From Bdellovibrionales bacterium CG10_big_fil_rev_8_21_14_0_10_45_34 (GTDB lineage Bacteria > Bdellovibrionota > Bdellovibrionia > Bdellovibrionales > 1-14-0-10-45-34), in the NCBI GenBank assembly GCA_002778785.1, contig PEZS01000007.1, forward strand, positions 10,119 through 74,118: 64,000 bases of DNA. The letters run 5' to 3'. Under the pieces are notes generated by a model. That model saw nothing but the letters and a program-made list of their open reading frames with translations. It had not been told where the DNA came from and searched no databases. Below are positions 1-64,000 of the stretch, piece by piece (the first letter of the stretch is position 1; each line of letters starts with the position of its first letter). A program made the translations under genes and the position numbers.

Positions 1-368
1 CCTGATAAGGCGCCATACAGCGTTCCCAAAATAAGAGAAACTATCGCCGTAAACACTCCAACCGCCATTGATACGCGTGCTCCGAAAATGATTCTAGAGA
101 GCATATCTCGACCCAGAGAATCAGTGCCTAGCAAATAAGTGGAATTTGGCGGTGAAAGAGCAGCATCTATGTTTTGCAAATCAAATGGGTAAGGAGCTAT
201 TTCTTCTGCGAATATGGCAACTATACACACAAATACGATAAAAACTGCAGATACTACGGCACCTTTATTTTTTAAGAGGCGCTTACGAGAGTCGGACCAT
301 AAGCTCCTACCCTTTGCGTCTGCTGGGATCGACTGAATGTCTTGAGCCGTCGCCGGTTTTGCTGTCAC
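1..368 (-). CDS. oppC: Oligopeptide/dipeptide ABC transporter permease, OppC/DppC type (partial, 3' end outside window)
   Basis: Only the N-terminal 122 codons lie in the window. They encode a hydrophilic start, a first membrane segment (about residues 38-55, rich in V, I, F and A) and the family block with GTDSLGRDMLSRIIFGAR, typical of the OppC/DppC permease. This subunit forms the inner-membrane channel of a peptide importer together with OppB. The start is a GTG at 368, chosen because a GCGAGGAGC SD element sits 5-7 bases upstream; it lies 13 bases after the oppB stop, so the genes form one operon (oppA-oppB-oppC). The ATPase genes oppD and oppF are expected further left, outside the window. 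Identity is confident; the precise substrate cannot be read from sequence. Confidence 0.9.
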   Translation of the reverse strand, partial: MTAKPATAQDIQSIPADAKGRSLWSDSRKRLLKNKGAVVSAVFIVFVCIVAIFAEEIAPYPFDLQNIDAALSPPNSTYLLGTDSLGRDMLSRIIFGARVSMAVGVFTAIVSLILGTLYGALS

Positions 369-381
369 GCTTTGCTCCTCG

Positions 382-1461
382 CTAACTCAGTTTGATTCTT
401 GGATCTAAGAATGCATAAAGCACATCAACCAACAAATTGGCCAATACAAGAAGCGTGGCATAGACGATCGTCACACCCAAAACGAGCGGGTAATCTCTGT
501 TTGTCACACTTTGAATAAAGTGCTTACCCATGCCGGGAATTGCAAAAATAAGTTCTATAATGAATGTTCCTGACAAAATTTGTGCAACAAGAGGTGCCGC
601 AATGGTAATTACAGGTATCAAAGAATTCTTCAACACATGTTTAAAGAGCACTGTGCGCCAACCCAGCCCTTTCGCCTTTGCGGTTCTCACAAAGTCTGAA
701 TGAATTGTGTCTAGCACACTCGATCTAGTAAGCCTTGCGATGATCGCAGCTGGTCTAACTCCCAACGTAACGACAGGCAAAATGTAGTAAACCGGCCCAA
801 TCCAAAGTGCTGGCGGCAACCACCCTAGGTGGTATGAAAATATAAGAATCAGTACCGGGGCTACAAGAAAGCTTGGCAGAGCCACGCCACTCATTGCCAC
901 GATCATGGCTCCGTTATCTAAAATCGTATTGTGTTTGGACGCGGCAAAAACTCCCAACGGAATCCCGATCATAAAACTAATTAATATCGCGTACAAACCA
1001 AGTTGAAACGATACAGGCAAAGATTCGCTAATGATGTCTGTTACGTCTCTTCCGATAAACTTGTACGACTCACCGAAATCACCCCTCAAAAGCTTACCGA
1101 TGTAGGCGATGTACTGCTCAGGTAAGGGCGCATTTAAGTTGTACTTCGCTTCGATATTCGCCTTAACCTCTGGCGGCAATGCTTTTTCGGAATCAAACGG
1201 ACCACCTGGTAAAAATCGCAGCAATAGGAACGTCGCAGAGACAATCACCCAAAGCACAAATGCCGCTTGCATAAGCCTTCTTACGACAAACGGAAAGATT
1301 CCTTTTCTGATGACTAGATAGGTGCCCGCAGTCAGGGCATAGACTATAAGAGTTGTAACTGTGTACTGTCTTAAATCACTTTTACCTACAATCAAGTCAA
1401 CCAAGATCGTGGCAACAACAAGAGCAAATAACCCGTAAGAGAGTATTGCCTTTATATTCAT
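382..1461 (-). CDS. oppB: Oligopeptide/dipeptide ABC transporter permease, OppB/DppB type
   Basis: 359 residues, slightly longer than the usual ~310 because of an extra N-terminal pair of hydrophobic segments (about residues 5-50) before the canonical OppB start region (RLMQAAFVLWVIVSATFLLLR). The block FVRTAKAKGLGWRTVLFKHV is the cytoplasmic EAA loop that docks on the ATPase subunit, followed by the usual C-terminal membrane helices and the DPRIKLS tail. The protein is an inner-membrane channel half for peptide uptake. Its ATG overlaps the oppA stop by four bases (ATGA), so the two are translationally coupled. The added N-terminal segment is the only oddity and could reflect a lineage-specific extension. 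Confidence 0.92.
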   Translation of the reverse strand: MNIKAILSYGLFALVVATILVDLIVGKSDLRQYTVTTLIVYALTAGTYLVIRKGIFPFVVRRLMQAAFVLWVIVSATFLLLRFLPGGPFDSEKALPPEVKANIEAKYNLNAPLPEQYIAYIGKLLRGDFGESYKFIGRDVTDIISESLPVSFQLGLYAILISFMIGIPLGVFAASKHNTILDNGAMIVAMSGVALPSFLVAPVLILIFSYHLGWLPPALWIGPVYYILPVVTLGVRPAAIIARLTRSSVLDTIHSDFVRTAKAKGLGWRTVLFKHVLKNSLIPVITIAAPLVAQILSGTFIIELIFAIPGMGKHFIQSVTNRDYPLVLGVTIVYATLLVLANLLVDVLYAFLDPRIKLS

Positions 1462-3044
1462 TTCTCGAGCTCGACGTTACTGTATCTGTAAACCATCAAA
1501 ACATTCACTGGGTAATTCTTCACCCTTGGTTTGATAATTTTGTTCTGAACTCCGAAGTAGAGTGGAACAACAGGAACATCAACTTCAACCATAATTCTCT
1601 GCGCCTGATCGTAAAGTTCTTTTCGCTTTTCTGGATCGAACTCAGATTTGGCCTGCTCTACGAGTTTGTCGTAGTTTGGGTTGCCCCATCTTGTGCGGTT
1701 TTGATCTGAATAACTTGTCATAAGATCCATAAAGTTATCTGGATCAGGAAAATCCCCCACCCAGCCCATTCGCCAAATGTGCTCGGGGTTTGTCTTAAGA
1801 GTATTGAGATAAACCTTCCACTCTTCGTTGCGTATTTCGATTTCAAGAGCAAGATTTCGCTTTAGCTGCGCTTGAACGTTTTCTGCAATCCTCTTGTGAT
1901 CTTCGTTCGTGTTGATCGAAAGGACCAAGCGCGGAAACTTCGAGCGGTCCTTGTAGCCCGCCTCATCAAGAAGTGTTTTTGCTTTTTCGACGTTAAAGTC
2001 TAAGCCGATCTCGTCATTTGCAGCCAAAATCCCCGTTGGGATCCAGCTCTTGGCCGGCTCGTAGCCCGTAGCCAACATTCTTACAATTTCGTTTTTATCA
2101 ATGGCGTGGTTAAAGGCCTTACGAACAAGTACGTTGTCCATAGGCTTTCGAGACGTATTAAACCCATAGTAATAAAGATAAAGATTGGGCGCCCGCCTAA
2201 AATCAGGTCGTTTTTCTAAGACGGTCATTTCGGTAGAAGGTAGCGTATTGAGAGAATCTAATTTGTCTGCCTCGTAAAGTGCCATCGCCGTCGCCGTCTC
2301 AAGAATCATATACATGAGAATGTTTTTGGTTTTAGCCTTTTCGCCCCAATAGGAATCGTTTCTCTCTAGCACAATCGATTTTTCATGATCCCAAATTTTG
2401 AGATTGTATGGCCCCAGTGTCACTAGGTTACCGGGCTGTGTCCATTTATCGCCGTGCTTAGTAACGACATCTTTTCGCATGGGGTAGGTAGAATGGTGAG
2501 TCATAAAGTAAGGGAAGAAACTCTTCGATTGCTTGAGTCTCACAACAAGGGTCGATCCGTCCTTAACTTCCACTCCAACTTGAGAAAAGTCTTTTAGTTT
2601 TCCTTCGTTGTATTCTTTCGCGCCGACAATGCTAAATAGGTTGTAAGCGTATTCCGCAGCAGTAGCTGGGTTGAGAAGCCGCTCCCATCCGTCGAGCACG
2701 TCTTGCGCAGTAAATTCTTTTCCGTCACTCCACTTGACGCCTTGGCGAAGTTTAAAAGTCCAAGTTTTTGCTTGATCAGTGGCTTCCCAAGACTCCGCCA
2801 ATGCGGGTTTAAGGGCCATATCCGGCGAATTAAGGTCGTAGGCAACAAGCCCGTCCATAATATTAGACACAACCTCCGCGGACGTTGTGTCTGTAATTCG
2901 TGACCAGTCAAGCGTTGGAGGCTCGGTGTTCAGATTTGTGCGCAAGGTTTCATCGTATTTTAAACCATACTCCAAATCTTGGTTTTTCTGAGTACACGAT
3001 GAGACTAATAAGGAAATCAAAATGCCTGACGCGACAATTTTCAT
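1458..3044 (-). CDS. oppA: Peptide ABC transporter substrate-binding lipoprotein, OppA family (SBP_bac_5)
   Basis: 528 residues. The N-terminus has a short signal peptide ending in LLVSSC, a lipobox with Cys17 as the lipidated residue, so the protein is probably anchored to a membrane on the periplasmic side. The mature part shows family 5 solute-binding features: LNTEPPTLDWSRITDTTS near the start, the WTFKLRQGVKWSDGKEFTAQD block around residues 95-115, and NPNYDKLVEQA near the C-terminus. It captures peptides and hands them to OppB/OppC. First gene of the oppABC operon, with a 169-base upstream region to slt that should hold the promoter. Substrate range is not determinable from sequence. 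Confidence 0.93.
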   Translation of the reverse strand: MKIVASGILISLLVSSCTQKNQDLEYGLKYDETLRTNLNTEPPTLDWSRITDTTSAEVVSNIMDGLVAYDLNSPDMALKPALAESWEATDQAKTWTFKLRQGVKWSDGKEFTAQDVLDGWERLLNPATAAEYAYNLFSIVGAKEYNEGKLKDFSQVGVEVKDGSTLVVRLKQSKSFFPYFMTHHSTYPMRKDVVTKHGDKWTQPGNLVTLGPYNLKIWDHEKSIVLERNDSYWGEKAKTKNILMYMILETATAMALYEADKLDSLNTLPSTEMTVLEKRPDFRRAPNLYLYYYGFNTSRKPMDNVLVRKAFNHAIDKNEIVRMLATGYEPAKSWIPTGILAANDEIGLDFNVEKAKTLLDEAGYKDRSKFPRLVLSINTNEDHKRIAENVQAQLKRNLALEIEIRNEEWKVYLNTLKTNPEHIWRMGWVGDFPDPDNFMDLMTSYSDQNRTRWGNPNYDKLVEQAKSEFDPEKRKELYDQAQRIMVEVDVPVVPLYFGVQNKIIKPRVKNYPVNVLMVYRYSNVELEK

Positions 3045-3213
3045 GGAACCCTCCCCAGCTTAAGCGCCGCTTTTTGTTCTCTATTCTTTTTGATGCTCAG
3101 TCAACTGAAAGCACCCGGAGCTTACGTCACCTGATTTTTCCCCAAGTTTCGGAAACTGGTTTACTCGCCGCGCTTCCTGATCAAGTCACGGCCTACCAAG
3201 TCACCTCACCAGG

Positions 3214-5829
3214 TCACCAGGTCTCCTTTGCAGAAACCGGGCCATCAGGAAAGATACCAATTGGCTCCACTAACGACGCCATGACTGGAGGCTTTCCCCC
3301 GAATCGATGAAGGCCGACGTATGCGTAGTAGTTTTGAACAACACGTTTCACGTAAGTTCTTGTCTCGATAAAGGGTATATGTTCGACGAATTCATCCAAA
3401 CTGAGATGCCCGTGACTTTTCAGCCAAAGGTGAACACGATGAGGCCCCGCATTATAACTTGCAGCGACTAAGGGAAGCTTGCATTTCCAGCGGTCGCACA
3501 ATCTCTTCAAATAACTTGCCCCCAAGCGGATATTCCATTTCGGGTCATCGAGCCAATTCAGTTCAAAACTATCTATGCCCATTAAAGCCGTAAGTTTTAA
3601 AGCCGTATATGGCATGATCTGCATGAGCCCAACCGCTCCGACTGGCGAACGCACCCAAGGTCTATACTGACTTTCAGCGCGCATAATAGACAGAATGAAT
3701 TCGGGCTCTATCTGCTGCTTTTGAGCCTCTAAGTTGACAGTTTCTGTATACGCGTAAGGGTAAGATTGCTTCCAAAGCGAAGTTCCGTGCTGCCAACCTT
3801 TTTTAATTCTTTCATCTCCAAAACGACTTTGCGCAATTTGATGGGCTCGGTCGTAGCCGCCTATCAATATATATTCATCGATGAGTGCCCTTAGCTTTTT
3901 CGGATCTCGCGTACTGCGCTCGACTTCCATCAGTTCATGCCGTGCCCAGCGGTCTAATCCAACAGCATGTAGAGCGCGTGCTCTGGTGATGCGTTCACTG
4001 TTGGGGTCTTTTTTAAATAGCTCAATGACAGGCGCATCTAAAAAGAAATCCATCGCCGTTGGAAGTACCACGGGCACCGCGGCTTCAACAGTTTGCGACT
4101 CATCTAACTCGGGAGTTGGTTCCGCAACTTTTTCGTCTTCTTCGACGTCGGTTGCAGCCAACTCGTCTGCAATCTCAAACGCTTCATCTTCGCCTTCTTC
4201 AGACTCATCGACCACAGCCACAAAGTTAGCTTTCGTATCAGTGTCATTTGCCGCAGTTCGACGTTCCGCCGGTATCAGCGGAGCCGCAACGGGCAAAAAT
4301 GACGGAGCCGGTTTTTCGTTTGCCACTGAAATATTTCGTTGAACACTGCCGTCGATCTCGGCGAGTCTCGCCTCTGCCAATATCCGATAATAATCAATTT
4401 CGCGGCTTTGTGCTAAATGACGAAACCCATCTTTGGCTTGATCAACTTGCTTAAGCTTCAGCTGCACTGTAGCGATCCAGTAAAGTAGACGCGTTTCGAT
4501 CGCTCTTCGCTTTCTACCCCGAGCACCTCTTTTTAAATCTCGAAACTCTTTGAGCGCTGACTCGTAATCTCTTTTCATGTAACTTGAAAAAGCCAGATAC
4601 CACCTAGAATCACTGACGTATCCCGATCGTGGAAATTTTTGAATGATTTCTTTAAACGCAGATGTTGCCCCGTCGTAATCAGCGGCTTGAAATCGCAAGA
4701 ACGCCGCCAAAAATTGAGCGCTTCGTCCTATTTTTCCGCGCGGTGAGATAGCCATCACCTTTTCATAAGTCGATATAGCTAAGTTATATTCACCCGTGCG
4801 AGTAGCTGCCTTTGCGATGAGCATGAGATAATTTAAATTCACTCTCATTTCAGTGTAATAAGGAATCAGCACCTTAAATGCGTCTAAGGTCTCCCCTTCA
4901 TCCACTAAATAGGAGCCTCTTAAATGATCGAGAAAGTATTTGGAATATTCTCCTGATCTATTTTCTAAAACAGCCAGTTCTTGGTCACCCTTTTTTGAAA
5001 AACCAGACATCTGAAGTGTGCGGATGCGCTTTTGTATCTCTTTGCGCGTGGGATGGCAGCCGCTTAAACGAATCGCATCTATGTCGTTTTTCTCTAAGTC
5101 GATACCCCAGTTGGCAATCTTTTCAAATGCAGAGTACTTCGAATACAACTTTCTAGCCCATCGACATGCGCTGGAATTTTCTTTTAAGAGTAGCTCCGCC
5201 TTAACAAGTGTGTGAAGAACATCTGCATACTCAACTCGGCCCCGAAATCGCCGCTCCATTCTTCTAAGGTCATTTAAACTTGCTCTCGATTTTTCAGTAA
5301 TAAGTTTCGAGCGCGAGACGCCATACTCAGCATCGTCTTTTAAGAATCGTGGTAGTTTAGCGCGAATCGCTGATCGAAAACTTTCAATGGCGTCTTTGTA
5401 TTTTTGGCTTTTCTCGTAAGCGACTCCCAAATCAAGAAATACGTAGGGTCGCAAGAGAAAGTCTCCTTTAGCCAACTTCTCGAGCGACGCGATTCTTTCT
5501 GGAGTTGGGCCTTGTAGATTGATTTCGTCCCGAAGCAAAATCCACTGTGCCACTTTTTGAAGTTCTTGATTCTTAGAATTGTCGCGTATTTTCTCTAAGA
5601 GTTCTTTTGCTGCCTCAGTCTTCCCTGTCGACAAGAGCTGGGTATATCCAGAGAGTAGTGGGACGTCCGAATCCGCAGCTCGGACTCCAACGGCCACACA
5701 AGTTACACCGATAATCAGCAGACTGACTGATATCCACCAGTTGTAGCTAACCGTTTTACCAACGACTCTTTGCAGCTCAAAAAAAGCTTTAGTACCCCAC
5801 CCCATCCACCTATTGTAAGACGGAGTCAT
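3214..5829 (-). CDS. slt: Soluble lytic murein transglycosylase (Slt-like) with long TPR-like N-terminal region
   Basis: About 871 residues. A membrane segment lies near the N-terminus (WWISVSLLIIGVTCVAVGV), then a long helical repeat region typical of Slt superhelices (about residues 60-510), an acidic low-complexity linker (about 530-600, rich in E, D and A), and a C-terminal SLT domain. The SLT domain shows SIMRAESQYRPWVRSPVGAV with the catalytic Glu in RAES, then GLMQIMP and VAASYNAGPHRV. It cleaves peptidoglycan strands to 1,6-anhydromuropeptides in the periplasm. The start is uncertain: ATG at 5853, 5829 or 5805 are all in frame, none with an ideal ribosome site. The 5829 ATG shares its bases with the radA ATG on the other strand. 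Confidence 0.88.
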   Translation of the reverse strand: MTPSYNRWMGWGTKAFFELQRVVGKTVSYNWWISVSLLIIGVTCVAVGVRAADSDVPLLSGYTQLLSTGKTEAAKELLEKIRDNSKNQELQKVAQWILLRDEINLQGPTPERIASLEKLAKGDFLLRPYVFLDLGVAYEKSQKYKDAIESFRSAIRAKLPRFLKDDAEYGVSRSKLITEKSRASLNDLRRMERRFRGRVEYADVLHTLVKAELLLKENSSACRWARKLYSKYSAFEKIANWGIDLEKNDIDAIRLSGCHPTRKEIQKRIRTLQMSGFSKKGDQELAVLENRSGEYSKYFLDHLRGSYLVDEGETLDAFKVLIPYYTEMRVNLNYLMLIAKAATRTGEYNLAISTYEKVMAISPRGKIGRSAQFLAAFLRFQAADYDGATSAFKEIIQKFPRSGYVSDSRWYLAFSSYMKRDYESALKEFRDLKRGARGRKRRAIETRLLYWIATVQLKLKQVDQAKDGFRHLAQSREIDYYRILAEARLAEIDGSVQRNISVANEKPAPSFLPVAAPLIPAERRTAANDTDTKANFVAVVDESEEGEDEAFEIADELAATDVEEDEKVAEPTPELDESQTVEAAVPVVLPTAMDFFLDAPVIELFKKDPNSERITRARALHAVGLDRWARHELMEVERSTRDPKKLRALIDEYILIGGYDRAHQIAQSRFGDERIKKGWQHGTSLWKQSYPYAYTETVNLEAQKQQIEPEFILSIMRAESQYRPWVRSPVGAVGLMQIMPYTALKLTALMGIDSFELNWLDDPKWNIRLGASYLKRLCDRWKCKLPLVAASYNAGPHRVHLWLKSHGHLSLDEFVEHIPFIETRTYVKRVVQNYYAYVGLHRFGGKPPVMASLVEPIGIFPDGPVSAKETW

Positions 5830-7264
5830 GTCGAAATCGAGAGCAAGATCCATTTTTGTTTGTCAAAACTGTGGCGCTCAACGTCCGAAGTGGGAGGGCT
5901 ATTGTACCGACTGCAAATCCTGGAATTCCTTCGTTGAGGAGAAACTTCAGAAAGCAGCGCCCGACCAAGGTCGTGGTTGGGTAAGACCAGCAGTCGAAGA
6001 TTCTCCCATCGCACTGAATTCCGCTATTGCCAGCGCGGTCAGCCATGCTCCTTGCGGTATTGGCGAGTTAGACCGAGTGCTTGGAGGTGGATTTGTTGCA
6101 TCAAGTCTCATCTTACTGGGCGGGGAACCAGGGATAGGAAAGAGCACGCTCGTGCTACAAACTGCGGGAGCACTTAGCTCAATGGGTCTCAAAACTCTTT
6201 ATATCTCTGCAGAAGAAAGTCCGCAGCAGACCGCGTTACGGGCAGAGAGACTCGGCATCAGATCTGATCTCATAGAGGTAGCTTCACAATCAAATTTAGA
6301 GAAAATTTTGGAGTGGGCGAGCGAAAAGCAGCCCGATTTACTGATTATTGATTCTATTCAGACCATTTTTAGTCCCAGTCTTGAGGCAGCCCCAGGGTCA
6401 GTATCTCAGGTGAGGGATTGCGCAGCACAACTCCTACGTTGGACAAAATCGTCGAAAGCTTCGACTTGGATCATCGGTCACATCAATAAAGACGGACACA
6501 TTGCCGGGCCGAAGGTTCTTGAGCATATGGTAGATACGGTTTTGAACTTCGAGGGTGATCCTCATCAAAACTACCGAATCCTGCGCGCTATAAAGAATCG
6601 CTTTGGTGCCGCCGGCGAAATTGGTGTTTTTGAAATGCAAGGCATTGGCTTGGTAGAAGTGAGCAATCCTTCACAAATATTTTTAGGAGAGTCAGAAGTC
6701 GCTCAATCAGGCTGTTCCGCATTTGCCTCTATGGAAGGTGCAAGACCACTTGTTGTTGAGATTCAAGCTCTCTCTACTTTTTCTCCGCTGAACAATCCAC
6801 GCAGAGTTTCCGTTGGTATCGAGACGCAGCGGCTTCATATGATTTGCGCCGTTTTAGAAAAACATTTGCGTCTGCAGCTTTACCAGCGAGATGTGTTTGT
6901 GAACGTGATGGGTGGATTAAAAATTAGTGAGCCTGCCGCCGATCTAGCTGTTGCAGTGGCAATGTTGTCGAGCGAAGCTGGTAAGCCCTTAGCCAGTCGG
7001 CTCTGCGCCATTGGAGAGATTGGTCTTACGGGCGAAATAAGACCCGTTAACCAAATGGAGATGAGAGTCAAAGAAGCCTTAAGACTTGGGTTTAAGGCAC
7101 TTTATCTCCCACACTCCAGCAAAGAACGATTGAAAAGTGCCCTCTCAACCGCTGATAGCAAAAAGGTGCGCTGGCTTTCTTCGCTCAAGGAGCTTCACGA
7201 CATCAAAAGCAAAGTGCAAAAAAACTCATCCAAAGACGACGAGCTGGCGTTCAACTCTCCTTGA
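5828..7264 (+). CDS. radA: DNA repair/recombination ATPase RadA (Sms)
   Basis: 478 residues, normal RadA length. The N-terminal zinc finger is Cys12-x2-Cys15 and Cys26-x2-Cys29 (FVCQNCG...GYCTDC). The RecA-like core has a Walker A motif GGEPGIGKST and the diagnostic KNRFG motif (AIKNRFGAAGEIGVFEMQG). The C-terminal third is the Lon-protease-like domain (VFVNVMGGLKISEPAADLAVAVA). RadA drives branch migration of recombination intermediates in the cytoplasm. The ATG is well placed for the family, preceded by a weak ACGGAG element. It is divergent from slt with overlapping start regions, so its promoter must lie inside slt coding sequence. The next small gene starts on its stop codon. Confidence 0.97.
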   Translation: MSKSRARSIFVCQNCGAQRPKWEGYCTDCKSWNSFVEEKLQKAAPDQGRGWVRPAVEDSPIALNSAIASAVSHAPCGIGELDRVLGGGFVASSLILLGGEPGIGKSTLVLQTAGALSSMGLKTLYISAEESPQQTALRAERLGIRSDLIEVASQSNLEKILEWASEKQPDLLIIDSIQTIFSPSLEAAPGSVSQVRDCAAQLLRWTKSSKASTWIIGHINKDGHIAGPKVLEHMVDTVLNFEGDPHQNYRILRAIKNRFGAAGEIGVFEMQGIGLVEVSNPSQIFLGESEVAQSGCSAFASMEGARPLVVEIQALSTFSPLNNPRRVSVGIETQRLHMICAVLEKHLRLQLYQRDVFVNVMGGLKISEPAADLAVAVAMLSSEAGKPLASRLCAIGEIGLTGEIRPVNQMEMRVKEALRLGFKALYLPHSSKERLKSALSTADSKKVRWLSSLKELHDIKSKVQKNSSKDDELAFNSP

Positions 7265-7587
7265 GTGCAAAAAGAATTCAAGATTCAATTAAATACAAAT
7301 CGACTGAACTCTCTGCCGAAGAGTCGATTTGGAAAGACTCCGCAATGCTTAGAAGTCGCGTTATGAATTGGAAGTATGTTAACTTCGATTCGAACCAGCT
7401 TATATATTGTCTGCTTTATATCGAATCCGGGTCAGCGACAGAACAGTATGAATTCAAGGATTCCTGTGATCTCGATAAAGTTCGAGAGCTCCCAAAAGTG
7501 CTCGTTGATTTTTCACAAGAAATGAAACACTTCACCGATGAGTTCCGCTTCATTCAGTCAGCCCATGCTCTGATAAAAAATCCCTAA
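7261..7587 (+). CDS. Hypothetical protein coupled to radA
   Basis: A 108-residue open frame that begins with TTG on the last bases of radA (TTGA overlap), the arrangement expected for translational coupling. No signal peptide, membrane segment or known motif is visible. The sequence is mixed helix/strand in character, with KYVNFDSNQLIYCLLYIESG in the middle and an acidic C-terminal half. An internal ATG at 7345 would give a shorter product of about 80 residues. It may be a small partner of RadA by position, but that is only an inference from adjacency. Its reality as a gene is likely but not certain because the start is non-canonical and no homologue is recognised. Confidence 0.5.
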   Translation: MSAKRIQDSIKYKSTELSAEESIWKDSAMLRSRVMNWKYVNFDSNQLIYCLLYIESGSATEQYEFKDSCDLDKVRELPKVLVDFSQEMKHFTDEFRFIQSAHALIKNP

Positions 7588-7618
7588 AAAGAGGCTACAG
7601 CAACCGCGTTCTCTAGAC

Positions 7619-7635
7619 TGTAAAAGACTTTTACA
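7619..7635. promoter_or_regulatory. 17-bp perfect palindrome in the radA-side leader of the 7786 gene
   Basis: TGTAAAAG-A-CTTTTACA, arms 7619-7626 and 7628-7635, in the 198-base gap between two plus-strand genes. A weak -10-like GATAAA lies about 40 bases downstream. It could be a repressor operator; no T tract follows, so a terminator is less likely. Confidence 0.4.
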
Positions 7636-7785
7636 CCCTTAGAAAACCTTACACTCGCACGGGCAGGCGAAATCTGATAAAATCCTCACAGCATTAATCA
7701 ATAAAAGGGTTTTACTTACAAATGTTAGATGACAAACTTTTGGCCCCCAACCTTTCTATTAAATATACGTGTGTTCGAAAGAAAT

Positions 7786-9705
7786 ATGAATCGTCATAGC
7801 CTTTTATTTTTTGTCGGATTTTACATAGCTTACTTAGATGTGGCCCTTCCATCTTCAGGCGACATCAAAGCTAAAACTTTGAGAATCTGCGCCGGCCTTC
7901 TGCAAACCGACCTTCGAAGCCCCTCCAACGAGACATTTGAAGACCCTGATTTATCCGTGTATGTAGAAAGGTTCCTTCAGACGGCTTTTGCCGTGCACGC
8001 TACAGACTACTTTCCACACAATGGATTATTAATGGCGGGCAAAGAAGAACATCTACAGGTAAGTAAACAGCTCACCCACTTCGCCCTTGGCAATTTGGTT
8101 CCGGGAACAACAACCAACAACTGGGAATACAAGCGGTTCGCTGTTTTGACAAAAATGGACCGTGTTCTAAAGGGATCCGTCAACTTCTTCGCACAGGACA
8201 CTGCCTATCTTGGCAGTTTTATGTTGAGCACCGATTCGATAGTCTTGGTGCCGCAAGACTTCGATGTACCAAAAAATGCTACTTTGTCCTTTAGAGTCGT
8301 AAAATATCAAGGGGGACTTCGCGAAGCCGTTCAACAGCAAATTGTTTCTGAGGGGTTTCACATTGTTACGATGCCGATGGACTCAGGCTATGATGGCGAC
8401 CCAGCCTATTTTGCCGGTATCGACATTAACTCAGCCGAATTCACTCAACGTATTTTAAGAGTGTATTCACATCTGCGTTCAGAAAGTGCAACCACCAACT
8501 TGATTCATCGATCGACTGTACAATTAAATGAAATATTAGATACTTTTTCACCTAACGTAGGACTCTCCCCTACAGAATACCTTCTCTTAAAGTTAACACT
8601 CGAAAGGAGAATATCTCTATTAGTGGATCTACTAGAATCTGAAAAGTGGTCGGCTGAGCAGTCCGAAGCTATTGCTAATATAATTTCTTCGCTCGAAGAG
8701 GTTTCGGCAAATGTCCGGCCGAACCCAGAGAAAAGAGATGTCACATCAAGATCGTTCAGAATAAATATTGCTCACATGAATTCGGATACAACTTTGCGCG
8801 AATTTCAAGAGCTACTTAACAAGATCACTGACCAAAACACCAAAGAGCTGGTTTTCGTAGAGTACGTATTGAGTCGGCTTCAGGTAAACGCTCTTCATAA
8901 CAACGAAATTCACTCTCTTTCCGAAGAGCTCGGTAACCTGTTGGGTAGGGCTAGTGCGGATATTGGACTGAAGCCTTACATTACAAAACGATTGATCGAT
9001 TATTTTCAATTCTACGGCTTTAACACTTCGCGAAGCGACTCACTCAACCAAAGGTTCAAGAAGCTGTTCGACTTACCCTCTGTTAAGCTTTTTTTTACTA
9101 ACGCACGAACAAGCTCCGATTTCGTTAGCCCTTCAACCGTGTGGATCGAAAAAAATGTTTCCGAAATCTATTTGAGTAAGTTTGTTGAGATTTTTCAACC
9201 TGGAACCGGGAGTTTTGTAAATCAAATTGGCACTGATTTAGACCTAGAAAACTGGAAAATAGCCGGGTACATCGCCCCCGACTTTTCAACAGCTTTCCGA
9301 ATACTTTTTAGTAAACTACTAGAGAAGGAGAGTTTAGGTATGGCAATATCGAAACTCACGACCTTTGTTGAAGATCAGGTACTATTAGCGCAGTTGTTTT
9401 CAGTAAAATACTACAACAGCGGCGGGAACAAAAAAGCTTTTGTCGAATCCGTCTTGAAAAAATCGAGAATGCTGCTAAGACGACTGAAGGGGTCTATGAC
9501 AGATAATAAGGGGAATCAGCAGATCACATTAATTAATGATTCAAGTTCTCCGCTTTTGGTCCAGATGGAAGATACGACCTATCAAATCACCTACATGAAT
9601 AAAAAGTTTGAGACCGAAAAGCAACACTTAGTGGCCGCATACGTTCTCTATTTTCTGACAGATTCTGAACTTTCAACAATCGAAAATTTACTTAAGGAAA
9701 TTTGA
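7786..9705 (+). CDS. Hypothetical secreted protein, about 640 residues
   Basis: The frame is open from 7729, but the ATG at 7786 gives a clean signal peptide (MNRHSLLFFVGFYIAYLDVA, then LPSSG), so that start is preferred. The mature protein is largely helical with charged heptad-like stretches (for example TLREFQELLNKITDQNTKEL and SEQSEAI-type helices) and has no motif I can assign to a family. Export to the periplasm or outside is predicted. It stands alone: glpK lies convergent on the other strand 48 bases downstream, and a palindrome lies upstream at 7619. Function unknown. Confidence 0.7.
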   Translation: MNRHSLLFFVGFYIAYLDVALPSSGDIKAKTLRICAGLLQTDLRSPSNETFEDPDLSVYVERFLQTAFAVHATDYFPHNGLLMAGKEEHLQVSKQLTHFALGNLVPGTTTNNWEYKRFAVLTKMDRVLKGSVNFFAQDTAYLGSFMLSTDSIVLVPQDFDVPKNATLSFRVVKYQGGLREAVQQQIVSEGFHIVTMPMDSGYDGDPAYFAGIDINSAEFTQRILRVYSHLRSESATTNLIHRSTVQLNEILDTFSPNVGLSPTEYLLLKLTLERRISLLVDLLESEKWSAEQSEAIANIISSLEEVSANVRPNPEKRDVTSRSFRINIAHMNSDTTLREFQELLNKITDQNTKELVFVEYVLSRLQVNALHNNEIHSLSEELGNLLGRASADIGLKPYITKRLIDYFQFYGFNTSRSDSLNQRFKKLFDLPSVKLFFTNARTSSDFVSPSTVWIEKNVSEIYLSKFVEIFQPGTGSFVNQIGTDLDLENWKIAGYIAPDFSTAFRILFSKLLEKESLGMAISKLTTFVEDQVLLAQLFSVKYYNSGGNKKAFVESVLKKSRMLLRRLKGSMTDNKGNQQITLINDSSSPLLVQMEDTTYQITYMNKKFETEKQHLVAAYVLYFLTDSELSTIENLLKEI

Positions 9706-9753
9706 ATTTTGAGATCACGCCTAAATTGGATCACCGCTTAATTTGATCAAGAT

Positions 9754-11235
9754 TTACTGCGTTCTCTTGACGGCTGCATGCCACCGATCTTCAAACTCAG
9801 CACGCGTTTTTTTGTCTATCTGGGGCTCGAATGCTTTATCGAGTTCCCAAGTAGCTTTTAGTTCTTTGGTGTTCTTCCACATTCCCACTCCTAGACCCGC
9901 CAAATAAGCCGCTCCGGTAGAAGTACTCTCAACATTTTTGGGTCTCAACACAGCAGCATTCAAAAAGTCTGATTGCATTTGCATTAGCAGGTCATTTCTC
10001 GTCGCGCCTCCATCTACTTTGAGATGCTTTATCTTGACCCCAGAGTCTTTCTCCATAGCCAGCATGAGATCCCTATTTTGAAGAGCCATCCCTTCGAGGA
10101 CCGCCCTAGCAATATGCGCTCTCGTTGTACCTCTTGAGAGGCCCGACAACAAACCTCTTGCTTCTGGTATCCAGTGTGGCGCGCCTAATCCGGCCAAAGC
10201 GGGAACAAATACCACTCCGTCCGTACTGCTTACTTCTTTTGCCAATGCTTCAACATCCGAACTCTTCTCAATGAGCCCAAGTCCATCACGCAACCACTGC
10301 ACGGCAGCCCCGCAAATGAACGCAGAACCCTCCATTGCGTAGACTGGTTTTTGATCTCCAATTTGCCACGCGACGGTGGACACACAGCCCGATTTCGAAA
10401 TCTCTAGTTGATTGCCCGTATTGAGCAAAACAAAACTACCCGTACCAAAAGTACATTTGGCGTCGCCGGCCTCAAAGCAGGTTTGTCCAAACAAAGCGGC
10501 TTGTTGATCACCGGCGATTCCTGAAATCGGAATTTGGCGCGAAAAGATCTCTCGATTGGTTGTTGCGCCCACCACACCGCTGCTAGGTACAATTTTTGGT
10601 AGCATGGTGTTTGGTATTCCGAAAAGCTCTAACATATCGTCGTCCCACTGAAGTGATTCGATATTCATCAGCTGAGTTCTTGATGCGTTAGAAACATCTG
10701 TTACATGAAGTTCGCCGTTTGTTAGCCTCCATATGAGAAACGAGTCAATGTTGCCAAAAACAAGATCGCCATTTTTTGCTCGGGTTTTAGCTCCTTCTAC
10801 ATTCTCGAGAATCCACCGAATCTTTGAGGCTGAAAAGTACGGATCAATCACAAGGCCCGTCTTCTTCTGAATGAGATTTGCCAACTTTCGTTTCTTCAGG
10901 CTTTCGCAAAACTCTGCCGTTCGTCGGCACTGCCAAACAATAGCGTTATAAACGGGTTCCCCCGTGATGCGATCCCATACAACAACGGTTTCTCGCTGAT
11001 TAGTTATGCCTATTGCTGTTAGAGCACCCTGAGACACACCTGTCTTAGTGAGAACATCAGATACGGCCTTGCGCACGCTTGTCCAGATGTCTGAGGGATC
11101 ATGTTCGACCCATCCTGACTTGGGGTAGATCTGCTTATATTCGTGATTTACTTGTCCTAACGATCTTCCGTTTGAGTCTACTATGTTTGCTGTTGATCCT
11201 GTGGTTCCTTGATCGATGGCCAATATATAAGTCAT
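9754..11235 (-). CDS. glpK: Glycerol kinase
   Basis: 493 residues from the ATG at 11235. That start is chosen over the longer frame (11271) because a GGGGAGG ribosome site lies five bases upstream and because the family begins MxYILAIDQGTTGS. FGGY-kinase features are present: IDQGTTGSTA phosphate loop, GVTNQRE-type block as GITNQRETVVVWD, NTMLPKIVPSSGVVG, and the GDQQAALFGQTCF and KCTFGTGSF blocks near the middle, with DGGATRNDLLMQMQSD near the C-terminus. It phosphorylates glycerol to glycerol-3-phosphate in the cytoplasm, feeding phospholipid synthesis or glycolysis. No glpF or glpD is adjacent, so it appears monocistronic. Confidence 0.97.
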   Translation of the reverse strand: MTYILAIDQGTTGSTANIVDSNGRSLGQVNHEYKQIYPKSGWVEHDPSDIWTSVRKAVSDVLTKTGVSQGALTAIGITNQRETVVVWDRITGEPVYNAIVWQCRRTAEFCESLKKRKLANLIQKKTGLVIDPYFSASKIRWILENVEGAKTRAKNGDLVFGNIDSFLIWRLTNGELHVTDVSNASRTQLMNIESLQWDDDMLELFGIPNTMLPKIVPSSGVVGATTNREIFSRQIPISGIAGDQQAALFGQTCFEAGDAKCTFGTGSFVLLNTGNQLEISKSGCVSTVAWQIGDQKPVYAMEGSAFICGAAVQWLRDGLGLIEKSSDVEALAKEVSSTDGVVFVPALAGLGAPHWIPEARGLLSGLSRGTTRAHIARAVLEGMALQNRDLMLAMEKDSGVKIKHLKVDGGATRNDLLMQMQSDFLNAAVLRPKNVESTSTGAAYLAGLGVGMWKNTKELKATWELDKAFEPQIDKKTRAEFEDRWHAAVKRTQ

Positions 11236-11509
11236 GCCTGCCTCCCCTGATTCATCAGCTTTATTTTGCAAATGCTACAAGTCAATGCGTTCAAAATATG
11301 CCCGTTCAAATGAATGACATGGAGGCAACAACGAGACTAGCGCCTCCTGAGATGCTTCAATTCGATCTCGAGGAGCTTTAACCGATTCTCATATTGGTTC
11401 GACCTCCTTCAAATAGGCTGCGCCGAAAGCCGAAATGAGTTGTCTTTTGCAAATGAGTTGGTAACTCCTGTGTTAGGGCCTACAGTTACGCCCAATTAAG
11501 GAATGAGAT

Positions 11510-12271
11510 TTGAAACAAAACCTTAAAAAACTACTTGATAAACTGAATCACCTTGAACGTGAGGAGGTGTTCTTTGACCTCATGCCGCGTTTCTTTTTGG
11601 AGGGCCTGCGGAAGTACCTTAGGGTCGAAGTCGAAGGTCTTGAACACCTACCGAAAAGGGGTCGCGCACTCATTGTGCCAAATCATAGTGGATTCGCGGG
11701 TTTCGATGCCGTTATTTTGGCCAACGAGATCCAGCGTTCTAAGGGTAGAGTGCCGCGCTTAATGGCCCATAAGCTTTGGTTTATGAACAATTGGATGACT
11801 CAGGCCGGTAAAAAGTTTGGTCTTGTCGAAGCCACAACCGATAACGCACGAGAGGCACTTAACCGAAATCACCTTGTCGTGCTGTTCCCAGAAGGTGAGG
11901 AAGGAAACTTTAAGCCTAGTATTGAGAAGTATCGGTTAAAAGAGTTTAAGCGCGGTTTTATTCGGCTAGCTGTCGAGAGTGAAGCACCTATCATTCCAAC
12001 AGTCATCATAGGTGCGGAAGAAACGCACATCACATTATTTCAGATTCGCGCTTTAAGAAAATATTTCGGATTGATCATACCCATACCGCTAAATTTGTTT
12101 CCACTTCCGGCAAGGTGGAAAATCAGATTCTTGGAACCTGTATTTATCCCAGAAGGCGCCCGGCTTTGTGAAGACGAAGAGTCCGTGCACGATCTCTGCG
12201 AATCTCTGCAAGCAAAGATCCAGCACGCCATCGACGAAGAGCTTCAAAAGCGAGGCAACCCCTATTTTTGA
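11510..12271 (+). CDS. Lysophospholipid acyltransferase family protein (PlsC-like)
   Basis: 253 residues. The acyltransferase HX4D signature appears as NHSGFAGFD (about residues 60-70) and the glycerol-phosphate binding block as VVLFPEGEEGNFKP. The spacing matches the PlsC/LPLAT fold. The likely reaction is transfer of an acyl chain onto a lysophospholipid or glycerol derivative at the inner membrane. The second block lacks the usual EGTRS arginine-serine pair (EGEEG instead), so it belongs to a divergent branch and its acceptor is uncertain. It starts at TTG with AAGGA eight or nine bases upstream. A long hairpin follows the stop at 12287. At least two more acyltransferases occur in this window. 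Confidence 0.82.
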   Translation: MKQNLKKLLDKLNHLEREEVFFDLMPRFFLEGLRKYLRVEVEGLEHLPKRGRALIVPNHSGFAGFDAVILANEIQRSKGRVPRLMAHKLWFMNNWMTQAGKKFGLVEATTDNAREALNRNHLVVLFPEGEEGNFKPSIEKYRLKEFKRGFIRLAVESEAPIIPTVIIGAEETHITLFQIRALRKYFGLIIPIPLNLFPLPARWKIRFLEPVFIPEGARLCEDEESVHDLCESLQAKIQHAIDEELQKRGNPYF

Positions 12272-12280
12272 TAAATAACT

Positions 12281-12320
12281 AGGGGCTGTTGACGTCTAAT
12301 GAAACGTCAACAACACCTAG
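12281..12320. terminator. Strong hairpin after the 11510 acyltransferase gene
   Basis: Perfect 9-base arms TGTTGACGT (12287-12295) and ACGTCAACA (12304-12312) with an 8-base loop, extended by outer CTAGG/CCTAG pairing. No T run follows on either strand, so it may be a Rho-type or bidirectional terminator between convergent genes, or a protein-binding dyad. Confidence 0.5.
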
Positions 12321-12372
12321 CGCTTGCGCGAATTATCATCAATAACCAGCCCGACTAATTTAGGAACGGCAC

Positions 12373-12771
12373 CTAGTAGGTGTTTTCGTAAATTTGCTCA
12401 ACGGCCATCGGGTTAGTAAATTGGATCGGCTTTTTGGTGTCTAGCTTTTCTGCTCGGAGCGTGAATTGTTCGAGCTGGGGGGACTGATTGCAAACGTCCA
12501 ATCTCAGCCTTTTAATTGTAACAAATTGAACGCTTTGAACCTCTTTTATTTCAACAGTGAAGTCTTCGAGATTGGTACAACCTGAAGTATAGGCGCTAAA
12601 AGTAACTTCAGCGGGGCCCACAACCATTCCACCCGGTTCTGCACCTGGCATATGATTTACATAAACTTTTTGTTTCACAGATACGCCGCTGATTCGCTCC
12701 GAAGCTGATGCTGATCCAGCTGCAAGTGTCGCGAAAGTAGCAAAAGTTGTAAAAATGATTCTGAAGCCCAT
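12373..12771 (-). CDS. Hypothetical secreted protein, 132 residues
   Basis: The ATG at 12771 is preferred to the longer frame because an AGGGGGA ribosome site lies just upstream and because it yields a signal peptide (MGFRIIFTTFATFATLAAGSASA, cleavage after ASA). The mature domain is beta-rich, with VKQKVYVNHMPGAEPGG, VTFSAYTSGCTNLEDFTV and VQFVTIKRLRLDVC; the two cysteines could form a disulphide. No family is recognised. It is predicted to be periplasmic or secreted. The neighbour on the same strand upstream is a small prepilin-like gene. Confidence 0.7.
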   Translation of the reverse strand: MGFRIIFTTFATFATLAAGSASASERISGVSVKQKVYVNHMPGAEPGGMVVGPAEVTFSAYTSGCTNLEDFTVEIKEVQSVQFVTIKRLRLDVCNQSPQLEQFTLRAEKLDTKKPIQFTNPMAVEQIYENTY

Positions 12772-12959
12772 ATATCCCCCTAGTGTAAGAGATTTTTGAA
12801 TCCCCTGTTCTGTTAGTTTTAGGAGATTAGAACTTCGCCCGGGGGGCGTCACCCTCAAGAGGGGGATTGTAAAAAGTTCACGGAGGCTTGGAAGGCCAAT
12901 CGCTCACGACCCAGATTATTTAGAAGGCGCAATCACTCAGGTCGGCTGAAGGTGACGGC

Positions 12960-13133
12960 CTAATCGCTGAGATCAGCTCCTATAGTCTCGAGAGTTTGAT
13001 TCCAGACTTTTATGATGATTCCTGGTTCATTTTCATCTCTTCTTACTAGGCCTCTTACAAGAATTGCCGCAATTGCGACAACGACCACCAGAATCAACAC
13101 GTACTCCACTATCGCCTGTCCCTTAGCTGGCAT
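12960..13133 (-). CDS. Flp/TadE-type prepilin-like small protein
   Basis: 57 residues from the ATG at 13133. The N-terminus MPAKG followed by QAIVEYVLILVVVVAIAAIL has the features of a type IVb prepilin: a very short basic leader, Gly at -1, Glu at +5 and Tyr at +6 of the mature protein, then one hydrophobic helix. A prepilin peptidase would cut after the Gly. The hydrophilic tail is only about 30 residues. A frame reaching 13367 exists but would bury the leader, so the short form is favoured. No tad/cpa assembly genes are near, so it is either an orphan pilin or works with a machine encoded elsewhere. Confidence 0.68.
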   Translation of the reverse strand: MPAKGQAIVEYVLILVVVVAIAAILVRGLVRRDENEPGIIIKVWNQTLETIGADLSD

Positions 13134-13367
13134 TGTAGATGGCTCTCGTGCCTTACCTTTTCCGCTCACCTCTCGATTAACGCGTCCATTAGCATGCCAA
13201 GCGCCTCGACGCTCTAAAAGTGACCCCGATTTGGCGGGATCTATTTTGAGAGGGCAAGTGGTTTTACTTTCGATACACATAGTTTTGTCTTCGTATAGAG
13301 TTTCTCTTATTATAGTACGACGATAGCATAAGGACTTAGAATAAATTGCCCGTTGCGCGGACCACAT

Positions 13368-13964
13368 ATGGTCTTATGGTGGGTGTTTTGGAGCAACGAC
13401 TTGTTCAAATCGAAGAGTAAACCGGTTATTGCAATCTTGTTTTTATTATTCTCGGGCGGGTGCCTCACCGCTATGCTGCTTTACTTTGGTCCAACCAACA
13501 ATCTTATGGACGCATCCGAAAGCGTGAGGCTGGGCGAATTGACTTCTCTTGACGGAGTAATCACAGACAGAGATGGCGGCGAGACTCAGCTCAGCGAGTT
13601 CAGGGGCAAACATCTACTTCTCAGTTTTTGGGCGAGCTGGTGTGCGCCCTGCTTGGTCGAGCTACCTACACTTCAGCGACTTCAAAACAAATTTCCGGAA
13701 GAATCGTTTTTGGTGATTGCTATCAACGTTGAGCCTCCAGAAGAGTCCGAGAAGTTTAAAGAGAGTTTTTGGCTACAGAATAAACTCACCTTAAAACACT
13801 TTTACGACAAAGACTCGAATTTGGCAGAGAAATTGAATGTCGAAGGTCTCCCGGCGAACTTTATACTGGATCCCGAGGGCAGATTGGTTTCTGCTTCTTA
13901 TGGTAGTAACGACTGGAGTTCAGACTCAGTCGTCAGTACTATCAAATCTCTTATCAATAAATAA
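13368..13964 (+). CDS. TlpA-like membrane-anchored thioredoxin-fold protein
   Basis: About 198 residues. An N-terminal membrane anchor (VIAILFLLFSGGCLTAMLLYF) is followed by an AhpC/TlpA/ResA-type domain with the redox motif WCAPC in SFWASWCAPCLVELPTL and the cis-proline region VEGLPANFILDPEGR. It should act as a periplasmic thiol reductant, for example in cytochrome c maturation or oxidative protection. A TTG start at 13353 is also possible; the ATG at 13368 is preferred. The gene is divergent from the prepilin-like gene and ends five bases before the convergent 13969 gene. Partner proteins are not adjacent. Confidence 0.85.
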   Translation: MVLWWVFWSNDLFKSKSKPVIAILFLLFSGGCLTAMLLYFGPTNNLMDASESVRLGELTSLDGVITDRDGGETQLSEFRGKHLLLSFWASWCAPCLVELPTLQRLQNKFPEESFLVIAINVEPPEESEKFKESFWLQNKLTLKHFYDKDSNLAEKLNVEGLPANFILDPEGRLVSASYGSNDWSSDSVVSTIKSLINK

Positions 13965-13968
13965 CTTA

Positions 13969-14385
13969 CTAGCTAGGGATACTAGAGAGCAAGATGACTT
14001 CCCCACTAGCAGAGTCCCGCTGGATTCGCGGAACTACTCGATCGCAAATTTCTTCAATTTGTTCGACGGCGGAAACACTGTTTAACCCCAGCACGATGCT
14101 CCCATCAAGTTCATGAACTTCAAACGGAGTTATACCGTCGAAAACTTCACCGAACGTGGTCGCATTGGGATAAAGCATTACGAACAAGTGACCCGACGCC
14201 TCATTCTCATTTGCATTCTGAAATAAAGGAGCAAGTCTATCTCGTACACAGAAATAAACCTTTAAGGCCTCAGCTTCTAAATTCTGCGAAAAATAGACTC
14301 TCACTGGACCATCAAATATAGCTGTATTGAATAGCGGCCTAAAAAACTTCGAATGAACAATTTCAGGAACCTTGGCAAACTCCAT
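13969..14385 (-). CDS. Hypothetical cytoplasmic protein downstream of hutI
   Basis: 138 residues from the ATG at 14385, selected by a GAGGGGG ribosome site eight bases upstream. The protein is soluble, with alternating strands and helices (PVRVYFSQNLEAEALKVYF, GHLFVMLYPNATTFGEVF), and no catalytic motif that I recognise. It lies 61 bases after the hutI stop on the same strand and may be co-transcribed with the hut genes, but nothing in the sequence links it to histidine metabolism. Function unknown. Confidence 0.6.
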   Translation of the reverse strand: MEFAKVPEIVHSKFFRPLFNTAIFDGPVRVYFSQNLEAEALKVYFCVRDRLAPLFQNANENEASGHLFVMLYPNATTFGEVFDGITPFEVHELDGSIVLGLNSVSAVEQIEEICDRVVPRIQRDSASGEVILLSSIPS

Positions 14386-14446
14386 TAAGATGCCCCCTCT
14401 TAATTCAAGGTTAGGAAGCATCGCGCATAAAAATCAAAACATTTTT

Positions 14447-15667
14447 TTAAAAAAGTGAACTTCCTTTAACAAAAACCGAACTAACTGGGTGAACACCAAT
14501 AGAATAAAAGAAGTCGCCAGGTTTACTCCCAGTCGTAAAAAAGTTCGCGGTAAAGTTCTCTTTGATCGCACCGCAATCAGTTCTTGAAAGTGCCAGAGCG
14601 GCGTTCACGGTGTACGCACAAAATACTTGCGGCAAACTCATCTTCATTTTTAGCCTGGCAAGTACGCCAACCAAGGAAAGATCCTGAGTCGGACTACTGC
14701 CTGGATTAAAGTCTGTCGCAAGGGCCACTTTTGCTCCGGCATCCATGAAACCTTGAGCGTTTGGATAGTTGATTCCTAAATAAAGATCACTCGTCGGAAG
14801 CAAAACTGCGATAGCCCCTGAGGAGCCAAAGTTTCGGACGTCTTCAACACTCATGCAAACCAGGTGATCACAACTAACAGCCCCGTGCTGAATGGCTAAA
14901 TCCACCGACCCCATCCGGCTTAACTGTTCGCTATGGCAGACGATTTGAAGTCCGAGGGCCTTCGCTTTTTCAAACAAAGCTCTTGCCTGCTGAAGGTTAA
15001 AAAATCCTTTTTCAATAAATATATCTACTCTGCTCGCCAATTTTAGACGGGCAATTTCTGGAAGCTGGTTATCTACAACGTCTTGAAAATAGGCCTCTAA
15101 AGAGACGCCTGCAGGAACACTGTGTGCGCCCAAAAAAGTCGACACAATTTCTGGCCCTTTCAAAGCCTTCGCCACTTTAAGCAGTTTCACCTCAGATACT
15201 AAATTCAGCCCGTACCCTGACTTCACTTCAAGAAGTGCAACACCTTGCCGAGCGAACCTATCAGCCCGATGCTGAGACAATTTAAGTAACTCCTCATACG
15301 AGGCCATGCGAGTGGCCTCAACCGTTGAATTGATGCCTCCGCCCTCTTGAGCTATTTGTTGGTAAGACTTACCGCAGATGCGTTCGTCGAACTCTTTAGA
15401 TCTGTCTCCTGCAAAAACAAGATGAGTGTGACACTCAGTAAAAGCCGGAAACACCGATTCACAATCGAGCTTCGTTTCTTTTTGAATTTTCTTGCTCAGC
15501 TCGCCAGGAATCTCTGCCTGTGCGCCCACCCATACATACCTGCCTCCGTTGACAATGAAAGCTCCATTTCGAATAGCCGAAAAGTCAAGATCAGTAAGAT
15601 CTTTCATCGGGGTATTCAGCATACCCTGAAACGTGTAGAGATTTTTGATTCCTGAGAACAATTCCAT
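14447..15667 (-). CDS. hutI: Imidazolonepropionase
   Basis: 406 residues, the normal length. An amidohydrolase fold is shown by the metal-binding HTH in FTECHTHLVFAGDR, the block EVKSGYGLN, the histidine of FLGAHSVP, the CHSEQ block and the aspartate of LATDFNPGSSP. It hydrolyses imidazolone-5-propionate to N-formimino-glutamate in the cytoplasm, third step of histidine breakdown. Last of the hutH-hutU-hutI set on one strand. The ATG at 15667 has a GGAGA element ten bases upstream. No formimidoylglutamase (hutG) or formimidoyltransferase follows, so the fourth step must be encoded elsewhere. Confidence 0.96.
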   Translation of the reverse strand: MELFSGIKNLYTFQGMLNTPMKDLTDLDFSAIRNGAFIVNGGRYVWVGAQAEIPGELSKKIQKETKLDCESVFPAFTECHTHLVFAGDRSKEFDERICGKSYQQIAQEGGGINSTVEATRMASYEELLKLSQHRADRFARQGVALLEVKSGYGLNLVSEVKLLKVAKALKGPEIVSTFLGAHSVPAGVSLEAYFQDVVDNQLPEIARLKLASRVDIFIEKGFFNLQQARALFEKAKALGLQIVCHSEQLSRMGSVDLAIQHGAVSCDHLVCMSVEDVRNFGSSGAIAVLLPTSDLYLGINYPNAQGFMDAGAKVALATDFNPGSSPTQDLSLVGVLARLKMKMSLPQVFCAYTVNAALALSRTDCGAIKENFTANFFTTGSKPGDFFYSIGVHPVSSVFVKGSSLF

Positions 15668-15798
15668 TAATCAGCTTTCTCCGATAGTTTAAAGACAAGA
15701 CATACGCACTTCGGGTCTCTTACCATTTCGGACCTAAAGAAAGTGAGAATAGATCAACTGTTTCACAAACATACCAAAAAAGCAGAGCCAAAATCTCC

Positions 15799-17448
15799 TT
15801 ATTCCCAAAGATTTTCGAGTCCTCGTTCGCGAGCGACCTGCTTAGCTTCGTCATAACCTGCGTCGATGTGCCTAAACAGTCCCATCGCCGGATCGGCGGT
15901 TAGAACTTTTTGCAATCTTGCTTCGGCCTCTTTCGTTCCATCGGCGACGATAACCTGCCCCGCATGAAGACTATAGCCCATACCAACTCCACCACCATGA
16001 TGAAAGCTCACCCAGGTGGCACCACAAGCTGTATTCACTAACGCATTGAGAATGGGCCAATCAGCTACCGCATCACTCCCATCTTTCATCTTCTCAGTTT
16101 CTCGGTTAGGTGAAGCAACACTTCCACAGTCAAGGTGATCGCGCCCGATAACAATTGGCGCCTTCACTTTACCTTGGCGAACAAGTTCGTTAAAACGCAC
16201 GCCCGCCTTGGCTCGCTCACCATACTCAAGCCAACATATGCGCGCCGGCAAACCCTGAAAACTAATTTTCTCTTCTGCCATCTTAAGCCAATTCAATAGT
16301 GGTTTCTTATCGGGAAACAGCTCTCTGAGCGCATCATCCGTTACCTTAATGTCATTCGGATCACCTGACAGCGCAACCCATCTGAAGGGTCCACTTCCGC
16401 GGCAAAAAAGCGGGCGAATAAATGCGGGAACAAATCCCGGAAACTCAAACGCCTCTTTAAGACCCGCTTCAAAAGCTCTAGCGCGAATGTTATTTCCATA
16501 GTCAAAAGTCAACGCGCCACGCTTCTGCATTTCAAGCATTAACTCCACATGGCGCTTCATCGCCATCATAGCAAGATCCACATACTTCTTCGGATGAGCC
16601 TTCCTTAATTCAAGAGCCGCCTCAAAGGTCATTCCGTTTGGAATATACCCAATAAGTGGATCGTGAGCCGAGGTCTGATCTGTTAACATATCCGGTACGA
16701 AGTTAGCCTTCAGGGCATCTTCAAGCACGTCGACAGCATTTGCGTGAATAGCAATCGACTTCGCAATCCCCTTGGCTTGGTAGTCGCGCGCCTTTTTTAA
16801 AGCTTCATCTAAATTAGAACAAACTTCATCGACATACTTTGTATCTAATCGTTTTTGAATGCGCGTTCGATCCACTTCTGCTGCAATCACGATGGCGCCA
16901 GCAAAGACGCCGGCCAGAGTTTGGGCTCCGCCCATTCCCCCAAGCCCCGCTGTCAATATTATCTTTCCCGAAAGATCGCCACCAAATTTTTGTCGACCCG
17001 CTTCTACAAAAGTTTCATATGTGCCTTGAACAATTCCTTGGCTACCAATGTAAATCCACGAACCAGCCGTCATTTGGCCGTACATCATTAGGCCTTTTTT
17101 ATCGAGTTCGTTGAAATGATCCCAATTTGCCCAATTGCCAACGAGGTTTGAATTTGCAATCAACACTCTGGGCGCATCTAGATGGGTTTTCAAAATCCCA
17201 ACTGGTTTTCCAGATTGAACGAGTAGTGTTTCGTCGTTTTCAAGGGTCTTGAGCGCTTCGAGTATTTTATCAAAACAATCCCAGTTACGCGCAGCCTTTC
17301 CTTTACCTCCATAGACGATAAGTTCTTCGGGGTGCTCGGCTACATTAGGGTCCAAATTGTTTTGGATCATCCGGTACGCCGCCTCTTGAAGCCAGCCTTT
17401 ACAATTGAGGTGAGTTCCCGTGGGAGCCTTTATCGTTCTTGAAGCCAT
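15799..17448 (-). CDS. hutU: Urocanate hydratase
   Basis: 549 residues, typical length. Diagnostic features are the NAD+-binding glycine block [12 protein letters not shown], the [14 protein letters not shown] block, the [15 protein letters not shown] block and [17 protein letters not shown] with the conserved cysteine region near the C-terminus, then [17 protein letters not shown]. It adds water to urocanate to give 4-imidazolone-5-propionate. Its ATG has a clear AAGGAG site seven bases upstream. It sits between hutH (97 bases upstream) and hutI (131 bases downstream), so the operon is loosely packed and internal promoters are possible. Confidence 0.97.
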
Positions 17449-17545
17449 ATTACTACTCCTTGCGGCAAAAGTGCTGCCAATAATGTCTATCTACTCTTGT
17501 GCGGATCCAAACTATCTCATTCAAAACCGCATTCAAAAAGACTAC

Positions 17546-19090
17546 CTATTGAGTTCGCCACTCGAGAGTGACTCCTACGTTTGAAATCTCTTGAAGCACT
17601 TTTTTAGTTTCAATCAATTGCGAAAGTGCTTCGATGTCCTTATAGAGAACCCGGTCATCTTCAATAGCGGGTACAACACTTCTCACACAAGCATGTGCCT
17701 TCTCTAACGCAGGTGATGATCTGAGCGGCCTTAAAAACTCTATACCTTGACTCGCCGTCAAGAGTTCAATGGCCAAGGCTTTGTGAGTGTTCTCAGTAAT
17801 CTGACGAAACTTCCTACTCGCAATAGTGCCCATACTTACGTGATCCTCTTTATCTGCAGATGTAGGAATGCTATCGACTGAAGCCGGATGCGCAAGAATC
17901 TTATTTTCGCTCACAAGCGACGCCGACGCCACTTGGGCTATCATCAGGCCGCTGTTTAAGCCACCTTTCTTCGCTAAAAAGGCTGGTAAATCGCTCATCG
18001 CAGGGTTAATCAATTTTTGAACGCGACAGTCCGATATGTTCGCAAGCGTCGCAAGCGATATCGCGGCAAAATCAAGTGCCGCAGAGATAGGTTGGCCGTG
18101 AAAGTTGCCGCAAGAAAGAATATCTGCCGTACCATCACCATTTAAAAACACCAGGGGATTGTCCGTTGAGGAGTTCGCCTCAATAACAAGATGCTTTTCA
18201 AGATAAGAAACGGCATCTTTTATAGATCCGTGAACAGCGGGCATACATCGCAAGCTATAAGCATCTTGTACGCGGTCACAGTCATCATGAGATTCGGCGA
18301 TTTCACTTGAGACTGAAAGTATTTCCCGCAAATTCTTGGAAGTTAAAATTTCACCTGGATGTGGACGACTCTGCGAGATCCGCGGATCAAATGCACTCCG
18401 GGCTCCCCGAAGAGCCTCTAAACTCATCGCTCCAATAATATCCGCATGAAGCACAAGATTTGCGGCTTGGTGCAAAGTAATGAGTCCGACTGCCGTCATA
18501 ACTTGGCAGCCATTTATCAGCGATAGCCCCTCTTTCGCTTGCAGCTTAAGTGGTACAAGCCCAGTTTTTTTGAATGCAAACTGCGAATCTACAATTTTAC
18601 CTTCAAATTCAACTTGCCCCTCACCAATCAAGGCTAGTGCAAGGTGTGAGAGCGGCGCCAAATCTCCGCTCGCTCCGACGCTACCTTGCTCGGGTATTCT
18701 GGGAGTTATGTGATGATTCAAAAATTGCAAAAGAAGATCTACAGCCTCGGGCCGAATAGCACTGTGACCTCGCGCAAGGGCGTTCGCTCGAAGGAGCATG
18801 ATGGCTCGCACTTCTTCTTTAGAAAAAAACTTCCCCACTCCGCAGCAGTGAGAGCGTATAAGATTCACCTGGAGCTGTTCAATCTCACTATCTGAAATGC
18901 GCACCTTACTGAATGCCCCAAACCCTGTATTGACCCCGTAGATTGCTTCGCCGGAACCCATTTTCTTAAGAATGAATTCTCTTGAAGCCTTCATTCGGTC
19001 TATTGCGTCTGCTGCAAGCTTTACTTTTGCTTCGTCACGGGCAATCTGAATAACTGACTCTAAATCAAGGTCATTACCATTTATTTCCAT
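17546..19090 (-). CDS. hutH: Histidine ammonia-lyase
   Basis: 514 residues. The Ala-Ser-Gly triad that forms the MIO prosthetic group is present in QGSVGASGDLAPLSHLAL, along with the YGVNTGFGAF block near residue 50 and SSTDNPLVF further down. It removes ammonia from histidine to give urocanate, the first step of the pathway. ATG at 19090 with an AGGGAGG site a few bases upstream. It is the first hut gene on this strand; the 205 bases upstream contain long partly paired arms (19199-19272) and presumably the promoter. No hutC repressor gene is adjacent. Confidence 0.97.
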   Translation of the reverse strand: MEINGNDLDLESVIQIARDEAKVKLAADAIDRMKASREFILKKMGSGEAIYGVNTGFGAFSKVRISDSEIEQLQVNLIRSHCCGVGKFFSKEEVRAIMLLRANALARGHSAIRPEAVDLLLQFLNHHITPRIPEQGSVGASGDLAPLSHLALALIGEGQVEFEGKIVDSQFAFKKTGLVPLKLQAKEGLSLINGCQVMTAVGLITLHQAANLVLHADIIGAMSLEALRGARSAFDPRISQSRPHPGEILTSKNLREILSVSSEIAESHDDCDRVQDAYSLRCMPAVHGSIKDAVSYLEKHLVIEANSSTDNPLVFLNGDGTADILSCGNFHGQPISAALDFAAISLATLANISDCRVQKLINPAMSDLPAFLAKKGGLNSGLMIAQVASASLVSENKILAHPASVDSIPTSADKEDHVSMGTIASRKFRQITENTHKALAIELLTASQGIEFLRPLRSSPALEKAHACVRSVVPAIEDDRVLYKDIEALSQLIETKKVLQEISNVGVTLEWRTQ

Positions 19091-19198
19091 CTCCCCTCCC
19101 TAAAGGTACGGAGTCACTTGTGGGACTAAGTGCGTCAGATTAAAGCAGCAAGATGGCAGAATTAAAAGGAATTTTCATGACAAGCTCGGCTAGCTAAG

Positions 19199-19272
19199 GC
19201 TGCTGCCCTTCGTACCCCGTAGCTCGCTATATCTTCTCGGGTCCAGGCCGGCAAAAATCAAAGGGCGGCAGC
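19199..19272 (-). other. Long-range inverted repeat upstream of hutH
   Basis: GCTGCTGCCCTT (19199-19210) can pair with AAGGGCGGCAGC (19261-19272) with one mismatch, enclosing about 50 bases. On the minus strand it lies between the stop of the 19296 gene and hutH. It may be a structured leader or a terminator for the upstream gene. No known riboswitch is recognised. Confidence 0.3.
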
Positions 19273-19295
19273 TGGTACAAGTAGAAGCCGCGCTT

Positions 19296-20801
19296 TTAGA
19301 GTAGTTTTCTAAAATATTCGCGCCAGGCATTGGATTGATCGAGTCTGTTAGATTTTCTTAGATGGGAAGCTGTTTCCCAAACGGTTTCAGCAATCTCCTT
19401 TTTTCTCTCAGAATCCGCAATAATTTCGCCAAACAGTTTCAAGAAGAATTCAAGGTTTTCCTTACTTGAATATTTTAATGCCAGCACGAGAATGTCGTCA
19501 GGTGAATTTCTCAAGACCGCTCGAGGGTCCTCACTTTGGGGGTTTTCTGTAGCCAAACTCTCTCCAAACTTTTTGTCTTTCAATCCGGCGCCCATTTGAA
19601 TGAATTCATTTAATGTGCTGGGGCTGAGATTTCTCATGATTGCATGGTCGAATGCCCTTGCGAAATCAGAGTGATCCGTAAAAGTAGCATAGATTCGGTT
19701 TTGATTTCGAAGCCTCGCATTGAGAAAAGGATCATACTTAATCTGAGTAAGATAATCGATGACCTTTTCCTCAGTCGACAAAGCTATTAGAGTCTCTAGC
19801 TTAACTGCATGCAAATCGATCAATAGATGTCTTTGGCTTTCGTTAAACTCCTGAAAGCCAGCATGTAAGCGATACTTTTTAATGATTTTATCAAAATCTA
19901 AACCGTCATTGAAAAACTCATGTGTCCATGGGAAGGCGCCCGAATCGTCATAGCTGGCGGGATAAGTTAACCCATCAACCTGCACACGTTTGACATTCAC
20001 ATTACTAGGAGCCCAGTGGCCCCGCACGGAATAGTGTTCAGACAGAAGATACAAACTCGTAGCATCCGAGTTCTTGAGCGCCAATCTGAAGGCAGAAAGA
20101 ATGCCGCCGCTGGGGTCATATCGACCGTCTATACTGGGGCCGAGCCAATTTTGAAATGAAATTTCGCTTCTTGCAGAATTAAGAGGTTTTCTATTTCTAG
20201 AGTTATCGGCGCCGCTAATCTGCTCGCGTTTAAGCCCAACAGAATATTTCGGCGACTCAACCTCTCTAAGCAATAACGCCAATCTTCTATGGTCGGCGAC
20301 CTCTATTGCTTCCATAAGCATTGATTGAGCCCGCACTCTTAACTCTACAAACTTAGCTCTGGCATCTGAGAGTTTTGGGTGCGACTGAACCATTTCGCGA
20401 ATCCTTCTTAGGGCGTCCGTATCGCTTTGCGGCCACGGGCCCGAAGAATCCAGAATCTGCTGATAGGTTTTCACTGCATTTTCAACGTCTTGAAAGAAAA
20501 GTTCATCCTTCGAATAGGAGAGTATACCGCGCTGGCCGTCTAAGAGTGGCGCACCGTTAAAGAGAGATGGCACCGTTGGCGAAGATGGACCTTCCTTTAT
20601 GACAATTCTTACGCCCGCGCCGGATTTGAGAATACGACACACACCTTTGACTACCTCTACGGTTTTACTTAGATCAGTTTTAGCACCTGCTTCCGTTGAA
20701 GACGGAACGGCCAACGAGAGAGGAACAGCAAGAAAAAAGATCACGCTAACTAAGAATGAATGCAGCCTTGAATTTACACTAAAAAACCGAAGAGAGTACA
20801 T
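19296..20801 (-). CDS. Hypothetical secreted protein, about 500 residues
   Basis: Start taken as the ATG at 20801 with AAGGA six or seven bases upstream. The N-terminus is a signal peptide (LHSFLVSVIFFLAVPLSLAVP). The mature protein is mostly helical. Repeating units resembling ankyrin-like helix pairs occur (DHRRLALLLREVESP, SDATSLYLLSEHYSVRGH, SRLDQSN), but they are too divergent for a firm call. No catalytic motif is visible. It is upstream of hutH on the same strand but separated by more than 200 structured bases, so probably independent. Confidence 0.65.
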   Translation of the reverse strand: MYSLRFFSVNSRLHSFLVSVIFFLAVPLSLAVPSSTEAGAKTDLSKTVEVVKGVCRILKSGAGVRIVIKEGPSSPTVPSLFNGAPLLDGQRGILSYSKDELFFQDVENAVKTYQQILDSSGPWPQSDTDALRRIREMVQSHPKLSDARAKFVELRVRAQSMLMEAIEVADHRRLALLLREVESPKYSVGLKREQISGADNSRNRKPLNSARSEISFQNWLGPSIDGRYDPSGGILSAFRLALKNSDATSLYLLSEHYSVRGHWAPSNVNVKRVQVDGLTYPASYDDSGAFPWTHEFFNDGLDFDKIIKKYRLHAGFQEFNESQRHLLIDLHAVKLETLIALSTEEKVIDYLTQIKYDPFLNARLRNQNRIYATFTDHSDFARAFDHAIMRNLSPSTLNEFIQMGAGLKDKKFGESLATENPQSEDPRAVLRNSPDDILVLALKYSSKENLEFFLKLFGEIIADSERKKEIAETVWETASHLRKSNRLDQSNAWREYFRKLL

Positions 20802-21158
20802 TCTCAATCCTTTTCACTCCCCTTGCGAACCATTCTTCCCGCCCAATTTCTCTGCTAAATATCAATCCGACGAGGGTCAAATGCAAAGAAGTTAAACCAC
20901 TTTAGATGTTTCCCAAAAATGGCACATTTCTAAAGTTTAGTACCTTTAAAAGTGACCTTAAAAACTGACCCAAAAAAGCACCGATATTATTAGTCTTCAG
21001 AGGATTTTATCACTTCCGGCGCCGGGGTGTGAGGGTAATGTTTACCCGCCAGGGTGTCGAACTTCTTTACAGCGACTCTCCATCAAGGGCGGTGAACCCT
21101 ACCTACCACGATTAGTTCATTTCACTCTCAAGAATAGAAATTGCATATGCTCCACTGA
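20802..21158. other. Non-coding divergent intergenic region
   Basis: 357 bases between two divergent genes for secreted proteins. I see no gene. It contains an inverted repeat ACTTTAGA (20899-20906) and TCTAAAGT (20929-20936) with a 22-base spacer, and GC-rich direct near-repeats around 21020-21060 (GGGGTGTGAGGG, CAGGGTGTCG). Promoters for both flanking genes are expected here, but none is clear. Confidence 0.5.
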
Positions 21159-22223
21159 ATGGGCAAACGCGTTTATGTAATAGCATTGTTAGCTACACTA
21201 CTCTTCTGTCCCTTTGCGGCAGCTAAGCCCTCTAAGGCGGCGGCGGTGGCGCCAGTCTGTCAGCTGTTCGGCGAGGGTTATGATTTTTCTCGAATTCAGA
21301 GGCTGAATGATCCTCCCCGCGAAGCCCTAGACAATCCTAACGATTACGTGTTTTATCCTCTGCCTGGCATCGCTGAAATCCAGCGGCAAATGTCGGACTG
21401 GGCCACACTAGAGAATTCCTTGCCAGATGATTTGCGCGAGGTAGTGGCGCCACGACTCCGCGGAGTCGATATGCTTTTGTCTTTACCGAGACAGCTTTAC
21501 TTAGGAAAAGAAGTAACGCTTCAAACCCGAAAAAAAGACATAGTCAAAGCTTACTTTTACGAGATTGACCCCAAAACAATTCACCTGATGATTCAACTTG
21601 ATAGTGAACTGAATTTTACCGCTCAGAATTTGCCCGCATTTGATCTTCCAAAAACCAACTTCTTAAAGTACTCACTCGCCCCTTTTAATCAGATCATTTT
21701 TGGTGAGCAAGAAGTCAACAAAGACTATCGCGATCGCAGAGGCGTACCAACGTCTCAAATTTTCGAAATCAATCAATTCAATCAAAAGTTCCTAGACCGT
21801 AGTTTTTTTCTCATCGCCTCAGATTTGGACATCAGTAAAGGCTTTAGCCCCAATCAGACGCACTACGGATTCGCTCGCGTACTCACTTCGCTGGGTGAGC
21901 ATGAACCTTTTGAATTCGAAGAGAAATACAAATTCAAATTGCTCCGTCAAAATCGGCCTATGGTTGAGATCGGTCGTTATGACCTAAGAAATCTTTCGAG
22001 GTCTTCTCGAGAGAAATTTCTTAAACATCTGTGTGCCTACATCAAAAAGATCATGGGTACAGATGAAGTCGATTTAGTGATGTATACCAACGATGCAGGT
22101 AAAAAGGCATTTGAAAGAGCTTATGGGTTTCGTGGTTTATTAACCCCGGATCAAATATCGACAAATGCTACGGATTTCGTATTAACTCTCAGTCTTCAAG
22201 AGCTCGCGAGTCAATTTCCGTAG
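21159..22223 (+). CDS. Hypothetical exported protein, possibly acyltransferase-like (GNAT/FeeM fold)
   Basis: 354 residues. The N-terminus is a signal peptide (MGKRVYVIALLATLLFCPFAAAKP). The C-terminal half resembles the acyl-homoserine-lactone synthase/FeeM/GNAT layout: strand-rich blocks ending with VEIGRYDLRNLS, a helix REKFLKHLCAYIKKIMG, a strand VDLVMYTND and AGKKAFERAYGFRGL, which looks like the last helix-strand of a GNAT fold. An acyltransferase with a signal peptide would be unusual, so the call is tentative. It overlaps the convergent tetR gene by 42 bases at the 3' ends. No clear ribosome site precedes the ATG. Confidence 0.6.
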   Translation: MGKRVYVIALLATLLFCPFAAAKPSKAAAVAPVCQLFGEGYDFSRIQRLNDPPREALDNPNDYVFYPLPGIAEIQRQMSDWATLENSLPDDLREVVAPRLRGVDMLLSLPRQLYLGKEVTLQTRKKDIVKAYFYEIDPKTIHLMIQLDSELNFTAQNLPAFDLPKTNFLKYSLAPFNQIIFGEQEVNKDYRDRRGVPTSQIFEINQFNQKFLDRSFFLIASDLDISKGFSPNQTHYGFARVLTSLGEHEPFEFEEKYKFKLLRQNRPMVEIGRYDLRNLSRSSREKFLKHLCAYIKKIMGTDEVDLVMYTNDAGKKAFERAYGFRGLLTPDQISTNATDFVLTLSLQELASQFP

Positions 22224-22829
22224 TGCTCGATAGTTCCTTATGTCGACTCCATTTTGCGTCACACTCGAAATGACCAAGTGAACAACCTGATTGTACAGAA
22301 CACTTGCTATGTATTCAGAGTCTAAATTCGACGCTTCTCTGTTTTTGATGCCTCTATCCACAAAAGACTTGAGTCGACTTCTGCCTATCTCCCGCACCTC
22401 CGAATTGAATTTCAAATACTCCGGGTTAAACGTGCAGTGATAGAGAAACGCCATCCACATCTTGAGGTGGTCAGGAAACTTCTTGGCCCATTCGAAGTTT
22501 GATTTTACGTAAGAATTAATATTTTTTAGTGCAGATTTTGTTTCATCGAAAGCGCTCCCAACATGAATTTGTGCATTGGCTACAGAGAAATGAATAACTT
22601 CGACAAACAGTTCTTCTTTTTTTGAAAAATAGTGGGTTATCAGCGGCCTGCTGACTCCAATCTCTTCGGCAAGCGCCGCAAAACTCGCTTGTTCTAGACC
22701 GCGATCCGCAATGACTTTCAATGCTTGCTCTACAATTCGAAGGCGCGTTTTTTCAGATTTTGCCAAGTAATGCGGATCAGCCGATAGCACGGCATGCATT
22801 TTCTTGACCCCGTCTAAACTGAGCTTCAC
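22182..22829 (-). CDS. TetR-family transcriptional regulator
   Basis: 215 residues. The N-terminal helix-turn-helix fits TetR: TRLRIVEQALKVIADRGLEQ, then ASFAALAEEIGVSRPLITHYF and KKEELFVEVI. The C-terminal part is an all-helical ligand-binding domain. Start is GTG at 22829 with GGAAGGA about nine bases upstream. A perfect 17-bp palindrome lies 55 bases upstream, between this gene and the divergent 23067 gene, and is the obvious candidate operator for autoregulation and control of that neighbour. The 3' end overlaps the convergent 21159 gene by 42 bases. Ligand unknown. Confidence 0.9.
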   Translation of the reverse strand: MKLSLDGVKKMHAVLSADPHYLAKSEKTRLRIVEQALKVIADRGLEQASFAALAEEIGVSRPLITHYFSKKEELFVEVIHFSVANAQIHVGSAFDETKSALKNINSYVKSNFEWAKKFPDHLKMWMAFLYHCTFNPEYLKFNSEVREIGRSRLKSFVDRGIKNREASNLDSEYIASVLYNQVVHLVISSVTQNGVDIRNYRALRKLTRELLKTES

Positions 22830-22883
22830 TGCTAAATCCTTCCGTGAATGAAAGTCGATTTTTATATCAGTATTATATAAAAA

Positions 22884-22900
22884 TTATAACACTGTTATAA
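22884..22900. promoter_or_regulatory. Perfect 17-bp palindrome, candidate TetR operator
   Basis: TTATAACA-C-TGTTATAA, in a very AT-rich stretch in the 237-base divergent region between the TetR gene (start 22829) and the secreted-protein gene (start 23067). Size and symmetry fit a TetR-dimer site; the assignment is by position. Confidence 0.6.
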
Positions 22901-23066
22901 AATATTGAGAAATTATTTTAATGACTTTATGTTGTGCCTCTGCCTTCTCGAAGCGAACGAAGGGCTTCGGTCGAAAGTCCAAAAGACCGCGGAAGTAGCA
23001 GGTGGATCAATTTGTTTACTTTAACCCTGAGCCTAAAAGCTCAAAACATTACCTAGGAGACATAAA

Positions 23067-23507
23067 GTGAAATTACTGAAGCGAATTCTTGTAACTATGG
23101 TAATCGCACTTTCAGCAGGATCCGTAGTGGCAGCAGAGCAGTGCCTTAACCTCAACGTTGAACGAAGAGATCTGGCCTTACTTATGACGACACTTTTGCA
23201 CAAGGGCTACCAGTTTAAAGTCGAGCTGCCAGAGGCTATTGGCCCTATCGGCTTTGATGAAAATGGCAGACCTTATAGAAGGAGCAACATTGGGGATGAC
23301 GGCAAAGTGAGAACCGCTTTAGTTAGACTAAGATTTCAAGCGGCTACAAGCCGAAGAGCTCAAGACGCATCCACCGCAGCGTATAGAAGTCTCAGCACAA
23401 GTGAAAACACAAAACTGAGCTTAGTCTATAACGGGGAGATTTATGGCTCTTCGATACGGGGTCCAGAGTCTTGCAAACGCTACCACCAAATCGAATCAGA
23501 ACTTTAG
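23067..23507 (+). CDS. Hypothetical small secreted protein, 146 residues
   Basis: GTG start at 23067 with AGGAGA seven bases upstream. Signal peptide MKLLKRILVTMVIALSAGSVVAA, then a mature domain of about 120 residues with two cysteines (EQCLNL near the start and SCKRYH near the end) that could form a disulphide. Basic, no recognised motif. It is divergent from tetR with the palindrome at 22884 between them, so it is a plausible regulatory target of that TetR. It ends nine bases before the convergent rpe stop. Function unknown. Confidence 0.68.
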   Translation: MKLLKRILVTMVIALSAGSVVAAEQCLNLNVERRDLALLMTTLLHKGYQFKVELPEAIGPIGFDENGRPYRRSNIGDDGKVRTALVRLRFQAATSRRAQDASTAAYRSLSTSENTKLSLVYNGEIYGSSIRGPESCKRYHQIESEL

Positions 23508-23515
23508 AAAAAGGG

Positions 23516-24163
23516 TTATGTGCCTTTAAGAGCGGAGATTCTCTGCGAGTAATCTCCGCTAAAAATATAATTCCCGGCTACTAGCACGTCGGCGCCGGCA
23601 TCTACACAGATGCGAGCTGTTTGATCGTTAATTCCGCCGTCGACTTCGATTAAAAAGTTCAGCTTTCGCTGTCTTCTAATTTTATCGAGCTCCTGGATCT
23701 TTTGCACTTGATCGGCCATAAACTTCTGCCCTCCAAAACCGGGATTGACAGTCATAACAAGAACAAGGTCCACCCTGTCGCAGTATTTTATCACTTCACT
23801 TATGTTTGTCGCGGGCCTTGCAGTGATACCGGGCTTCATTCCAAGTGCTTTGATTTTATCAAGACAGTCGCCGACGTCGTCACTCTCTACATGAGCAGTC
23901 AGCCTGTCTACGCCAGCGTTGGCAAAGTCTTCGATCCACTTGGCGGGATGATCAACCATTAAGTGAGCATCCAAAATCAACTTTGTTCGAGGTCGAATCT
24001 TTTGCACTACCGGAGCCCCAAAAGTGATGTTTGGCACAAAATGCCCATCCATAATATCTAAGTGAAGCCACTCAGCTCCTGCTAGTTCAATCTGTTTTAT
24101 CTCAGACGCTATCTCTGAAAAATCACAAGAAAGCAGACTCGGCGCTATTAGGACACTCTTCAT
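23516..24163 (-). CDS. rpe: Ribulose-phosphate 3-epimerase
   Basis: 215 residues. A TIM-barrel epimerase: IAPSLLSCDFSEI at the N-terminus, HLDIMDGHFVPNITFG with the metal/catalytic His and Asp, LDAHLMVDHP, TVNPGFGGQKF, and EVDGGINDQTA with the second catalytic Asp. It interconverts ribulose-5-phosphate and xylulose-5-phosphate. ATG at 24163 has GGAGGAG nine bases upstream; an in-frame TTG at 24172 would sit on the ribosome site and is rejected. It belongs with the fmt/def/lptG minus-strand group but is now separated from fmt by the insert at 24469-26443. Confidence 0.97.
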   Translation of the reverse strand: MKSVLIAPSLLSCDFSEIASEIKQIELAGAEWLHLDIMDGHFVPNITFGAPVVQKIRPRTKLILDAHLMVDHPAKWIEDFANAGVDRLTAHVESDDVGDCLDKIKALGMKPGITARPATNISEVIKYCDRVDLVLVMTVNPGFGGQKFMADQVQKIQELDKIRRQRKLNFLIEVDGGINDQTARICVDAGADVLVAGNYIFSGDYSQRISALKGT

Positions 24164-24468
24164 CGATGACAACTCCTCCTCCCCTTTTAAGCCCGACTTT
24201 TTTTAACCATTTAATCACTTTCTCACCAACTGCGCTCTCTTTATTTGGATCCCAATTACGCAGAATCCATCATTCCCGACGAGCTACAGAGTGCGCTCAA
24301 ACTCGGAGCGGCTGTTACCACATCTCCGCAGCTGTGGCTAAGGCTTACGCCTCGAAAAATAAGAGCTCAGGCGTTATTCACCCTAAAAACCTCGCCTGGC
24401 CCGCGAAGTTCGGGCCCAACTTGTATTTAGACCCTTCATGACCTATAATAGGTCTTAAGAGGTCACAT
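24164..24468. other. Non-coding gap upstream of rpe and of the toxin-antitoxin pair
   Basis: 305 bases. On the minus strand a frame of roughly 55 codons (WILRNWDPNKESAVGEKVI-type sequence) runs into the rpe start, and could be the decayed end of a lost gene, but it has no start and I cannot identify it. The right end holds the toxin-antitoxin promoter. No RNA gene is seen. Confidence 0.4.
24421..24454 (+). promoter_or_regulatory. Promoter and overlapping operator of the toxin-antitoxin pair
   Basis: A -10 TATAAT (24444-24449) is embedded in the perfect palindrome GACCTAT-A-ATAGGTC (24440-24454). A weak -35 TTGTAT (24421-24426) lies 17 bases upstream. Palindromes over the -10 are the usual way antitoxins repress their own operon. 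The antitoxin ribosome site AAGAGG follows. Confidence 0.68.
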
Positions 24469-24726
24469 ATGAAAATCGCAGCGATATCGGAACTGAAAGC
24501 TAAGTTAGCGCGATACATTAGGTTGGTAAAGTCCGGCGAGGATGTTGAGATAAGGGAACGTGGTGTTCCAGTTGCTTTGTTAACTGCGATTCGCTCAGAG
24601 TCTGATATTTCGATAACACCACCGAGAAAAGATCCATCTTCTTTAGGAAAATTTTCGTTCTCCACAAAGCCAAAAATCAAATTCGATGTCGTCGAGTTGA
24701 TGTTAGAGGATAGGGCAAAAAGATGA
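24469..24726 (+). CDS. Type II antitoxin, Phd/YefM family
   Basis: 85 residues. The N-terminus fits Phd/YefM: MKIAAISELKAKLARYIRLV, then SGEDVEIRERGVPVALL, the DNA-binding half of the family. The C-terminal 35 residues are charged and probably disordered, the part that wraps around the toxin. ATG at 24469 has AAGAGG six bases upstream. Its last four bases overlap the toxin start (ATGA), so the two are made together, and a palindrome covers its promoter. It should neutralise the PIN toxin and repress the operon. Confidence 0.88.
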   Translation: MKIAAISELKAKLARYIRLVKSGEDVEIRERGVPVALLTAIRSESDISITPPRKDPSSLGKFSFSTKPKIKFDVVELMLEDRAKR

Positions 24727-25148
24727 TTGCCTATATAGACTCCTCGGTTTTGATGAGAGTCTTATTGGGGCAGCCGAGTGCGCTAGCTGAGTTCCGACGC
24801 ATTGAACGTCCCGTCGCAAGCAAGCTGTTAAAAGTTGAAGGACTTCGAACGCTAGACCGACTAAGAGTTCGCAGTCTTCTATCAGAATTAGAATATGTAA
24901 AAGCGGTACAAGAGTTTAGAGATGCTACTGACGCCGTCGAATGGGTTGAAATCACAGATTTGGTATTAGATCGTGTCTGTGGAAGTTTTGCCGTAGGACT
25001 TGGCACTCTAGATGCGATACATCTTGTGTCGGCACTCGTGTGGCAAGAAAAAACAAAGATGAGGCTTACGCTTTTGACTCATGACGTGCTCCTTGGGCGA
25101 GCCGCGCGAGCCTTAGGCTTTCCTGTATTGGGATGTATCGAAGATTAG
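24723..25148 (+). CDS. vapC: PIN-domain toxin, VapC family
   Basis: 141 residues. PIN features: the N-terminal acid in MIAYIDSSVLMRVLLG, a second acid in KVEGLRTLDRLR, the TLDAIHLVSALVW block with the third Asp, and LLTHDVLLGRAARALGFPV near the end. These four acidic positions form the metal site of a ribonuclease. VapC toxins cut initiator tRNA or 23S rRNA; the target here cannot be told. It overlaps the antitoxin gene by four bases and is part of a plus-strand insert between minus-strand housekeeping genes. Confidence 0.9.
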   Translation: MIAYIDSSVLMRVLLGQPSALAEFRRIERPVASKLLKVEGLRTLDRLRVRSLLSELEYVKAVQEFRDATDAVEWVEITDLVLDRVCGSFAVGLGTLDAIHLVSALVWQEKTKMRLTLLTHDVLLGRAARALGFPVLGCIED

Positions 25149-25207
25149 CGATAGCTTAAGGCAAATGAATTCGTTCGCGTAATAAGTGTAGTCTTCCTTC
25201 CTGACCA

Positions 25208-25259
25208 GTTCTCACCGTATCGATAACTGGTCTTGACCAATTATCGATACGGTGAGAAC
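25208..25259. promoter_or_regulatory. Large near-perfect inverted repeat upstream of the AAA/DUF4143 gene
   Basis: Arms of 25 bases (25208-25232 and 25235-25259), one mismatch, separated by only TT. The core reads CCGTATCGATAA and its complement TTATCGATACGG. It ends eight bases before the ATG at 25268. A TTGACC (25233-25238) sits at the centre and GAACAT (25256-25261) lies 17 bases on, so the repeat would span a promoter whose transcript begins near the ATG. It could be an operator or a cruciform-forming site. Confidence 0.7.
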
Positions 25260-25267
25260 ATCAGAAC

Positions 25268-26443
25268 ATGGCAACAAGATACCTTAAGGCGGCGGTAGAA
25301 GCGGATGCCCTTGCTGATTACAAAATGGCCTTCATTAGTGGCCCTCGGCAAGTTGGAAAGACAACGCTCGCAAAACAAATGCTCACTTCATCGGCGAACT
25401 ACTTTTCTTGGGATAATGGCGACTTTAGAAAGCAGTGGTCGAAGTCGCCACTTAAAGCCATCGAGCTAGCCGAAAAAGGGCCCGTTCTACTTGATGAAAT
25501 TCATAAAGATCGCAACTGGAAATCTCGAATTAAGGGAATATACGATACAGTTGGTAATGAAATCCCTATCTTGGTAACTGGTAGTGCACGACTGGATCTT
25601 TACAGAAAGGGAGGCGACAGCTTACTGGGGCGCTACATACCCTATCGGCTGCATCCATTCTCCGTTGGCGAGAGAGACTATCCAATTACGCCTGATGAAA
25701 TCCTCCAAAGTCTGACGGTAGAATACAAGTGGTCAGATCTAATGGCACTCGGAGGCTTCCCTGAGCCATTCATCGCCGGTAACGCCAACAAAGCCCAACG
25801 ATGGAGCCGTTTAAGACTTGATCGACTGGCTTACGAAGACACCCGAGACATAAAGGTTTTGTCCGACTTAAATGCCTTTCGCGTTATGCTGGATCTAATA
25901 CCAGACAAAGTAGGAAGCTTGTTTTCTTTTAACTCGCTGAGGGAAGACGTAGGCGTCGCGTATTCCACGGTAAGAGATTGGGTCCTGCTCTCCGAGAACC
26001 TATATTACGGTTTTTTTATAAGACCATACTCTAAAGGAATAAAGAGATCGCTAAGGGCTGAGCCCAAATTCTATCTTTACGATATTTTACAGATCCCAGA
26101 GAAGAACTTCAGTCAAAGAATCGAAAACTTAACTGCACTGCATTTGCTGAAGGCCTGCCACTTCTGGACTGATACGGCCCAAGGATTTTTTGAGTTGCAT
26201 TTTTTGCGAGATAAAGAAAAGAGAGAAGTGGATTTTTTGATTTGTAGAAACCGAAAGCCTTGGATGCTTTTAGAGTGCAAATCAGGATCTACAAGCGTTT
26301 CGTCTAACTTAGTCCACTTTAAGTCCCAACTCAAAACGCCGCTGAACTTTCAACTCGTCGATAAACGCAATTTTGACAAAGAGTTTCCCGCACAAAATGT
26401 CCGAATAATTAACTATGAGAAGTTCTTCTCGGGAATGATTTAA
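25268..26443 (+). CDS. AAA ATPase with C-terminal DUF4143 domain
   Basis: 391 residues. N-terminal P-loop ISGPRQVGKTTLAKQ, a Walker B region VLLDEIHK, and the sensor strand ILVTGSARLDLYRKGGDS match the ATPase family usually annotated with DUF4143. The middle is winged-helix-like (FNSLREDVGVAYSTVRDWVLL) and the C-terminus resembles a restriction-endonuclease fold (HFLRDKEKREVDFLICRNRKPWMLLECKSG, with the D and ExK typical of that fold). These proteins are often carried by mobile or accessory regions; their true function is poorly understood. No ribosome site is seen before the ATG, and the transcript may be leaderless. A large inverted repeat precedes it. Confidence 0.9.
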   Translation: MATRYLKAAVEADALADYKMAFISGPRQVGKTTLAKQMLTSSANYFSWDNGDFRKQWSKSPLKAIELAEKGPVLLDEIHKDRNWKSRIKGIYDTVGNEIPILVTGSARLDLYRKGGDSLLGRYIPYRLHPFSVGERDYPITPDEILQSLTVEYKWSDLMALGGFPEPFIAGNANKAQRWSRLRLDRLAYEDTRDIKVLSDLNAFRVMLDLIPDKVGSLFSFNSLREDVGVAYSTVRDWVLLSENLYYGFFIRPYSKGIKRSLRAEPKFYLYDILQIPEKNFSQRIENLTALHLLKACHFWTDTAQGFFELHFLRDKEKREVDFLICRNRKPWMLLECKSGSTSVSSNLVHFKSQLKTPLNFQLVDKRNFDKEFPAQNVRIINYEKFFSGMI

Positions 26444-26505
26444 ATCTGTGACTGTCGTTGAGCGGCGATATTTTGGATCATGAAACCGTAAATGATGTGA
26501 ATTGA

Positions 26506-27471
26506 CTACTCCAAAATATCATCTGTATTCAATCCGAAGCCGATAATAAAATCTTTGGCTGTCATTCTAGAGCGAGACTCAGGCAAAACCTCAACAATTT
26601 CGATAGCGGAATTTCTGGAGCAACCTACAATAAGCAGACCGTCATCACTCATCAGCACTCTGCCGGCCTCAATTGTTCTGCCAAAAACTGCAGCGTCGTT
26701 GCCGCCTACTAACCGAGCCTTCAAAATCTTTACGGGTTTTGACTTCCACAAAAAATAAGCCTTTGGCCAAACAACTAAACCATCAACAAGCCCTTTGACA
26801 TACTTTGCTTCTAACTGATTCCACAGAATACGAGCCTCGTCTTTTTCAATCTTTTTCGCGATTGTCACCTTGGACTCATCTTGCTCTTGAACCTTGAGCG
26901 ATCCTTCTAAGTAGCGAACTAACTCATCGGTCAGCAGCTCTGACCCTATTTGCGAAAGCTCATCAAAAAGTATGGTAGCGTTGTGATCTTCGCGAATCTT
27001 CAGCCGCCTCAGGCCCAAGATAGGTCCTGCATCTAGCTTTTGCACAACTCTTTGCAGAGTAACTCCAGTTTCAGAGTCGCAGTTCATCAATGCCCTCTGA
27101 ATGGGCGCAGCTCCCCGCAGGTGGGGCAAAAGACTTGCATGCAAATTAAAAACTTCACCACTAAAAATATCTAAAAGAGACTGAGACAAAATCTGACCGT
27201 AAGCCACTACTACAGCTAAATCGGCATTTACACTTTTTAACTTTTCCAAAAATGATGCTTCTTTGGCCTTCTCAGGAGTTGCGACTGAGAGTCCTTGGCT
27301 TAAAGCATACTCCTTGGTGTGACTCGCTTTAAGCTGCATCTTCCGACCGGCCGGTCTATCCGGTTGAGAAACGACAAGCACGACATCGAACTCATTCGAT
27401 TCCACTAGCTTTTGCAAACTCGGCACAGAAAATTCAGGAGTACCAAAGAAGACTACACGTTTTTTCTGCAC
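26506..27471 (-). CDS. fmt: Methionyl-tRNA formyltransferase
   Basis: 321 residues from GTG at 27471, which has GGGAG seven or eight bases upstream; the longer TTG frame at 27489 is less likely. The sequence starts QKKRVVFFGTPEFSVPSL, and has the formyltransferase block FNLHASLLPHLRGAAPIQRAL with the catalytic Asn and His, and GVTLQRVVQKLDAGPIL, then the C-terminal OB-fold domain. It formylates initiator Met-tRNA with 10-formyl-THF. It is 36 bases downstream of def on the same strand, the common def-fmt pair. The rsmB gene that often follows fmt is absent here. Confidence 0.97.
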   Translation of the reverse strand: MQKKRVVFFGTPEFSVPSLQKLVESNEFDVVLVVSQPDRPAGRKMQLKASHTKEYALSQGLSVATPEKAKEASFLEKLKSVNADLAVVVAYGQILSQSLLDIFSGEVFNLHASLLPHLRGAAPIQRALMNCDSETGVTLQRVVQKLDAGPILGLRRLKIREDHNATILFDELSQIGSELLTDELVRYLEGSLKVQEQDESKVTIAKKIEKDEARILWNQLEAKYVKGLVDGLVVWPKAYFLWKSKPVKILKARLVGGNDAAVFGRTIEAGRVLMSDDGLLIVGCSRNSAIEIVEVLPESRSRMTAKDFIIGFGLNTDDILE

Positions 27472-27507
27472 GCCTGCAACTCCCGCCAAGTCTGGCGCAA
27501 AAAAGTA

Positions 27508-28083
27508 TTAGAGGGGGTTTCGCGATTCTGTGTGTTTAGGGTAGCCCTTTTTTCGAATCTTGTTCTTGAGCAGAGTGCTTTTTACCATGCTGATTCGATC
27601 TAAAAAAAGCCTGCCGTCGAGATGATCAATTTCATGTTGTATGCAAACAGACAAAAGCCCATCTGCTTCAAATTCAAAAAATTCTCCATCTAGGTTTTGA
27701 GCTCTAACGGTCACATTCTTTTTTCTGTCTACCCACTCATGATAACCAGGAATACTCAAACACCCCTCTTCAAACTGAAAAGTTCCCTCTGACTTGATTA
27801 TCTCTGGGTTTGCTAAATAAAGCGGCCATGAAAGCCTCTTTTCAAATTCACTCATTTCCGACATAAGGATTTCGCCGGTCTCACTGCGCGGCCTTGTATC
27901 GATCACCAAAAATCTTACAAGCTCCCCAATTTGAGGGGCGGCCAGACCCACACCAGGAGCCGCATACATCGTTTCGACCATATCGGCTGCCAAAGCCCTT
28001 AGACTCGCATCAAAAACCTCAACATGCCGACTCTTCGATTTCAGAACAGGGTTAGGAAATGTCAGTATTTTAAGAATTGCCAT
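27508..28083 (-). CDS. def: Peptide deformylase
   Basis: 191 residues, a type I deformylase. All three motifs are present: GVGLAAPQIG (motif 1), EGCLSIPG (motif 2, metal Cys) and QHEIDHLDG (motif 3, HExxH metal site). It removes the formyl group from new proteins in the cytoplasm. It is directly followed by fmt and preceded by lptG (stop 19 bases upstream), so lptG-def-fmt are probably one transcript. A modest insertion lies between motifs 1 and 2 (about residues 60-100). Confidence 0.97.
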   Translation of the reverse strand: MAILKILTFPNPVLKSKSRHVEVFDASLRALAADMVETMYAAPGVGLAAPQIGELVRFLVIDTRPRSETGEILMSEMSEFEKRLSWPLYLANPEIIKSEGTFQFEEGCLSIPGYHEWVDRKKNVTVRAQNLDGEFFEFEADGLLSVCIQHEIDHLDGRLFLDRISMVKSTLLKNKIRKKGYPKHTESRNPL

Positions 28084-28102
28084 TGCTCTTCAGTTTACCT
28101 TC

Positions 28103-29188
28103 TTATCGGCGCAATCTCAATACTAGAAAGCCTGTCAGCACGAGGGTTACTATATTCGGAAGCCATGCCGCGATAAACGGAGGTAAATATCCGTATTTGC
28201 CAAGCGTCAACCCCGAGCTGTAAAGAGACCAGTAGCCAAAAGCCATGGCTATGGTCACCCCAATGCTCATTGCTCGGCCTCCTGAGCGGTTCATTCTTGC
28301 GCTGAATGGCACACCCAAGAAAGCCATCACCAAAGAGGCAAATGCAAAACCGAATTTGGCTTGATAGTCCACCTCATACCGCAATGTATTTAATCCGGCC
28401 TCTTTGTTGCGTTTAATGAAACTACGTAGCTCGCCAAGTCTCATCACATCTGTAGAGACAGCCTGAGAAGGTACATTGAAAAAATCCTTTTCGAGAGCGT
28501 CCATGGCCTTATGTTCAAAGGTCTTAGTCATCGGGAAGCTATTTCGACCCTCAAAGATTGTAATCGCGCCATCATTGAGGTCCCAGACAGCACCCTTTTG
28601 CACCAACTTGTTAGCGTGTATGACCTGCGAAAGATCCCAATTGTTATCCATGTAGTAGAAGGCAACGCCTTCGGCACTCTTAGCTTCTGGGTTAACTGTC
28701 TGAAGGTAGAAAATGACCTGCCCCGAACGGTACCAGATTCGATTTGTCTTTACCGTTGCATAGAGTCCAGGTTGCTTTTTGATTTCTACAAAATAGATAT
28801 AATTCTTTTTTTGGTTGAAGATAGGCATAACCCAGTCACCGACTGCAAAGAATGAGATGCTAATGATGGCGATCATCGACAAGATCGGTGCGCTGACACG
28901 CGCCAAACTCATCCCGCTAGAAAAAAGAGCCACCAACTCGTTGTGCGAGTTCATTCCGGAAAGCGTAAAAAGAGTCGCAGTCAGCGCTGCAACCGGAAGG
29001 AACTGATAAGCTATCGCCGGAAGCGAGTAGACGTAGTAAAGTGTCAGACTCTCCAAAGAAACTCCCGAGCCTTTAAGAGTCTCCGAGAGGGCATGCACAA
29101 CTATATAAAGCGTCAGCACAACTGTTAGGGTAGCAATGAAGTACCCCAAGAAGGTTCTGGCAATGTAGCGATCTACGGTATTAAACAA
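28103..29188 (-). CDS. lptG: LPS export permease, LptG/LptF (YjgP/YjgQ) family
   Basis: About 361 residues if it starts at TTG 29188, which has AGGGAA five bases upstream and brings it to normal family length; the frame is open to 29320 but that would overlap the divergent gene. Membrane helices lie at the N-terminus (VDRYIARTFLGYFIATLTVVL), around residues 55-120, and in the C-terminal third (FAFASLVMAFLGVPFSARM, GVTIAMAFGYWSLYSSG). The central part is the periplasmic jellyroll (NRIWYRSGQVIFYLQTVNP). The GRAMSIGV block favours LptG. It pairs with LptF and ATPase LptB to extract LPS from the inner membrane. lptF is not adjacent. Confidence 0.9.
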   Translation of the reverse strand: MFNTVDRYIARTFLGYFIATLTVVLTLYIVVHALSETLKGSGVSLESLTLYYVYSLPAIAYQFLPVAALTATLFTLSGMNSHNELVALFSSGMSLARVSAPILSMIAIISISFFAVGDWVMPIFNQKKNYIYFVEIKKQPGLYATVKTNRIWYRSGQVIFYLQTVNPEAKSAEGVAFYYMDNNWDLSQVIHANKLVQKGAVWDLNDGAITIFEGRNSFPMTKTFEHKAMDALEKDFFNVPSQAVSTDVMRLGELRSFIKRNKEAGLNTLRYEVDYQAKFGFAFASLVMAFLGVPFSARMNRSGGRAMSIGVTIAMAFGYWSLYSSGLTLGKYGYLPPFIAAWLPNIVTLVLTGFLVLRLRR

Positions 29189-29279
29189 AAGGTTCCCTAG
29201 CCTCCCAATAAGCCAGCCGTTTTGAGCTCCGCCGAAGCCCTTGCTTGACTGCGAAGTGATAAACGACTTTACTTTCAAT

Positions 29280-30704
29280 ATGGCCTTGCGCGTCTTACTT
29301 GCTGACAACAGCGAAACCATTCGAAAGGTAATGCAGCTCTCACTGCAAGATTATGCAGTTGAAGTCAAGACGGTCAATTCCGGAATTGACGTGCAAGAGG
29401 TTGCCAAGAGCTTTAGACCCGACATTATCTTTGCCGATGTGCTACTTCAAAAGCATAACGGCTACGAAGTCGCTCAGGTGATTAAAACTTCTGAAGACAC
29501 CTCCGAAATTCCCATCGTCCTGATGTGGAGCGGCTTCATGTTCTTAGATGAAGACAAGTTCAAAAATTGCGGAGCCAATGATCGATTAGAAAAGCCCTTC
29601 GACGCCCAGGCTGTTCGAGAGCTTATTAAACGGTGGGTGCCTAAATCTGCCGAAAATCCATTAGAAAACTTTGTGAAGCTCCCAGACATCTCATTTATCG
29701 AAAGCGAACTTGCTGCAAAAGAGCGTGAAAAGGGCCTTTCGCTCAGAGCAAAACCAGAAATCGTTGACAACAAATCTCCCATTGCTGAGGAGCCACCAAG
29801 CACAGAAAGCGAAATCGCACCGTCGCCCGTGATGCATCAAACTGGCCCGGTAGATCAAACCATTTCTAGGCCTTCTATTAAACTTGCCCCTATTAAAGGG
29901 GCTTCCAGCCCTCAACTTCCTCCCAATCCTACTCTAGAAATGGCGGGCCATTCTTCTCAAGAGCCCTATAACGAGACTGAAAAAACTGGATCTAATTGGA
30001 CAATGGACAGCTTTGATGACATTGAACAATTTGCCTCCTCCGACTCTTCATCTGTCACAGGTGATTCTAATGAAACTCTGCTAAAGCCAGACGAAGATGA
30101 GGAACTACCGGAGCTAGAGCTAGAGAGATTTGACGAAAATAATGTTGATGATTTTTCTCATCGTGAGCTGATTAACTTGTCATCCAGTAATACCCAAGCT
30201 CCCATTAAAGCGCCTACACCTGACAATGACGCTCAGCTTAGCAGAAGGGTAAACAGCAGTAGCGAGCCGAAACCTCGAACCGAAGCTGCGCCCGAGCCTA
30301 AAGAAACTGTAAACGACGATATTTCACACATCGACAAAGCCTACGACGCTAATAGAGAAGGCTCAGACCTCAGCCAGTGGCAATCTAAGACATTGCATGA
30401 TTTTAAATTGCCAGTAGATAAACTTACAGAAAGCGATGAGTTTGAGTTTGTAACTCCAAAGGCAGAGTCTAGAAACAAAGAGCGATCTGTCGTTTCAGAA
30501 GACACAGTAAGTGTGAAGTTGCCACCTCGCTTGTCTGTTGCTGAACAAGAATCGATTTCGTCTTCAACACAGATGAGTGATTCTCCAGAGTTTCGAAACT
30601 GGCTAAGAGGTGTCATTCGAGAGGAGATTCAATCAGTCGTAAAAGATTACCTTGATACTAAGATCGAAGAGGCTCTCCTTAAACTCGATGAAGATAAGAA
30701 CTAG
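29280..30704 (+). CDS. RomR-like response regulator with long disordered linker and helical C-terminus
   Basis: 474 residues from ATG 29280 (the frame extends upstream to 29241). The receiver domain spans about residues 1-120: LLADNSETIRKVMQ, phospho-Asp in DIIFADVLLQKHNGYEV, the MWSG switch residue and LEKPFD with the conserved Lys. It is followed by about 310 residues rich in P, S, E and D, probably disordered, and a conserved-looking C-terminal amphipathic helix (WLRGVIREEIQSVVKDYLD). This architecture matches RomR, the polarity protein of myxobacteria and Bdellovibrio, but other deltaproteobacterial receiver proteins share it. No DNA-binding domain is visible, so it is more likely a localisation factor than a transcription factor. 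Confidence 0.75.
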   Translation: MALRVLLADNSETIRKVMQLSLQDYAVEVKTVNSGIDVQEVAKSFRPDIIFADVLLQKHNGYEVAQVIKTSEDTSEIPIVLMWSGFMFLDEDKFKNCGANDRLEKPFDAQAVRELIKRWVPKSAENPLENFVKLPDISFIESELAAKEREKGLSLRAKPEIVDNKSPIAEEPPSTESEIAPSPVMHQTGPVDQTISRPSIKLAPIKGASSPQLPPNPTLEMAGHSSQEPYNETEKTGSNWTMDSFDDIEQFASSDSSSVTGDSNETLLKPDEDEELPELELERFDENNVDDFSHRELINLSSSNTQAPIKAPTPDNDAQLSRRVNSSSEPKPRTEAAPEPKETVNDDISHIDKAYDANREGSDLSQWQSKTLHDFKLPVDKLTESDEFEFVTPKAESRNKERSVVSEDTVSVKLPPRLSVAEQESISSSTQMSDSPEFRNWLRGVIREEIQSVVKDYLDTKIEEALLKLDEDKN

Positions 30705-30729
30705 ATTTAGCGCATGTCGCTACATAAGT

Positions 30730-30796
30730 CCTGATAATGTAAGTGATGTTATCGGGTGATATTGCTAAGCGATTGATAAGCCGGGTAATGTTACCC
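30730..30796 (+). promoter_or_regulatory. Two dyads upstream of nadC
   Basis: CCTGATAA (30730-30737) with TTATCGGG (30749-30756), one mismatch, and a perfect GGGTAA-TG-TTACCC (30783-30796), both within 95 bases of the nadC ATG at 30823. They could bind a NAD-metabolism repressor or form an attenuator; neither matches a known site I can name with confidence. Confidence 0.4.
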
Positions 30797-30822
30797 AGTT
30801 ATAAATAAATTGAGTAAATGAT

Positions 30823-31665
30823 ATGCATAATAATGCTCTTAGTAGGTCGGAACTCATCAAGCTGGCGCTAAATGAAGACATGCCCAGCGGAGATATTACA
30901 ACCGATGGGCTAGGTATAGCATCGCGACGAGGTTTCGCCCGACTCAAAGCTAAACAAGATCTCACTCTATCTGGCTGTGACTTTTTTGAAGACACTTTAA
31001 AAACGGTCGACCCTGCTCTCAAAATAGAGTGGGAGTTTACTGATGCAGACCAAGTGCTGAAAAACCAAAATGTGGCGTTGATCGAAGGAAATCTCATCAC
31101 CCTTTTGAAGGCCGAGCGAGTCGCCCTTAATTTTTTAGGAAGACTTTCTGGCGTCGCAACTCTAACCAAAAGATTTGTAAAACAAGTTGAAGGAACGAAA
31201 ACCAAAATACTTGATACGCGAAAGACGACCCCACTCTTAAGACCCTTCGAAAAAAAGGCAGTAAGAGATGGGGGCGGCACTAGTCATCGCGACAGTCTCA
31301 GCAGTGCTGTTTTAATTAAAGAAAATCATATTAGGGCCGCTGACGGTATAAACAACGCAGTTTTCTCTATAAGAAACAGCGGAGTTTCGTTTATCGAAGT
31401 TGAGGTAACTACGTACGACGAAGCCAAAGAGTGTATAGAGCTGGGTGTTCAGAGGATTCTACTTGATAACATGAGCATTGACGAAATGAATTCCATCGTT
31501 GCTATGACACCAGTGACTATAGAGACAGAAGCCAGCGGCAATATGACAATAGACCGGGTGAGAGAAGTCGCTCTGACGGGAGTGAGTTTTATCAGCGTTG
31601 GGGCCCTGACGCATTCGGCACAAGTGGCTGACCTATCACTTCTTTTTGACTGGCCGAACGCGTAG
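30823..31665 (+). CDS. nadC: Nicotinate-nucleotide pyrophosphorylase (quinolinate phosphoribosyltransferase)
   Basis: 280 residues, normal length. Family blocks are LIKLALNEDMPSGDITTDGL at the N-terminus, AERVALNFLGRLSGVAT, ILDTRKTTPLLRPFEKKAV with the conserved Arg and Lys, GGGTSHRDSL, IKENHI, and VEVTTYDEA and ILLDNMS near the end. It converts quinolinate and PRPP to nicotinate mononucleotide in the de novo NAD pathway. birA follows 50 bases downstream on the same strand, so the pair is probably one transcript. nadA and nadB are not adjacent. Confidence 0.97.
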   Translation: MHNNALSRSELIKLALNEDMPSGDITTDGLGIASRRGFARLKAKQDLTLSGCDFFEDTLKTVDPALKIEWEFTDADQVLKNQNVALIEGNLITLLKAERVALNFLGRLSGVATLTKRFVKQVEGTKTKILDTRKTTPLLRPFEKKAVRDGGGTSHRDSLSSAVLIKENHIRAADGINNAVFSIRNSGVSFIEVEVTTYDEAKECIELGVQRILLDNMSIDEMNSIVAMTPVTIETEASGNMTIDRVREVALTGVSFISVGALTHSAQVADLSLLFDWPNA

Positions 31666-31715
31666 ACATATCTTGTTTTTTGGTACCATTTCACTTGGTA
31701 CTCACTGGGGAGGGC

Positions 31716-32450
31716 ATGCCTTCGAAGACATTTAAAATAGGTGAATGCGCGCGTGGCTGGTCGGCATCTATTAACGTACCAGTTGTTTACTTTGACGAAG
31801 TTGATAGCACCAATTCTTGGGCAAAAGAAGTTGAACACTGGGAAAGCTTACCGGCTCTGGTGATCACAGAGTTTCAAACAAATGGTCGCGGGCGCAGTGG
31901 GCGTAGTTGGATTTCTCCAGCAAAGGGAACTTCTCTTCTTAGTACGTGGGTGTTTGAACTCGATCGTGCTCCGCAGCCAATTGCATCGCCACTCGTCGGT
32001 TTAGCATTATACCGGGCGGCTTTAACTACCTGGCCAAAATTGCCTTGGAGTCTCAAAGCCCCGAATGACCTCTATCTCGGTGAGAAGAAAATTGCAGGTG
32101 TTCTTGTTGAAGTCACAAATACATCTGATCGATGGATGCTCTATGTAGGCATCGGAATGAATGTCATCGAATCACCTGGGAGCAAAGTAGAAGGTAGCTC
32201 CACGTGCCTGTTAGAGTTTTTACCTCAGCCACTGACTCATGAAGCTTTTGAAAACTTCTTAACCTCACTCATAGTCGAGCTAGGTGAGGCACTCGGTAAT
32301 TCTTTTGAGTCTGAAATGTCTAGTTCTTGCCGGACGGATTTGTTGGATGCCCTCAATAAACTGCCACTGCTTAGCGAGCCCTATCTCGAAATCCTCGGTG
32401 ACGGCTCTTTGCGATCAGCAAGCGGCGTTCGAGGTTGGGAATCCTTGTAA
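31716..32450 (+). CDS. birA: Biotin--[acetyl-CoA-carboxylase] ligase
   Basis: 244 residues from ATG 31716. The catalytic domain shows YFDEVDSTNSWAKE, EFQTNGRGRSGRSWISPAKG (the biotinyl-AMP loop, GRGRSGR), SLKAPNDLYLGEKKIAGVLVE and YVGIGMNV. A helix-turn-helix domain is missing, so this is a group I ligase that biotinylates proteins but does not repress transcription. A GGGGAGGG ribosome site sits rather close (two or three bases) to the ATG. The C-terminal part is shorter and weaker than in E. coli BirA but includes ILGDGSLRSASGVRG. Follows nadC. Confidence 0.93.
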   Translation: MPSKTFKIGECARGWSASINVPVVYFDEVDSTNSWAKEVEHWESLPALVITEFQTNGRGRSGRSWISPAKGTSLLSTWVFELDRAPQPIASPLVGLALYRAALTTWPKLPWSLKAPNDLYLGEKKIAGVLVEVTNTSDRWMLYVGIGMNVIESPGSKVEGSSTCLLEFLPQPLTHEAFENFLTSLIVELGEALGNSFESEMSSSCRTDLLDALNKLPLLSEPYLEILGDGSLRSASGVRGWESL

Positions 32451-32574
32451 CACGCCGGAGGAATGCTGCGGACCACAGCGCTCCCTAGTCAACTCTTCAG
32501 AGTGCACCTTTACCTGCATTTTTCTGATTCGAAGAACGTAGCGAGCAAAGCAAAAAATAAAAGGCAATAGAACC

Positions 32575-33546
32575 TTAGTTTTCTTGCGCGATAAAACGTT
32601 TTCGAAGTGCCGTTACGACGGATTTGTGGGGATCTTGGTATCGTTTTATGAGTGCTTCTAAAGAACTTTGTGTTCTCTTAAAAAGTTCGTCCGCCCGCAA
32701 ATCAGGAGAGTAGCGCACCGGTTCGCCAACTCGGCTTCTTAACTTAACAGGAAAGGGCAAAAGCCCCATACCAATTACCGGCGTCGCCTTTATCCCAAGC
32801 CTTTTTGACCACTGCTTTAAAACCCCGGCCTCATTGCGTGGGTTGAGGTAAGTTTGTTCAATGTTTTCGGTAAAAACTGGGATGATATCTACTTTCATTT
32901 CTTGCGCAATCTTTGCAAAACCATCCAAATCTTTCCACTGAGGTTTGTAACTTGCCGACTCACCACCATCAAAAAGTCTTATGTTACCCGGAACAATTCC
33001 CACAATATGGCCATCTGCCAGAAGTTTTTTTGCATTCTCTGCGTTAGCGCTCATAACTCTTAAATTCTCAGACAGCTCTTTAAAAAAGGGTGTGCTAATC
33101 AGCCAGCTATCTCCGAGGCCTCTTATCCAGCGCCCCGTCTTTCGGTAGAGTTCAAATGAAAAATACCAAGAATCAATGGGCAGCGGCCCATGATAGAAAA
33201 CAATCAATGCCGGGCCGCTCAACGGAATCCTCTCGATCCCGTGCACTTCGTATCCGTTGTAAAGTCGAGAGAACGCATTCATGTATTTACTGAGTTTTTC
33301 TATTACAGACTGCTGCCTTGTATTGAGTCCACTTGACGGAGCGCCCTTCGGACGCTGGGTTTCGCGCTTCGCAGCCGCCTCAGAAGAAGTATCTTGCGCC
33401 GACACTGAGTTCGACGCCGGTGCTGTTTCACTACCAAAAGCTTTCCACGGTCTTGTCCCATGTGCATCGCGACTGACGGCTCGCCTGGCGGATGATTGCG
33501 AAGAAGCAGATTCTGCTTTAGGGGGTGACGATTTCTTTGGGTACAT
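32575..33546 (-). CDS. Acyltransferase of the LPLAT/DAGAT-like type with disordered N-terminus
   Basis: 323 residues. The first 85 or so are S, P, A and R-rich and probably disordered. Then an acyltransferase core: GPALIVFYHGPLPIDSWYF with the H-x5-D motif, GIVPGNIRLFDGGES as the second block, and VKLRSRVGEPVRYSPDLRAD. The layout resembles the diacylglycerol acyltransferase-like branch of the LPLAT superfamily. It would acylate a lipid at the inner membrane. It starts inside the end of the parA gene (overlap of 29 bases), so the two are co-translated, an unusual pairing. Acceptor and acyl donor unknown. Confidence 0.78.
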   Translation of the reverse strand: MYPKKSSPPKAESASSQSSARRAVSRDAHGTRPWKAFGSETAPASNSVSAQDTSSEAAAKRETQRPKGAPSSGLNTRQQSVIEKLSKYMNAFSRLYNGYEVHGIERIPLSGPALIVFYHGPLPIDSWYFSFELYRKTGRWIRGLGDSWLISTPFFKELSENLRVMSANAENAKKLLADGHIVGIVPGNIRLFDGGESASYKPQWKDLDGFAKIAQEMKVDIIPVFTENIEQTYLNPRNEAGVLKQWSKRLGIKATPVIGMGLLPFPVKLRSRVGEPVRYSPDLRADELFKRTQSSLEALIKRYQDPHKSVVTALRKRFIAQEN

Positions 33547-34534
33547 AGCTTTTTAACTCCTGAGAAATTTGAGGGCGAGATACTGCAAAATGACCTATCA
33601 GTTCAGCAACAAGACCGTCGAAGTCTTCTCTGTTCTTTCGAGCCACTCGTGATTTTGCGCCAAGATCCTTATCAAGAAAAATATTTTTGTATTCACTGGT
33701 TGATTTAATAATAGTCTCGAATCTTTGAAAGCGTGCTTGCGAATAGTATTTTTCGTAGTACCCAGCAGACTTTTCTCGAGCATCCCATTTATTCAGCAAA
33801 ACACGCGCCGCTAAAGAGACAGAAAACTCATTTTCAATCTGTTCTTTTTCTTTTAGCGATATATTGGCGCCAATCTCAGAAAACCGATCCGCCATGACAG
33901 GAAGAATCAACAGATCAGACGCAACCATCACAGCTGTGTTAATCAAATTTAATGAAGGTGCCGTATCAACAAAAATAAACTCGTAATCGCTCTTAAGATT
34001 TTTCAAAAGTTCACGGATGGGTGCTGCCGGATTGCGATAATGCTCGCGAATCACCACATCGAGCATCGAGTTCACCGGAGTAGACGGTATGAGATCGAGC
34101 CCATCACACAACGAGATTCTGGCTTCTTCAAATGTAGCTCGACGTGAAAGCAAATCCATCAAAACTGGAGTGCTTTCGTTCATTTCGAATCCCTTATTTT
34201 CAAGCTCAAAAGTTGCCGTCAAGTTACCCTGTGGATCGGCATCAATGAGTAAAACTCTAAAGCCCATTTGAGAGATTCTTTGCGCTAAAAGATGGGTGAG
34301 TGTCGACTTTCCGACACCGCCCTTACACATCATCAACGAGACTATTTTTGCAGCAGCGATTTTGCTACCCATCAGAACGCCAGACTCCTCAACAAGCTCT
34401 CGCGTCTTTTGCCAATTAAATGGGCCTTCCCCAACGGATTTCCCAAGGCTTCTGGCCAATGCAATCTGATTCAACATACCGTTGAGCTCTGATTTTGAGA
34501 TAGCCTTTGATTTTAGGAGGTTGGTTTGCGGCAT
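33518..34534 (-). CDS. ParA-family ATPase (orphan, no ParB nearby)
   Basis: 338 residues. An N-terminal region of about 60 residues (KSKAISKSELNGMLNQIALA) precedes the deviant Walker A MCKGGVGKSTLTHLLAQ, then VLLIDADPQGNLTATFE and FIFVDTAPSLNLINTA. These are ParA/Soj hallmarks, with both lysines of the deviant Walker A in place. Such ATPases position chromosomes, plasmids or protein clusters. There is no parB, parS or replication gene beside it, so it is more likely a cluster-positioning ATPase. It overlaps the following acyltransferase gene, suggesting lipid- or pole-related cargo, but that is inference only. Confidence 0.9.
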   Translation of the reverse strand: MPQTNLLKSKAISKSELNGMLNQIALARSLGKSVGEGPFNWQKTRELVEESGVLMGSKIAAAKIVSLMMCKGGVGKSTLTHLLAQRISQMGFRVLLIDADPQGNLTATFELENKGFEMNESTPVLMDLLSRRATFEEARISLCDGLDLIPSTPVNSMLDVVIREHYRNPAAPIRELLKNLKSDYEFIFVDTAPSLNLINTAVMVASDLLILPVMADRFSEIGANISLKEKEQIENEFSVSLAARVLLNKWDAREKSAGYYEKYYSQARFQRFETIIKSTSEYKNIFLDKDLGAKSRVARKNREDFDGLVAELIGHFAVSRPQISQELKSYVPKEIVTP

Positions 34535-34684
34535 AATCTGTCTCCCATCTCAAGTTATCTAACCCCATTCTCACTCTAAGATAAACACTTAATTTTACGT
34601 GACCCCTCTAAGATTCCTTCGCCTGGCTGTTGTCAGCTCTGAATGAAAGGCCTAATATGAGAGAAAAAACGAAGGTGGTTCAAT

Positions 34685-35248
34685 ATGGCCCTAGTACATA
34701 CCCCAGACGGCGAGATCAGTAGCCCTTGCCCAAGTTTTGAGCTTCCTGATATCTACGGCAAAACAGTGAGCTTAAGTGACCTTCAGGCGCAAAATCCGCG
34801 CGGCTTACTTGTCATGTTCATCTGTAACCACTGTCCGTATGTTCAAGCCATCGAAGAGCGACTGATCAAATTGTCTCAGAACGCCATCGATCAAAAAATC
34901 AATGTCGTCGCCATTTGCTCAAATGATTGGCACCGCTATCCAGATGACTCACCCAAAATGCTGAGAAAGCGATCGGAGGAGATGAAGTTTCCGTTCATCT
35001 ATTTGGTCGATGAAACGCAAAAAGTGGCCAAGCAATTCGGCGCTGTCTGCACTCCTGATTTGTATTTGTACGATGCCAACTTCAAACTCTACTACCGTGG
35101 ACGCTTAGACGATTCGTGGAAAGACCCGTCTCAAGTTAAGACGCAAGATCTTTCAAATGCGATTCAAGATTTACTAGGCGGAAACCCACCGCCAGAAACC
35201 CAACATTCCTCTATGGGCTGTTCAATTAAATGGCGAGAGGGCGTCTAA
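34685..35248 (+). CDS. Thioredoxin-fold protein with CNHC motif
   Basis: 187 residues. AhpC/TSA-like domain: FELPDIYGKTVSLSDLQ, then LLVMFICNHCPYVQAIEERL with the redox pair CxxC (CNHC), IYLVDETQKVAKQFGAVCTPDLYLYD with the cis-Pro loop, and LYYRGRLDD. There is no signal peptide, so it is probably cytoplasmic. This subfamily is widespread and usually annotated as a thioredoxin family protein without a defined substrate. It is divergent from parA and convergent with the topoisomerase VI A gene (nine bases between the stops). Confidence 0.88.
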   Translation: MALVHTPDGEISSPCPSFELPDIYGKTVSLSDLQAQNPRGLLVMFICNHCPYVQAIEERLIKLSQNAIDQKINVVAICSNDWHRYPDDSPKMLRKRSEEMKFPFIYLVDETQKVAKQFGAVCTPDLYLYDANFKLYYRGRLDDSWKDPSQVKTQDLSNAIQDLLGGNPPPETQHSSMGCSIKWREGV

Positions 35249-35257
35249 TTACCTGCC

Positions 35258-36409
35258 TCAAAAATAACTGCCAGAGCGGATTTTCTCTAAAATAATCTTC
35301 TCTGGCATGATGGGATCTTTGGGATCCACCATAAACAGCGACTGCTGTTCACAGCGACGTTTATTTTTCAAAAGCCAATGCAAAATATCAGACAGTTTTC
35401 TGTTTCTCTTATCTTTAAAAAATGGATCATTCTGTAGGGCATCCTTTGCCTTTTTCAGCGCTCGCCCCTCTGCAACGTCTGACTCCTTCACAGCGTAGTC
35501 GTGCAGATCGTACTTTTTAATGTCTTCTGGTAAAACTCCAAGAAATTTCACGTCAGGCGCACTAAAATCACTATTTCGAATTAAACTAGCTGCACTTCCG
35601 GCCTTAAGAGTTCGATAAATATTTTGCATAGTGTAAGCATCCAGATCACCGAAGAAGAAAAGAGGAACCTTTAGCTGATCCTGAATGAGCTTACACCAAC
35701 CTCTCACGGCATTGCTCGGAACACCTTGAGCGCCCATCAAAATGCATTTATTCCTGCGTGTAAAACCGTTACTCACAAGCGTGTTCGCCGTGCCTTCTGA
35801 TTCGACAATCAATCCAAATTCTATCTTGCCTTTAGATTTGAGCTGCAGACTTTGTGGTCGGTTCTTTGGTTGAAACGGTGAAGTACCCAGAGAGCTCAAA
35901 TCAACAACGGCCTTATCACCATCAGGTAGGGTTTCTGTAACGATAAGCTGCTGCGAATAAGTCTGACCGCCGCGATCGTTGGCAAAACAGTTCATGTCTT
36001 CACGGTAGACTTCAAACATTTCACAAATGAAGTCTATAATAGAGTCACTTTCTTCCTGCTCTTGAAAATCTAGAGGACGAAGCTTTGGGTTGTACTTCAC
36101 TTCACCTTTTGAGATGTAATAAAGCTCCCTTTTTGTATTCACTGCGCCAGTTGATATGTTCCTGAGCAAAATTTCGAGCATAAAGACGGCTCGAGACATC
36201 TTTTGGACAGAAGATACATTGAGCTCGGTTTTTACTTTTTTGTCTCCGGGCGCTAAATAACCTATTTTCGGATCATAAAACGCATTATCTAAAGCGCACT
36301 TGGTGGCCTCAAGAACGGGCCGCTTCGCCGCTTCTAAATCTTTAAGCATCCTGTCGCATACGGCTTTAGCCAATCGAGGAATACCATCTTGTCTCGTTGA
36401 TGCTTTCAT
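35258..36409 (-). CDS. top6A: Type IIB DNA topoisomerase VI subunit A (Spo11-like)
   Basis: 383 residues, normal for the subunit. The CAP/winged-helix domain contains FMLEILLRNISTGAVNTKR followed by ELYYISK, where the YY pair includes the catalytic tyrosine that attacks DNA. The Toprim domain follows, with the metal-binding Glu in GLIVESEGTA and the DxD block FFGDLDAYTMQNIYRTLKAG. With subunit B it forms an A2B2 enzyme that relaxes and decatenates DNA by ATP-driven double-strand passage. Its ATG shares a base with the B stop (TAATG), so the two are coupled. Topo VI is typical of archaea and plants and is rare in bacteria. Confidence 0.93.
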   Translation of the reverse strand: MKASTRQDGIPRLAKAVCDRMLKDLEAAKRPVLEATKCALDNAFYDPKIGYLAPGDKKVKTELNVSSVQKMSRAVFMLEILLRNISTGAVNTKRELYYISKGEVKYNPKLRPLDFQEQEESDSIIDFICEMFEVYREDMNCFANDRGGQTYSQQLIVTETLPDGDKAVVDLSSLGTSPFQPKNRPQSLQLKSKGKIEFGLIVESEGTANTLVSNGFTRRNKCILMGAQGVPSNAVRGWCKLIQDQLKVPLFFFGDLDAYTMQNIYRTLKAGSAASLIRNSDFSAPDVKFLGVLPEDIKKYDLHDYAVKESDVAEGRALKKAKDALQNDPFFKDKRNRKLSDILHWLLKNKRRCEQQSLFMVDPKDPIMPEKIILEKIRSGSYF

Positions 36410-38331
36410 TACTTTTTGCCTCGCTTAGCCCCTTGAGAGCTTTTTTTACTCGGTGTCTTTGTTGTCGGCGTCTTTGTTGCAGGCGACTTACCCTTTGATT
36501 GTTTTTTGCCCAAAGCCTGTTTGGCTACCTTTTCAACATCAATGACATCGCGAGCTACTTTGCTGTTAACAATCCCATCATCGCTGATCACGTCAGACTC
36601 GGAGTATTCCTCGCCACCGCTGTCATCGCCAAATGTCGCGTTGAATTTAGCGCGAATAGCTTGTTGTGCCACTCTCAGTGATTCTAACTTTTCATCGGCT
36701 TGAGAGAGATCCTTTTCAGCGGCCGCAGCATCGCGCCCTAAAATCTTCATAAGACCCTCTTCAGCGCGCTTTTCTCTAGCCGGTGAAGCTCCTAAAATTC
36801 GCACTAGCCCTTCAACAAGCATCGGGCCAAATTTTTCTATGTGTTGAAGCTTTTTCTCAAGATCTGCTTCTTTGACCTCTTTTCGAATGTGCCGACTAAG
36901 TTTTTGACCTGCCTGCATACACGCTCGGCGAATCTCTTCAACAAGCTCTTCGCTCGCATCAACCGTTTCTTTTGAGGCATTCTTAAACTTAATAAACGGA
37001 GAAACCACACTAATGGCAAAAACATAGGGCCCAAGCGGCACAGAGTTTCTTGGCTGATTGAGTCCGTATGAGCGCCAGTTTACCGTTTCAATTGCCTTAG
37101 TGATGGCGCAACCCGCTTTGTCAAACTGCAAAGGAACGCGGTTCGCAAAGCGAAGCACTTGAAGCGGCTGGTCTTCTGAACCACGATTCTTAAACCTAGC
37201 AAGCGCCACTTCTACAGAGACGGGCTTAGAATCACAAATGCGAGGTTTTCTGGTAACAACGCTAAAGAAATCTACATCGCCTAAACGCAAAATACTTTGA
37301 GCCAGAGCGTCTTCTCCTACTGACAGAACCGATTTTGTACTCGGCGGTACAAGCTCGGTGTCTTGTAGGGTCTGGTAAATCGATTTGAATTGCGCTTCGG
37401 AGAGCGCATTAACGGACTTTTCAAAGAGGGCCTTAGGTATCCCTTTCTTATTGAGCTCTGTAATTGTTGCGTCAGTTAATCGAGTAAAGCCTGTTTTCAA
37501 GAACTTCCTGAGCGGCACTTTGCCAAACAAATGAGCATGAGTCATAAATTCGCCAAGTTTTAGCGTATGCGGGTGCGGTGCTACCGCCGTGGGTATCAAG
37601 GGCACTTTTTCGCTGACTCTTTCAACGCGAACCTCGTCGGCATCTAGAAGCTTATAAACTAAGGTCAAATGAGGGTTCACAAGGGTCGTGCCCTCAAGAT
37701 AGGTCATCAGCCCACCATCGCCGTTCAGCTGCACACGGCCATCGAGCATAAACTCTACAAGGACGCCGTGAGGCCTATCCCAATCGATCGTCTTTTTTTC
37801 TCGAAAGACTCCCTTATTTTTTTTGATATCAACATCTATAAGGGCTTCAATGGCCTTTTTCATGCGTTTGGTTTTGCTAATGACTCGGGCACCCTTGGCG
37901 TTGGTGAGTTGGGCCCAGGTGGTTGCTGCCGAAATCCCGATCCCCTGCTGGCCGCGTGTACATTGCCCTCGCCCAAACTTTGAGGAGGCCAAATACTCGC
38001 CATATACCATTAAAAGGTCGTCTTGCTCGATTCCAGGGCCGTTGTCCTCAATGAGAAGCCTTATCAAGTCTGTGTTTTTCTGCGCGCCTGGGCCGACTTT
38101 TGAGATCTCAATGCGCAGCTCGGGGAGTATTTCTGCCACTTCGCACGCGTCCAAAGAGTTGTCTACAGCCTCTTTCAAGGTTGTAAGCACAGCTTTCGTG
38201 GGAGACGAAAAACCGACTTGCTGAAGGTTTTTTGCGAAATATTCTGCTGTTGAACTGGTTGTAATTTGCTGTGTTGCCAAAGAAAGTCTCCGTATTGACT
38301 CATTATGAACAGAAACTCCCTCAGTGAGCAA
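36409..38331 (-). CDS. top6B: Type IIB DNA topoisomerase VI subunit B (GHKL ATPase)
   Basis: 640 residues from TTG 38331; an alternative TTG at 38280 would have a better-spaced CGGAGA. The GHKL ATPase domain shows LKEAVDNSLDACEVAEI, LLIEDNGPGIEQDDL and FGRGQCTRGQQGIGISAATTW; the H2TH-like and transducer domains follow, the latter with VPLQFDKAGCAITKAIE. The last 100 residues include an acidic segment and a very basic K/P/T/S-rich tail (KKQSKGKSPATKTP) reminiscent of histone-H1-type tails, an add-on to the core enzyme. ATP binding dimerises B and drives strand passage by A. The two genes stand alone as a bicistron. Confidence 0.93.
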   Translation of the reverse strand: MLTEGVSVHNESIRRLSLATQQITTSSTAEYFAKNLQQVGFSSPTKAVLTTLKEAVDNSLDACEVAEILPELRIEISKVGPGAQKNTDLIRLLIEDNGPGIEQDDLLMVYGEYLASSKFGRGQCTRGQQGIGISAATTWAQLTNAKGARVISKTKRMKKAIEALIDVDIKKNKGVFREKKTIDWDRPHGVLVEFMLDGRVQLNGDGGLMTYLEGTTLVNPHLTLVYKLLDADEVRVERVSEKVPLIPTAVAPHPHTLKLGEFMTHAHLFGKVPLRKFLKTGFTRLTDATITELNKKGIPKALFEKSVNALSEAQFKSIYQTLQDTELVPPSTKSVLSVGEDALAQSILRLGDVDFFSVVTRKPRICDSKPVSVEVALARFKNRGSEDQPLQVLRFANRVPLQFDKAGCAITKAIETVNWRSYGLNQPRNSVPLGPYVFAISVVSPFIKFKNASKETVDASEELVEEIRRACMQAGQKLSRHIRKEVKEADLEKKLQHIEKFGPMLVEGLVRILGASPAREKRAEEGLMKILGRDAAAAEKDLSQADEKLESLRVAQQAIRAKFNATFGDDSGGEEYSESDVISDDGIVNSKVARDVIDVEKVAKQALGKKQSKGKSPATKTPTTKTPSKKSSQGAKRGKK

Positions 38332-38765
38332 CCCTCCTTATCGATTTGCTTGAGTAGGAGCGCGGCGCAAACTTTCTTATTTTCTGAATTCTAGAGACAG
38401 CGATCCGATGCCTTTTAGCGAGAAGTCACAACCACGGAGCAGTTAAACTTTGCGAGACAATACAAGAGACCGGCTCTGAACGATTCAGAACAGTCAGTTT
38501 AACCAAGGCATGGCAAATTCGGCCCATTGTGGTAGCCAAGATGTTTTACTGCTCTTTTTGTGAAAAGAAAATCTATAAAAAGCTGCTACGAAACCTTCTC
38601 AATTCTTGCTGCAGTAGAATTGACTCCCTCTGCTTGACTCTGCTGTTAAGACTAAATCAACACTGTTGCAAATCCGTTTTTTTTGGCTTTTAATGAGGCC
38701 ATAAAAAATAGGATTTTAGTTTCGAAGAATTCATTTTCGAAACTTCCAATAGGAGAAGATTACTT
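38332..38765. other. Non-coding divergent region between top6B and the FKBP gene
   Basis: 434 bases without a plausible gene. The right part holds an inverted repeat AGTTTCGAA (38718-38726) and TTCGAAACT (38736-38744) with a nine-base loop, just upstream of the FKBP ribosome site AGGAGAAG. The rest is ordinary mixed sequence. Promoters for both genes should lie here; I see two TTGACT elements (38620 and 38634) but no matching -10. Confidence 0.5.
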
Positions 38766-39221
38766 ATGAAAAGCAAGATCTTGGGCTCATTACTAGCGCT
38801 AACTTTAACTTCGCTAGTGGGCTGCACAGACAAAGAAGAAAAAGCGGAAACTAAAGACGAAGCAGCAGCTCCAGTAACCAAAACTGAGGACGCACCGACT
38901 ACTTTACAAAGTAAAGACGTCAAAGTTGGCGAGGGCGACGAAGCTAAATCTGGAGACAAAGTAAAAGTTCACTACGTTGGAACCTTGATGGATGGAACAA
39001 AATTTGATTCCTCACGGGACCGTAACGAGCCTTTTGAATTTGATATTGGCAAAGGCATGGTCATTAAAGGTTGGGACGAAGGCGTTGCCGGAATGAAAAA
39101 AGGTGGAGTGAGAGAGTTAGTTATCCCGCCATCTTTGGGCTATGGTGATCAGGCTGTTGGGCCCATCCCTGCCAATTCAACTCTTAAGTTTGAAGTCGAA
39201 CTTGTAGAGATCGTAAAATAG
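38766..39221 (+). CDS. FKBP-type peptidyl-prolyl isomerase lipoprotein
   Basis: 151 residues. A signal peptide ends in the lipobox LVGC with Cys20 (SLLALTLTSLVGC), then a short acidic linker (DKEEKAETKDEAAAP) and an FKBP domain from about residue 50: SGDKVKVHYVGTLMDGTKFD, SSRDRNEPFEFDIGKGMVIKG, WDEGVAGMKKGGVRELVIPP, LGYGDQAVGPIPANSTLKFE. It catalyses proline isomerisation on the periplasmic side, helping protein folding. An AGGAGAAG ribosome site precedes the ATG and a terminator follows the stop. Confidence 0.95.
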   Translation: MKSKILGSLLALTLTSLVGCTDKEEKAETKDEAAAPVTKTEDAPTTLQSKDVKVGEGDEAKSGDKVKVHYVGTLMDGTKFDSSRDRNEPFEFDIGKGMVIKGWDEGVAGMKKGGVRELVIPPSLGYGDQAVGPIPANSTLKFEVELVEIVK

Positions 39222-39229
39222 TTTTCCTT

Positions 39230-39254
39230 AAAAGGCTCTTTAGGTGCCTTTTTT
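39230..39254. terminator. Rho-independent terminator after the FKBP gene
   Basis: AAAAGGC (39230-39236), nine-base loop, GCCTTTT (39246-39252), then two more T. The right half lies over the last codons of the convergent HNH gene, so the hairpin could act on both transcripts. Confidence 0.75.
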
Positions 39255-39524
39255 CTGAGCGTCGTTTTGTAGCCCCGCTAAGACGATTTCTGCGGGGGTG
39301 AGATAGGTTTTTTTATTATTACAGTCTTTACAACAGGGCACGATGTTGCCCTTTGTTGATCTTCCGCCTCTAGAGAGCGGTATTTTGTGGTCCATGGTCA
39401 GCTCATTCGGAGCAAATGTCTTTTCACAATAAAAACAAACCCCTTTTGCCAGCTGTTGCTTCCACCACTGACTCTGCCTGAGCTCCCTCGCCTTCTGCTT
39501 TTCTTTTTGGGTTTTTACAGCCAT
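39240..39524 (-). CDS. Small HNH endonuclease family protein
   Basis: 94 residues. HNH signature: zinc cysteines in CFYCEKTFAPN, then LTMDHKIPLSRGGRSTKGNIV with the catalytic histidine, and CCKDCNNKKTYLTPAE with the second cysteine pair and Asn. The N-terminus is basic (KTQKEKQKARELRQSQWWKQ). HNH proteins nick or cut DNA or RNA; stand-alone versions act in defence, recombination or as phage packaging nucleases, and the role here cannot be told. Its 3' end overlaps the FKBP terminator. ATG at 39524 with no strong ribosome site. Confidence 0.88.
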   Translation of the reverse strand: MAVKTQKEKQKARELRQSQWWKQQLAKGVCFYCEKTFAPNELTMDHKIPLSRGGRSTKGNIVPCCKDCNNKKTYLTPAEIVLAGLQNDAQKKGT

Positions 39525-39611
39525 CGCCCTACCGGCATTCTAACACATCCCTAACGCTGAATGGTTAAGCCGACTTACTTAACCGCCAATATTTAGTTTT
39601 TACCAATAAAA

Positions 39612-39636
39612 AAAGCTCTCCAATTAGGAGAGCTTT
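39612..39636 (-). terminator. Rho-independent terminator of the 39669 gene
   Basis: On the minus strand AAAGCTCTCC and GGAGAGCTTT form a perfect ten-base stem with a five-base loop, followed by a run of T (read from 39611 leftwards). Strong and well placed, 33 bases after the stop. Confidence 0.85.
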
Positions 39637-39668
39637 CTATTAATCCGTAAACAGAATAAAGTTGAATA

Positions 39669-40400
39669 CTAAGCTGCGTTCGCGAGTTCGGCTTTCGCGC
39701 TGTTAAGGCACTCGATAAGCTTTGCCCACCCAGCGTCAGCCTGTTGAGAATTTTCGCCAAGATGGGTCTGTCTAAATGAAATCACGCCTGCTTGCAATGC
39801 ATCTTGTGGGTTTAATTTTGGCATATTTCTAATCGCCTCAAGTCCAGCCTTCCACATTCTCGCAATCGCATATCCGTTGGATAATTGAATCGTCTTTCCG
39901 TTAACTTTGAAAGTAACCTTCTTAGTATCCAGCGCCTGCAATACTATAAAGTCCAAATGGTTAGCTATCGATGGATTTCCCTTAGCGATTAGGGCCGCCA
40001 AATATACTTCAAGTAACGATTTGAACTGTTGCTTCTGGCTTGCTGTTTTCAATTTCGCGAGATCTCTATCAGCTGTCGGAGCATCAAAGATCGCGTTAAT
40101 ATAATCAGCAACATCCTTTTCGCTCGTCCGAACGGATGCACCAAGATGTGCTCTCGCCGCCGAAACGAGATTGCCTACTGCACTGCTAGCACCCTTGCCT
40201 CCTGCACTTTGGCTTACTTCCATAATCCTAGCCAGCCTTGAGCTCACACCCTGGGCCAACATTGTTTCTACCGCAGAAGCTCCTTTTGCCGTTTCGACCG
40301 TTGTCTTGCCGCTTTTTGGAGCAACTGCCGAGTTACCGTAAGCATTTGCTAGCGATAAGGCAAAGCCCGCGCTGACTAGTCCTAGAAACACCTTTTTCAT
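39669..40400 (-). CDS. Hypothetical secreted protein, 243 residues
   Basis: ATG at 40400 with a strong AGGAGGT site upstream. Signal peptide MKKVFLGLVSAGFALSLANA. The mature part is helical and alanine-rich: LAQGVSSRLARIMEVSQSAG, a central AALIAKGNPSIANHLDFIVLQ region, and FRQTHLGENSQQADAGWAKL near the end. No family motif is recognised. It is monocistronic, with its own terminator at 39612, and a good ribosome site suggests high expression. Probably periplasmic or secreted; function unknown. Confidence 0.72.
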   Translation of the reverse strand: MKKVFLGLVSAGFALSLANAYGNSAVAPKSGKTTVETAKGASAVETMLAQGVSSRLARIMEVSQSAGGKGASSAVGNLVSAARAHLGASVRTSEKDVADYINAIFDAPTADRDLAKLKTASQKQQFKSLLEVYLAALIAKGNPSIANHLDFIVLQALDTKKVTFKVNGKTIQLSNGYAIARMWKAGLEAIRNMPKLNPQDALQAGVISFRQTHLGENSQQADAGWAKLIECLNSAKAELANAA

Positions 40401-40737
40401 CTCCGTACCTCCTAATTTTATGAATCGACGAATACCGTTCGCTCATTCTTGTATCTGATTCCGCATTTATCTCGCAATTCGAAATTCATTACAAACAATG
40501 CAAAGGCGATGCCGACGGGTTTGAAAACTTTTTACGATCGAGAAAGGTTTTTTTGTCTAAAACCTGAGCACTGAGCGCAGGTATAACTTTAGGAACGGTC
40601 CGTCAAAGAATGGTCTTAGGGCTGCGAATTCTCACCACCCGGGAATGGGGGAAAAGCCCGAATTCCATATCTAACTGCATGAAACCCAGCGAGGAAGCTG
40701 CTAAACAGTAGCCATTTCTCCCCCCGCCCAGTAGGCT
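40401..40737. other. Non-coding gap
   Basis: 337 bases between two minus-strand genes. No gene, RNA gene or clear terminator is seen; the promoter of the 39669 gene should lie near its left end. Confidence 0.4.
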
Positions 40738-41664
40738 TTAGCGCTTGACTGTTGGCTCTTGGCGCCCTTCCAAACAGCTGCGCACTTTCTTAAAGAACTG
40801 GGTTGTAGATCTGCGTGATGACAATTTTTGCTTACAGTACAGCCCTCTTTGGGCACTTCCATCGTTTGACAATCTTGAATTCGTATCAAGAACACACTCT
40901 CGGATAGCAGCAAGATACAACGATTGGCCACAAGTCAATAAGCTAAATTCACTGCGCTCGAAAATCTCATGTGCTTCATCTCGAAAGCCTTCAATTGAGC
41001 TTAGCCCCATCACCCAATTTTGGAACTTTCCAGAGGTATTCTTTTCAAGAGCATGCGATATTTCGCCGCCGAAGACAGTCTGGTCTATCAAAAAACCTAC
41101 CCCTGCAGCCACGATTGTCGCGACACCTGCTTTCGTTAGTGTCAACGGAAGAAGTCCGGTAATAGAGCCAACTATGTTTACTCCGATCGTGCGGGTGTAA
41201 TTCTTACTCAGCGCCATCCAACTTTGCAGTTTAGCAAAGACTTCTTCTCTGCAAGCAAAACTCTTCAAAGTAGCGCCATACTCCTTTTGAATAATGGAAA
41301 ACTCTTGGTATCGAACGCCAACATCGATAAGTTGCTTGATCAACTTCGACGGGGGTTTGTCTGTGAATGATCTAGCGATGCTTAACGGATTTGTTGCTAG
41401 CTGAACAATCCCTGCCAGCTCAGATGCCGGCCTAGTCAAGGCGTCCGAATAGGAATCAATTAATTCAAGCAGACTCGGCAACGAGTACTGAACGAGCAAG
41501 TGCTGCCAAAGTCTATCGCTTTTATTTTGTTGAATTAGTAAACAACTTTTTTCAATACGATGTAAGCCCGGCTCAACACCAGTAGTTGCCACTTGTGTCG
41601 ATCCGCTTGTAATCCCCGTCCAAAAGGCCAAATAAAAAAAAGCAAGGGGAGCTAACAGTTTCAA
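40738..41664 (-). CDS. Hypothetical exported/membrane protein, partner of the 41675 gene
   Basis: 308 residues from TTG 41664, which has GGAGG five bases upstream. Signal peptide MKLLAPLAFFYLAFWTG. A glycine-rich hydrophobic segment (GVNIVGSITGLLPLTLTKAG then VATIVAAGVGFLIDQ) around residues 155-190 may form a membrane hairpin. Seven or so cysteines (SCLLIQQ, FACREEV, LTCGQSL, RECVLD, LYCKQKL, RSCLEG) suggest disulphides. No family recognised. It starts ten bases after the stop of the large 41675 gene and should be in the same operon and perhaps the same membrane complex. Confidence 0.7.
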   Translation of the reverse strand: MKLLAPLAFFYLAFWTGITSGSTQVATTGVEPGLHRIEKSCLLIQQNKSDRLWQHLLVQYSLPSLLELIDSYSDALTRPASELAGIVQLATNPLSIARSFTDKPPSKLIKQLIDVGVRYQEFSIIQKEYGATLKSFACREEVFAKLQSWMALSKNYTRTIGVNIVGSITGLLPLTLTKAGVATIVAAGVGFLIDQTVFGGEISHALEKNTSGKFQNWVMGLSSIEGFRDEAHEIFERSEFSLLTCGQSLYLAAIRECVLDTNSRLSNDGSAQRGLYCKQKLSSRRSTTQFFKKVRSCLEGRQEPTVKR

Positions 41665-41674
41665 GTCGGCCTCC

Positions 41675-44600
41675 TCACTGTGTTGGTGGCTTCAGTTGAT
41701 TAGCCGCATCTGCTGCTGCTTTTCGTGCTTTCTCAATTCGATCTGCGACCTCTTGTGGCGTTTCCGGACGGCTCTGACTAGTGCTCGAAGTAGCCTCGCC
41801 CGGTACTACTCTCTCATTCGCTGCAGGATTAGGCGATGATCCGGTGGCGCCATTTACTTTAGCCGGCTCATCAGCTCTCGACTTCTTTTCATCAACTGTG
41901 TTTTTAGCATCGTCTTTTGGCTGCGCTGCTGTTTCATTTGGCAAACTGAGCCTAATGTAAATACCCGAATCCGTCGCTTTTGCCACTTCAACTTCCATCA
42001 TGCTTCCGATGTCGCCAAGCGCATTAAATGGTCCGTTAAAACTTTGACGAAATATGCCGTCGCTCACATTCGGTTGGTTGTACAAAAGTTGAAAATCCTT
42101 TTCATCCAGGTTGAGCCATCGAGTTCTCAAGTCTGCTGCGAGAAAACTCTGGTCAAGGTACTGATCTACCATCATACGGATATCCCTTAGAACCAGCATG
42201 GTAAAAAAGTCCCAGCGAATACCTTCGTTCCTGAAGGCTAGCGACTTCGGGTTACGCAATTTGCTTGGGATCTTTTTGCCTAGAGTCTTTTCGCTCGCGG
42301 TAACTTTATCGCTGTCTTCGTCAGCCTGAGGGTTTTCTTCAGAAATTCCAAGAATGCTAACCAATTGAATTGGTCCCGCAAGCGAGTAGAAATACAATTG
42401 CCTTTGCAAGCTGTCCTCTGTAAAGCTTTCCCAGCCTCGAGTCGCTTTTGTTTTGTCTACAGTCTGCGCAACCGCCGCTTTCGCCCACAAACTCTGACCA
42501 AGAAAAGTACTGTCATCAGCAAGTACGTCAACTTTGGCTGATTCCAAAAGCTGTAAATTGACTTGGAAATCTTCTAAGGTTTTTTGGGCATCCGCTCCTA
42601 ACGGTAGCTTGGGTTTGACCTGCTCATAGACGCCTCCGTATTCAAACTTTGCTTTCCAACCATTAATGTCTGCGTATTGTGCATTCTGAATTTTTTTCAG
42701 CGCTATTTTTCCAAAAAACTGAAACAATGCTTCGTCAGGTTTTTCTGAAGCTTCAATGTAATTGTTGAAAAGAAAGCTTAAAGTAGATTTCGGCTTCATT
42801 TTTTTATAGAGTCTGCGGTAGACTCCAACTAGACGCTCAATCTCTGCGATAACAAAGCCTCTTTGCCCAGTAGAACCTAATTGAGTTTCCTGCGCTGCGC
42901 GACTGCAGTTCTGACGATTCTCCTTGTCGCTACAACTACTACGCAGCCAACCAGTGATGCCAGCTAGCATCTTCTGAACCGTATACGGCGAAGACGAATG
43001 CAGCCCACCCTCAAGAGCTTCAACTACATCCGGCAGTCTACTCCTTATCGCCCTTTCTCTCCATTCAAAATATTGTGCATACCTTTGCTCGATATGCTTT
43101 TTGGCGATATCCAAAACAGCTACTTTATTGCGAACAGGGATTGGATCCAGCGGCGAGTTACGCATGGCTCGAGGTGCAAGTCCTAAAATTTTTCTGTCGA
43201 ACTCGGCTAGATAATGACGGTACTCTTCGTTGAACCCTACCAAATCCGTTTGCCGATCAACATGCCAAGCTGGCAAAGTCGGTCGGCCGTTACGCTGGAA
43301 ATCTTCTGATTGAAACCGTTCAAAATCACTCTTCGTTCCTTTTTCGCTGTCAAATTCTGACGCTATCCAGTTGAAGTAAGAGGCTTCCTTGTAGATTTCG
43401 AATTCTTGTGCGGCAGCTTCACCAAGAATTTCATCGGCTTTCGCCTTAAATTCCTTGGTAAATACGCCCTCCCGATAATATTGACGAATATCATCAATAT
43501 TAGACAGTGCCAGAGTCATTCCCGCTGAATTCAAAATTAAGTCTTCGAATGTGAAAATGTCTTCTTTTTTTTCCGACGTACCGACTTCTGATAGGCCTTC
43601 GCGTGTTTCCGATGTTCGGGCATAGGCCTTCGGTTGCATTAGTTTGAGCTGGTTTTTTTTATAACTGTAGGATGTGAAAGGATTTGCTATTACTGTCTCA
43701 TCTGACCTGACAAACTGGTTCGTCAGGAACCCTTCTGCGTATAATTCAAATTCGTCATAGCGATCCATCAAGTTTAAGTAACTTTTTCCATTCAGCCAAA
43801 CGCTTTGCTCCCACTCAATAGTCTGACCGGCAAGCCAAAACATACCCATCACAAAAGCAGTTTTGCCCAGCCAACTTCCACCCAAACTCTTAACGAATCG
43901 AAAAAGACTGCCGCTTGTATTTGTGCTCCATCCCCGAGCCGCAACTACCGTACTGCTTATTTTCTGTGGCGCCACGTCGACTGTTCGCCCTACCCCCTGC
44001 CTAAATTTCTTTGTAAAATTCCAACCGTCTTCTTTCGCCAGCCAATCCTTGCTTTTGCGAAAAATATCATTTCGTTTTTCAACAAACCTCTTTATCGCTT
44101 CGTGCCTCTCTGTCTTGGTTGTTCTTACGGCAGTCGTTACGTTGGTCTTGTTGCGCCGATCACTAATTTCAACACCTGCGGATTGCGCTGCTTTTGACAT
44201 TCTTTCGACAGCCCAGATGCCGGCATTAAAATGGAGCAGCAAATTTCCTGCTCGCAAAGCTTCCTGCAAGAGCGCGTCTGATAAGGTCGAGCCATCTCCA
44301 TAAGTTTGGTAAAACGCAATAGCAAACTTGTTGTCCATAATCTCGGAGTACTGCTCAAGGATTTGCGCAAGTTCAATCCGGTATGCATGAAGCTGCTCAC
44401 GCAATGCTAGTGTGTCGCCGTTTCTTCTGATCTGATCCTGAATACCAGCAATCTCTATTTCGGCAAGTTGTCTTTTTTCGATTAGCTTATCAAGATCTGT
44501 GAAAACCGGAGCATGCATGTAATTAAAAATGGGACTGACTAGCGCCATCGCTATAGAAAGCCTTGCAAAAGAGGAGAGTGGCCCACCACTGGCAAGCTGC

Positions 44601-45067
44601 TGAAAAGTTTTTGCTAACGTAAAATCTACTGCGCGAAAAGTCGGTGCGGCTAGTGCGGCCCAGCCCACGCCTCGCGCTGCTATCCACCATCGGCACATGT
44701 CTCTCTTGGCTTCCCAGTTAGAGAAGCAATTCGGTAGTACGTAGGCTAGAAGATAAAAGCTGGCAAATACACCAACGAGAGCTGCGTTAACCTTTAACCC
44801 GTTCTTTAGAGTGGATTTCTTTGCATAAAGGAACTCTTTTGTACGTTTAACCGGGCCAGGTCCCTGCCTGACTTGAGGCCGGCCTTTGATTTCGACGTCA
44901 GGGTGATTCTTGAGCATCTCATCCAGCAAAAAAGCTCCCGATCCCGCGCCTCCATCCTGCGCACGCGCTGGACCGCTGAACGGTAGTGAAACCACCAATG
45001 CTATTGTGAAGAAGGCTCTTGCAGCCGAAGCCAAAAATTGCTTTATAACTGTAAAAAACCTAGACAT
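41675..45067 (-). CDS. Very large hypothetical membrane protein, about 1130 residues
   Basis: Start set at ATG 45067 because GGAGG lies eight bases upstream; the frame extends to 45109. A signal peptide or first helix (FFTIALVVSLPFSGPARA) is followed by more hydrophobic segments: VNAALVGVFASFYLLAYVLP, GVGWAALAAPTF, FARLSIAMALVSPIFNYMHA and TAFVMGMFWLAGQTIEW. After these comes a long mostly helical soluble part and a disordered P/S/T/E-rich C-terminal tail. No enzymatic motif is visible. It heads a two-gene operon with the 40738 gene and is divergent from bolA. Its size and pairing suggest a dedicated envelope machine; function unknown. Confidence 0.78.
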   Translation of the reverse strand: MSRFFTVIKQFLASAARAFFTIALVVSLPFSGPARAQDGGAGSGAFLLDEMLKNHPDVEIKGRPQVRQGPGPVKRTKEFLYAKKSTLKNGLKVNAALVGVFASFYLLAYVLPNCFSNWEAKRDMCRWWIAARGVGWAALAAPTFRAVDFTLAKTFQQLASGGPLSSFARLSIAMALVSPIFNYMHAPVFTDLDKLIEKRQLAEIEIAGIQDQIRRNGDTLALREQLHAYRIELAQILEQYSEIMDNKFAIAFYQTYGDGSTLSDALLQEALRAGNLLLHFNAGIWAVERMSKAAQSAGVEISDRRNKTNVTTAVRTTKTERHEAIKRFVEKRNDIFRKSKDWLAKEDGWNFTKKFRQGVGRTVDVAPQKISSTVVAARGWSTNTSGSLFRFVKSLGGSWLGKTAFVMGMFWLAGQTIEWEQSVWLNGKSYLNLMDRYDEFELYAEGFLTNQFVRSDETVIANPFTSYSYKKNQLKLMQPKAYARTSETREGLSEVGTSEKKEDIFTFEDLILNSAGMTLALSNIDDIRQYYREGVFTKEFKAKADEILGEAAAQEFEIYKEASYFNWIASEFDSEKGTKSDFERFQSEDFQRNGRPTLPAWHVDRQTDLVGFNEEYRHYLAEFDRKILGLAPRAMRNSPLDPIPVRNKVAVLDIAKKHIEQRYAQYFEWRERAIRSRLPDVVEALEGGLHSSSPYTVQKMLAGITGWLRSSCSDKENRQNCSRAAQETQLGSTGQRGFVIAEIERLVGVYRRLYKKMKPKSTLSFLFNNYIEASEKPDEALFQFFGKIALKKIQNAQYADINGWKAKFEYGGVYEQVKPKLPLGADAQKTLEDFQVNLQLLESAKVDVLADDSTFLGQSLWAKAAVAQTVDKTKATRGWESFTEDSLQRQLYFYSLAGPIQLVSILGISEENPQADEDSDKVTASEKTLGKKIPSKLRNPKSLAFRNEGIRWDFFTMLVLRDIRMMVDQYLDQSFLAADLRTRWLNLDEKDFQLLYNQPNVSDGIFRQSFNGPFNALGDIGSMMEVEVAKATDSGIYIRLSLPNETAAQPKDDAKNTVDEKKSRADEPAKVNGATGSSPNPAANERVVPGEATSSTSQSRPETPQEVADRIEKARKAAADAANQLKPPTQ

Positions 45068-45153
45068 CTCTTTTGCCTCCACGGGAATGCAAAACTTATC
45101 TACCGTCACAGTGCACTATCCATACCACTATGCCTTTTCCCATATGAAGTTAG

Positions 45154-45170
45154 AGTCAAGCGTCTTGACT
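45154..45170. promoter_or_regulatory. Perfect inverted repeat between the 41675 operon and bolA
   Basis: AGTCAAG-CGT-CTTGACT (arms 45154-45160 and 45164-45170) in the 186-base divergent region. Followed on the plus strand by ATTTTTC. It may be an operator for either direction. Confidence 0.4.
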
Positions 45171-45253
45171 ATTTTTCAGTGTTCTAGCAAGAAGGCCTCT
45201 GCTCAACTGGTAAATCGAAACCCAAGAGCTTTATTTCGCCCAGTAGGAGTTGC

Positions 45254-45478
45254 ATGAACCCTTCATTTATCAAAGACAAAATCCAGAATGAACTCACTCC
45301 AACTCAGCTTAAGGTCACCGATCTAACTGGGGCGGGAGATCACTTTGAGGTGGTAATACAGGCGGACTGCCTAAAGGGTTTAAGCCGCATTCAGCAGCAT
45401 ATGAAGATCATGAAACTCTTTGATGATGAACTTCAATCCGGCGAGCTTCACCTGCTAACTATTAAAGTCATTCAGTAA
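45254..45478 (+). CDS. bolA: BolA-family protein
   Basis: 74 residues, the small BolA class. Family features: DLTGAGDHFEVVIQADCLKG in the middle and a C-terminal GELHLLTIKVIQ strand. A His that can bind an iron-sulphur cluster with a CGFS glutaredoxin is present in GDHFEV. TAGGAG lies upstream of the ATG. The CGFS glutaredoxin gene is close by at 46875 but the second AAA/DUF4143 gene now lies between them. BolA and CGFS glutaredoxin form a [2Fe-2S] complex for iron sensing or cluster delivery. Confidence 0.93.
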   Translation: MNPSFIKDKIQNELTPTQLKVTDLTGAGDHFEVVIQADCLKGLSRIQQHMKIMKLFDDELQSGELHLLTIKVIQ

Positions 45479-45588
45479 TTTCACTTTCGAAGCCTTATGG
45501 ACTATCCTGCATATGATATCGCCACAAGTTTGATGAACGCACAGACTCCCCAGTATCCCATAGCCAGCATTACTTAGTGCTAGTTTAG

Positions 45589-46749
45589 CTAGCGTTTTGT
45601 TATTTGTAGAATTCCTTCTTTTAGCGGCCAGATCTCGATGCCATCTACCAATTGCTGCCGCTCAGCCAGGCACAACACCATTGCTCTATGGGGTTTGTCA
45701 TAAAACCCCGCAAAACTCTTTAGACCAGAAAGCTCCGACTGAGCCACTGCTCTCGCAGACTTTACTTCAATCGCGAATACTTTCGACTCTGTCTGAACTA
45801 TAAAATCAACCTCTGCCCCTGCATCTGTTCTGTAGTGACTCACTCTTACCTGTCGATCTTGACCCTTAAACGAAGATAGTAACAACTGCAGAACCAAATT
45901 CTCTAAAAGCTTGCCTTTTCTGTCGTCAGAAACATTGAAGTTTCCGAGTGATCCGTTGAGAGCTCCCACATCAAAAAAGTAGAATCGCGGGTGCTGTATT
46001 ATTCGGCGTCTGGTACTTTTAGCGAAAGCTTCGATTCGATTTAATATAAGTGTGTATTCAAGGATTTCAAAATATCGCTTTGCGGTTGTGCGCTCGATTT
46101 GAGCTTCTGATGAAAACTTCGCGATATCAAAAAGCTCAGCATTGCGTGAGGCAACTACAGAGAAAAAACGACTGAACCCTTCTAAGTTTCTTGTTAAAGC
46201 TTCTGCTTGCACCTCTTCTTGAAGATAGGTTACAGCATAGGTTCGAAGTACCTTTCGCCAAACTACATCTGAAGAGTCTAAATAGATCCCTGGCAGCAGC
46301 CCTCGTATCAGCGCTTTTTTTAAATCGAATTGGTCGCCCAGCTCCTCGATAGATAATGGCCTCATTTCATAGCTCACAATCCGCCCAGGAAGTAGGTTGG
46401 CGTTTCCGCGCTTTAGCTTTCGAGCACTAGAGCTTGTTAGATAAAAGCGAAGTTTAGGATTCTCATCAATTAACGATTGAACTGTATTCAGAAGCGAAGG
46501 CAGCCTTTGGACTTCGTCGATGAAAACACTTAGTCTCTCACCGCTTGCTACCCTTGAATGAACTTCACTTTCTAGAAGCCCTGGGTTCGATAGAAAGTCC
46601 AAATAGACTAGCTGCCTGGCCAGGTTGATCTCTAAATCTGGTTTCAGCTGCCTTATAAACGTTGATTTGCCAGTTTGACGCGGTCCAATAAGCAAAAACG
46701 ACTTATCTATCTATTTGATTTCATTAGATATTTTTCTTTCTAGGAGCAT
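45589..46749 (-). pseudogene. AAA ATPase with C-terminal DUF4143, interrupted by an in-frame TAG
   Basis: From ATG 46749 the frame reads MLLERKISNEIK, then TAG (46711-46713), then IDKSFLLIGPRQTGKSTFIR and onward without further stops to 45589. Family members normally begin just this way, so a single nonsense codon has broken the gene, at a TCTA repeat. Reinitiation at TTG 46695 would keep the P-loop GPRQTGKST, so partial function is possible. Other features: VFIDEVQRLPSLL (Walker B), YLTSSSARKL, and a C-terminal YRTDAGAEVDFIV and FAIEVKSAR nuclease-like block. It interrupts the bolA and CGFS glutaredoxin neighbourhood. A sequencing error cannot be excluded. Confidence 0.82.
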
Positions 46750-46786
46750 GTGCTCATTTTACAATGTATTTTGAGCACATGTCAAC
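46747..46786 (-). promoter_or_regulatory. Promoter and inverted repeat of the second AAA/DUF4143 gene
   Basis: On the minus strand TTGACA (46786-46781), an 18-base spacer, TAAAAT, then GAGCAC and the ATG: the predicted transcript starts at or next to the ATG, so it would be leaderless. Arms CATGTGCTCA (46747-46756) and TGAGCACATG (46772-46781) flank the -10 and the start codon. Confidence 0.65.
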
Positions 46787-46874
46787 GAAGCCTGCTTTTC
46801 AACTTGCGCTCAGATTTGCGGGAAAGGTAACTGAAAGAGGCACTCCGCCGCAAGTATGCTTAAGCGGGGCCGGT

Positions 46875-47186
46875 CTATTTCGCGAGCTCTTCTTTAAGCT
46901 GACCGTCCTCGAACATATCCATCATGATGTCGCTTCCGCCAACAAGCTCTTTGTTGTGATAAAGCTGCGGGAATGTTCGAAACTTAATACCGTATTCTTT
47001 CATTCCACTTCGCAGTTCTTCATCTTCAAGAATATTTACAGAAAAGAAGGGCACCTGAAGCTCGCCCAAAATAGCAACAGCTCGCTGTGAAAAACCACAC
47101 TGCGGGAAGTCTGGAGTCCCCTTCATAAAGAGCACCGTCTTGTTTTCGGTCAAAATCTTCTCGATCCTATCGTTAATATTATTCAT
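46875..47186 (-). CDS. grxD: Monothiol glutaredoxin, CGFS type (GrxD/Grx4)
   Basis: 103 residues from ATG 47186, chosen for the AGGAGA site seven or eight bases upstream. The motif FMKGTPDFPQCGFSQRAVAI carries the CGFS active site, with the cis-Pro loop in KFRTFPQLYHNKELVGGSD and the GSDIMMDMFEDGQL end. It carries a [2Fe-2S] cluster with glutathione and BolA rather than acting as a reductase. It is convergent with bolA, with the AAA/DUF4143 gene in between. Cytoplasmic. Confidence 0.96.
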   Translation of the reverse strand: MNNINDRIEKILTENKTVLFMKGTPDFPQCGFSQRAVAILGELQVPFFSVNILEDEELRSGMKEYGIKFRTFPQLYHNKELVGGSDIMMDMFEDGQLKEELAK

Positions 47187-47491
47187 GGAAGTCTCTCCTA
47201 ACAAATGAGTTTAAAGCCTTCTCGCAGACGCTTTAAGGCATATTTAACCTCAACCTTGGATTTGCGCAAGCTCCTCCTAACCCCGTTTCATTTAACGTCT
47301 CATTTTGAGACGTCAAATCCTCCGACAAAAAAAACCAACATCCAATTCACATACCGAAGGTCCGATAAACATCTGTGGGCCTATAGATCCGGCTTAGCTG
47401 TTAGTTTTAAGTTATTATTGGCAGCCTTTTTCAGTAGGTAAACTTATAAACGCTTTGCAGCTCCAAAGCCCACTTCGCACATGAGGAACGC
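47187..47491. other. Divergent non-coding region with a strong inverted repeat
   Basis: 305 bases between grxD and the phosphorelay operon. A perfect ACGTCTCA-TTT-TGAGACGT (arms 47295-47302 and 47306-47313) is 109 bases from the grxD start and 178 bases from the receiver gene, so it could be an operator or attenuator. No gene or RNA is seen. Confidence 0.45.
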
Positions 47492-48202
47492 TTGGGTAAA
47501 GTACTCTTGGTCGATGACGACCCTGAAATTCTAAAGATTGCAAGCCGGGTGCTTGAATTTGCTGACCACGAGGTTCACACGGTCAACAGTGCCCTCGGCG
47601 CGTTTAAAATTCTCAAAAAAGAGGATTTCGACGTCGTCGTGTCTGACGCCAATATGCCAGGCTACTCTGGTTTTGAGCTTGTGAAAGTTCTACGAGCTGA
47701 CGCTAAAACTAAAGATCTGGGCATTGCCCTTTTAACCGCACGACGAGAAAAAGAAGATATCGAAAACGCATTAAAATCGGGCGTAGATGACTACATTTTA
47801 AAGCCACTCGATCCGCATCTCTTGGTAGGAAAAGTCGAAGCTCTTTTAAAAAAGAGAGCCAACCAGGACGACAATGAGATTTCGCTCTCATCGAGTGAAT
47901 CCTTTTCTGAGGCTACCTTAGAGACTCCTTTAAATGTGATTTCAATTTCAGAAATTGGCTTTACGATTGAGGCTCCATTTGAACTGCGAGAGGGTGACTT
48001 TCCGAAACTCCAAGTGCCGCTCTTTAAAGAGCTCAAGTGGGTTTCTGCTAGGTACAAAGTTCTTGGATGCAGTAAATCCGCCACCACAAGTAAGTACAGA
48101 ATACGTCTTGGTTTTGTGGGCGTTGATGATACACAGCTCCAGCGCCTCAGAGCCTGGATGAACAACTACCTACTCAACAAGAGAAAGAAAGTCGCCTCGT
48201 GA
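47492..48202 (+). CDS. Response regulator with C-terminal PilZ-like domain
   Basis: 236 residues. Start TTG with GAGGAA just upstream. The receiver domain spans about residues 1-120: VLLVDDDPEILK, phospho-Asp in DFDVVVSDANMPGYSG, the LLTARRE switch and ILKPLDP. After a linker rich in S and E, the C-terminal 100 residues (TPLNVISISEIGFTIEAPF, REGDFPKL, TSKYRIRLGFVGVDD) are strand-rich and resemble a PilZ or related domain, though c-di-GMP motifs (RxxxR, DxSxxG) are not clear. It leads an operon: the next gene starts on its stop codon (GTGA). Probably an output or adaptor component of the phosphorelay. Confidence 0.83.
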   Translation: MGKVLLVDDDPEILKIASRVLEFADHEVHTVNSALGAFKILKKEDFDVVVSDANMPGYSGFELVKVLRADAKTKDLGIALLTARREKEDIENALKSGVDDYILKPLDPHLLVGKVEALLKKRANQDDNEISLSSSESFSEATLETPLNVISISEIGFTIEAPFELREGDFPKLQVPLFKELKWVSARYKVLGCSKSATTSKYRIRLGFVGVDDTQLQRLRAWMNNYLLNKRKKVAS

Positions 48203-48594
48203 AAATTTTGTTAGCAGAAGACGACCCTAGCATTGGCATCGTTGCTAAACTCTCGTTAGAGAAGATTGGCGGGCACGTAGTCACTCTGGTAACCGACGGA
48301 GCGCAGGCCATCGTCAGGGGTCTCGAAGAGAATTTTGATCTTCTGCTTCTTGATAGCATGATGCCAAAAAAAGACGGGCTTACCGCCTGTCAGGAACTTC
48401 TTGCGAGCGGTTTTGAAACTCCAATTATTTTTTTGAGTGCGAAATCCAGCGAGATGGATATCAAAGAATTTCTACGAGCCGGTGCGATAGGTTCGATTCA
48501 AAAACCGTTTGATCCAAAGAACCTTCACCAAAAGATTGATGAGATACTAATAAGGCACAAAGATCATCAAGAGCGAGAGAGAAGAACTGCATGA
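48199..48594 (+). CDS. Single-domain response regulator
   Basis: 131 residues, a lone receiver of the CheY type. Features: ILLAEDDPSIGIVAKL, phospho-Asp in FDLLLLDSMMPKKDGL, the FLSAKSSE switch and IQKPFDPKNL with the conserved Lys. There is no output domain, so it works by binding another protein or passing phosphate. GTG start overlaps the previous stop by four bases, and the histidine kinase ATG overlaps its own stop by four, so expression of all three is coupled. It could be the intermediate receiver in a kinase-receiver-Hpt relay. Confidence 0.93.
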   Translation: MKILLAEDDPSIGIVAKLSLEKIGGHVVTLVTDGAQAIVRGLEENFDLLLLDSMMPKKDGLTACQELLASGFETPIIFLSAKSSEMDIKEFLRAGAIGSIQKPFDPKNLHQKIDEILIRHKDHQERERRTA

Positions 48595-49961
48595 GTCCAA
48601 TTCGGATGAAGGTATTTTTCATTATTGCGGCCTTGGTCTTTACCAATCTGTTGCTGGCCGCCATCATCCGCAATCAAAGTGGGCAATCAAAAAAGCTTCA
48701 ACAACAACAACGTGTCTCAGCAAAAGCAAACAAGCTCGTGTCTGAGCTATCTGTAAATTCTTTTGACGAGTCTAAATTTGAAGAGCTTCAGGATCTTCGG
48801 TCTCAGGTGGCTCCTCCCGAGAGAAAAATTTTCTTTTCTAACTTAGCTCAGGCTTACTCTTCTAAAAACACCAAGCTTTACTCCATTCGTTTGACCGAGT
48901 TCAATAAATCTGAGGCAGCGTTTAATGAGTATGCAACTTCACGTGTAACCTATTTTACAAAAACAACGAGTATTCTATGGCTACTTGTCGTAATTATCAC
49001 CGCCAGCGGTCTTATCTATCTTGATGCTTTCTTACGAACAAATATCTTTAAGCCACTTAAAGAGATTCAGCACCAAATGGTAGATTTTTTGAACGACAAA
49101 TACTCCTATGAGATTAAAGTGGCTCCGGACAATGAAATGGGTAGCATACAAACAACGTTTCATGCTGTGGCTCAAAAAGTCTTGGCGAATGTCGAGGAGC
49201 TTAAGTCGCTCGATAAAGCCAAGTCCGAGTTTTTAAATATTGCAAGCCACGAACTTCGCACTCCCATGACTTCGATCAAAGGGTCTCTAGGGCTACTCAC
49301 CAGCGGAGCTGTCGGAGAGGTTCCAAAATCAGCTATGGAGCTACTCGCCATTGCTGAAGAGGAGACCGATCGGCTGATCAGACTCATCAACGACATTCTC
49401 GATCTAGCAAAAATTGAAGCACGCCGTCTGCCACTTAAAAAAGAATGGGTCGATATTCAAGATCTCGTATCACAAACAGTGAAAGGGCTTAAGGGAATCT
49501 CTTCGCAAGCGGGAATCAAAATCAAGGTGTACCCACTTCCAGCCGGAAAGATCTTGGCCGATGCCGACCGCATTCAGCAAACACTCACGAATTTGCTTTC
49601 TAATTCTATTAAGTTTAGCCCCAAAGACAGTGAAGTAGAAGTGCGCGTTGAGGCGCAATCTGATAGATTGCTGTTTGAAGTGCGGGATCACGGGCGCGGG
49701 ATTGCACCAGAGAATCAAGAGAAAATATTTCAGAAATTTCGGCAGTCCACGGACTCCGAAAACCCCTTGGTTAAGGGCACTGGCCTAGGGCTTGCAATTT
49801 CAAAGGCCCTCGTCGAACAGCATGGGGGCACCATTGGGTTAACTTCAACCCCTGGTGAGGGAAGTCGCTTTTACTTTACCCTGAAAGATTTTGAACTTAC
49901 AGAGCAGCTAGATGTTACTACCACTTCTGAGGCCGCCGAAGAGCCGGCGAGGGCTTCTTGA
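48591..49961 (+). CDS. Membrane histidine kinase (HAMP-HisKA-HATPase)
   Basis: 456 residues. Two membrane helices (VFFIIAALVFTNLLLAAII at about 8-26 and SILWLLVVIITASGLIYLDAF at about 125-145) enclose a periplasmic sensor of about 95 residues. A HAMP linker follows, then the H-box FLNIASHELRTPMTSIKGSL with the phospho-His, the N-box QTLTNLLSNSIKFSPKD, and the G-boxes VRDHGRGIAPENQ and GTGLGLAISKALVEQHGG. It autophosphorylates and feeds the receivers upstream. ATGA overlap with the preceding receiver gene. The signal sensed is unknown. Confidence 0.95.
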   Translation: MSPIRMKVFFIIAALVFTNLLLAAIIRNQSGQSKKLQQQQRVSAKANKLVSELSVNSFDESKFEELQDLRSQVAPPERKIFFSNLAQAYSSKNTKLYSIRLTEFNKSEAAFNEYATSRVTYFTKTTSILWLLVVIITASGLIYLDAFLRTNIFKPLKEIQHQMVDFLNDKYSYEIKVAPDNEMGSIQTTFHAVAQKVLANVEELKSLDKAKSEFLNIASHELRTPMTSIKGSLGLLTSGAVGEVPKSAMELLAIAEEETDRLIRLINDILDLAKIEARRLPLKKEWVDIQDLVSQTVKGLKGISSQAGIKIKVYPLPAGKILADADRIQQTLTNLLSNSIKFSPKDSEVEVRVEAQSDRLLFEVRDHGRGIAPENQEKIFQKFRQSTDSENPLVKGTGLGLAISKALVEQHGGTIGLTSTPGEGSRFYFTLKDFELTEQLDVTTTSEAAEEPARAS

Positions 49962-49995
49962 TTAAAGTTGCCGCAGGTAAGCGCCTCCCCTTACA

Positions 49996-50451
49996 ATGTA
50001 CTCTACCCGTCAACTTCAAAAACTTCGTTTTAGGCTAGGAGCAGCTTTGGCACCAAACGATTGGGAAAGCTTCATGGCTTCACTGCGGCAAGAATACCTT
50101 GAATCGCTCGACGAGAAGATCGCGGTCGTTGAGCGGTACGAGGGTCTCGACTTTTCTTTAGAAGAAATCTCCAATTTTTTTCATAAGCTAAAAGGAAGCG
50201 GCGCTACTTACGGATTTAACGCCATAAGTGAAATGGGAGAGACTTTAGAGGACTACTTTAAATCTCTGCTCGAGAGCGCCTCTGATCCCAATCTTCGGGC
50301 CAAGAATCTTGATATCGATGAACTGACCAGAGCCACACAGCATTTGCATGAGGCCCGTCTGTTTTTATCATCAATTAAGACTTTTTATGCAAAGAATCCC
50401 CTTTCTGAAACCTTTCCAACAGCGTGGAAATCTGGTAAAAACAACGAATAA
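49996..50451 (+). CDS. Histidine-phosphotransfer (Hpt) domain protein
   Basis: 151 residues. The Hpt signature is FFHKLKGSGATYGFNAISEM, with the phospho-His in HKLKGSG. The rest is helical. It is 34 bases after the kinase stop and completes a relay set: receiver with C-terminal domain, receiver, kinase, Hpt. In such sets the Hpt protein shuttles phosphate between two receivers. The N-terminal 45 residues (STRQLQKLRFRLGAALAPND) precede the Hpt helix bundle and may help dimerise or dock. Confidence 0.88.
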   Translation: MYSTRQLQKLRFRLGAALAPNDWESFMASLRQEYLESLDEKIAVVERYEGLDFSLEEISNFFHKLKGSGATYGFNAISEMGETLEDYFKSLLESASDPNLRAKNLDIDELTRATQHLHEARLFLSSIKTFYAKNPLSETFPTAWKSGKNNE

Positions 50452-50600
50452 TTTTTGGCCTAGCGACTCGGGGCAAGGCATCGTCACCCCCTGCTAGTAA
50501 CGGCTATTTTGAGTACCAGGTTCGTAATGCAGTAGTTGGGTTTGATGGATAAAAAGATTCTGCTCTGAAGAATATAAATAACCGATAGGTCGATGGCCAA

Positions 50601-51983
50601 ATGAAACTTTTAGACTCCCTTGCAAATATTCTTTCAAAAAACCAAATTTCCATCGACAAAGAAGAGTTGCTCCACTACGGAAGAGACTGGACACGGCATG
50701 AAACCCCGGCCCCGCTTGCCGTTGTCTTTCCGAAGTCAACTAAAGATGTGATGGCGATTGTTCAATGGGCCAATGAGAACGACGTGTCTATTGTGCCATC
50801 CGGCGGCAGAACGGGGCTAAGTGCCGGTGCTGTTGCTGCAAATCAAGAGTTGGTTCTCTCTCTTGAGAAAATGAACGCGATTCATGAGTTTGACCAGGTT
50901 GATCAAACATTGAGGTGCGATGCGGGAGTCGTGCTGCAAGAGATTCAGAACTTTGCTAGACAAAAGAATCTTTTCTATCCCGTCGACTTCGCCGCCAAAG
51001 GCTCTAGTCAAATCGGCGGAAATGTTTCGACAAACGCCGGCGGTATAAAGGTCATTCGCTACGGGATGACAAGAAACTGGGTGGCAGGACTCACTTGTGT
51101 CACCGGAGGCGGCGAAGTATTGGAGTTAGGCAAGAGTCTCGTTAAGGACGCCACAGGCTACGATCTTAAGGATCTTGTTATCGGAAGCGAAGGCACCTTA
51201 GCCATCGTCACTGAAGTGACTGTTCAACTGACTAAGCCCCCTCGAGCCTCAGAAGTTTTTCTTTTGCAAGTAGCAAGCCTAGATGGCATCTCGAAGGTAC
51301 TTGAAACCGCAAGGCAACTTCAACTGACGGCTTTTGAATTTTTCTCTGAGCAAGCCCTAGAACTTGTTTTGAAAAGCCGAAACCTTGAGCATCCGCTCAG
51401 TGGCCTCGTCGGCTCCTACTACGTAGTATGCGAATTTGAAACAGAAGACGGCAGCTCACTCGATCACGCTTCACAAATTTTAGTTGATTTAATAGAGGCG
51501 GGAGTTGTTGTTAATGGAGCTCTTAGCCAAAACTCAGAGCAAAAAGACCTATTTTGGTCTTACCGAGAATCTATCTCGGAATCTTTAGCACCGTTTATGC
51601 CCTACAAAAACGACATTTCCGTAAAGCGAAGTTTGCTGGCTCCGTTTCTTCGTGAAACTCAGCAGGTTATTGAAAACATGTATCCTCACTGGAAGGTGAT
51701 TTGGTTTGGCCACGTTGGCGACGGAAACTTGCACATAAATATTCTAAAACCTCAAGAGCTTGATGTTTCGGAATTCAGAAATCAGTGCAAGAAGGTTGAT
51801 GAAGCTCTATTTCATTTAGTAGAAAAATTTAACGGTAGCATTTCCGCCGAGCACGGTGTGGGTACTGTAAAAAAAGCTTTTCTTAAACACTCTCGAACTG
51901 AGGCCGAAATATTGATAATGAGGCAGATCAAGAAGGCATTTGATCCCAACGGCATTCTAAATCCCGGTAAGATTTTCGATTAA
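50601..51983 (+). CDS. FAD-linked oxidase, D-lactate/D-2-hydroxyglutarate dehydrogenase type (GlcD-like)
   Basis: 460 residues. The FAD-binding PCMH domain shows IVPSGGRTGLSAGAVAANQ, GSSQIGGNVSTNAGGIKVI and GLTCVTGGGEVLELG, and KDATGYDLKDLVIGSEGTLAI. The C-terminal cap has the metal-binding HVGDGNLHINIL and GSISAEHGVGTVKKAFL. This is the vanillyl-alcohol-oxidase superfamily, with D-lactate or D-2-hydroxyglutarate as likely substrates. It is close to serA, whose side product is D-2-hydroxyglutarate, so that substrate is attractive but only inferred. It overlaps the next convergent gene by four bases. Confidence 0.9.
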   Translation: MKLLDSLANILSKNQISIDKEELLHYGRDWTRHETPAPLAVVFPKSTKDVMAIVQWANENDVSIVPSGGRTGLSAGAVAANQELVLSLEKMNAIHEFDQVDQTLRCDAGVVLQEIQNFARQKNLFYPVDFAAKGSSQIGGNVSTNAGGIKVIRYGMTRNWVAGLTCVTGGGEVLELGKSLVKDATGYDLKDLVIGSEGTLAIVTEVTVQLTKPPRASEVFLLQVASLDGISKVLETARQLQLTAFEFFSEQALELVLKSRNLEHPLSGLVGSYYVVCEFETEDGSSLDHASQILVDLIEAGVVVNGALSQNSEQKDLFWSYRESISESLAPFMPYKNDISVKRSLLAPFLRETQQVIENMYPHWKVIWFGHVGDGNLHINILKPQELDVSEFRNQCKKVDEALFHLVEKFNGSISAEHGVGTVKKAFLKHSRTEAEILIMRQIKKAFDPNGILNPGKIFD

Positions 51984-52537
51984 TTTTGTCTACGAAAATG
52001 AGGGAGCTGATCATCTAGCTCGTGGGTTATATAGTCGAGCATAAACACTGACGTAGTTAAGAAGATTCCAACACAGATTGTCCATATACTAAATACGACC
52101 ATAAGAAATTGCTCAGATTGGTCAGATTGCGAAAACACGGCGATTGCAAGAGCCGTGCTAGCTACTAAACACGACATACTCGCCGCCAACCATCTTTTTA
52201 CGTTCTTCCATTTTTGAAAAACTGCTACTGAAGTCATCAGAAGAGCAAAACCTGCAGCCGAGTGAAGTATTAAATGGATAGAGGAACTCCCTCCTAAAGA
52301 AGTTAAAAGGCTTGCTTCACTGAGAAAGAAGTAGTACCAAGCTAGCGTCCAGCTGATTCCAAAGATTAAAGTAGAGGCACCAACGCACAATCTTTCAATG
52401 GGGTACTTGCTGCCAAAGAGCCGTACCGGCTCATCTTCTTCTCTTTTCTGAAACGGAATCCCTCCGATAAGAAAAATGCAAAACAAGATGCCCAAAAACA
52501 CGGCTGATATAATGAATAATGTTACTAAGAATCCCAT
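51980..52537 (-). CDS. Hypothetical integral membrane protein, 185 residues
   Basis: ATG at 52537 (the frame is also open from TTG 52543). About five hydrophobic segments: GFLVTLFIISAVFLGILFCIFL, LCVGASTLIFGISWTLAWYYFF, SIHLILHSAAGFALLMTSVAV, WLAASMSCLVASTALAIAVF and FLMVVFSIWTICVGIFLTTSV. No motif identifies it. It overlaps the 3' end of the FAD oxidase gene by four bases in convergent orientation. Probably in the inner membrane; function unknown. Confidence 0.72.
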   Translation of the reverse strand: MGFLVTLFIISAVFLGILFCIFLIGGIPFQKREEDEPVRLFGSKYPIERLCVGASTLIFGISWTLAWYYFFLSEASLLTSLGGSSSIHLILHSAAGFALLMTSVAVFQKWKNVKRWLAASMSCLVASTALAIAVFSQSDQSEQFLMVVFSIWTICVGIFLTTSVFMLDYITHELDDQLPHFRRQN

Positions 52538-52727
52538 TGCCAACAGATAGTCCCCAGATTCGAGGGGTCACGGTTTCAATTCAAAGAGTGTCATTTTTTC
52601 ACACATACACTCTATTAAGCCCTTATGGCAAAATCAGAAGTCATTCAGAAGTCGTTTAGATCTCGTCAGCTGTACTGACACTTTGCGCGCCTTTAACCGA
52701 GCCTCACTCTGACCCATAGATTCAATA

Positions 52728-53948
52728 CTAAAACAAGATGCGTGACTTGATTGTTGTGGGCAGGCTCTTGATCTGACTAAGAACATCCTTTGAATTTAGC
52801 TTATCTAGATCCATGACCAGGTATCCAATCGATGGATCAGTCGCCAAATACTGACTGCGAATGTTGGCTCCTGAGTCAGATACAATACGGTTAATGTCTT
52901 TAAGAACTCCCGGTACGTTGCGATGGACATTCAATATTCGATGACTGTCTTGCTGCACGGGCAAATCTACTTTGGGAAAGTTCACGGATCCACTTGTCGA
53001 GCCCACGTTCATAAACTGCAGCAGAGCGTGGCTCACTTCAAGACCGATAGATTTTTGAGCCTCTTGGGTCGAGCCCCCAATGTGAGGAGTCAGAATGACA
53101 TTCTCAAGACCCTGGAGCTCTGTCAGAAAGGAGTCCTTGTTAGAAGCCGGCTCTTCAGGAAACACATCTATGGCTGCTCCGAAAAGATGCTTTTCACTCA
53201 GCGCTTTGGCTAGATCAGAAATCACTACGACTTTTCCGCGGCTTGCATTTAGTAAGAAGCTTCCTTTTTTCATTGTAGATATTTCTTTTAAAGAGATCAT
53301 TCCGCGCGTATCGGGAGCGTCTGGCACATGAAGACTCACGAAATCTGATTCTCTCAAAAGTGTTGTCAACGAATCCACGCCTCTGGCATTTCCAAGAGGA
53401 AGTTTTTTGACGGTGTCGTAAAACAGAACCCGTAGGCCAAGAGATTCCGCGAGCACACTTAGCTGGCTACCAATATGACCGTATCCAACTATCCCGAGCG
53501 TCTTACCACGAATCTCGTAGGAGCCGTCGGCGGATTTGTCCCAAACACCCTGGTGAGCTTTCATAGAGCGAAAGGAAATTCCGCGAGCAAGGTCAATAAT
53601 TTCACCAATGATCATTTCAGCGACGCTTCGGGTGTTCGAATAAGGTGCATTGAATACTGGAACGCCAAATTCATTGGCAGAGTCCAGATCAACCTGATCT
53701 GTTCCTATGCAAAAGCATCCAACTCCAAGTAAACGGTCTGCCTTCTGGAGCACAGAACGAGTCACCCGTGATTTCGACCTTAAACCCAGGAGGTGGACGC
53801 CTTGTATGCGATTTTCGAGCTCTTCAGGAGGCAACGCCCCCGAAACGCACTCCACTTTAAACCCGTCTGATTGAAAGACTTCGACTCCCGACTGGTGAAT
53901 ATTTTCAAGCAACAAAACGCGGATTTCTCGTTTCGGAAAAGAATGCAT
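52728..53948 (-). CDS. serA: D-3-phosphoglycerate dehydrogenase
   Basis: 406 residues from ATG 53948, chosen for the AGGAG site six bases upstream and for family length (E. coli SerA-type). Features: RVLLLENIHQSGVEVFQ, the Rossmann block LGIVGYGHIGSQLSVLAE, FLLNASRGKVVVISDLAK, AAIDVFPEEPASN, ILTPHIGGSTQEAQ with the catalytic His, and a C-terminal ACT domain (VHRNVPGVLKDINRIVSDSG) for serine feedback. It oxidises 3-phosphoglycerate to start serine synthesis. It is divergent from the sigma-54 regulator, 127 bases between starts. Confidence 0.95.
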   Translation of the reverse strand: MHSFPKREIRVLLLENIHQSGVEVFQSDGFKVECVSGALPPEELENRIQGVHLLGLRSKSRVTRSVLQKADRLLGVGCFCIGTDQVDLDSANEFGVPVFNAPYSNTRSVAEMIIGEIIDLARGISFRSMKAHQGVWDKSADGSYEIRGKTLGIVGYGHIGSQLSVLAESLGLRVLFYDTVKKLPLGNARGVDSLTTLLRESDFVSLHVPDAPDTRGMISLKEISTMKKGSFLLNASRGKVVVISDLAKALSEKHLFGAAIDVFPEEPASNKDSFLTELQGLENVILTPHIGGSTQEAQKSIGLEVSHALLQFMNVGSTSGSVNFPKVDLPVQQDSHRILNVHRNVPGVLKDINRIVSDSGANIRSQYLATDPSIGYLVMDLDKLNSKDVLSQIKSLPTTIKSRILF

Positions 53949-54075
53949 GATGACTCCTGAATTTTTTTTACTACCGAGCCGAAGGGGTAGGTCAAAGACA
54001 ATATGATCTTGTATACTTCTACTCAACGAATCATTTGTTAGATGCACCGTTCGGTAGAGCGATAGAGGAGGATTC

Positions 54076-55428
54076 ATGCTTCGTTTGCTGGTTGTTGATG
54101 ACGACGCCTCCATACCCGAGTCGATTCGCCTTTTAGTACCAGACGGTTGGCTTGTGGTTTCTTGTGACCCTTCAAAGAACCCTTTGCCGAACCCCTGTGG
54201 TTTTGATGCGGCAATAGTTGATATGCACTTGACCGCTCAGCAAGGAGCCGAGGGCATACAAGTCATTCGTAAACTCCTGAGTCAAAATCCCGCTATGGCA
54301 GTGTTAGGAGCTTCTGGTGACAGCAGCATTGACCTTATGTCGAAGGCGATTTCAGTCGGTGCTCAGTGGTTTTTAGCAAAGCCAGTTAACGCCAATGAGC
54401 TATTATCTCGACTTCGCTTCATTGAATCCTACTTAAAGCTACTAAGATACACCGACAATAACCGCTGGATTGGTCGCTCTCCGGTCTCGCTCAATATACT
54501 TCGCGAAATCGCCTTATGCTCCATCGATACTCGTCCAACGCTCATTCAAGGGGAATCCGGTGCCGGCAAGGAAGTCGCCGCCAGTTTGATTCGTAAACTG
54601 CTAGAGCCAAAACCTTGGATTTCGGTGAATATTGCAGCTATCCCCGACAATCTTTTTGAGTCGGAGCTTTTCGGACATGCAAAAGGGGCCTTTACAGGCG
54701 CCGACCAGGCCCGCATTGGCCTTATCGAAGCTGCCCGAAATGGCACAATTTTCCTTGATGAAATCGAAACTCTCAGCCTTCAGAATCAGGCCAAGCTTCT
54801 CAGGTTTTTAGAAACTGGCGAAGTCAGGCGTGTGGGCTCATCAGCTATCACCAGCATAGAGTGCCGAGTGGTCGTGGCCTCCAACATAGACCTTAAAACT
54901 CTCGTGTCTGAAGGTCGTTTCAGAGAAGATCTTTATTGGCGCCTCTATGGAAGCGTGATTAACATACCGTCTCTTCGTGAACGAAAGCCCGACATACTAG
55001 AGACCGCCACCTTCTTTCTTTCAAGGAATAAATACGGAGAGTCGAAAGTGATAACCGCTGAAGCAGCGGACTTTTTAGAGGGCCACACTTGGCCAGGAAA
55101 CGTTCGCGAACTGAGACAAGTTATGGACTCGTTGGCGCGGACATCACCCTTGCCTTTTATTCGAAAAGTAGATGTTGAAGCCAGCCTTCAAAAGTTTTCG
55201 TCGGCATCGAATTCGTCTACGTGCGACCAGTCAAGTCCTGGTTCCCAAATCGAAAGCTCCGACATCGAATTGTCAGAGGGCTACGAGAGACTTATATCAA
55301 AGTTTGAATTGAGTTTGTTTCAGAAGGCCTTGGCAACCCATCAAGGGGTGGATGAAGCAGCGCGGACTCTGGGAATGAGTCGATCGAATCTTTACAAAAA
55401 GCTCAAGAGATATAGTTTGCTGACTTAA
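54076..55428 (+). CDS. Sigma-54-dependent response regulator (NtrC family)
   Basis: 450 residues. Receiver domain (LLVVDDDASIPESIR, phospho-Asp in AIVDMHL, LGASGDS, LAKPVNA), then the AAA+ domain with Walker A LIQGESGAGKEVA, the sigma-54 contact loop GAFTGA, Walker B TIFLDEIETLSLQ, and a C-terminal Fis-type HTH (VDEAARTLGMSRSNLYKKLK). It activates sigma-54 promoters after phosphorylation. No histidine kinase is next to it. It precedes the cdsA/plsC pair by 54 bases on the same strand, so those lipid genes may be read from the same or a nearby promoter. Confidence 0.95.
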   Translation: MLRLLVVDDDASIPESIRLLVPDGWLVVSCDPSKNPLPNPCGFDAAIVDMHLTAQQGAEGIQVIRKLLSQNPAMAVLGASGDSSIDLMSKAISVGAQWFLAKPVNANELLSRLRFIESYLKLLRYTDNNRWIGRSPVSLNILREIALCSIDTRPTLIQGESGAGKEVAASLIRKLLEPKPWISVNIAAIPDNLFESELFGHAKGAFTGADQARIGLIEAARNGTIFLDEIETLSLQNQAKLLRFLETGEVRRVGSSAITSIECRVVVASNIDLKTLVSEGRFREDLYWRLYGSVINIPSLRERKPDILETATFFLSRNKYGESKVITAEAADFLEGHTWPGNVRELRQVMDSLARTSPLPFIRKVDVEASLQKFSSASNSSTCDQSSPGSQIESSDIELSEGYERLISKFELSLFQKALATHQGVDEAARTLGMSRSNLYKKLKRYSLLT

Positions 55429-55482
55429 AAGGTTTAGGCGTTTAACCTCTCCAATAGAAGTTTCTAAAAAAGGGGCATTTTT

Positions 55483-56439
55483 GTGAATCAGCAAATTGGG
55501 TGGGAAGATCCACTTTTTCGGCAAACGGCCTATATCGTAGTATTTGCACTCGTTGTAGCGTGTTCGTGTATATATCCATTTCGCAATCGTAATCCAAATT
55601 TTGTGACCGCCTGGGCGAGTCTTAAGAGCTGGATTTTCATCGCTCCCCTTCTGTTTTTTGTTCTTGGGAGCCCCGAGCCTTGGCCCATCGTTGGCCTTAC
55701 CTGCATCACTCTTCTTGGCTCAAAAGAGTTCTTTCAGATGACGGGCATGTATCATCGGAGCTTCTTCGTCTGGACAACTTACGCGTTCAATATTTTTTTG
55801 GCCGTAAGTATCTACAGGTCCGACACGGCAATTTTTAATCTTTACCCCATGTTACTTTTAGGGGTGATTGTAACAATACCCATACTGCTCAATCAGTTCA
55901 AAAACATGATTCAGTATATGTCGCTTAGTCTACTGAATTTTTGTTTTCTTGGATGGGGTTTTTTGCTTCACACTATTCTCATCTGGAAGTTTGCAGGGGG
56001 ACCGCTTCTCGTCATTTACATCATTTTACTCACTGAGTTTTCAGACAATATCGCCATCGCCTACTCACGGCATTTCGGTAAAAAGCATATACTTGAAAAT
56101 ATTTCTAACGGACGCACGTTTGCTGGGTTCTTTGTCTCTATGGCACTCACACTTCTACTCGCTTGGGGGCTGAGACATTTGCTGCCAATTCGAAACGAAG
56201 AGTACTGGATAGCCTCGGGTCTTGTCGCTAGCTTAGTCGGAGGAACAGGCGATCTCGTGCTTTCTATCATACGCCGAGATCTTGGAGTTCGCGATACGCG
56301 GGCTTTTATAATGGGCCGCGGTGGATTTTTAGACAGGCTCGACCGAATGATTTTCGTTATGCCTGTGTTTTACTTTGTGTTGAAGTTCCTTCAAGAAAAT
56401 CCCCAGGTCTCAGGTAGTATTCGAGGGATTCTGCAGTGA
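55483..56439 (+). CDS. cdsA: Phosphatidate cytidylyltransferase (CDP-diacylglycerol synthase)
   Basis: 318 residues with about eight membrane helices, such as TAYIVVFALVVACSCIYPF, IFIAPLLFFVLGS and LLVIYIILLTEFSDNIAIAY. The C-terminal signature is present: ISNGRTFAGFF, then a metal-binding SIIRRDLGVRDT block and GRGGFLDRLDRMIF near the end. It makes CDP-diacylglycerol from phosphatidic acid and CTP at the inner membrane. GTG start at 55483. The plsC-like gene starts on its stop codon (GTGA), so acyltransfer and activation are encoded together. Confidence 0.92.
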   Translation: MNQQIGWEDPLFRQTAYIVVFALVVACSCIYPFRNRNPNFVTAWASLKSWIFIAPLLFFVLGSPEPWPIVGLTCITLLGSKEFFQMTGMYHRSFFVWTTYAFNIFLAVSIYRSDTAIFNLYPMLLLGVIVTIPILLNQFKNMIQYMSLSLLNFCFLGWGFLLHTILIWKFAGGPLLVIYIILLTEFSDNIAIAYSRHFGKKHILENISNGRTFAGFFVSMALTLLLAWGLRHLLPIRNEEYWIASGLVASLVGGTGDLVLSIIRRDLGVRDTRAFIMGRGGFLDRLDRMIFVMPVFYFVLKFLQENPQVSGSIRGILQ

Positions 56440-57194
56440 GGGATTGGAACTACGAAAATGAACAATGGACAAAATTGCCAATCCACCTTAGGCATTTGCC
56501 GATTTTTACCAGGCACTTTGACTTATTTAGCTATCTCGTTCGTTTTTTGTGGTTCTTATTTTTAAAGTTTGTATTCTTCCGATTCTATATTCGGCTCAAG
56601 GTAGTCGGAGACATAAAAACGGTTTTTAAGAATCATCCCAGGTTGATCGTCATTTCGAATCATGCGAGCCATCTCGATGCTATTAGCATTTCTACGAGCA
56701 TACCGTTTAAGTATTGGCTCAATGTCTACTTTGCAGCGGCAAAGGACTATTTTTTTTCGGGATTTTGGATGACCTTTTTTTCAAAGCATTGCATTGGAGC
56801 CATCCCGATAGATCGCAAAGATCGAAAAGGCGAGGCTGTTAAGCTATGTATCACTTTACTCACCCGGTTATCGAAGATTTGGTTGGTTATGTTTCCTGAG
56901 GGGACACGATCTCGCGATGGAATGATCCACCCGTTTAAAAAAGGGGTGAGCGTTTTTGCTGATCGCTCTAACACATCCATTCTGTTCTTGTTTCTTGAAG
57001 GCAACTACGACCTTTGGCCCAAAGAAGCCAGCTTCGCCAGAAGTGGGAAGTTGAGAGTACATGTGGGCCCGGTGCACCCTCCCGCACCTATACAGGTACT
57101 TGATGAGGCTTACCGAAGTTGGGTGAATTCACTGGGAGTAAAAGCGACATTTGCACCAAGAAGAGAACGATCGCCGTCAACAGACGACCAATAA
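56436..57194 (+). CDS. plsC: 1-acyl-sn-glycerol-3-phosphate acyltransferase
   Basis: 252 residues. A membrane segment (LVRFLWFLFLKFVFFRFYI) is followed by the acyltransferase motifs: VISNHASHLDAISIST (NHxSHxD), FSKHCIGAIPIDRKDRKGEA, VMFPEGTRSRDG (EGTR) and SILFLFLEGNYDLWP. It makes phosphatidic acid from lysophosphatidic acid, directly supplying CdsA, whose stop it overlaps (GTGA). The stop codon lies in the first unit of a 7-base tandem repeat (57186-57220). Confidence 0.92.
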   Translation: MRDWNYENEQWTKLPIHLRHLPIFTRHFDLFSYLVRFLWFLFLKFVFFRFYIRLKVVGDIKTVFKNHPRLIVISNHASHLDAISISTSIPFKYWLNVYFAAAKDYFFSGFWMTFFSKHCIGAIPIDRKDRKGEAVKLCITLLTRLSKIWLVMFPEGTRSRDGMIHPFKKGVSVFADRSNTSILFLFLEGNYDLWPKEASFARSGKLRVHVGPVHPPAPIQVLDEAYRSWVNSLGVKATFAPRRERSPSTDDQ

Positions 57195-57220
57195 CCAATG
57201 ACCAATGACCAATGACCAAC
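57186..57220. repeat. 7-bp tandem repeat at the plsC 3' end
   Basis: Five units GACCAAT, AACCAAT, GACCAAT, GACCAAT and GACCAAC, then a partial GACAAC. The first unit overlaps the last plsC codons and stop, so the array probably grew from the gene end by slippage. Confidence 0.85.
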
Positions 57221-57314
57221 GACAACAAAGCATTGCTTTTTCAGAGAAGCTTCGCGCGATACCAACTTATCGCCTCACTAGCTTCGTTACGCTGCGAGCA
57301 GTTAGTCTCTCACA

Positions 57315-57394
57315 AGCTGATTATCTCACGGGTTGATTATCTCACGGGTTGATTATCTCACGGGTTGATTATCTCACGAACCGATCATCTCACG
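57315..57394. repeat. 16-bp tandem repeat at the 3' end of the RNA methyltransferase gene
   Basis: Five units of 16 bases; the three central ones are identical (GGTTGATTATCTCACG at 57331, 57347 and 57363), the outer two differ. A more decayed unit precedes at 57299. The last unit contains the stop codon and last two codons of the 57385 gene, so the array looks like a duplication of that gene end. Confidence 0.88.
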
Positions 57395-58737
57395 AGCTGC
57401 AAAACCCATTCACTATGTTCTGTTTGTGGAAACTGATCCACTAAAGTTAACTTTGAGAGATGATAACCACACCTCTCCTTGAGCACCTTAATATCTTTCG
57501 CCATCACTTCAGCGGGGGAGCAGCAAACATAGATAATGGTTTTTGGAAGTTTTTCTTCAAAAAATTTCTCTAAACTTAGGCTGAGTTCACCAAGACCAGA
57601 GCGAGGGGGATCAATCAATACCCCGAATGGCTTCGACTCAATTGCCGACTGCCAGTTGAACGACTTTTCATGCGGACGAAACCTCTTGTACTGGCCACCG
57701 AGCAATACACTGCGAGGTTTTCGAAAATCAATTTTCTTTAGCGACAACTTACCTACTTCGGTTTGGATTGAGATTCGTCCCTTAAACTCCTGAAAGCTTC
57801 TCTCAAGAAAGCTTAATGCCTGTTCGGAGGAATCTGTAGCCAATACATTAAACCCCATCGAAAGAAGCGGGATCGTCAGTTGGCCTATTCCGCAACCGAT
57901 TTCAATCCAGTTCGAAACCTCATGCTCGTTGTTGGCATGGAGAACTTGCCCGGCCACTTCTTTTACCAAATAGTCCTGAGTGACCCATGAGGGCTGAGTG
58001 AACGTGCCTATTGTGGAAAATAACGGCGATTTCATTATCGTCTCTGATATTGCCTTGCTACAGAAAGTCGTCGTCTCAAACCAAGCATGTGGTTTAAGTT
58101 CTTTTGAAAGACCCAGCCTAAGGTTACCCTCGCCTTGTTTCAAATTTCTTGAATCCTCTAATGACAAAGCGTCCTCGTTCTTTTCAGGTTTAAGTGATTC
58201 ACAGACATTGCTACCGGAAGTCTTAACTGTAACTGACTTGTGACGCTGGCCAAACTCCAACCTCCACCCTTTTTGAGACAAAATCCCTACCCATTCATTT
58301 TGTTTAAGTAAACGGTCGATGTCTTCATTTGAAAAGTCGAGCCATGCGCCTTTTTCCCCCTTTGGGGAAACGCGAATCCGAACAGATCCCCTTTTTTCGA
58401 TAGGAGGCGGGAACGCTCTAAACTCTTGAAATGCTGAATTAAGCTGAGGGTGAAGCTGAGGGCAGCTGAGAATATCGACGACTTCTTTTTTTGCCTTGTT
58501 CCACAACCCGAATCTATAAGTGCCCCGAACAGGATCAACAGCAAAGTCAAACCGGGTTCGAAGTGAGCTTAGTCCGACTCCAATAACCGAGACTGGCACA
58601 GCTATTTGTTCCGCCAGATCCGCGCTTAGGGCGCTGAGCGCATCCTTCACCTTGCCGACTTGTTGCAGCTCTAGGGGCTTATCTAGATATTGGCAGCCAC
58701 TGCACGCCGGAAAATGTTCACACTCAAGAACTGCCAT
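57385..58737 (-). CDS. RNA m5U methyltransferase, TrmA/RlmC/RlmD family
   Basis: 450 residues from ATG 58737, selected by AGGTGA upstream and by a normal family start. Iron-sulphur cysteines are in CEHFPACSGCQYLD, plus a fourth in DILSCPQLH. The methyltransferase core has the SAM block WIEIGCGIGQLTIPLLSMG, VLIDPPRSGLGELS, and the catalytic IYVCCSPAEVMAKDIKVL. It methylates a uridine in 23S rRNA or tRNA using SAM, in the cytoplasm. The split between RlmC, RlmD and TrmA cannot be made here. The final residues are encoded by the 16-bp repeat. Confidence 0.9.
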   Translation of the reverse strand: MAVLECEHFPACSGCQYLDKPLELQQVGKVKDALSALSADLAEQIAVPVSVIGVGLSSLRTRFDFAVDPVRGTYRFGLWNKAKKEVVDILSCPQLHPQLNSAFQEFRAFPPPIEKRGSVRIRVSPKGEKGAWLDFSNEDIDRLLKQNEWVGILSQKGWRLEFGQRHKSVTVKTSGSNVCESLKPEKNEDALSLEDSRNLKQGEGNLRLGLSKELKPHAWFETTTFCSKAISETIMKSPLFSTIGTFTQPSWVTQDYLVKEVAGQVLHANNEHEVSNWIEIGCGIGQLTIPLLSMGFNVLATDSSEQALSFLERSFQEFKGRISIQTEVGKLSLKKIDFRKPRSVLLGGQYKRFRPHEKSFNWQSAIESKPFGVLIDPPRSGLGELSLSLEKFFEEKLPKTIIYVCCSPAEVMAKDIKVLKERCGYHLSKLTLVDQFPQTEHSEWVLQLVR

Positions 58738-59054
58738 AATTTCACCTGTTTCAGCTAGTTCAGGAAATGGCAAAAAAACTCATTTCCCCTAACAAGCCCA
58801 AATCAATTCTTAACCGAGGAGCATAACTAGGTGCCTAGAAAACCTACCATTTCTGTTGGGTGTTTCAAGTCGGACACTGTACTTAACAGAAATCTGACCC
58901 AATCCGCACATCTTGTTGTAGATGGAGCGGAGTCGCGGTAAATTGCGTATCCAAATCAGGTATAGCACTTTGGATATAGCTCTTATCGAGCCGTGGGCTT
59001 GGAACCGGAGCTTCAATCTGAGTTACTGGATTTTTTTCCGATGAGGGAGAAGTT

Positions 59055-61046
59055 GTGAACGCCAATAACTTTGTACTGACCGTCGCGACCGTTAACGGTA
59101 GTGGGAGCCAAAGCTCAAATCTCATTTTGCTGAAGACTTTGTTTCGATTGGGCGTTCCCGTTGGCGGCAAAAACCTTTTCCCGTCTAACATAGCGGGGCT
59201 CCCAACTTGGTTTACTATCCGCGCTCATCCACTTGGTTTCACTGCAAGGCGTGGAGGAAACGACATAACCGTTGCCATGAACCCCGACACATTGATCCAA
59301 GATATTCAGGAAGCAGCGCCAGGTGGTTACTTCTTTTACAATTCCGACCTAAAATTCGACTCCGCTTTGCTAAGGGTAGACCTCACCAATATCGGAATTC
59401 CCTTTCGGTCACTCGTGGATGGTGTAACGGACGCTATCAAGTTAAAAAAATTGCTGGCGAACATGATTTACGTCGGAGTTCTTTCTGAACTGTTCAAGAT
59501 TCCTGATGCCGTTTTGGCATCGGTTGTTAAAGATCAGTTTCGGGGCAAAAAAGATTCTGTTGTTGAAGTGAACCAAAAAACCATAGAGGTTGGCAGAACA
59601 TACGCCAAAGAAACTCTCAACTTTTCTTTTCCGTATGTGATCGAAGAGACGCAAGCTAATGACAAAAAAATGATCGTTGACGGCAATACGATGGCAGCAC
59701 TTGGCTCAGTATGGGGTGGCTGTTCGTTCGTGTCATGGTACCCAATTACTCCATCAAGTTCGTTGGCAGAAGGTTTTACTCACTACGCGAATAAGATGAG
59801 ACTCAGTGATGACGGTAAAAAAGCTTTTGCCGTAGTTCAAGCAGAAGACGAGTTAGCCGCTATAGGCATGGTTTTAGGAGCCTCCTGGGCCGGCGCCCGC
59901 GCCATGACAACTACGTCCGGCCCGGGGATTAGTCTTATGTCGGAGTTTGTCGGATACTCCTACTTCGCTGAAATACCCGCGGTTATTTGGAATATTCAGA
60001 GGGTCGGCCCATCGACGGGACTGCCAACAAGAACCATGCAAGGAGATTTGCTATCGACATATAGCTTATCTCATGGCGATACGAAGCATGTTATGCTCAT
60101 CCCCGCAAACCCAACTGAATGTTTCGAGTTTGCGAAAACTGCCTTTGACCTCGCAGAAGAGCTACAAACAACTATTTTTGTGATGAGTGATCTTGATCTA
60201 GGGATGAACCTCTGGGTCTGCGACGAACCTAATTTAAGCGAAGAACCCCTTAAGCGCGGAAAGGTTCTTTCAAAAGACGACCCTCGAATTGCGCAGTTCT
60301 TTCGATATGAAGATGTCGATAGTGATGGAATCCCTTACAGGACTTTGCCGGGAACAGCGCATCCTAAAGCCTCTTATTTCACTAGGGGCTCTGGCCACAA
60401 CGAGAAAGGGCAATACACCGAAAACCAAGAGGCTTACGTAAGAATAGTCGATCGCCTTAACCGAAAGTACGAAACCGCACGCACCCGAGTCCCGACGGCT
60501 GAAGTGAGTTTTCATAGTTTAGGTTCGGCGACTTCTGACTCCACTGCTAATCACCAGTCAGACTCTTCGCTTAACGTAAAAACATTAACTTCTAAAATCT
60601 CCGTAGAAAAATACAGTGAAAGCGGCGAGGAGCCTACAACTCGGGCCGAACTAAGTGGCATTCGTGGCGAGACAGGTAATCATTTTGGCGACGAGCAGAA
60701 ACAATTGGCGATTGTTGCGTTCGGTTCGACAGATATTGCAATGCCAGAGATAATTTCGTTGCTAAATGAACGCGGTGCAAGTGTCTCCTATATGAGAATT
60801 CGTGCAGTTCCGTTCGGGTCCGAGGTTAAGGATTTTCTAAGTTCACACACTAGAATCTTTGTTGTTGAACAAAATCGCGATGGGCAGATGACAAAAATTC
60901 TGGGAATGGAATTTCCGTCTTTTGCAGAAAGGGTCGTGCCTGTTCTTTCCTATGACGGCTTGCCTATTGATTCAAACGTCATTGCTCAAAAGATAATCGG
61001 GTTTGTAGAGCGGCAAGGAGATATGGCGCTTAAAACTTCATTATAA
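59055..61046 (+). CDS. korA: 2-oxoacid:ferredoxin oxidoreductase, fused gamma-alpha subunit (KorA-like)
   Basis: 663 residues. The N-terminal 200 residues are the gamma domain (VATVNGSGSQSSNLILLKTL, RAHPLGFTARRGGNDITV), and the rest is the alpha subunit (GNTMAALGSVWGGCSFVSWY, PITPSSSLAEGF, AGARAMTTTSGPGISLMSEF, RVGPSTGLPTRTMQGDL). Fusion of gamma and alpha is the usual KorA form of the 2-oxoglutarate type. With the beta subunit next to it, it makes acyl-CoA and reduced ferredoxin from a 2-oxoacid and CoA. GTG start at 59055 with GGGAGAAG upstream. A variable region of about 60 residues lies around residues 480-540. Confidence 0.93.
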   Translation: MNANNFVLTVATVNGSGSQSSNLILLKTLFRLGVPVGGKNLFPSNIAGLPTWFTIRAHPLGFTARRGGNDITVAMNPDTLIQDIQEAAPGGYFFYNSDLKFDSALLRVDLTNIGIPFRSLVDGVTDAIKLKKLLANMIYVGVLSELFKIPDAVLASVVKDQFRGKKDSVVEVNQKTIEVGRTYAKETLNFSFPYVIEETQANDKKMIVDGNTMAALGSVWGGCSFVSWYPITPSSSLAEGFTHYANKMRLSDDGKKAFAVVQAEDELAAIGMVLGASWAGARAMTTTSGPGISLMSEFVGYSYFAEIPAVIWNIQRVGPSTGLPTRTMQGDLLSTYSLSHGDTKHVMLIPANPTECFEFAKTAFDLAEELQTTIFVMSDLDLGMNLWVCDEPNLSEEPLKRGKVLSKDDPRIAQFFRYEDVDSDGIPYRTLPGTAHPKASYFTRGSGHNEKGQYTENQEAYVRIVDRLNRKYETARTRVPTAEVSFHSLGSATSDSTANHQSDSSLNVKTLTSKISVEKYSESGEEPTTRAELSGIRGETGNHFGDEQKQLAIVAFGSTDIAMPEIISLLNERGASVSYMRIRAVPFGSEVKDFLSSHTRIFVVEQNRDGQMTKILGMEFPSFAERVVPVLSYDGLPIDSNVIAQKIIGFVERQGDMALKTSL

Positions 61047-61055
61047 AAATGAAGT
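61035..61055 (+). terminator. Hairpin at the korA stop codon
   Basis: ACTTCATT (61035-61042), loop, AATGAAGT (61048-61055). It covers the korA stop (61044-61046) and is not followed by a T tract, so it is more likely a processing or translation-tuning hairpin between korA and korB than a terminator. Confidence 0.35.
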
Positions 61056-61165
61056 ATTGAAGTAGGAATTGAGAGTATTAGTGCTACGTTTTTGAAGTGA
61101 AGTATTATTTTTGAAGGTAGCTCGTTTATTGCATTTGTTGAATTCGAAATAAGTAGGTGATTTGA

Positions 61166-62206
61166 ATGACAGAAATAGCTCCCGCGAAACCGAATCAAAA
61201 CCGAATCGGACTTACCCGAGCTGATTATTCCGGCAGTAAGTCGACTCTTTGCACAGGATGCGGACACGATAGTATTTCTAACAACATTGTTTCGGCGTTT
61301 TACCAATCAAACATCGATCCTTACACGGTTGCGAAAATGTCCGGAATTGGATGTTCCTCAAAAACCCCCGCATATTTTATGAGCCGCAGTTTTGCATTCA
61401 ATGCTGTTCACGGGCGAATGCCTTCGGTCTCAACAGGGGTTAACCTTGCAAACCGATCTCTTAAACTCATTGGAATTAGTGGCGATGGAGACACCGCAAG
61501 CATTGGTGTCGGGCAGTTCATACATATGATTCGTCGCAACCTCGATATTACATATGTAGTCGCAAACAACGGTGTTTACGGATTAACCAAAGGGCAGTTT
61601 TCTGCAACATCAGAATCTGGAGCAAGTCTCAAATCAGGAGAGAAGAATCCCTTTTCAGAGATCGACATTTGCACACTAGCAATAGAACTTGGCTGTGGGT
61701 TTGTCGCCCGATCATTCTCTGGAGATTCAAAGCAATTGGTACCTTTGATATCTGCAGCGATGAGGTATCGTGGAACGTCGGTCATTGACGTGATTTCACC
61801 TTGTATCACTTTTAACAACCAGGCCTCGAGTTTAAAAAGTTATGACTACGTTAAAGATCACAGGGTAAACTTGCAAGAGCTCGGGTTTATCGAGGCTCAC
61901 GATGAAATTACTGTTGAATATGCAGAGGGCTCCAGGGTCGTCGTGGATTTACCGGACGGCTCCCACTTGGTTCTTTCAAAAATTGACTCGCGAGATCTCG
62001 ATCTTACGGACAAATGTGCCGCTGTTCAGTTGATTGAAGCTTCTAAAACTAAGGGCGAAATCTTAACTGGATTGTTTCGTTACAGCGCGCGACCTAGTTT
62101 AGTCGAAACGCTGAACTTGGTAGATACTCCTCTGGCCCAGTTAAACGAAGAGCAGCTGCGTCCTTCTGCTAACGCTATGCGCACAGCTTTTACCGACTTT
62201 CGGTAG
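61166..62206 (+). CDS. korB: 2-oxoacid:ferredoxin oxidoreductase, beta subunit (KorB-like)
   Basis: 346 residues. Iron-sulphur cysteines in STLCTGCGHDS, MSGIGCSSK and a later VISPCITFNN. The thiamine pyrophosphate site is LIGISGDGDTASIGVGQFIH followed by RRNLDITYVVANNGVYGLTK. It binds TPP and a [4Fe-4S] cluster and pairs with KorA. It starts 119 bases after korA with a hairpin between, so co-transcription is likely. A ferredoxin gene is not adjacent. The substrate is most likely 2-oxoglutarate, but pyruvate cannot be excluded. Confidence 0.93.
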   Translation: MTEIAPAKPNQNRIGLTRADYSGSKSTLCTGCGHDSISNNIVSAFYQSNIDPYTVAKMSGIGCSSKTPAYFMSRSFAFNAVHGRMPSVSTGVNLANRSLKLIGISGDGDTASIGVGQFIHMIRRNLDITYVVANNGVYGLTKGQFSATSESGASLKSGEKNPFSEIDICTLAIELGCGFVARSFSGDSKQLVPLISAAMRYRGTSVIDVISPCITFNNQASSLKSYDYVKDHRVNLQELGFIEAHDEITVEYAEGSRVVVDLPDGSHLVLSKIDSRDLDLTDKCAAVQLIEASKTKGEILTGLFRYSARPSLVETLNLVDTPLAQLNEEQLRPSANAMRTAFTDFR

Positions 62207-62324
62207 TCACTAGTGACAGAATAGCTTCAAGTGATTGAAAATTGATGCGCCTAATAGACCACTGCCACGTTTGAGTCCGGGGCTAAGTTTCGAATGAAAA
62301 CCTCAACCTCTCCTTTTTTTCGGG

Positions 62325-62894
62325 TTGATAGAGCGTCGTGGCGATGGAATTATTGTTTCTGTGAATATCTCCAACGCTCTCAAAGAAATCCTCAATGATT
62401 CAATTAAATCTCGTGCCAGTTGCGTCATTTATTCAAATGATTTAGCTCTCCTTAAAAATGGTGAAGCCTATTTCAGTGAAAAACTTGAGAGTACTTTGAA
62501 CGGAAGCGAACCCGTCGCCGCCATTGCCGAAGAGCTTGATAATTGGAATTTTCCAAAAACATGGATATTGCGTAAATCTTCTAGAAAGGAGGAGTACGTA
62601 GGCATTCTTAGGGCGCTACTTCGAGTTTCACCTGACACATTGATCGCAGTCGAGCCACCTGGCGAGGCTTTTCTTACGCTGTGGTCTGCTTATGAAACCG
62701 AGATTTCCGTTATTTTGATCTTAAACTCCAATAACGCATCCGAACTATTTTTAAAGAACATCGAAGAATTGGGACTTCCCGCAGAGGCTTGTGTAGCAAC
62801 ACTTAGTAAGCGAACCTTTTTTATGATAGACGCTGCAATGGCTCATCCGGTAAGGCGACTGGCAATCAGAGAAGGCTTGTTTGTTTTAGAGTAG
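62325..62894 (+). CDS. Hypothetical protein, about 189 residues
   Basis: Open from TTG 62325; a GTG at 62361 is an alternative start. No membrane segment or signal peptide is seen. Sequence alternates strands and helices (VSVNISNALKEILNDS, ASCVIYSNDLALLKNG, ISVILILNSNNASELFLKN), which looks like an alpha/beta fold, but no family motif is recognised. It lies on the same strand as korB, 118 bases after it, so it could be co-transcribed. Function unknown. Confidence 0.6.
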   Translation: MIERRGDGIIVSVNISNALKEILNDSIKSRASCVIYSNDLALLKNGEAYFSEKLESTLNGSEPVAAIAEELDNWNFPKTWILRKSSRKEEYVGILRALLRVSPDTLIAVEPPGEAFLTLWSAYETEISVILILNSNNASELFLKNIEELGLPAEACVATLSKRTFFMIDAAMAHPVRRLAIREGLFVLE

Positions 62895-62997
62895 CGGTCG
62901 TAAGTGTCCTTTACCTAATTGGTAGGTTTTGTTGCGTGGAAAGAGTTACACGAATAGGGAACTGGCCCTACAAAGGCTATTCGCTCGAGGTATGTGA

Positions 62998-63225
62998 TCA
63001 GTTGCCGGATTTTGCTTGAGCGGACACAAATTCTCTGATGCTTGAAAGTTTTTCTAGTGTCAAATCCACTAGCTTACAAATATCGCCTGGAGTCTTTCCA
63101 TTCTGAATTGCTACTTGCATTGCGCCCAAAGAAGAGATTGGTCCCGCCAAATCATGGACAATTTTTAAAAGTACGTCGCTTGAAAGATTCTCTGTGGCTG
63201 GGTCGTATTTTTTGTTTTTCGACAT
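62998..63225 (-). CDS. Stand-alone DHp-like (HisKA-related) mini-protein
   Basis: 75 residues. The block LLKIVHDLAGPISSLGAMQV resembles the H-box of a histidine kinase dimerisation domain or of ChpT-type phosphotransferases, with the His followed by Asp and a Pro two residues beyond the Gly (HDLAGP). No ATPase domain follows, and the rest is a second helix (VDLTLEKLSSIREFVSAQAK). It may be a phosphotransfer adaptor without kinase activity, or a degenerate kinase fragment. ATG at 63225; it lies just after the rRNA operon terminator on the same strand, so it may be read from its own promoter. Confidence 0.6.
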   Translation of the reverse strand: MSKNKKYDPATENLSSDVLLKIVHDLAGPISSLGAMQVAIQNGKTPGDICKLVDLTLEKLSSIREFVSAQAKSGN

Positions 63226-63311
63226 GCCTCACTCCTGTTCGCATCCAGATCATTCTTATTCAATCTGAAACTGAGCAACTCAACTTTAAAATTTTAGGGG
63301 CCACAAAAAGA

Positions 63312-63355
63312 AAAACCGCATTTGTTCCACCCTGAGGCTTCGCAAATGCGGTTTT
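63312..63355 (-). terminator. Terminator of the rRNA operon
   Basis: AAAACCGCATTTG (63312-63324) and CAAATGCGGTTTT (63343-63355) form a perfect 13-base stem with an 18-base loop. On the minus strand the stem ends in TTTTT just after the 5S end, a strong intrinsic terminator. Confidence 0.92.
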
Positions 63356-63363
63356 ATATTAGA

Positions 63364-63480
63364 GCTGGCGTCGTGCTACTCTTCCACAGAGTTGCCCCTG
63401 CAGTACCATCGCCGCTGGCGGGCTTAACTTCTGAGTTCGGGATGGGATCAGGTGTACCCCCGCCGCTATCAACACCAGCA
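63364..63480 (-). rRNA. rrf: 5S ribosomal RNA
   Basis: On the minus strand the block reads GCTGGTGTTGATAGCGGCGG, then ACACCTGATCCCATCCCGAA, CTCAGAAGTTAAGCCCGCC, CGATGGTACTGCAGGGG and GAGTAGCACGACGCCAGC. The first and last bases pair as helix I (GCTGGTGTTG with CGACGCCAGC). These are typical 5S features. About 117 bases; the exact ends are estimated from the pairing. It lies between the 23S 3' end and the operon terminator. Confidence 0.92.
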
Positions 63481-63624
63481 AATTATTCAGTTTTCAATAT
63501 CGAAGAATCTAAACTCTAGCGAAACAAGCTTGTAACGCTAAAGTCACAATTTTTCAACTTTAATCTTTAACAATGAATTGGTTTTATTCAGCAATAAATG
63601 TTGGGAATCCAAGATTTTAATTTA

Positions 63625-64000
<376 letters not shown>

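Follow-up and report, generated by a model that had tools for sequence, protein, structure and literature searches.

The window, a stretch of 64,000 nucleotides from the Bdellovibrionales bacterium CG10_big_fil_rev_8_21_14_0_10_45_34, carries two genes that, judged by their sequences, encode a complete type IIB topoisomerase, topoisomerase VI (topo VI, A2B2). Taken as a whole, the findings are best read as topo VI replacing topoisomerase IV (topo IV) as chromosomal decatenase, with a C-terminal tail of the B subunit tethering the enzyme to DNA, and we consider this reading probable. Genome content supports the decatenase role in place of topo IV well; activity, the role in vivo and the function of the tail are inferred. 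The enzyme belongs to a known family in a clade from which it has already been reported; worth following are the phylum-wide exchange of the decatenase and a lysine tail linked to the job. Coordinates are collected in Table 1.

Table 1 Features at the top6 locus, in positions of the window
Feature	Position	Strand	Remarks
top6A, topo VI A subunit, 383 aa	35258..36409	-	Winged-helix domain with YY 97-98, Toprim
top6B, B subunit of topo VI, 623 aa with the probable start TTG 38280	36409..38280	-	Listed ORF reaches 38331
TAATG stop/start overlap joining top6B to top6A	36407..36411	-	
Disordered C-terminal extension, Top6B residues 549-623	36412..36636	-	Predicted, pLDDT < 50
Acidic stretch DDSGGEEYSESDVISDDG, Top6B residues 552-569	36574..36627	-	
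Basic tail KKQSKGKSPATKTPTTKTPSKKSSQGAKRGKK, Top6B residues 592-623	36412..36507	-	
FKBP-type prolyl isomerase gene	38766..39221	+	Between hnh and top6B here; context only
Small HNH protein	39240..39524	-	Precedes top6B on the same strand in most of the order's loci
ORF of 1144 aa	41675-45109	-	No Pfam match

In the ORF list of the window top6A and top6B are intact, separate, full-length genes on the minus strand. Pfam matches were PF21180 (2e-37) and TP6A_N (1.5e-14) for Top6A, the transducer PF09239 (topo VI-B, 8e-45) and HATPase for Top6B. Top6B passed the NCBIfam Top6B equivalog NF003218 with 502 bits at a cut-off of 274. The best NCBIfam Top6A model gave 394 bits, just below its cut-off of 424, thus Top6A belongs to a divergent subgroup. 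In PDB sequence searches the Top6A motifs RELYYISK and FGDLDAY (Toprim) aligned with archaeal structures, as did the Top6B N-box KEAVDNSLDACE, EDNGPGI, RGQQGIGIS and the switch-lysine segment KNASKET. The A subunit has the winged-helix YY pair and the Toprim domain at full length, the B subunit the GHKL ATPase, the H2TH region and the transducer. The N-box, the G1 and G2 boxes, the switch-lysine segment and a W..Y motif were invariant or nearly so in an alignment of 29 sequences of relatives. In topo VI a WKxY motif contacts the DNA arms (PMC13040014); the aligned place reads WRSY, with W and Y invariant in the 29 sequences. The first-pass annotation had described an intact A and B pair with catalytic YY, Toprim and GHKL motifs and a TAATG junction, and all of this was confirmed.

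The start of top6B is probably the TTG at 38280 and not the one at 38331. At TTG 38331 a single base separates the start codon from the AGGAGG-like motif before it, while TTG 38280 has a GGAGA 6-7 nt upstream. This start is preferred because the spacing to the GGAGA is normal and the relatives begin there: the protein then opens with MATQQITTSSTAEYF, coinciding with the onset of homology and the likely starts of relatives, e.g., MATRAITSSSTAEYF in the related locus L107. Scans for promoters and terminators stayed at chance level. The AlphaFold2 model of Top6B (mean pLDDT 76.8) has a confident GHKL-to-transducer body with long helices to about residue 550, and the first Foldseek matches were the Top6B structures of Methanosarcina mazei and Saccharolobus shibatae (E 1.9e-46, 32 % identity). 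All catalytic and ATPase motifs and the GHKL-H2TH-transducer fold are common to these archaeal enzymes (2q2e/9o0g and 2zbk, respectively) and the topo VI of the window. M. mazei Top6B ends in an Ig-like domain, whereas the window's protein has a disordered acidic/basic tail at this place; no strands were predicted in residues 549-623 that could form such a domain, known from gyrase-bearing archaea. The tail is unlike archaeal B subunits, in line with the earlier remark that it was not familiar from them.

The source genome of 3.06 Mb is estimated to be 100 % complete and belongs to the Bdellovibrio order, with relatives at 63-74 % identity. It has a single gyrB (817 aa) and, adjoining it, a single gyrA (837 aa) with the GyrA-box variant QNRGGRG and a full C-terminal part. 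ParC/ParE were not found in the source genome, which has no second PF00521 or PF00204 gene, therefore topo VI is the only other type II enzyme found. The first-pass annotation had raised the question of gyrase and topo IV; the answer is gyrase present, topo IV absent. Topo IV shares with topo VI the proposed role, decatenation beside gyrase, but is of type IIA, and its A subunit is a different one.

A survey of 290 Bdellovibrionota genomes with the markers PF09239 (Top6B), PF00521 (GyrA/ParC) and PF00204 (GyrB) detected Top6B in 172 genomes, including 94 of the 96 of the Bdellovibrio order. One of the two exceptions, G278, is a 790-contig assembly in which top6A is present. In the other, G240, a whole block is missing: topo VI is absent together with the HNH orthologue and with the aconitase found next to top6 in the sister genome. 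This speaks for an assembly gap, and a loss of topo VI was rejected here. The proposal of a lineage-fixed enzyme thus holds for the order, while the statement that topo VI is only sporadic in bacteria does not fit the Bdellovibrionota, where it is the norm. Among genomes at least 90 % complete, exactly one PF00521 gene was present in 140 of 146 with topo VI, two or more in 67 of 79 without it. Topo VI and a second type IIA enzyme thus almost exclude each other. The PF00204 counts, made for 57 selected genomes, agree: one gene in 30 of the 32 with topo VI, two in G022 and none in G030. Five near-complete topo VI genomes had extra PF00521 matches; four of them have only one GyrB and look like cases of split gyrA. 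Only G022, a topo VI genome with 5 % contamination, may be a real exception: it carries a ParE/ParC-like pair on an 8.6 kb contig (C83, L131), and it may hold three enzymes or the contig may be a contaminant, the GC content being compatible with both. The topo VI-less family f11 has a second full-length GyrB-like/GyrA-like pair beside gyrase (L182-L184, L191-L193). In families f13 and f21 (L130, L176-L178; G003, G012, G020, G028; about 1.2-2 Mb) gyrase was the sole type II topoisomerase seen. They appear to live with gyrase alone, thus a dedicated decatenase is not strictly required.

Topo VI of Bdellovibrio is already known, and the phylum-wide scale of the distribution is what is newly added. 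In Allen & Maxwell 2024 B. bacteriovorus is listed with gyrase and topo VI, and the authors pointed out that bacterial topo VI does not always replace topo IV (PMC11302465). A Bdellovibrio review, the only paper naming either gene in our literature search for Bd2864/Bd2865, labels Bd0005 'Top IV' and Bd2865 'Top II' (PMC11318664). In complete genomes of family f2 the sole PF00521 gene adjoins gyrB near position 6500, and this gene position suggests that the review's 'Top IV' is GyrA and its 'Top II' Top6B. B. bacteriovorus (Bd2864/Bd2865) and other Bdellovibrionota have orthologous A and B subunits in the same gene order (PMC11302465, PMC11318664), and gyrase without topo IV, as in the window's genome. 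The window organism is another family-level member relative to B. bacteriovorus and has the longer tail, 91 versus 57 aa past the last conserved helix, rich in P/T/S.

The genome search covered Bdellovibrionota, and one contig scan yielded essentially only Bdellovibrionota-like loci. In the A and B trees a branch with full support (100) held all Bdellovibrio-type sequences together. The sequences of f14/f18 (L002-L007, L133, L134, L153) fell outside this branch, therefore two topo VI lineages exist in the phylum. The second lineage, about 35 % identical, has the A and B pair in a gyrase-only background as here, but no basic tail. The archaeal rows formed very long branches of unreliable order, and the joint trees show only the separation of the lineages. 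In the B tree topo VI of f24 (L151/L047) and f27 (L022/L095) branched from within the window's order (99/99), although the gyrases of these two families were placed elsewhere (98), which points to horizontal transfer inside the phylum. On the gyrase tree the type II complement requires only six changes, thus the phylum-wide correlation rests on few independent events.

The tail of Top6B is real, disordered and recurrent in relatives. The acidic-then-basic order noticed in the first-pass annotation is present in the window's protein, in a segment predicted as disordered (pLDDT about 30-35), and tails of this kind are rare among neighbouring proteins. The last 40 residues contain 14 K/R and no D/E; with a best 20-residue net charge of +7, this lysine-rich end is less dense in lysine than those of the strongest relatives. 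A threshold of at least 8 Lys in 20 residues within the last 60 residues was reached by 36 of 77 Top6B, one of 50 Top6A and two of 423 other proteins of the same loci; the Fisher p of 6e-31 is indicative only, as the rows are related and independence is overstated. In the 89 B subunits of the Bdellovibrio type, 8 to 292 aa (median 62) follow the last conserved helix, and 56 of these subunits had a 20-residue window with a net charge of at least +5. The composition ranged from K-rich to T/A-rich, and in all 54 tails with both stretches the acidic one preceded the basic one. Recurrence in relatives was thus found, universality was not: about half of the Top6B proteins are without a strongly lysine-rich tail, those of L016 and L095 have no tail, and outside the Bdellovibrio order (f20, f15, f14/f18) it is weaker or missing. 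A tail that is common and not universal cannot be essential to the basic topo VI reaction. The C-terminal ends of GyrB were acidic in 42 of 42 genomes (net -2 to -7). One search of the literature turned up no earlier account of lysine-rich tails on Top6B. Another long protein ending in perfect ATKKK repeats is encoded at L110:9618-12311 (+).

Topo VI enzymes pass DNA strands in an ATP-dependent reaction, through breaks with 2-nt overhangs made by an A2B2 complex. By homology, Top6B would bind ATP and clamp onto DNA, Top6A would cleave the bent G-segment via the tyrosine and the Toprim metal site, and the T-segment would then be passed through. With gyrase as the sole other type II enzyme, topo VI would act as chromosomal decatenase in the place of topo IV. 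For the M. mazei enzyme decatenation is the preferred reaction, and supercoils are relaxed slowly and distributively (PMC8837201). Allen & Maxwell also mention, as an unpublished result, that M. mazei topo VI complemented an E. coli parE ts mutant (PMC11302465). Set off by the acidic linker, the lysine-rich disordered tail most likely acts as a sequence-independent DNA binder. It may hold a slow, distributive enzyme on the chromosome, resulting in a higher effective affinity or processivity on entangled sisters. The analogy is taken from actinobacterial TopA, which carries histone H1-like lysine repeats at its C-terminus as Top6B does, although it is a type IA enzyme with an unrelated catalytic domain. 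In Streptomyces TopA these repeats confer processivity, and they matter when multigenomic hyphae sporulate (PMC7398561). A recurrent lysine tail is a simple, portable element by which a topoisomerase that works slowly and distributively may become a decatenase on the scale of the chromosome.

A second replacement was observed in f17, a large family without topo VI which we infer to be the Halobacteriovorax/Bacteriovorax group. Its second type II enzyme is encoded by two adjacent genes for 716 and 481 aa (L128:3383-6988, +) and scores far below every NCBIfam cut-off for gyrase and topo IV. It matches two phage families of topo II, phrog_543 with 470 bits and phrog_551 with 367 bits, and the large subunit matches 2159 phage records at about 30 % identity. 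A PDB search with the small subunit gave, among its best relatives, topo II of eukaryotes and the medium subunit of a phage-type enzyme. The f17 enzyme is a chromosomal topo II resembling that of phage T4, not a topo IV. The same large subunit was present in all seven further f17 loci (L196-L202), and in this family the phage-type enzyme seems to have been fixed as a cellular one. Five of the seven large subunits have 9-11 Lys in 20 residues of their tail; the lysine-rich tail was absent from four phage homologues. Two unrelated replacements, Top6B and the f17 topo II, thus appear to have gained a tail separately. A wider view, which we hold tentatively and rate at somewhat less than an even chance, is that the decatenase of the Bdellovibrionota was exchanged several times, and that in at least two unrelated replacements the ATPase subunit gained a histone H1-like lysine tail of its own; the tail would then follow the cellular job and not the protein family. 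The near-clean exchange by more than one route, in a phylum with a cultivable predator, makes the replacement of topo IV a directly testable question.

Other readings were weighed. The tail may be a neutral, fast-evolving low-complexity extension, generated by repeat slippage and without a selected role, as its variation in length (8 to 292 aa) and composition (K-rich to T/A-rich) and its absence in some relatives would suggest. The enrichment over neighbouring proteins (36/77 versus 2/423), the acidic-then-basic order kept in 54 of 54 cases and the similar tail on the unrelated f17 enzyme, lacking on its phage relatives, render a neutral origin unlikely. We regard it as quite unlikely that the enzyme is topo VI yet has mainly a specialised job, e.g., relaxation of supercoils or resolution of tangles in multinucleoid filaments inside the prey, while gyrase does most of the unlinking. 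Only gyrase was seen in f13 and f21, so gyrase can suffice, and the growing Bdellovibrio cell is a filament that contains many chromosomes (PMC11318664). The near-perfect replacement pattern versus a second type IIA enzyme favours the role of topo IV instead, as does the preference for decatenation published for topo VI (PMC8837201), and topo VI is widespread in families of unknown lifestyle. A link of topo VI to filamentous predatory growth would be attractive; it is not established that such growth is the specific reason, because topo VI occurs also far outside the order, in genomes of unknown lifestyle.

A recent mobile acquisition, or a defence-type homologue such as topo VIII or a Wadjet/MksG-like nuclease, is highly improbable and largely refuted by the distribution. 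Topo VIII is a single polypeptide fusing A- and B-like parts; the genes of the window are two, separate and of full length, chromosomal and order-wide. That topo VIII is plasmid-borne, and that Toprim homologues occur in defence systems (PMC11302465, PMC13040014), lends this reading some ground, as does the apparent horizontal gain of topo VI in f24 and f27. Against it stand the presence in 94 of 96 genomes of the order, the single clade in the A and B trees and a stable local synteny. No topo VI homologue was found in phage records and viral contigs (IMG/VR), and a plasmid search returned only haloarchaeal megaplasmids with a real topo VI and one weak Synechococcus plasmid match (38 % of the query). 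Replacement of topo IV by topo VI remains the preferred reading.

In 55 of 61 loci of the order (L032-L111 among the loci) the gene of the small HNH protein is located upstream of top6B on the same strand. The HNH protein was considered as a third partner of topo VI and rejected, because its orthologues are unlinked or absent elsewhere and other neighbours are also conserved: orthologues are unlinked in other families and in the topo VI-less f11, missing from several topo VI families and about 14 kb from top6 in a Bdellovibrio genome, and bolA and a monothiol glutaredoxin gene are conserved near top6B, too. The adjacency of hnh and top6B is treated as conserved microsynteny.
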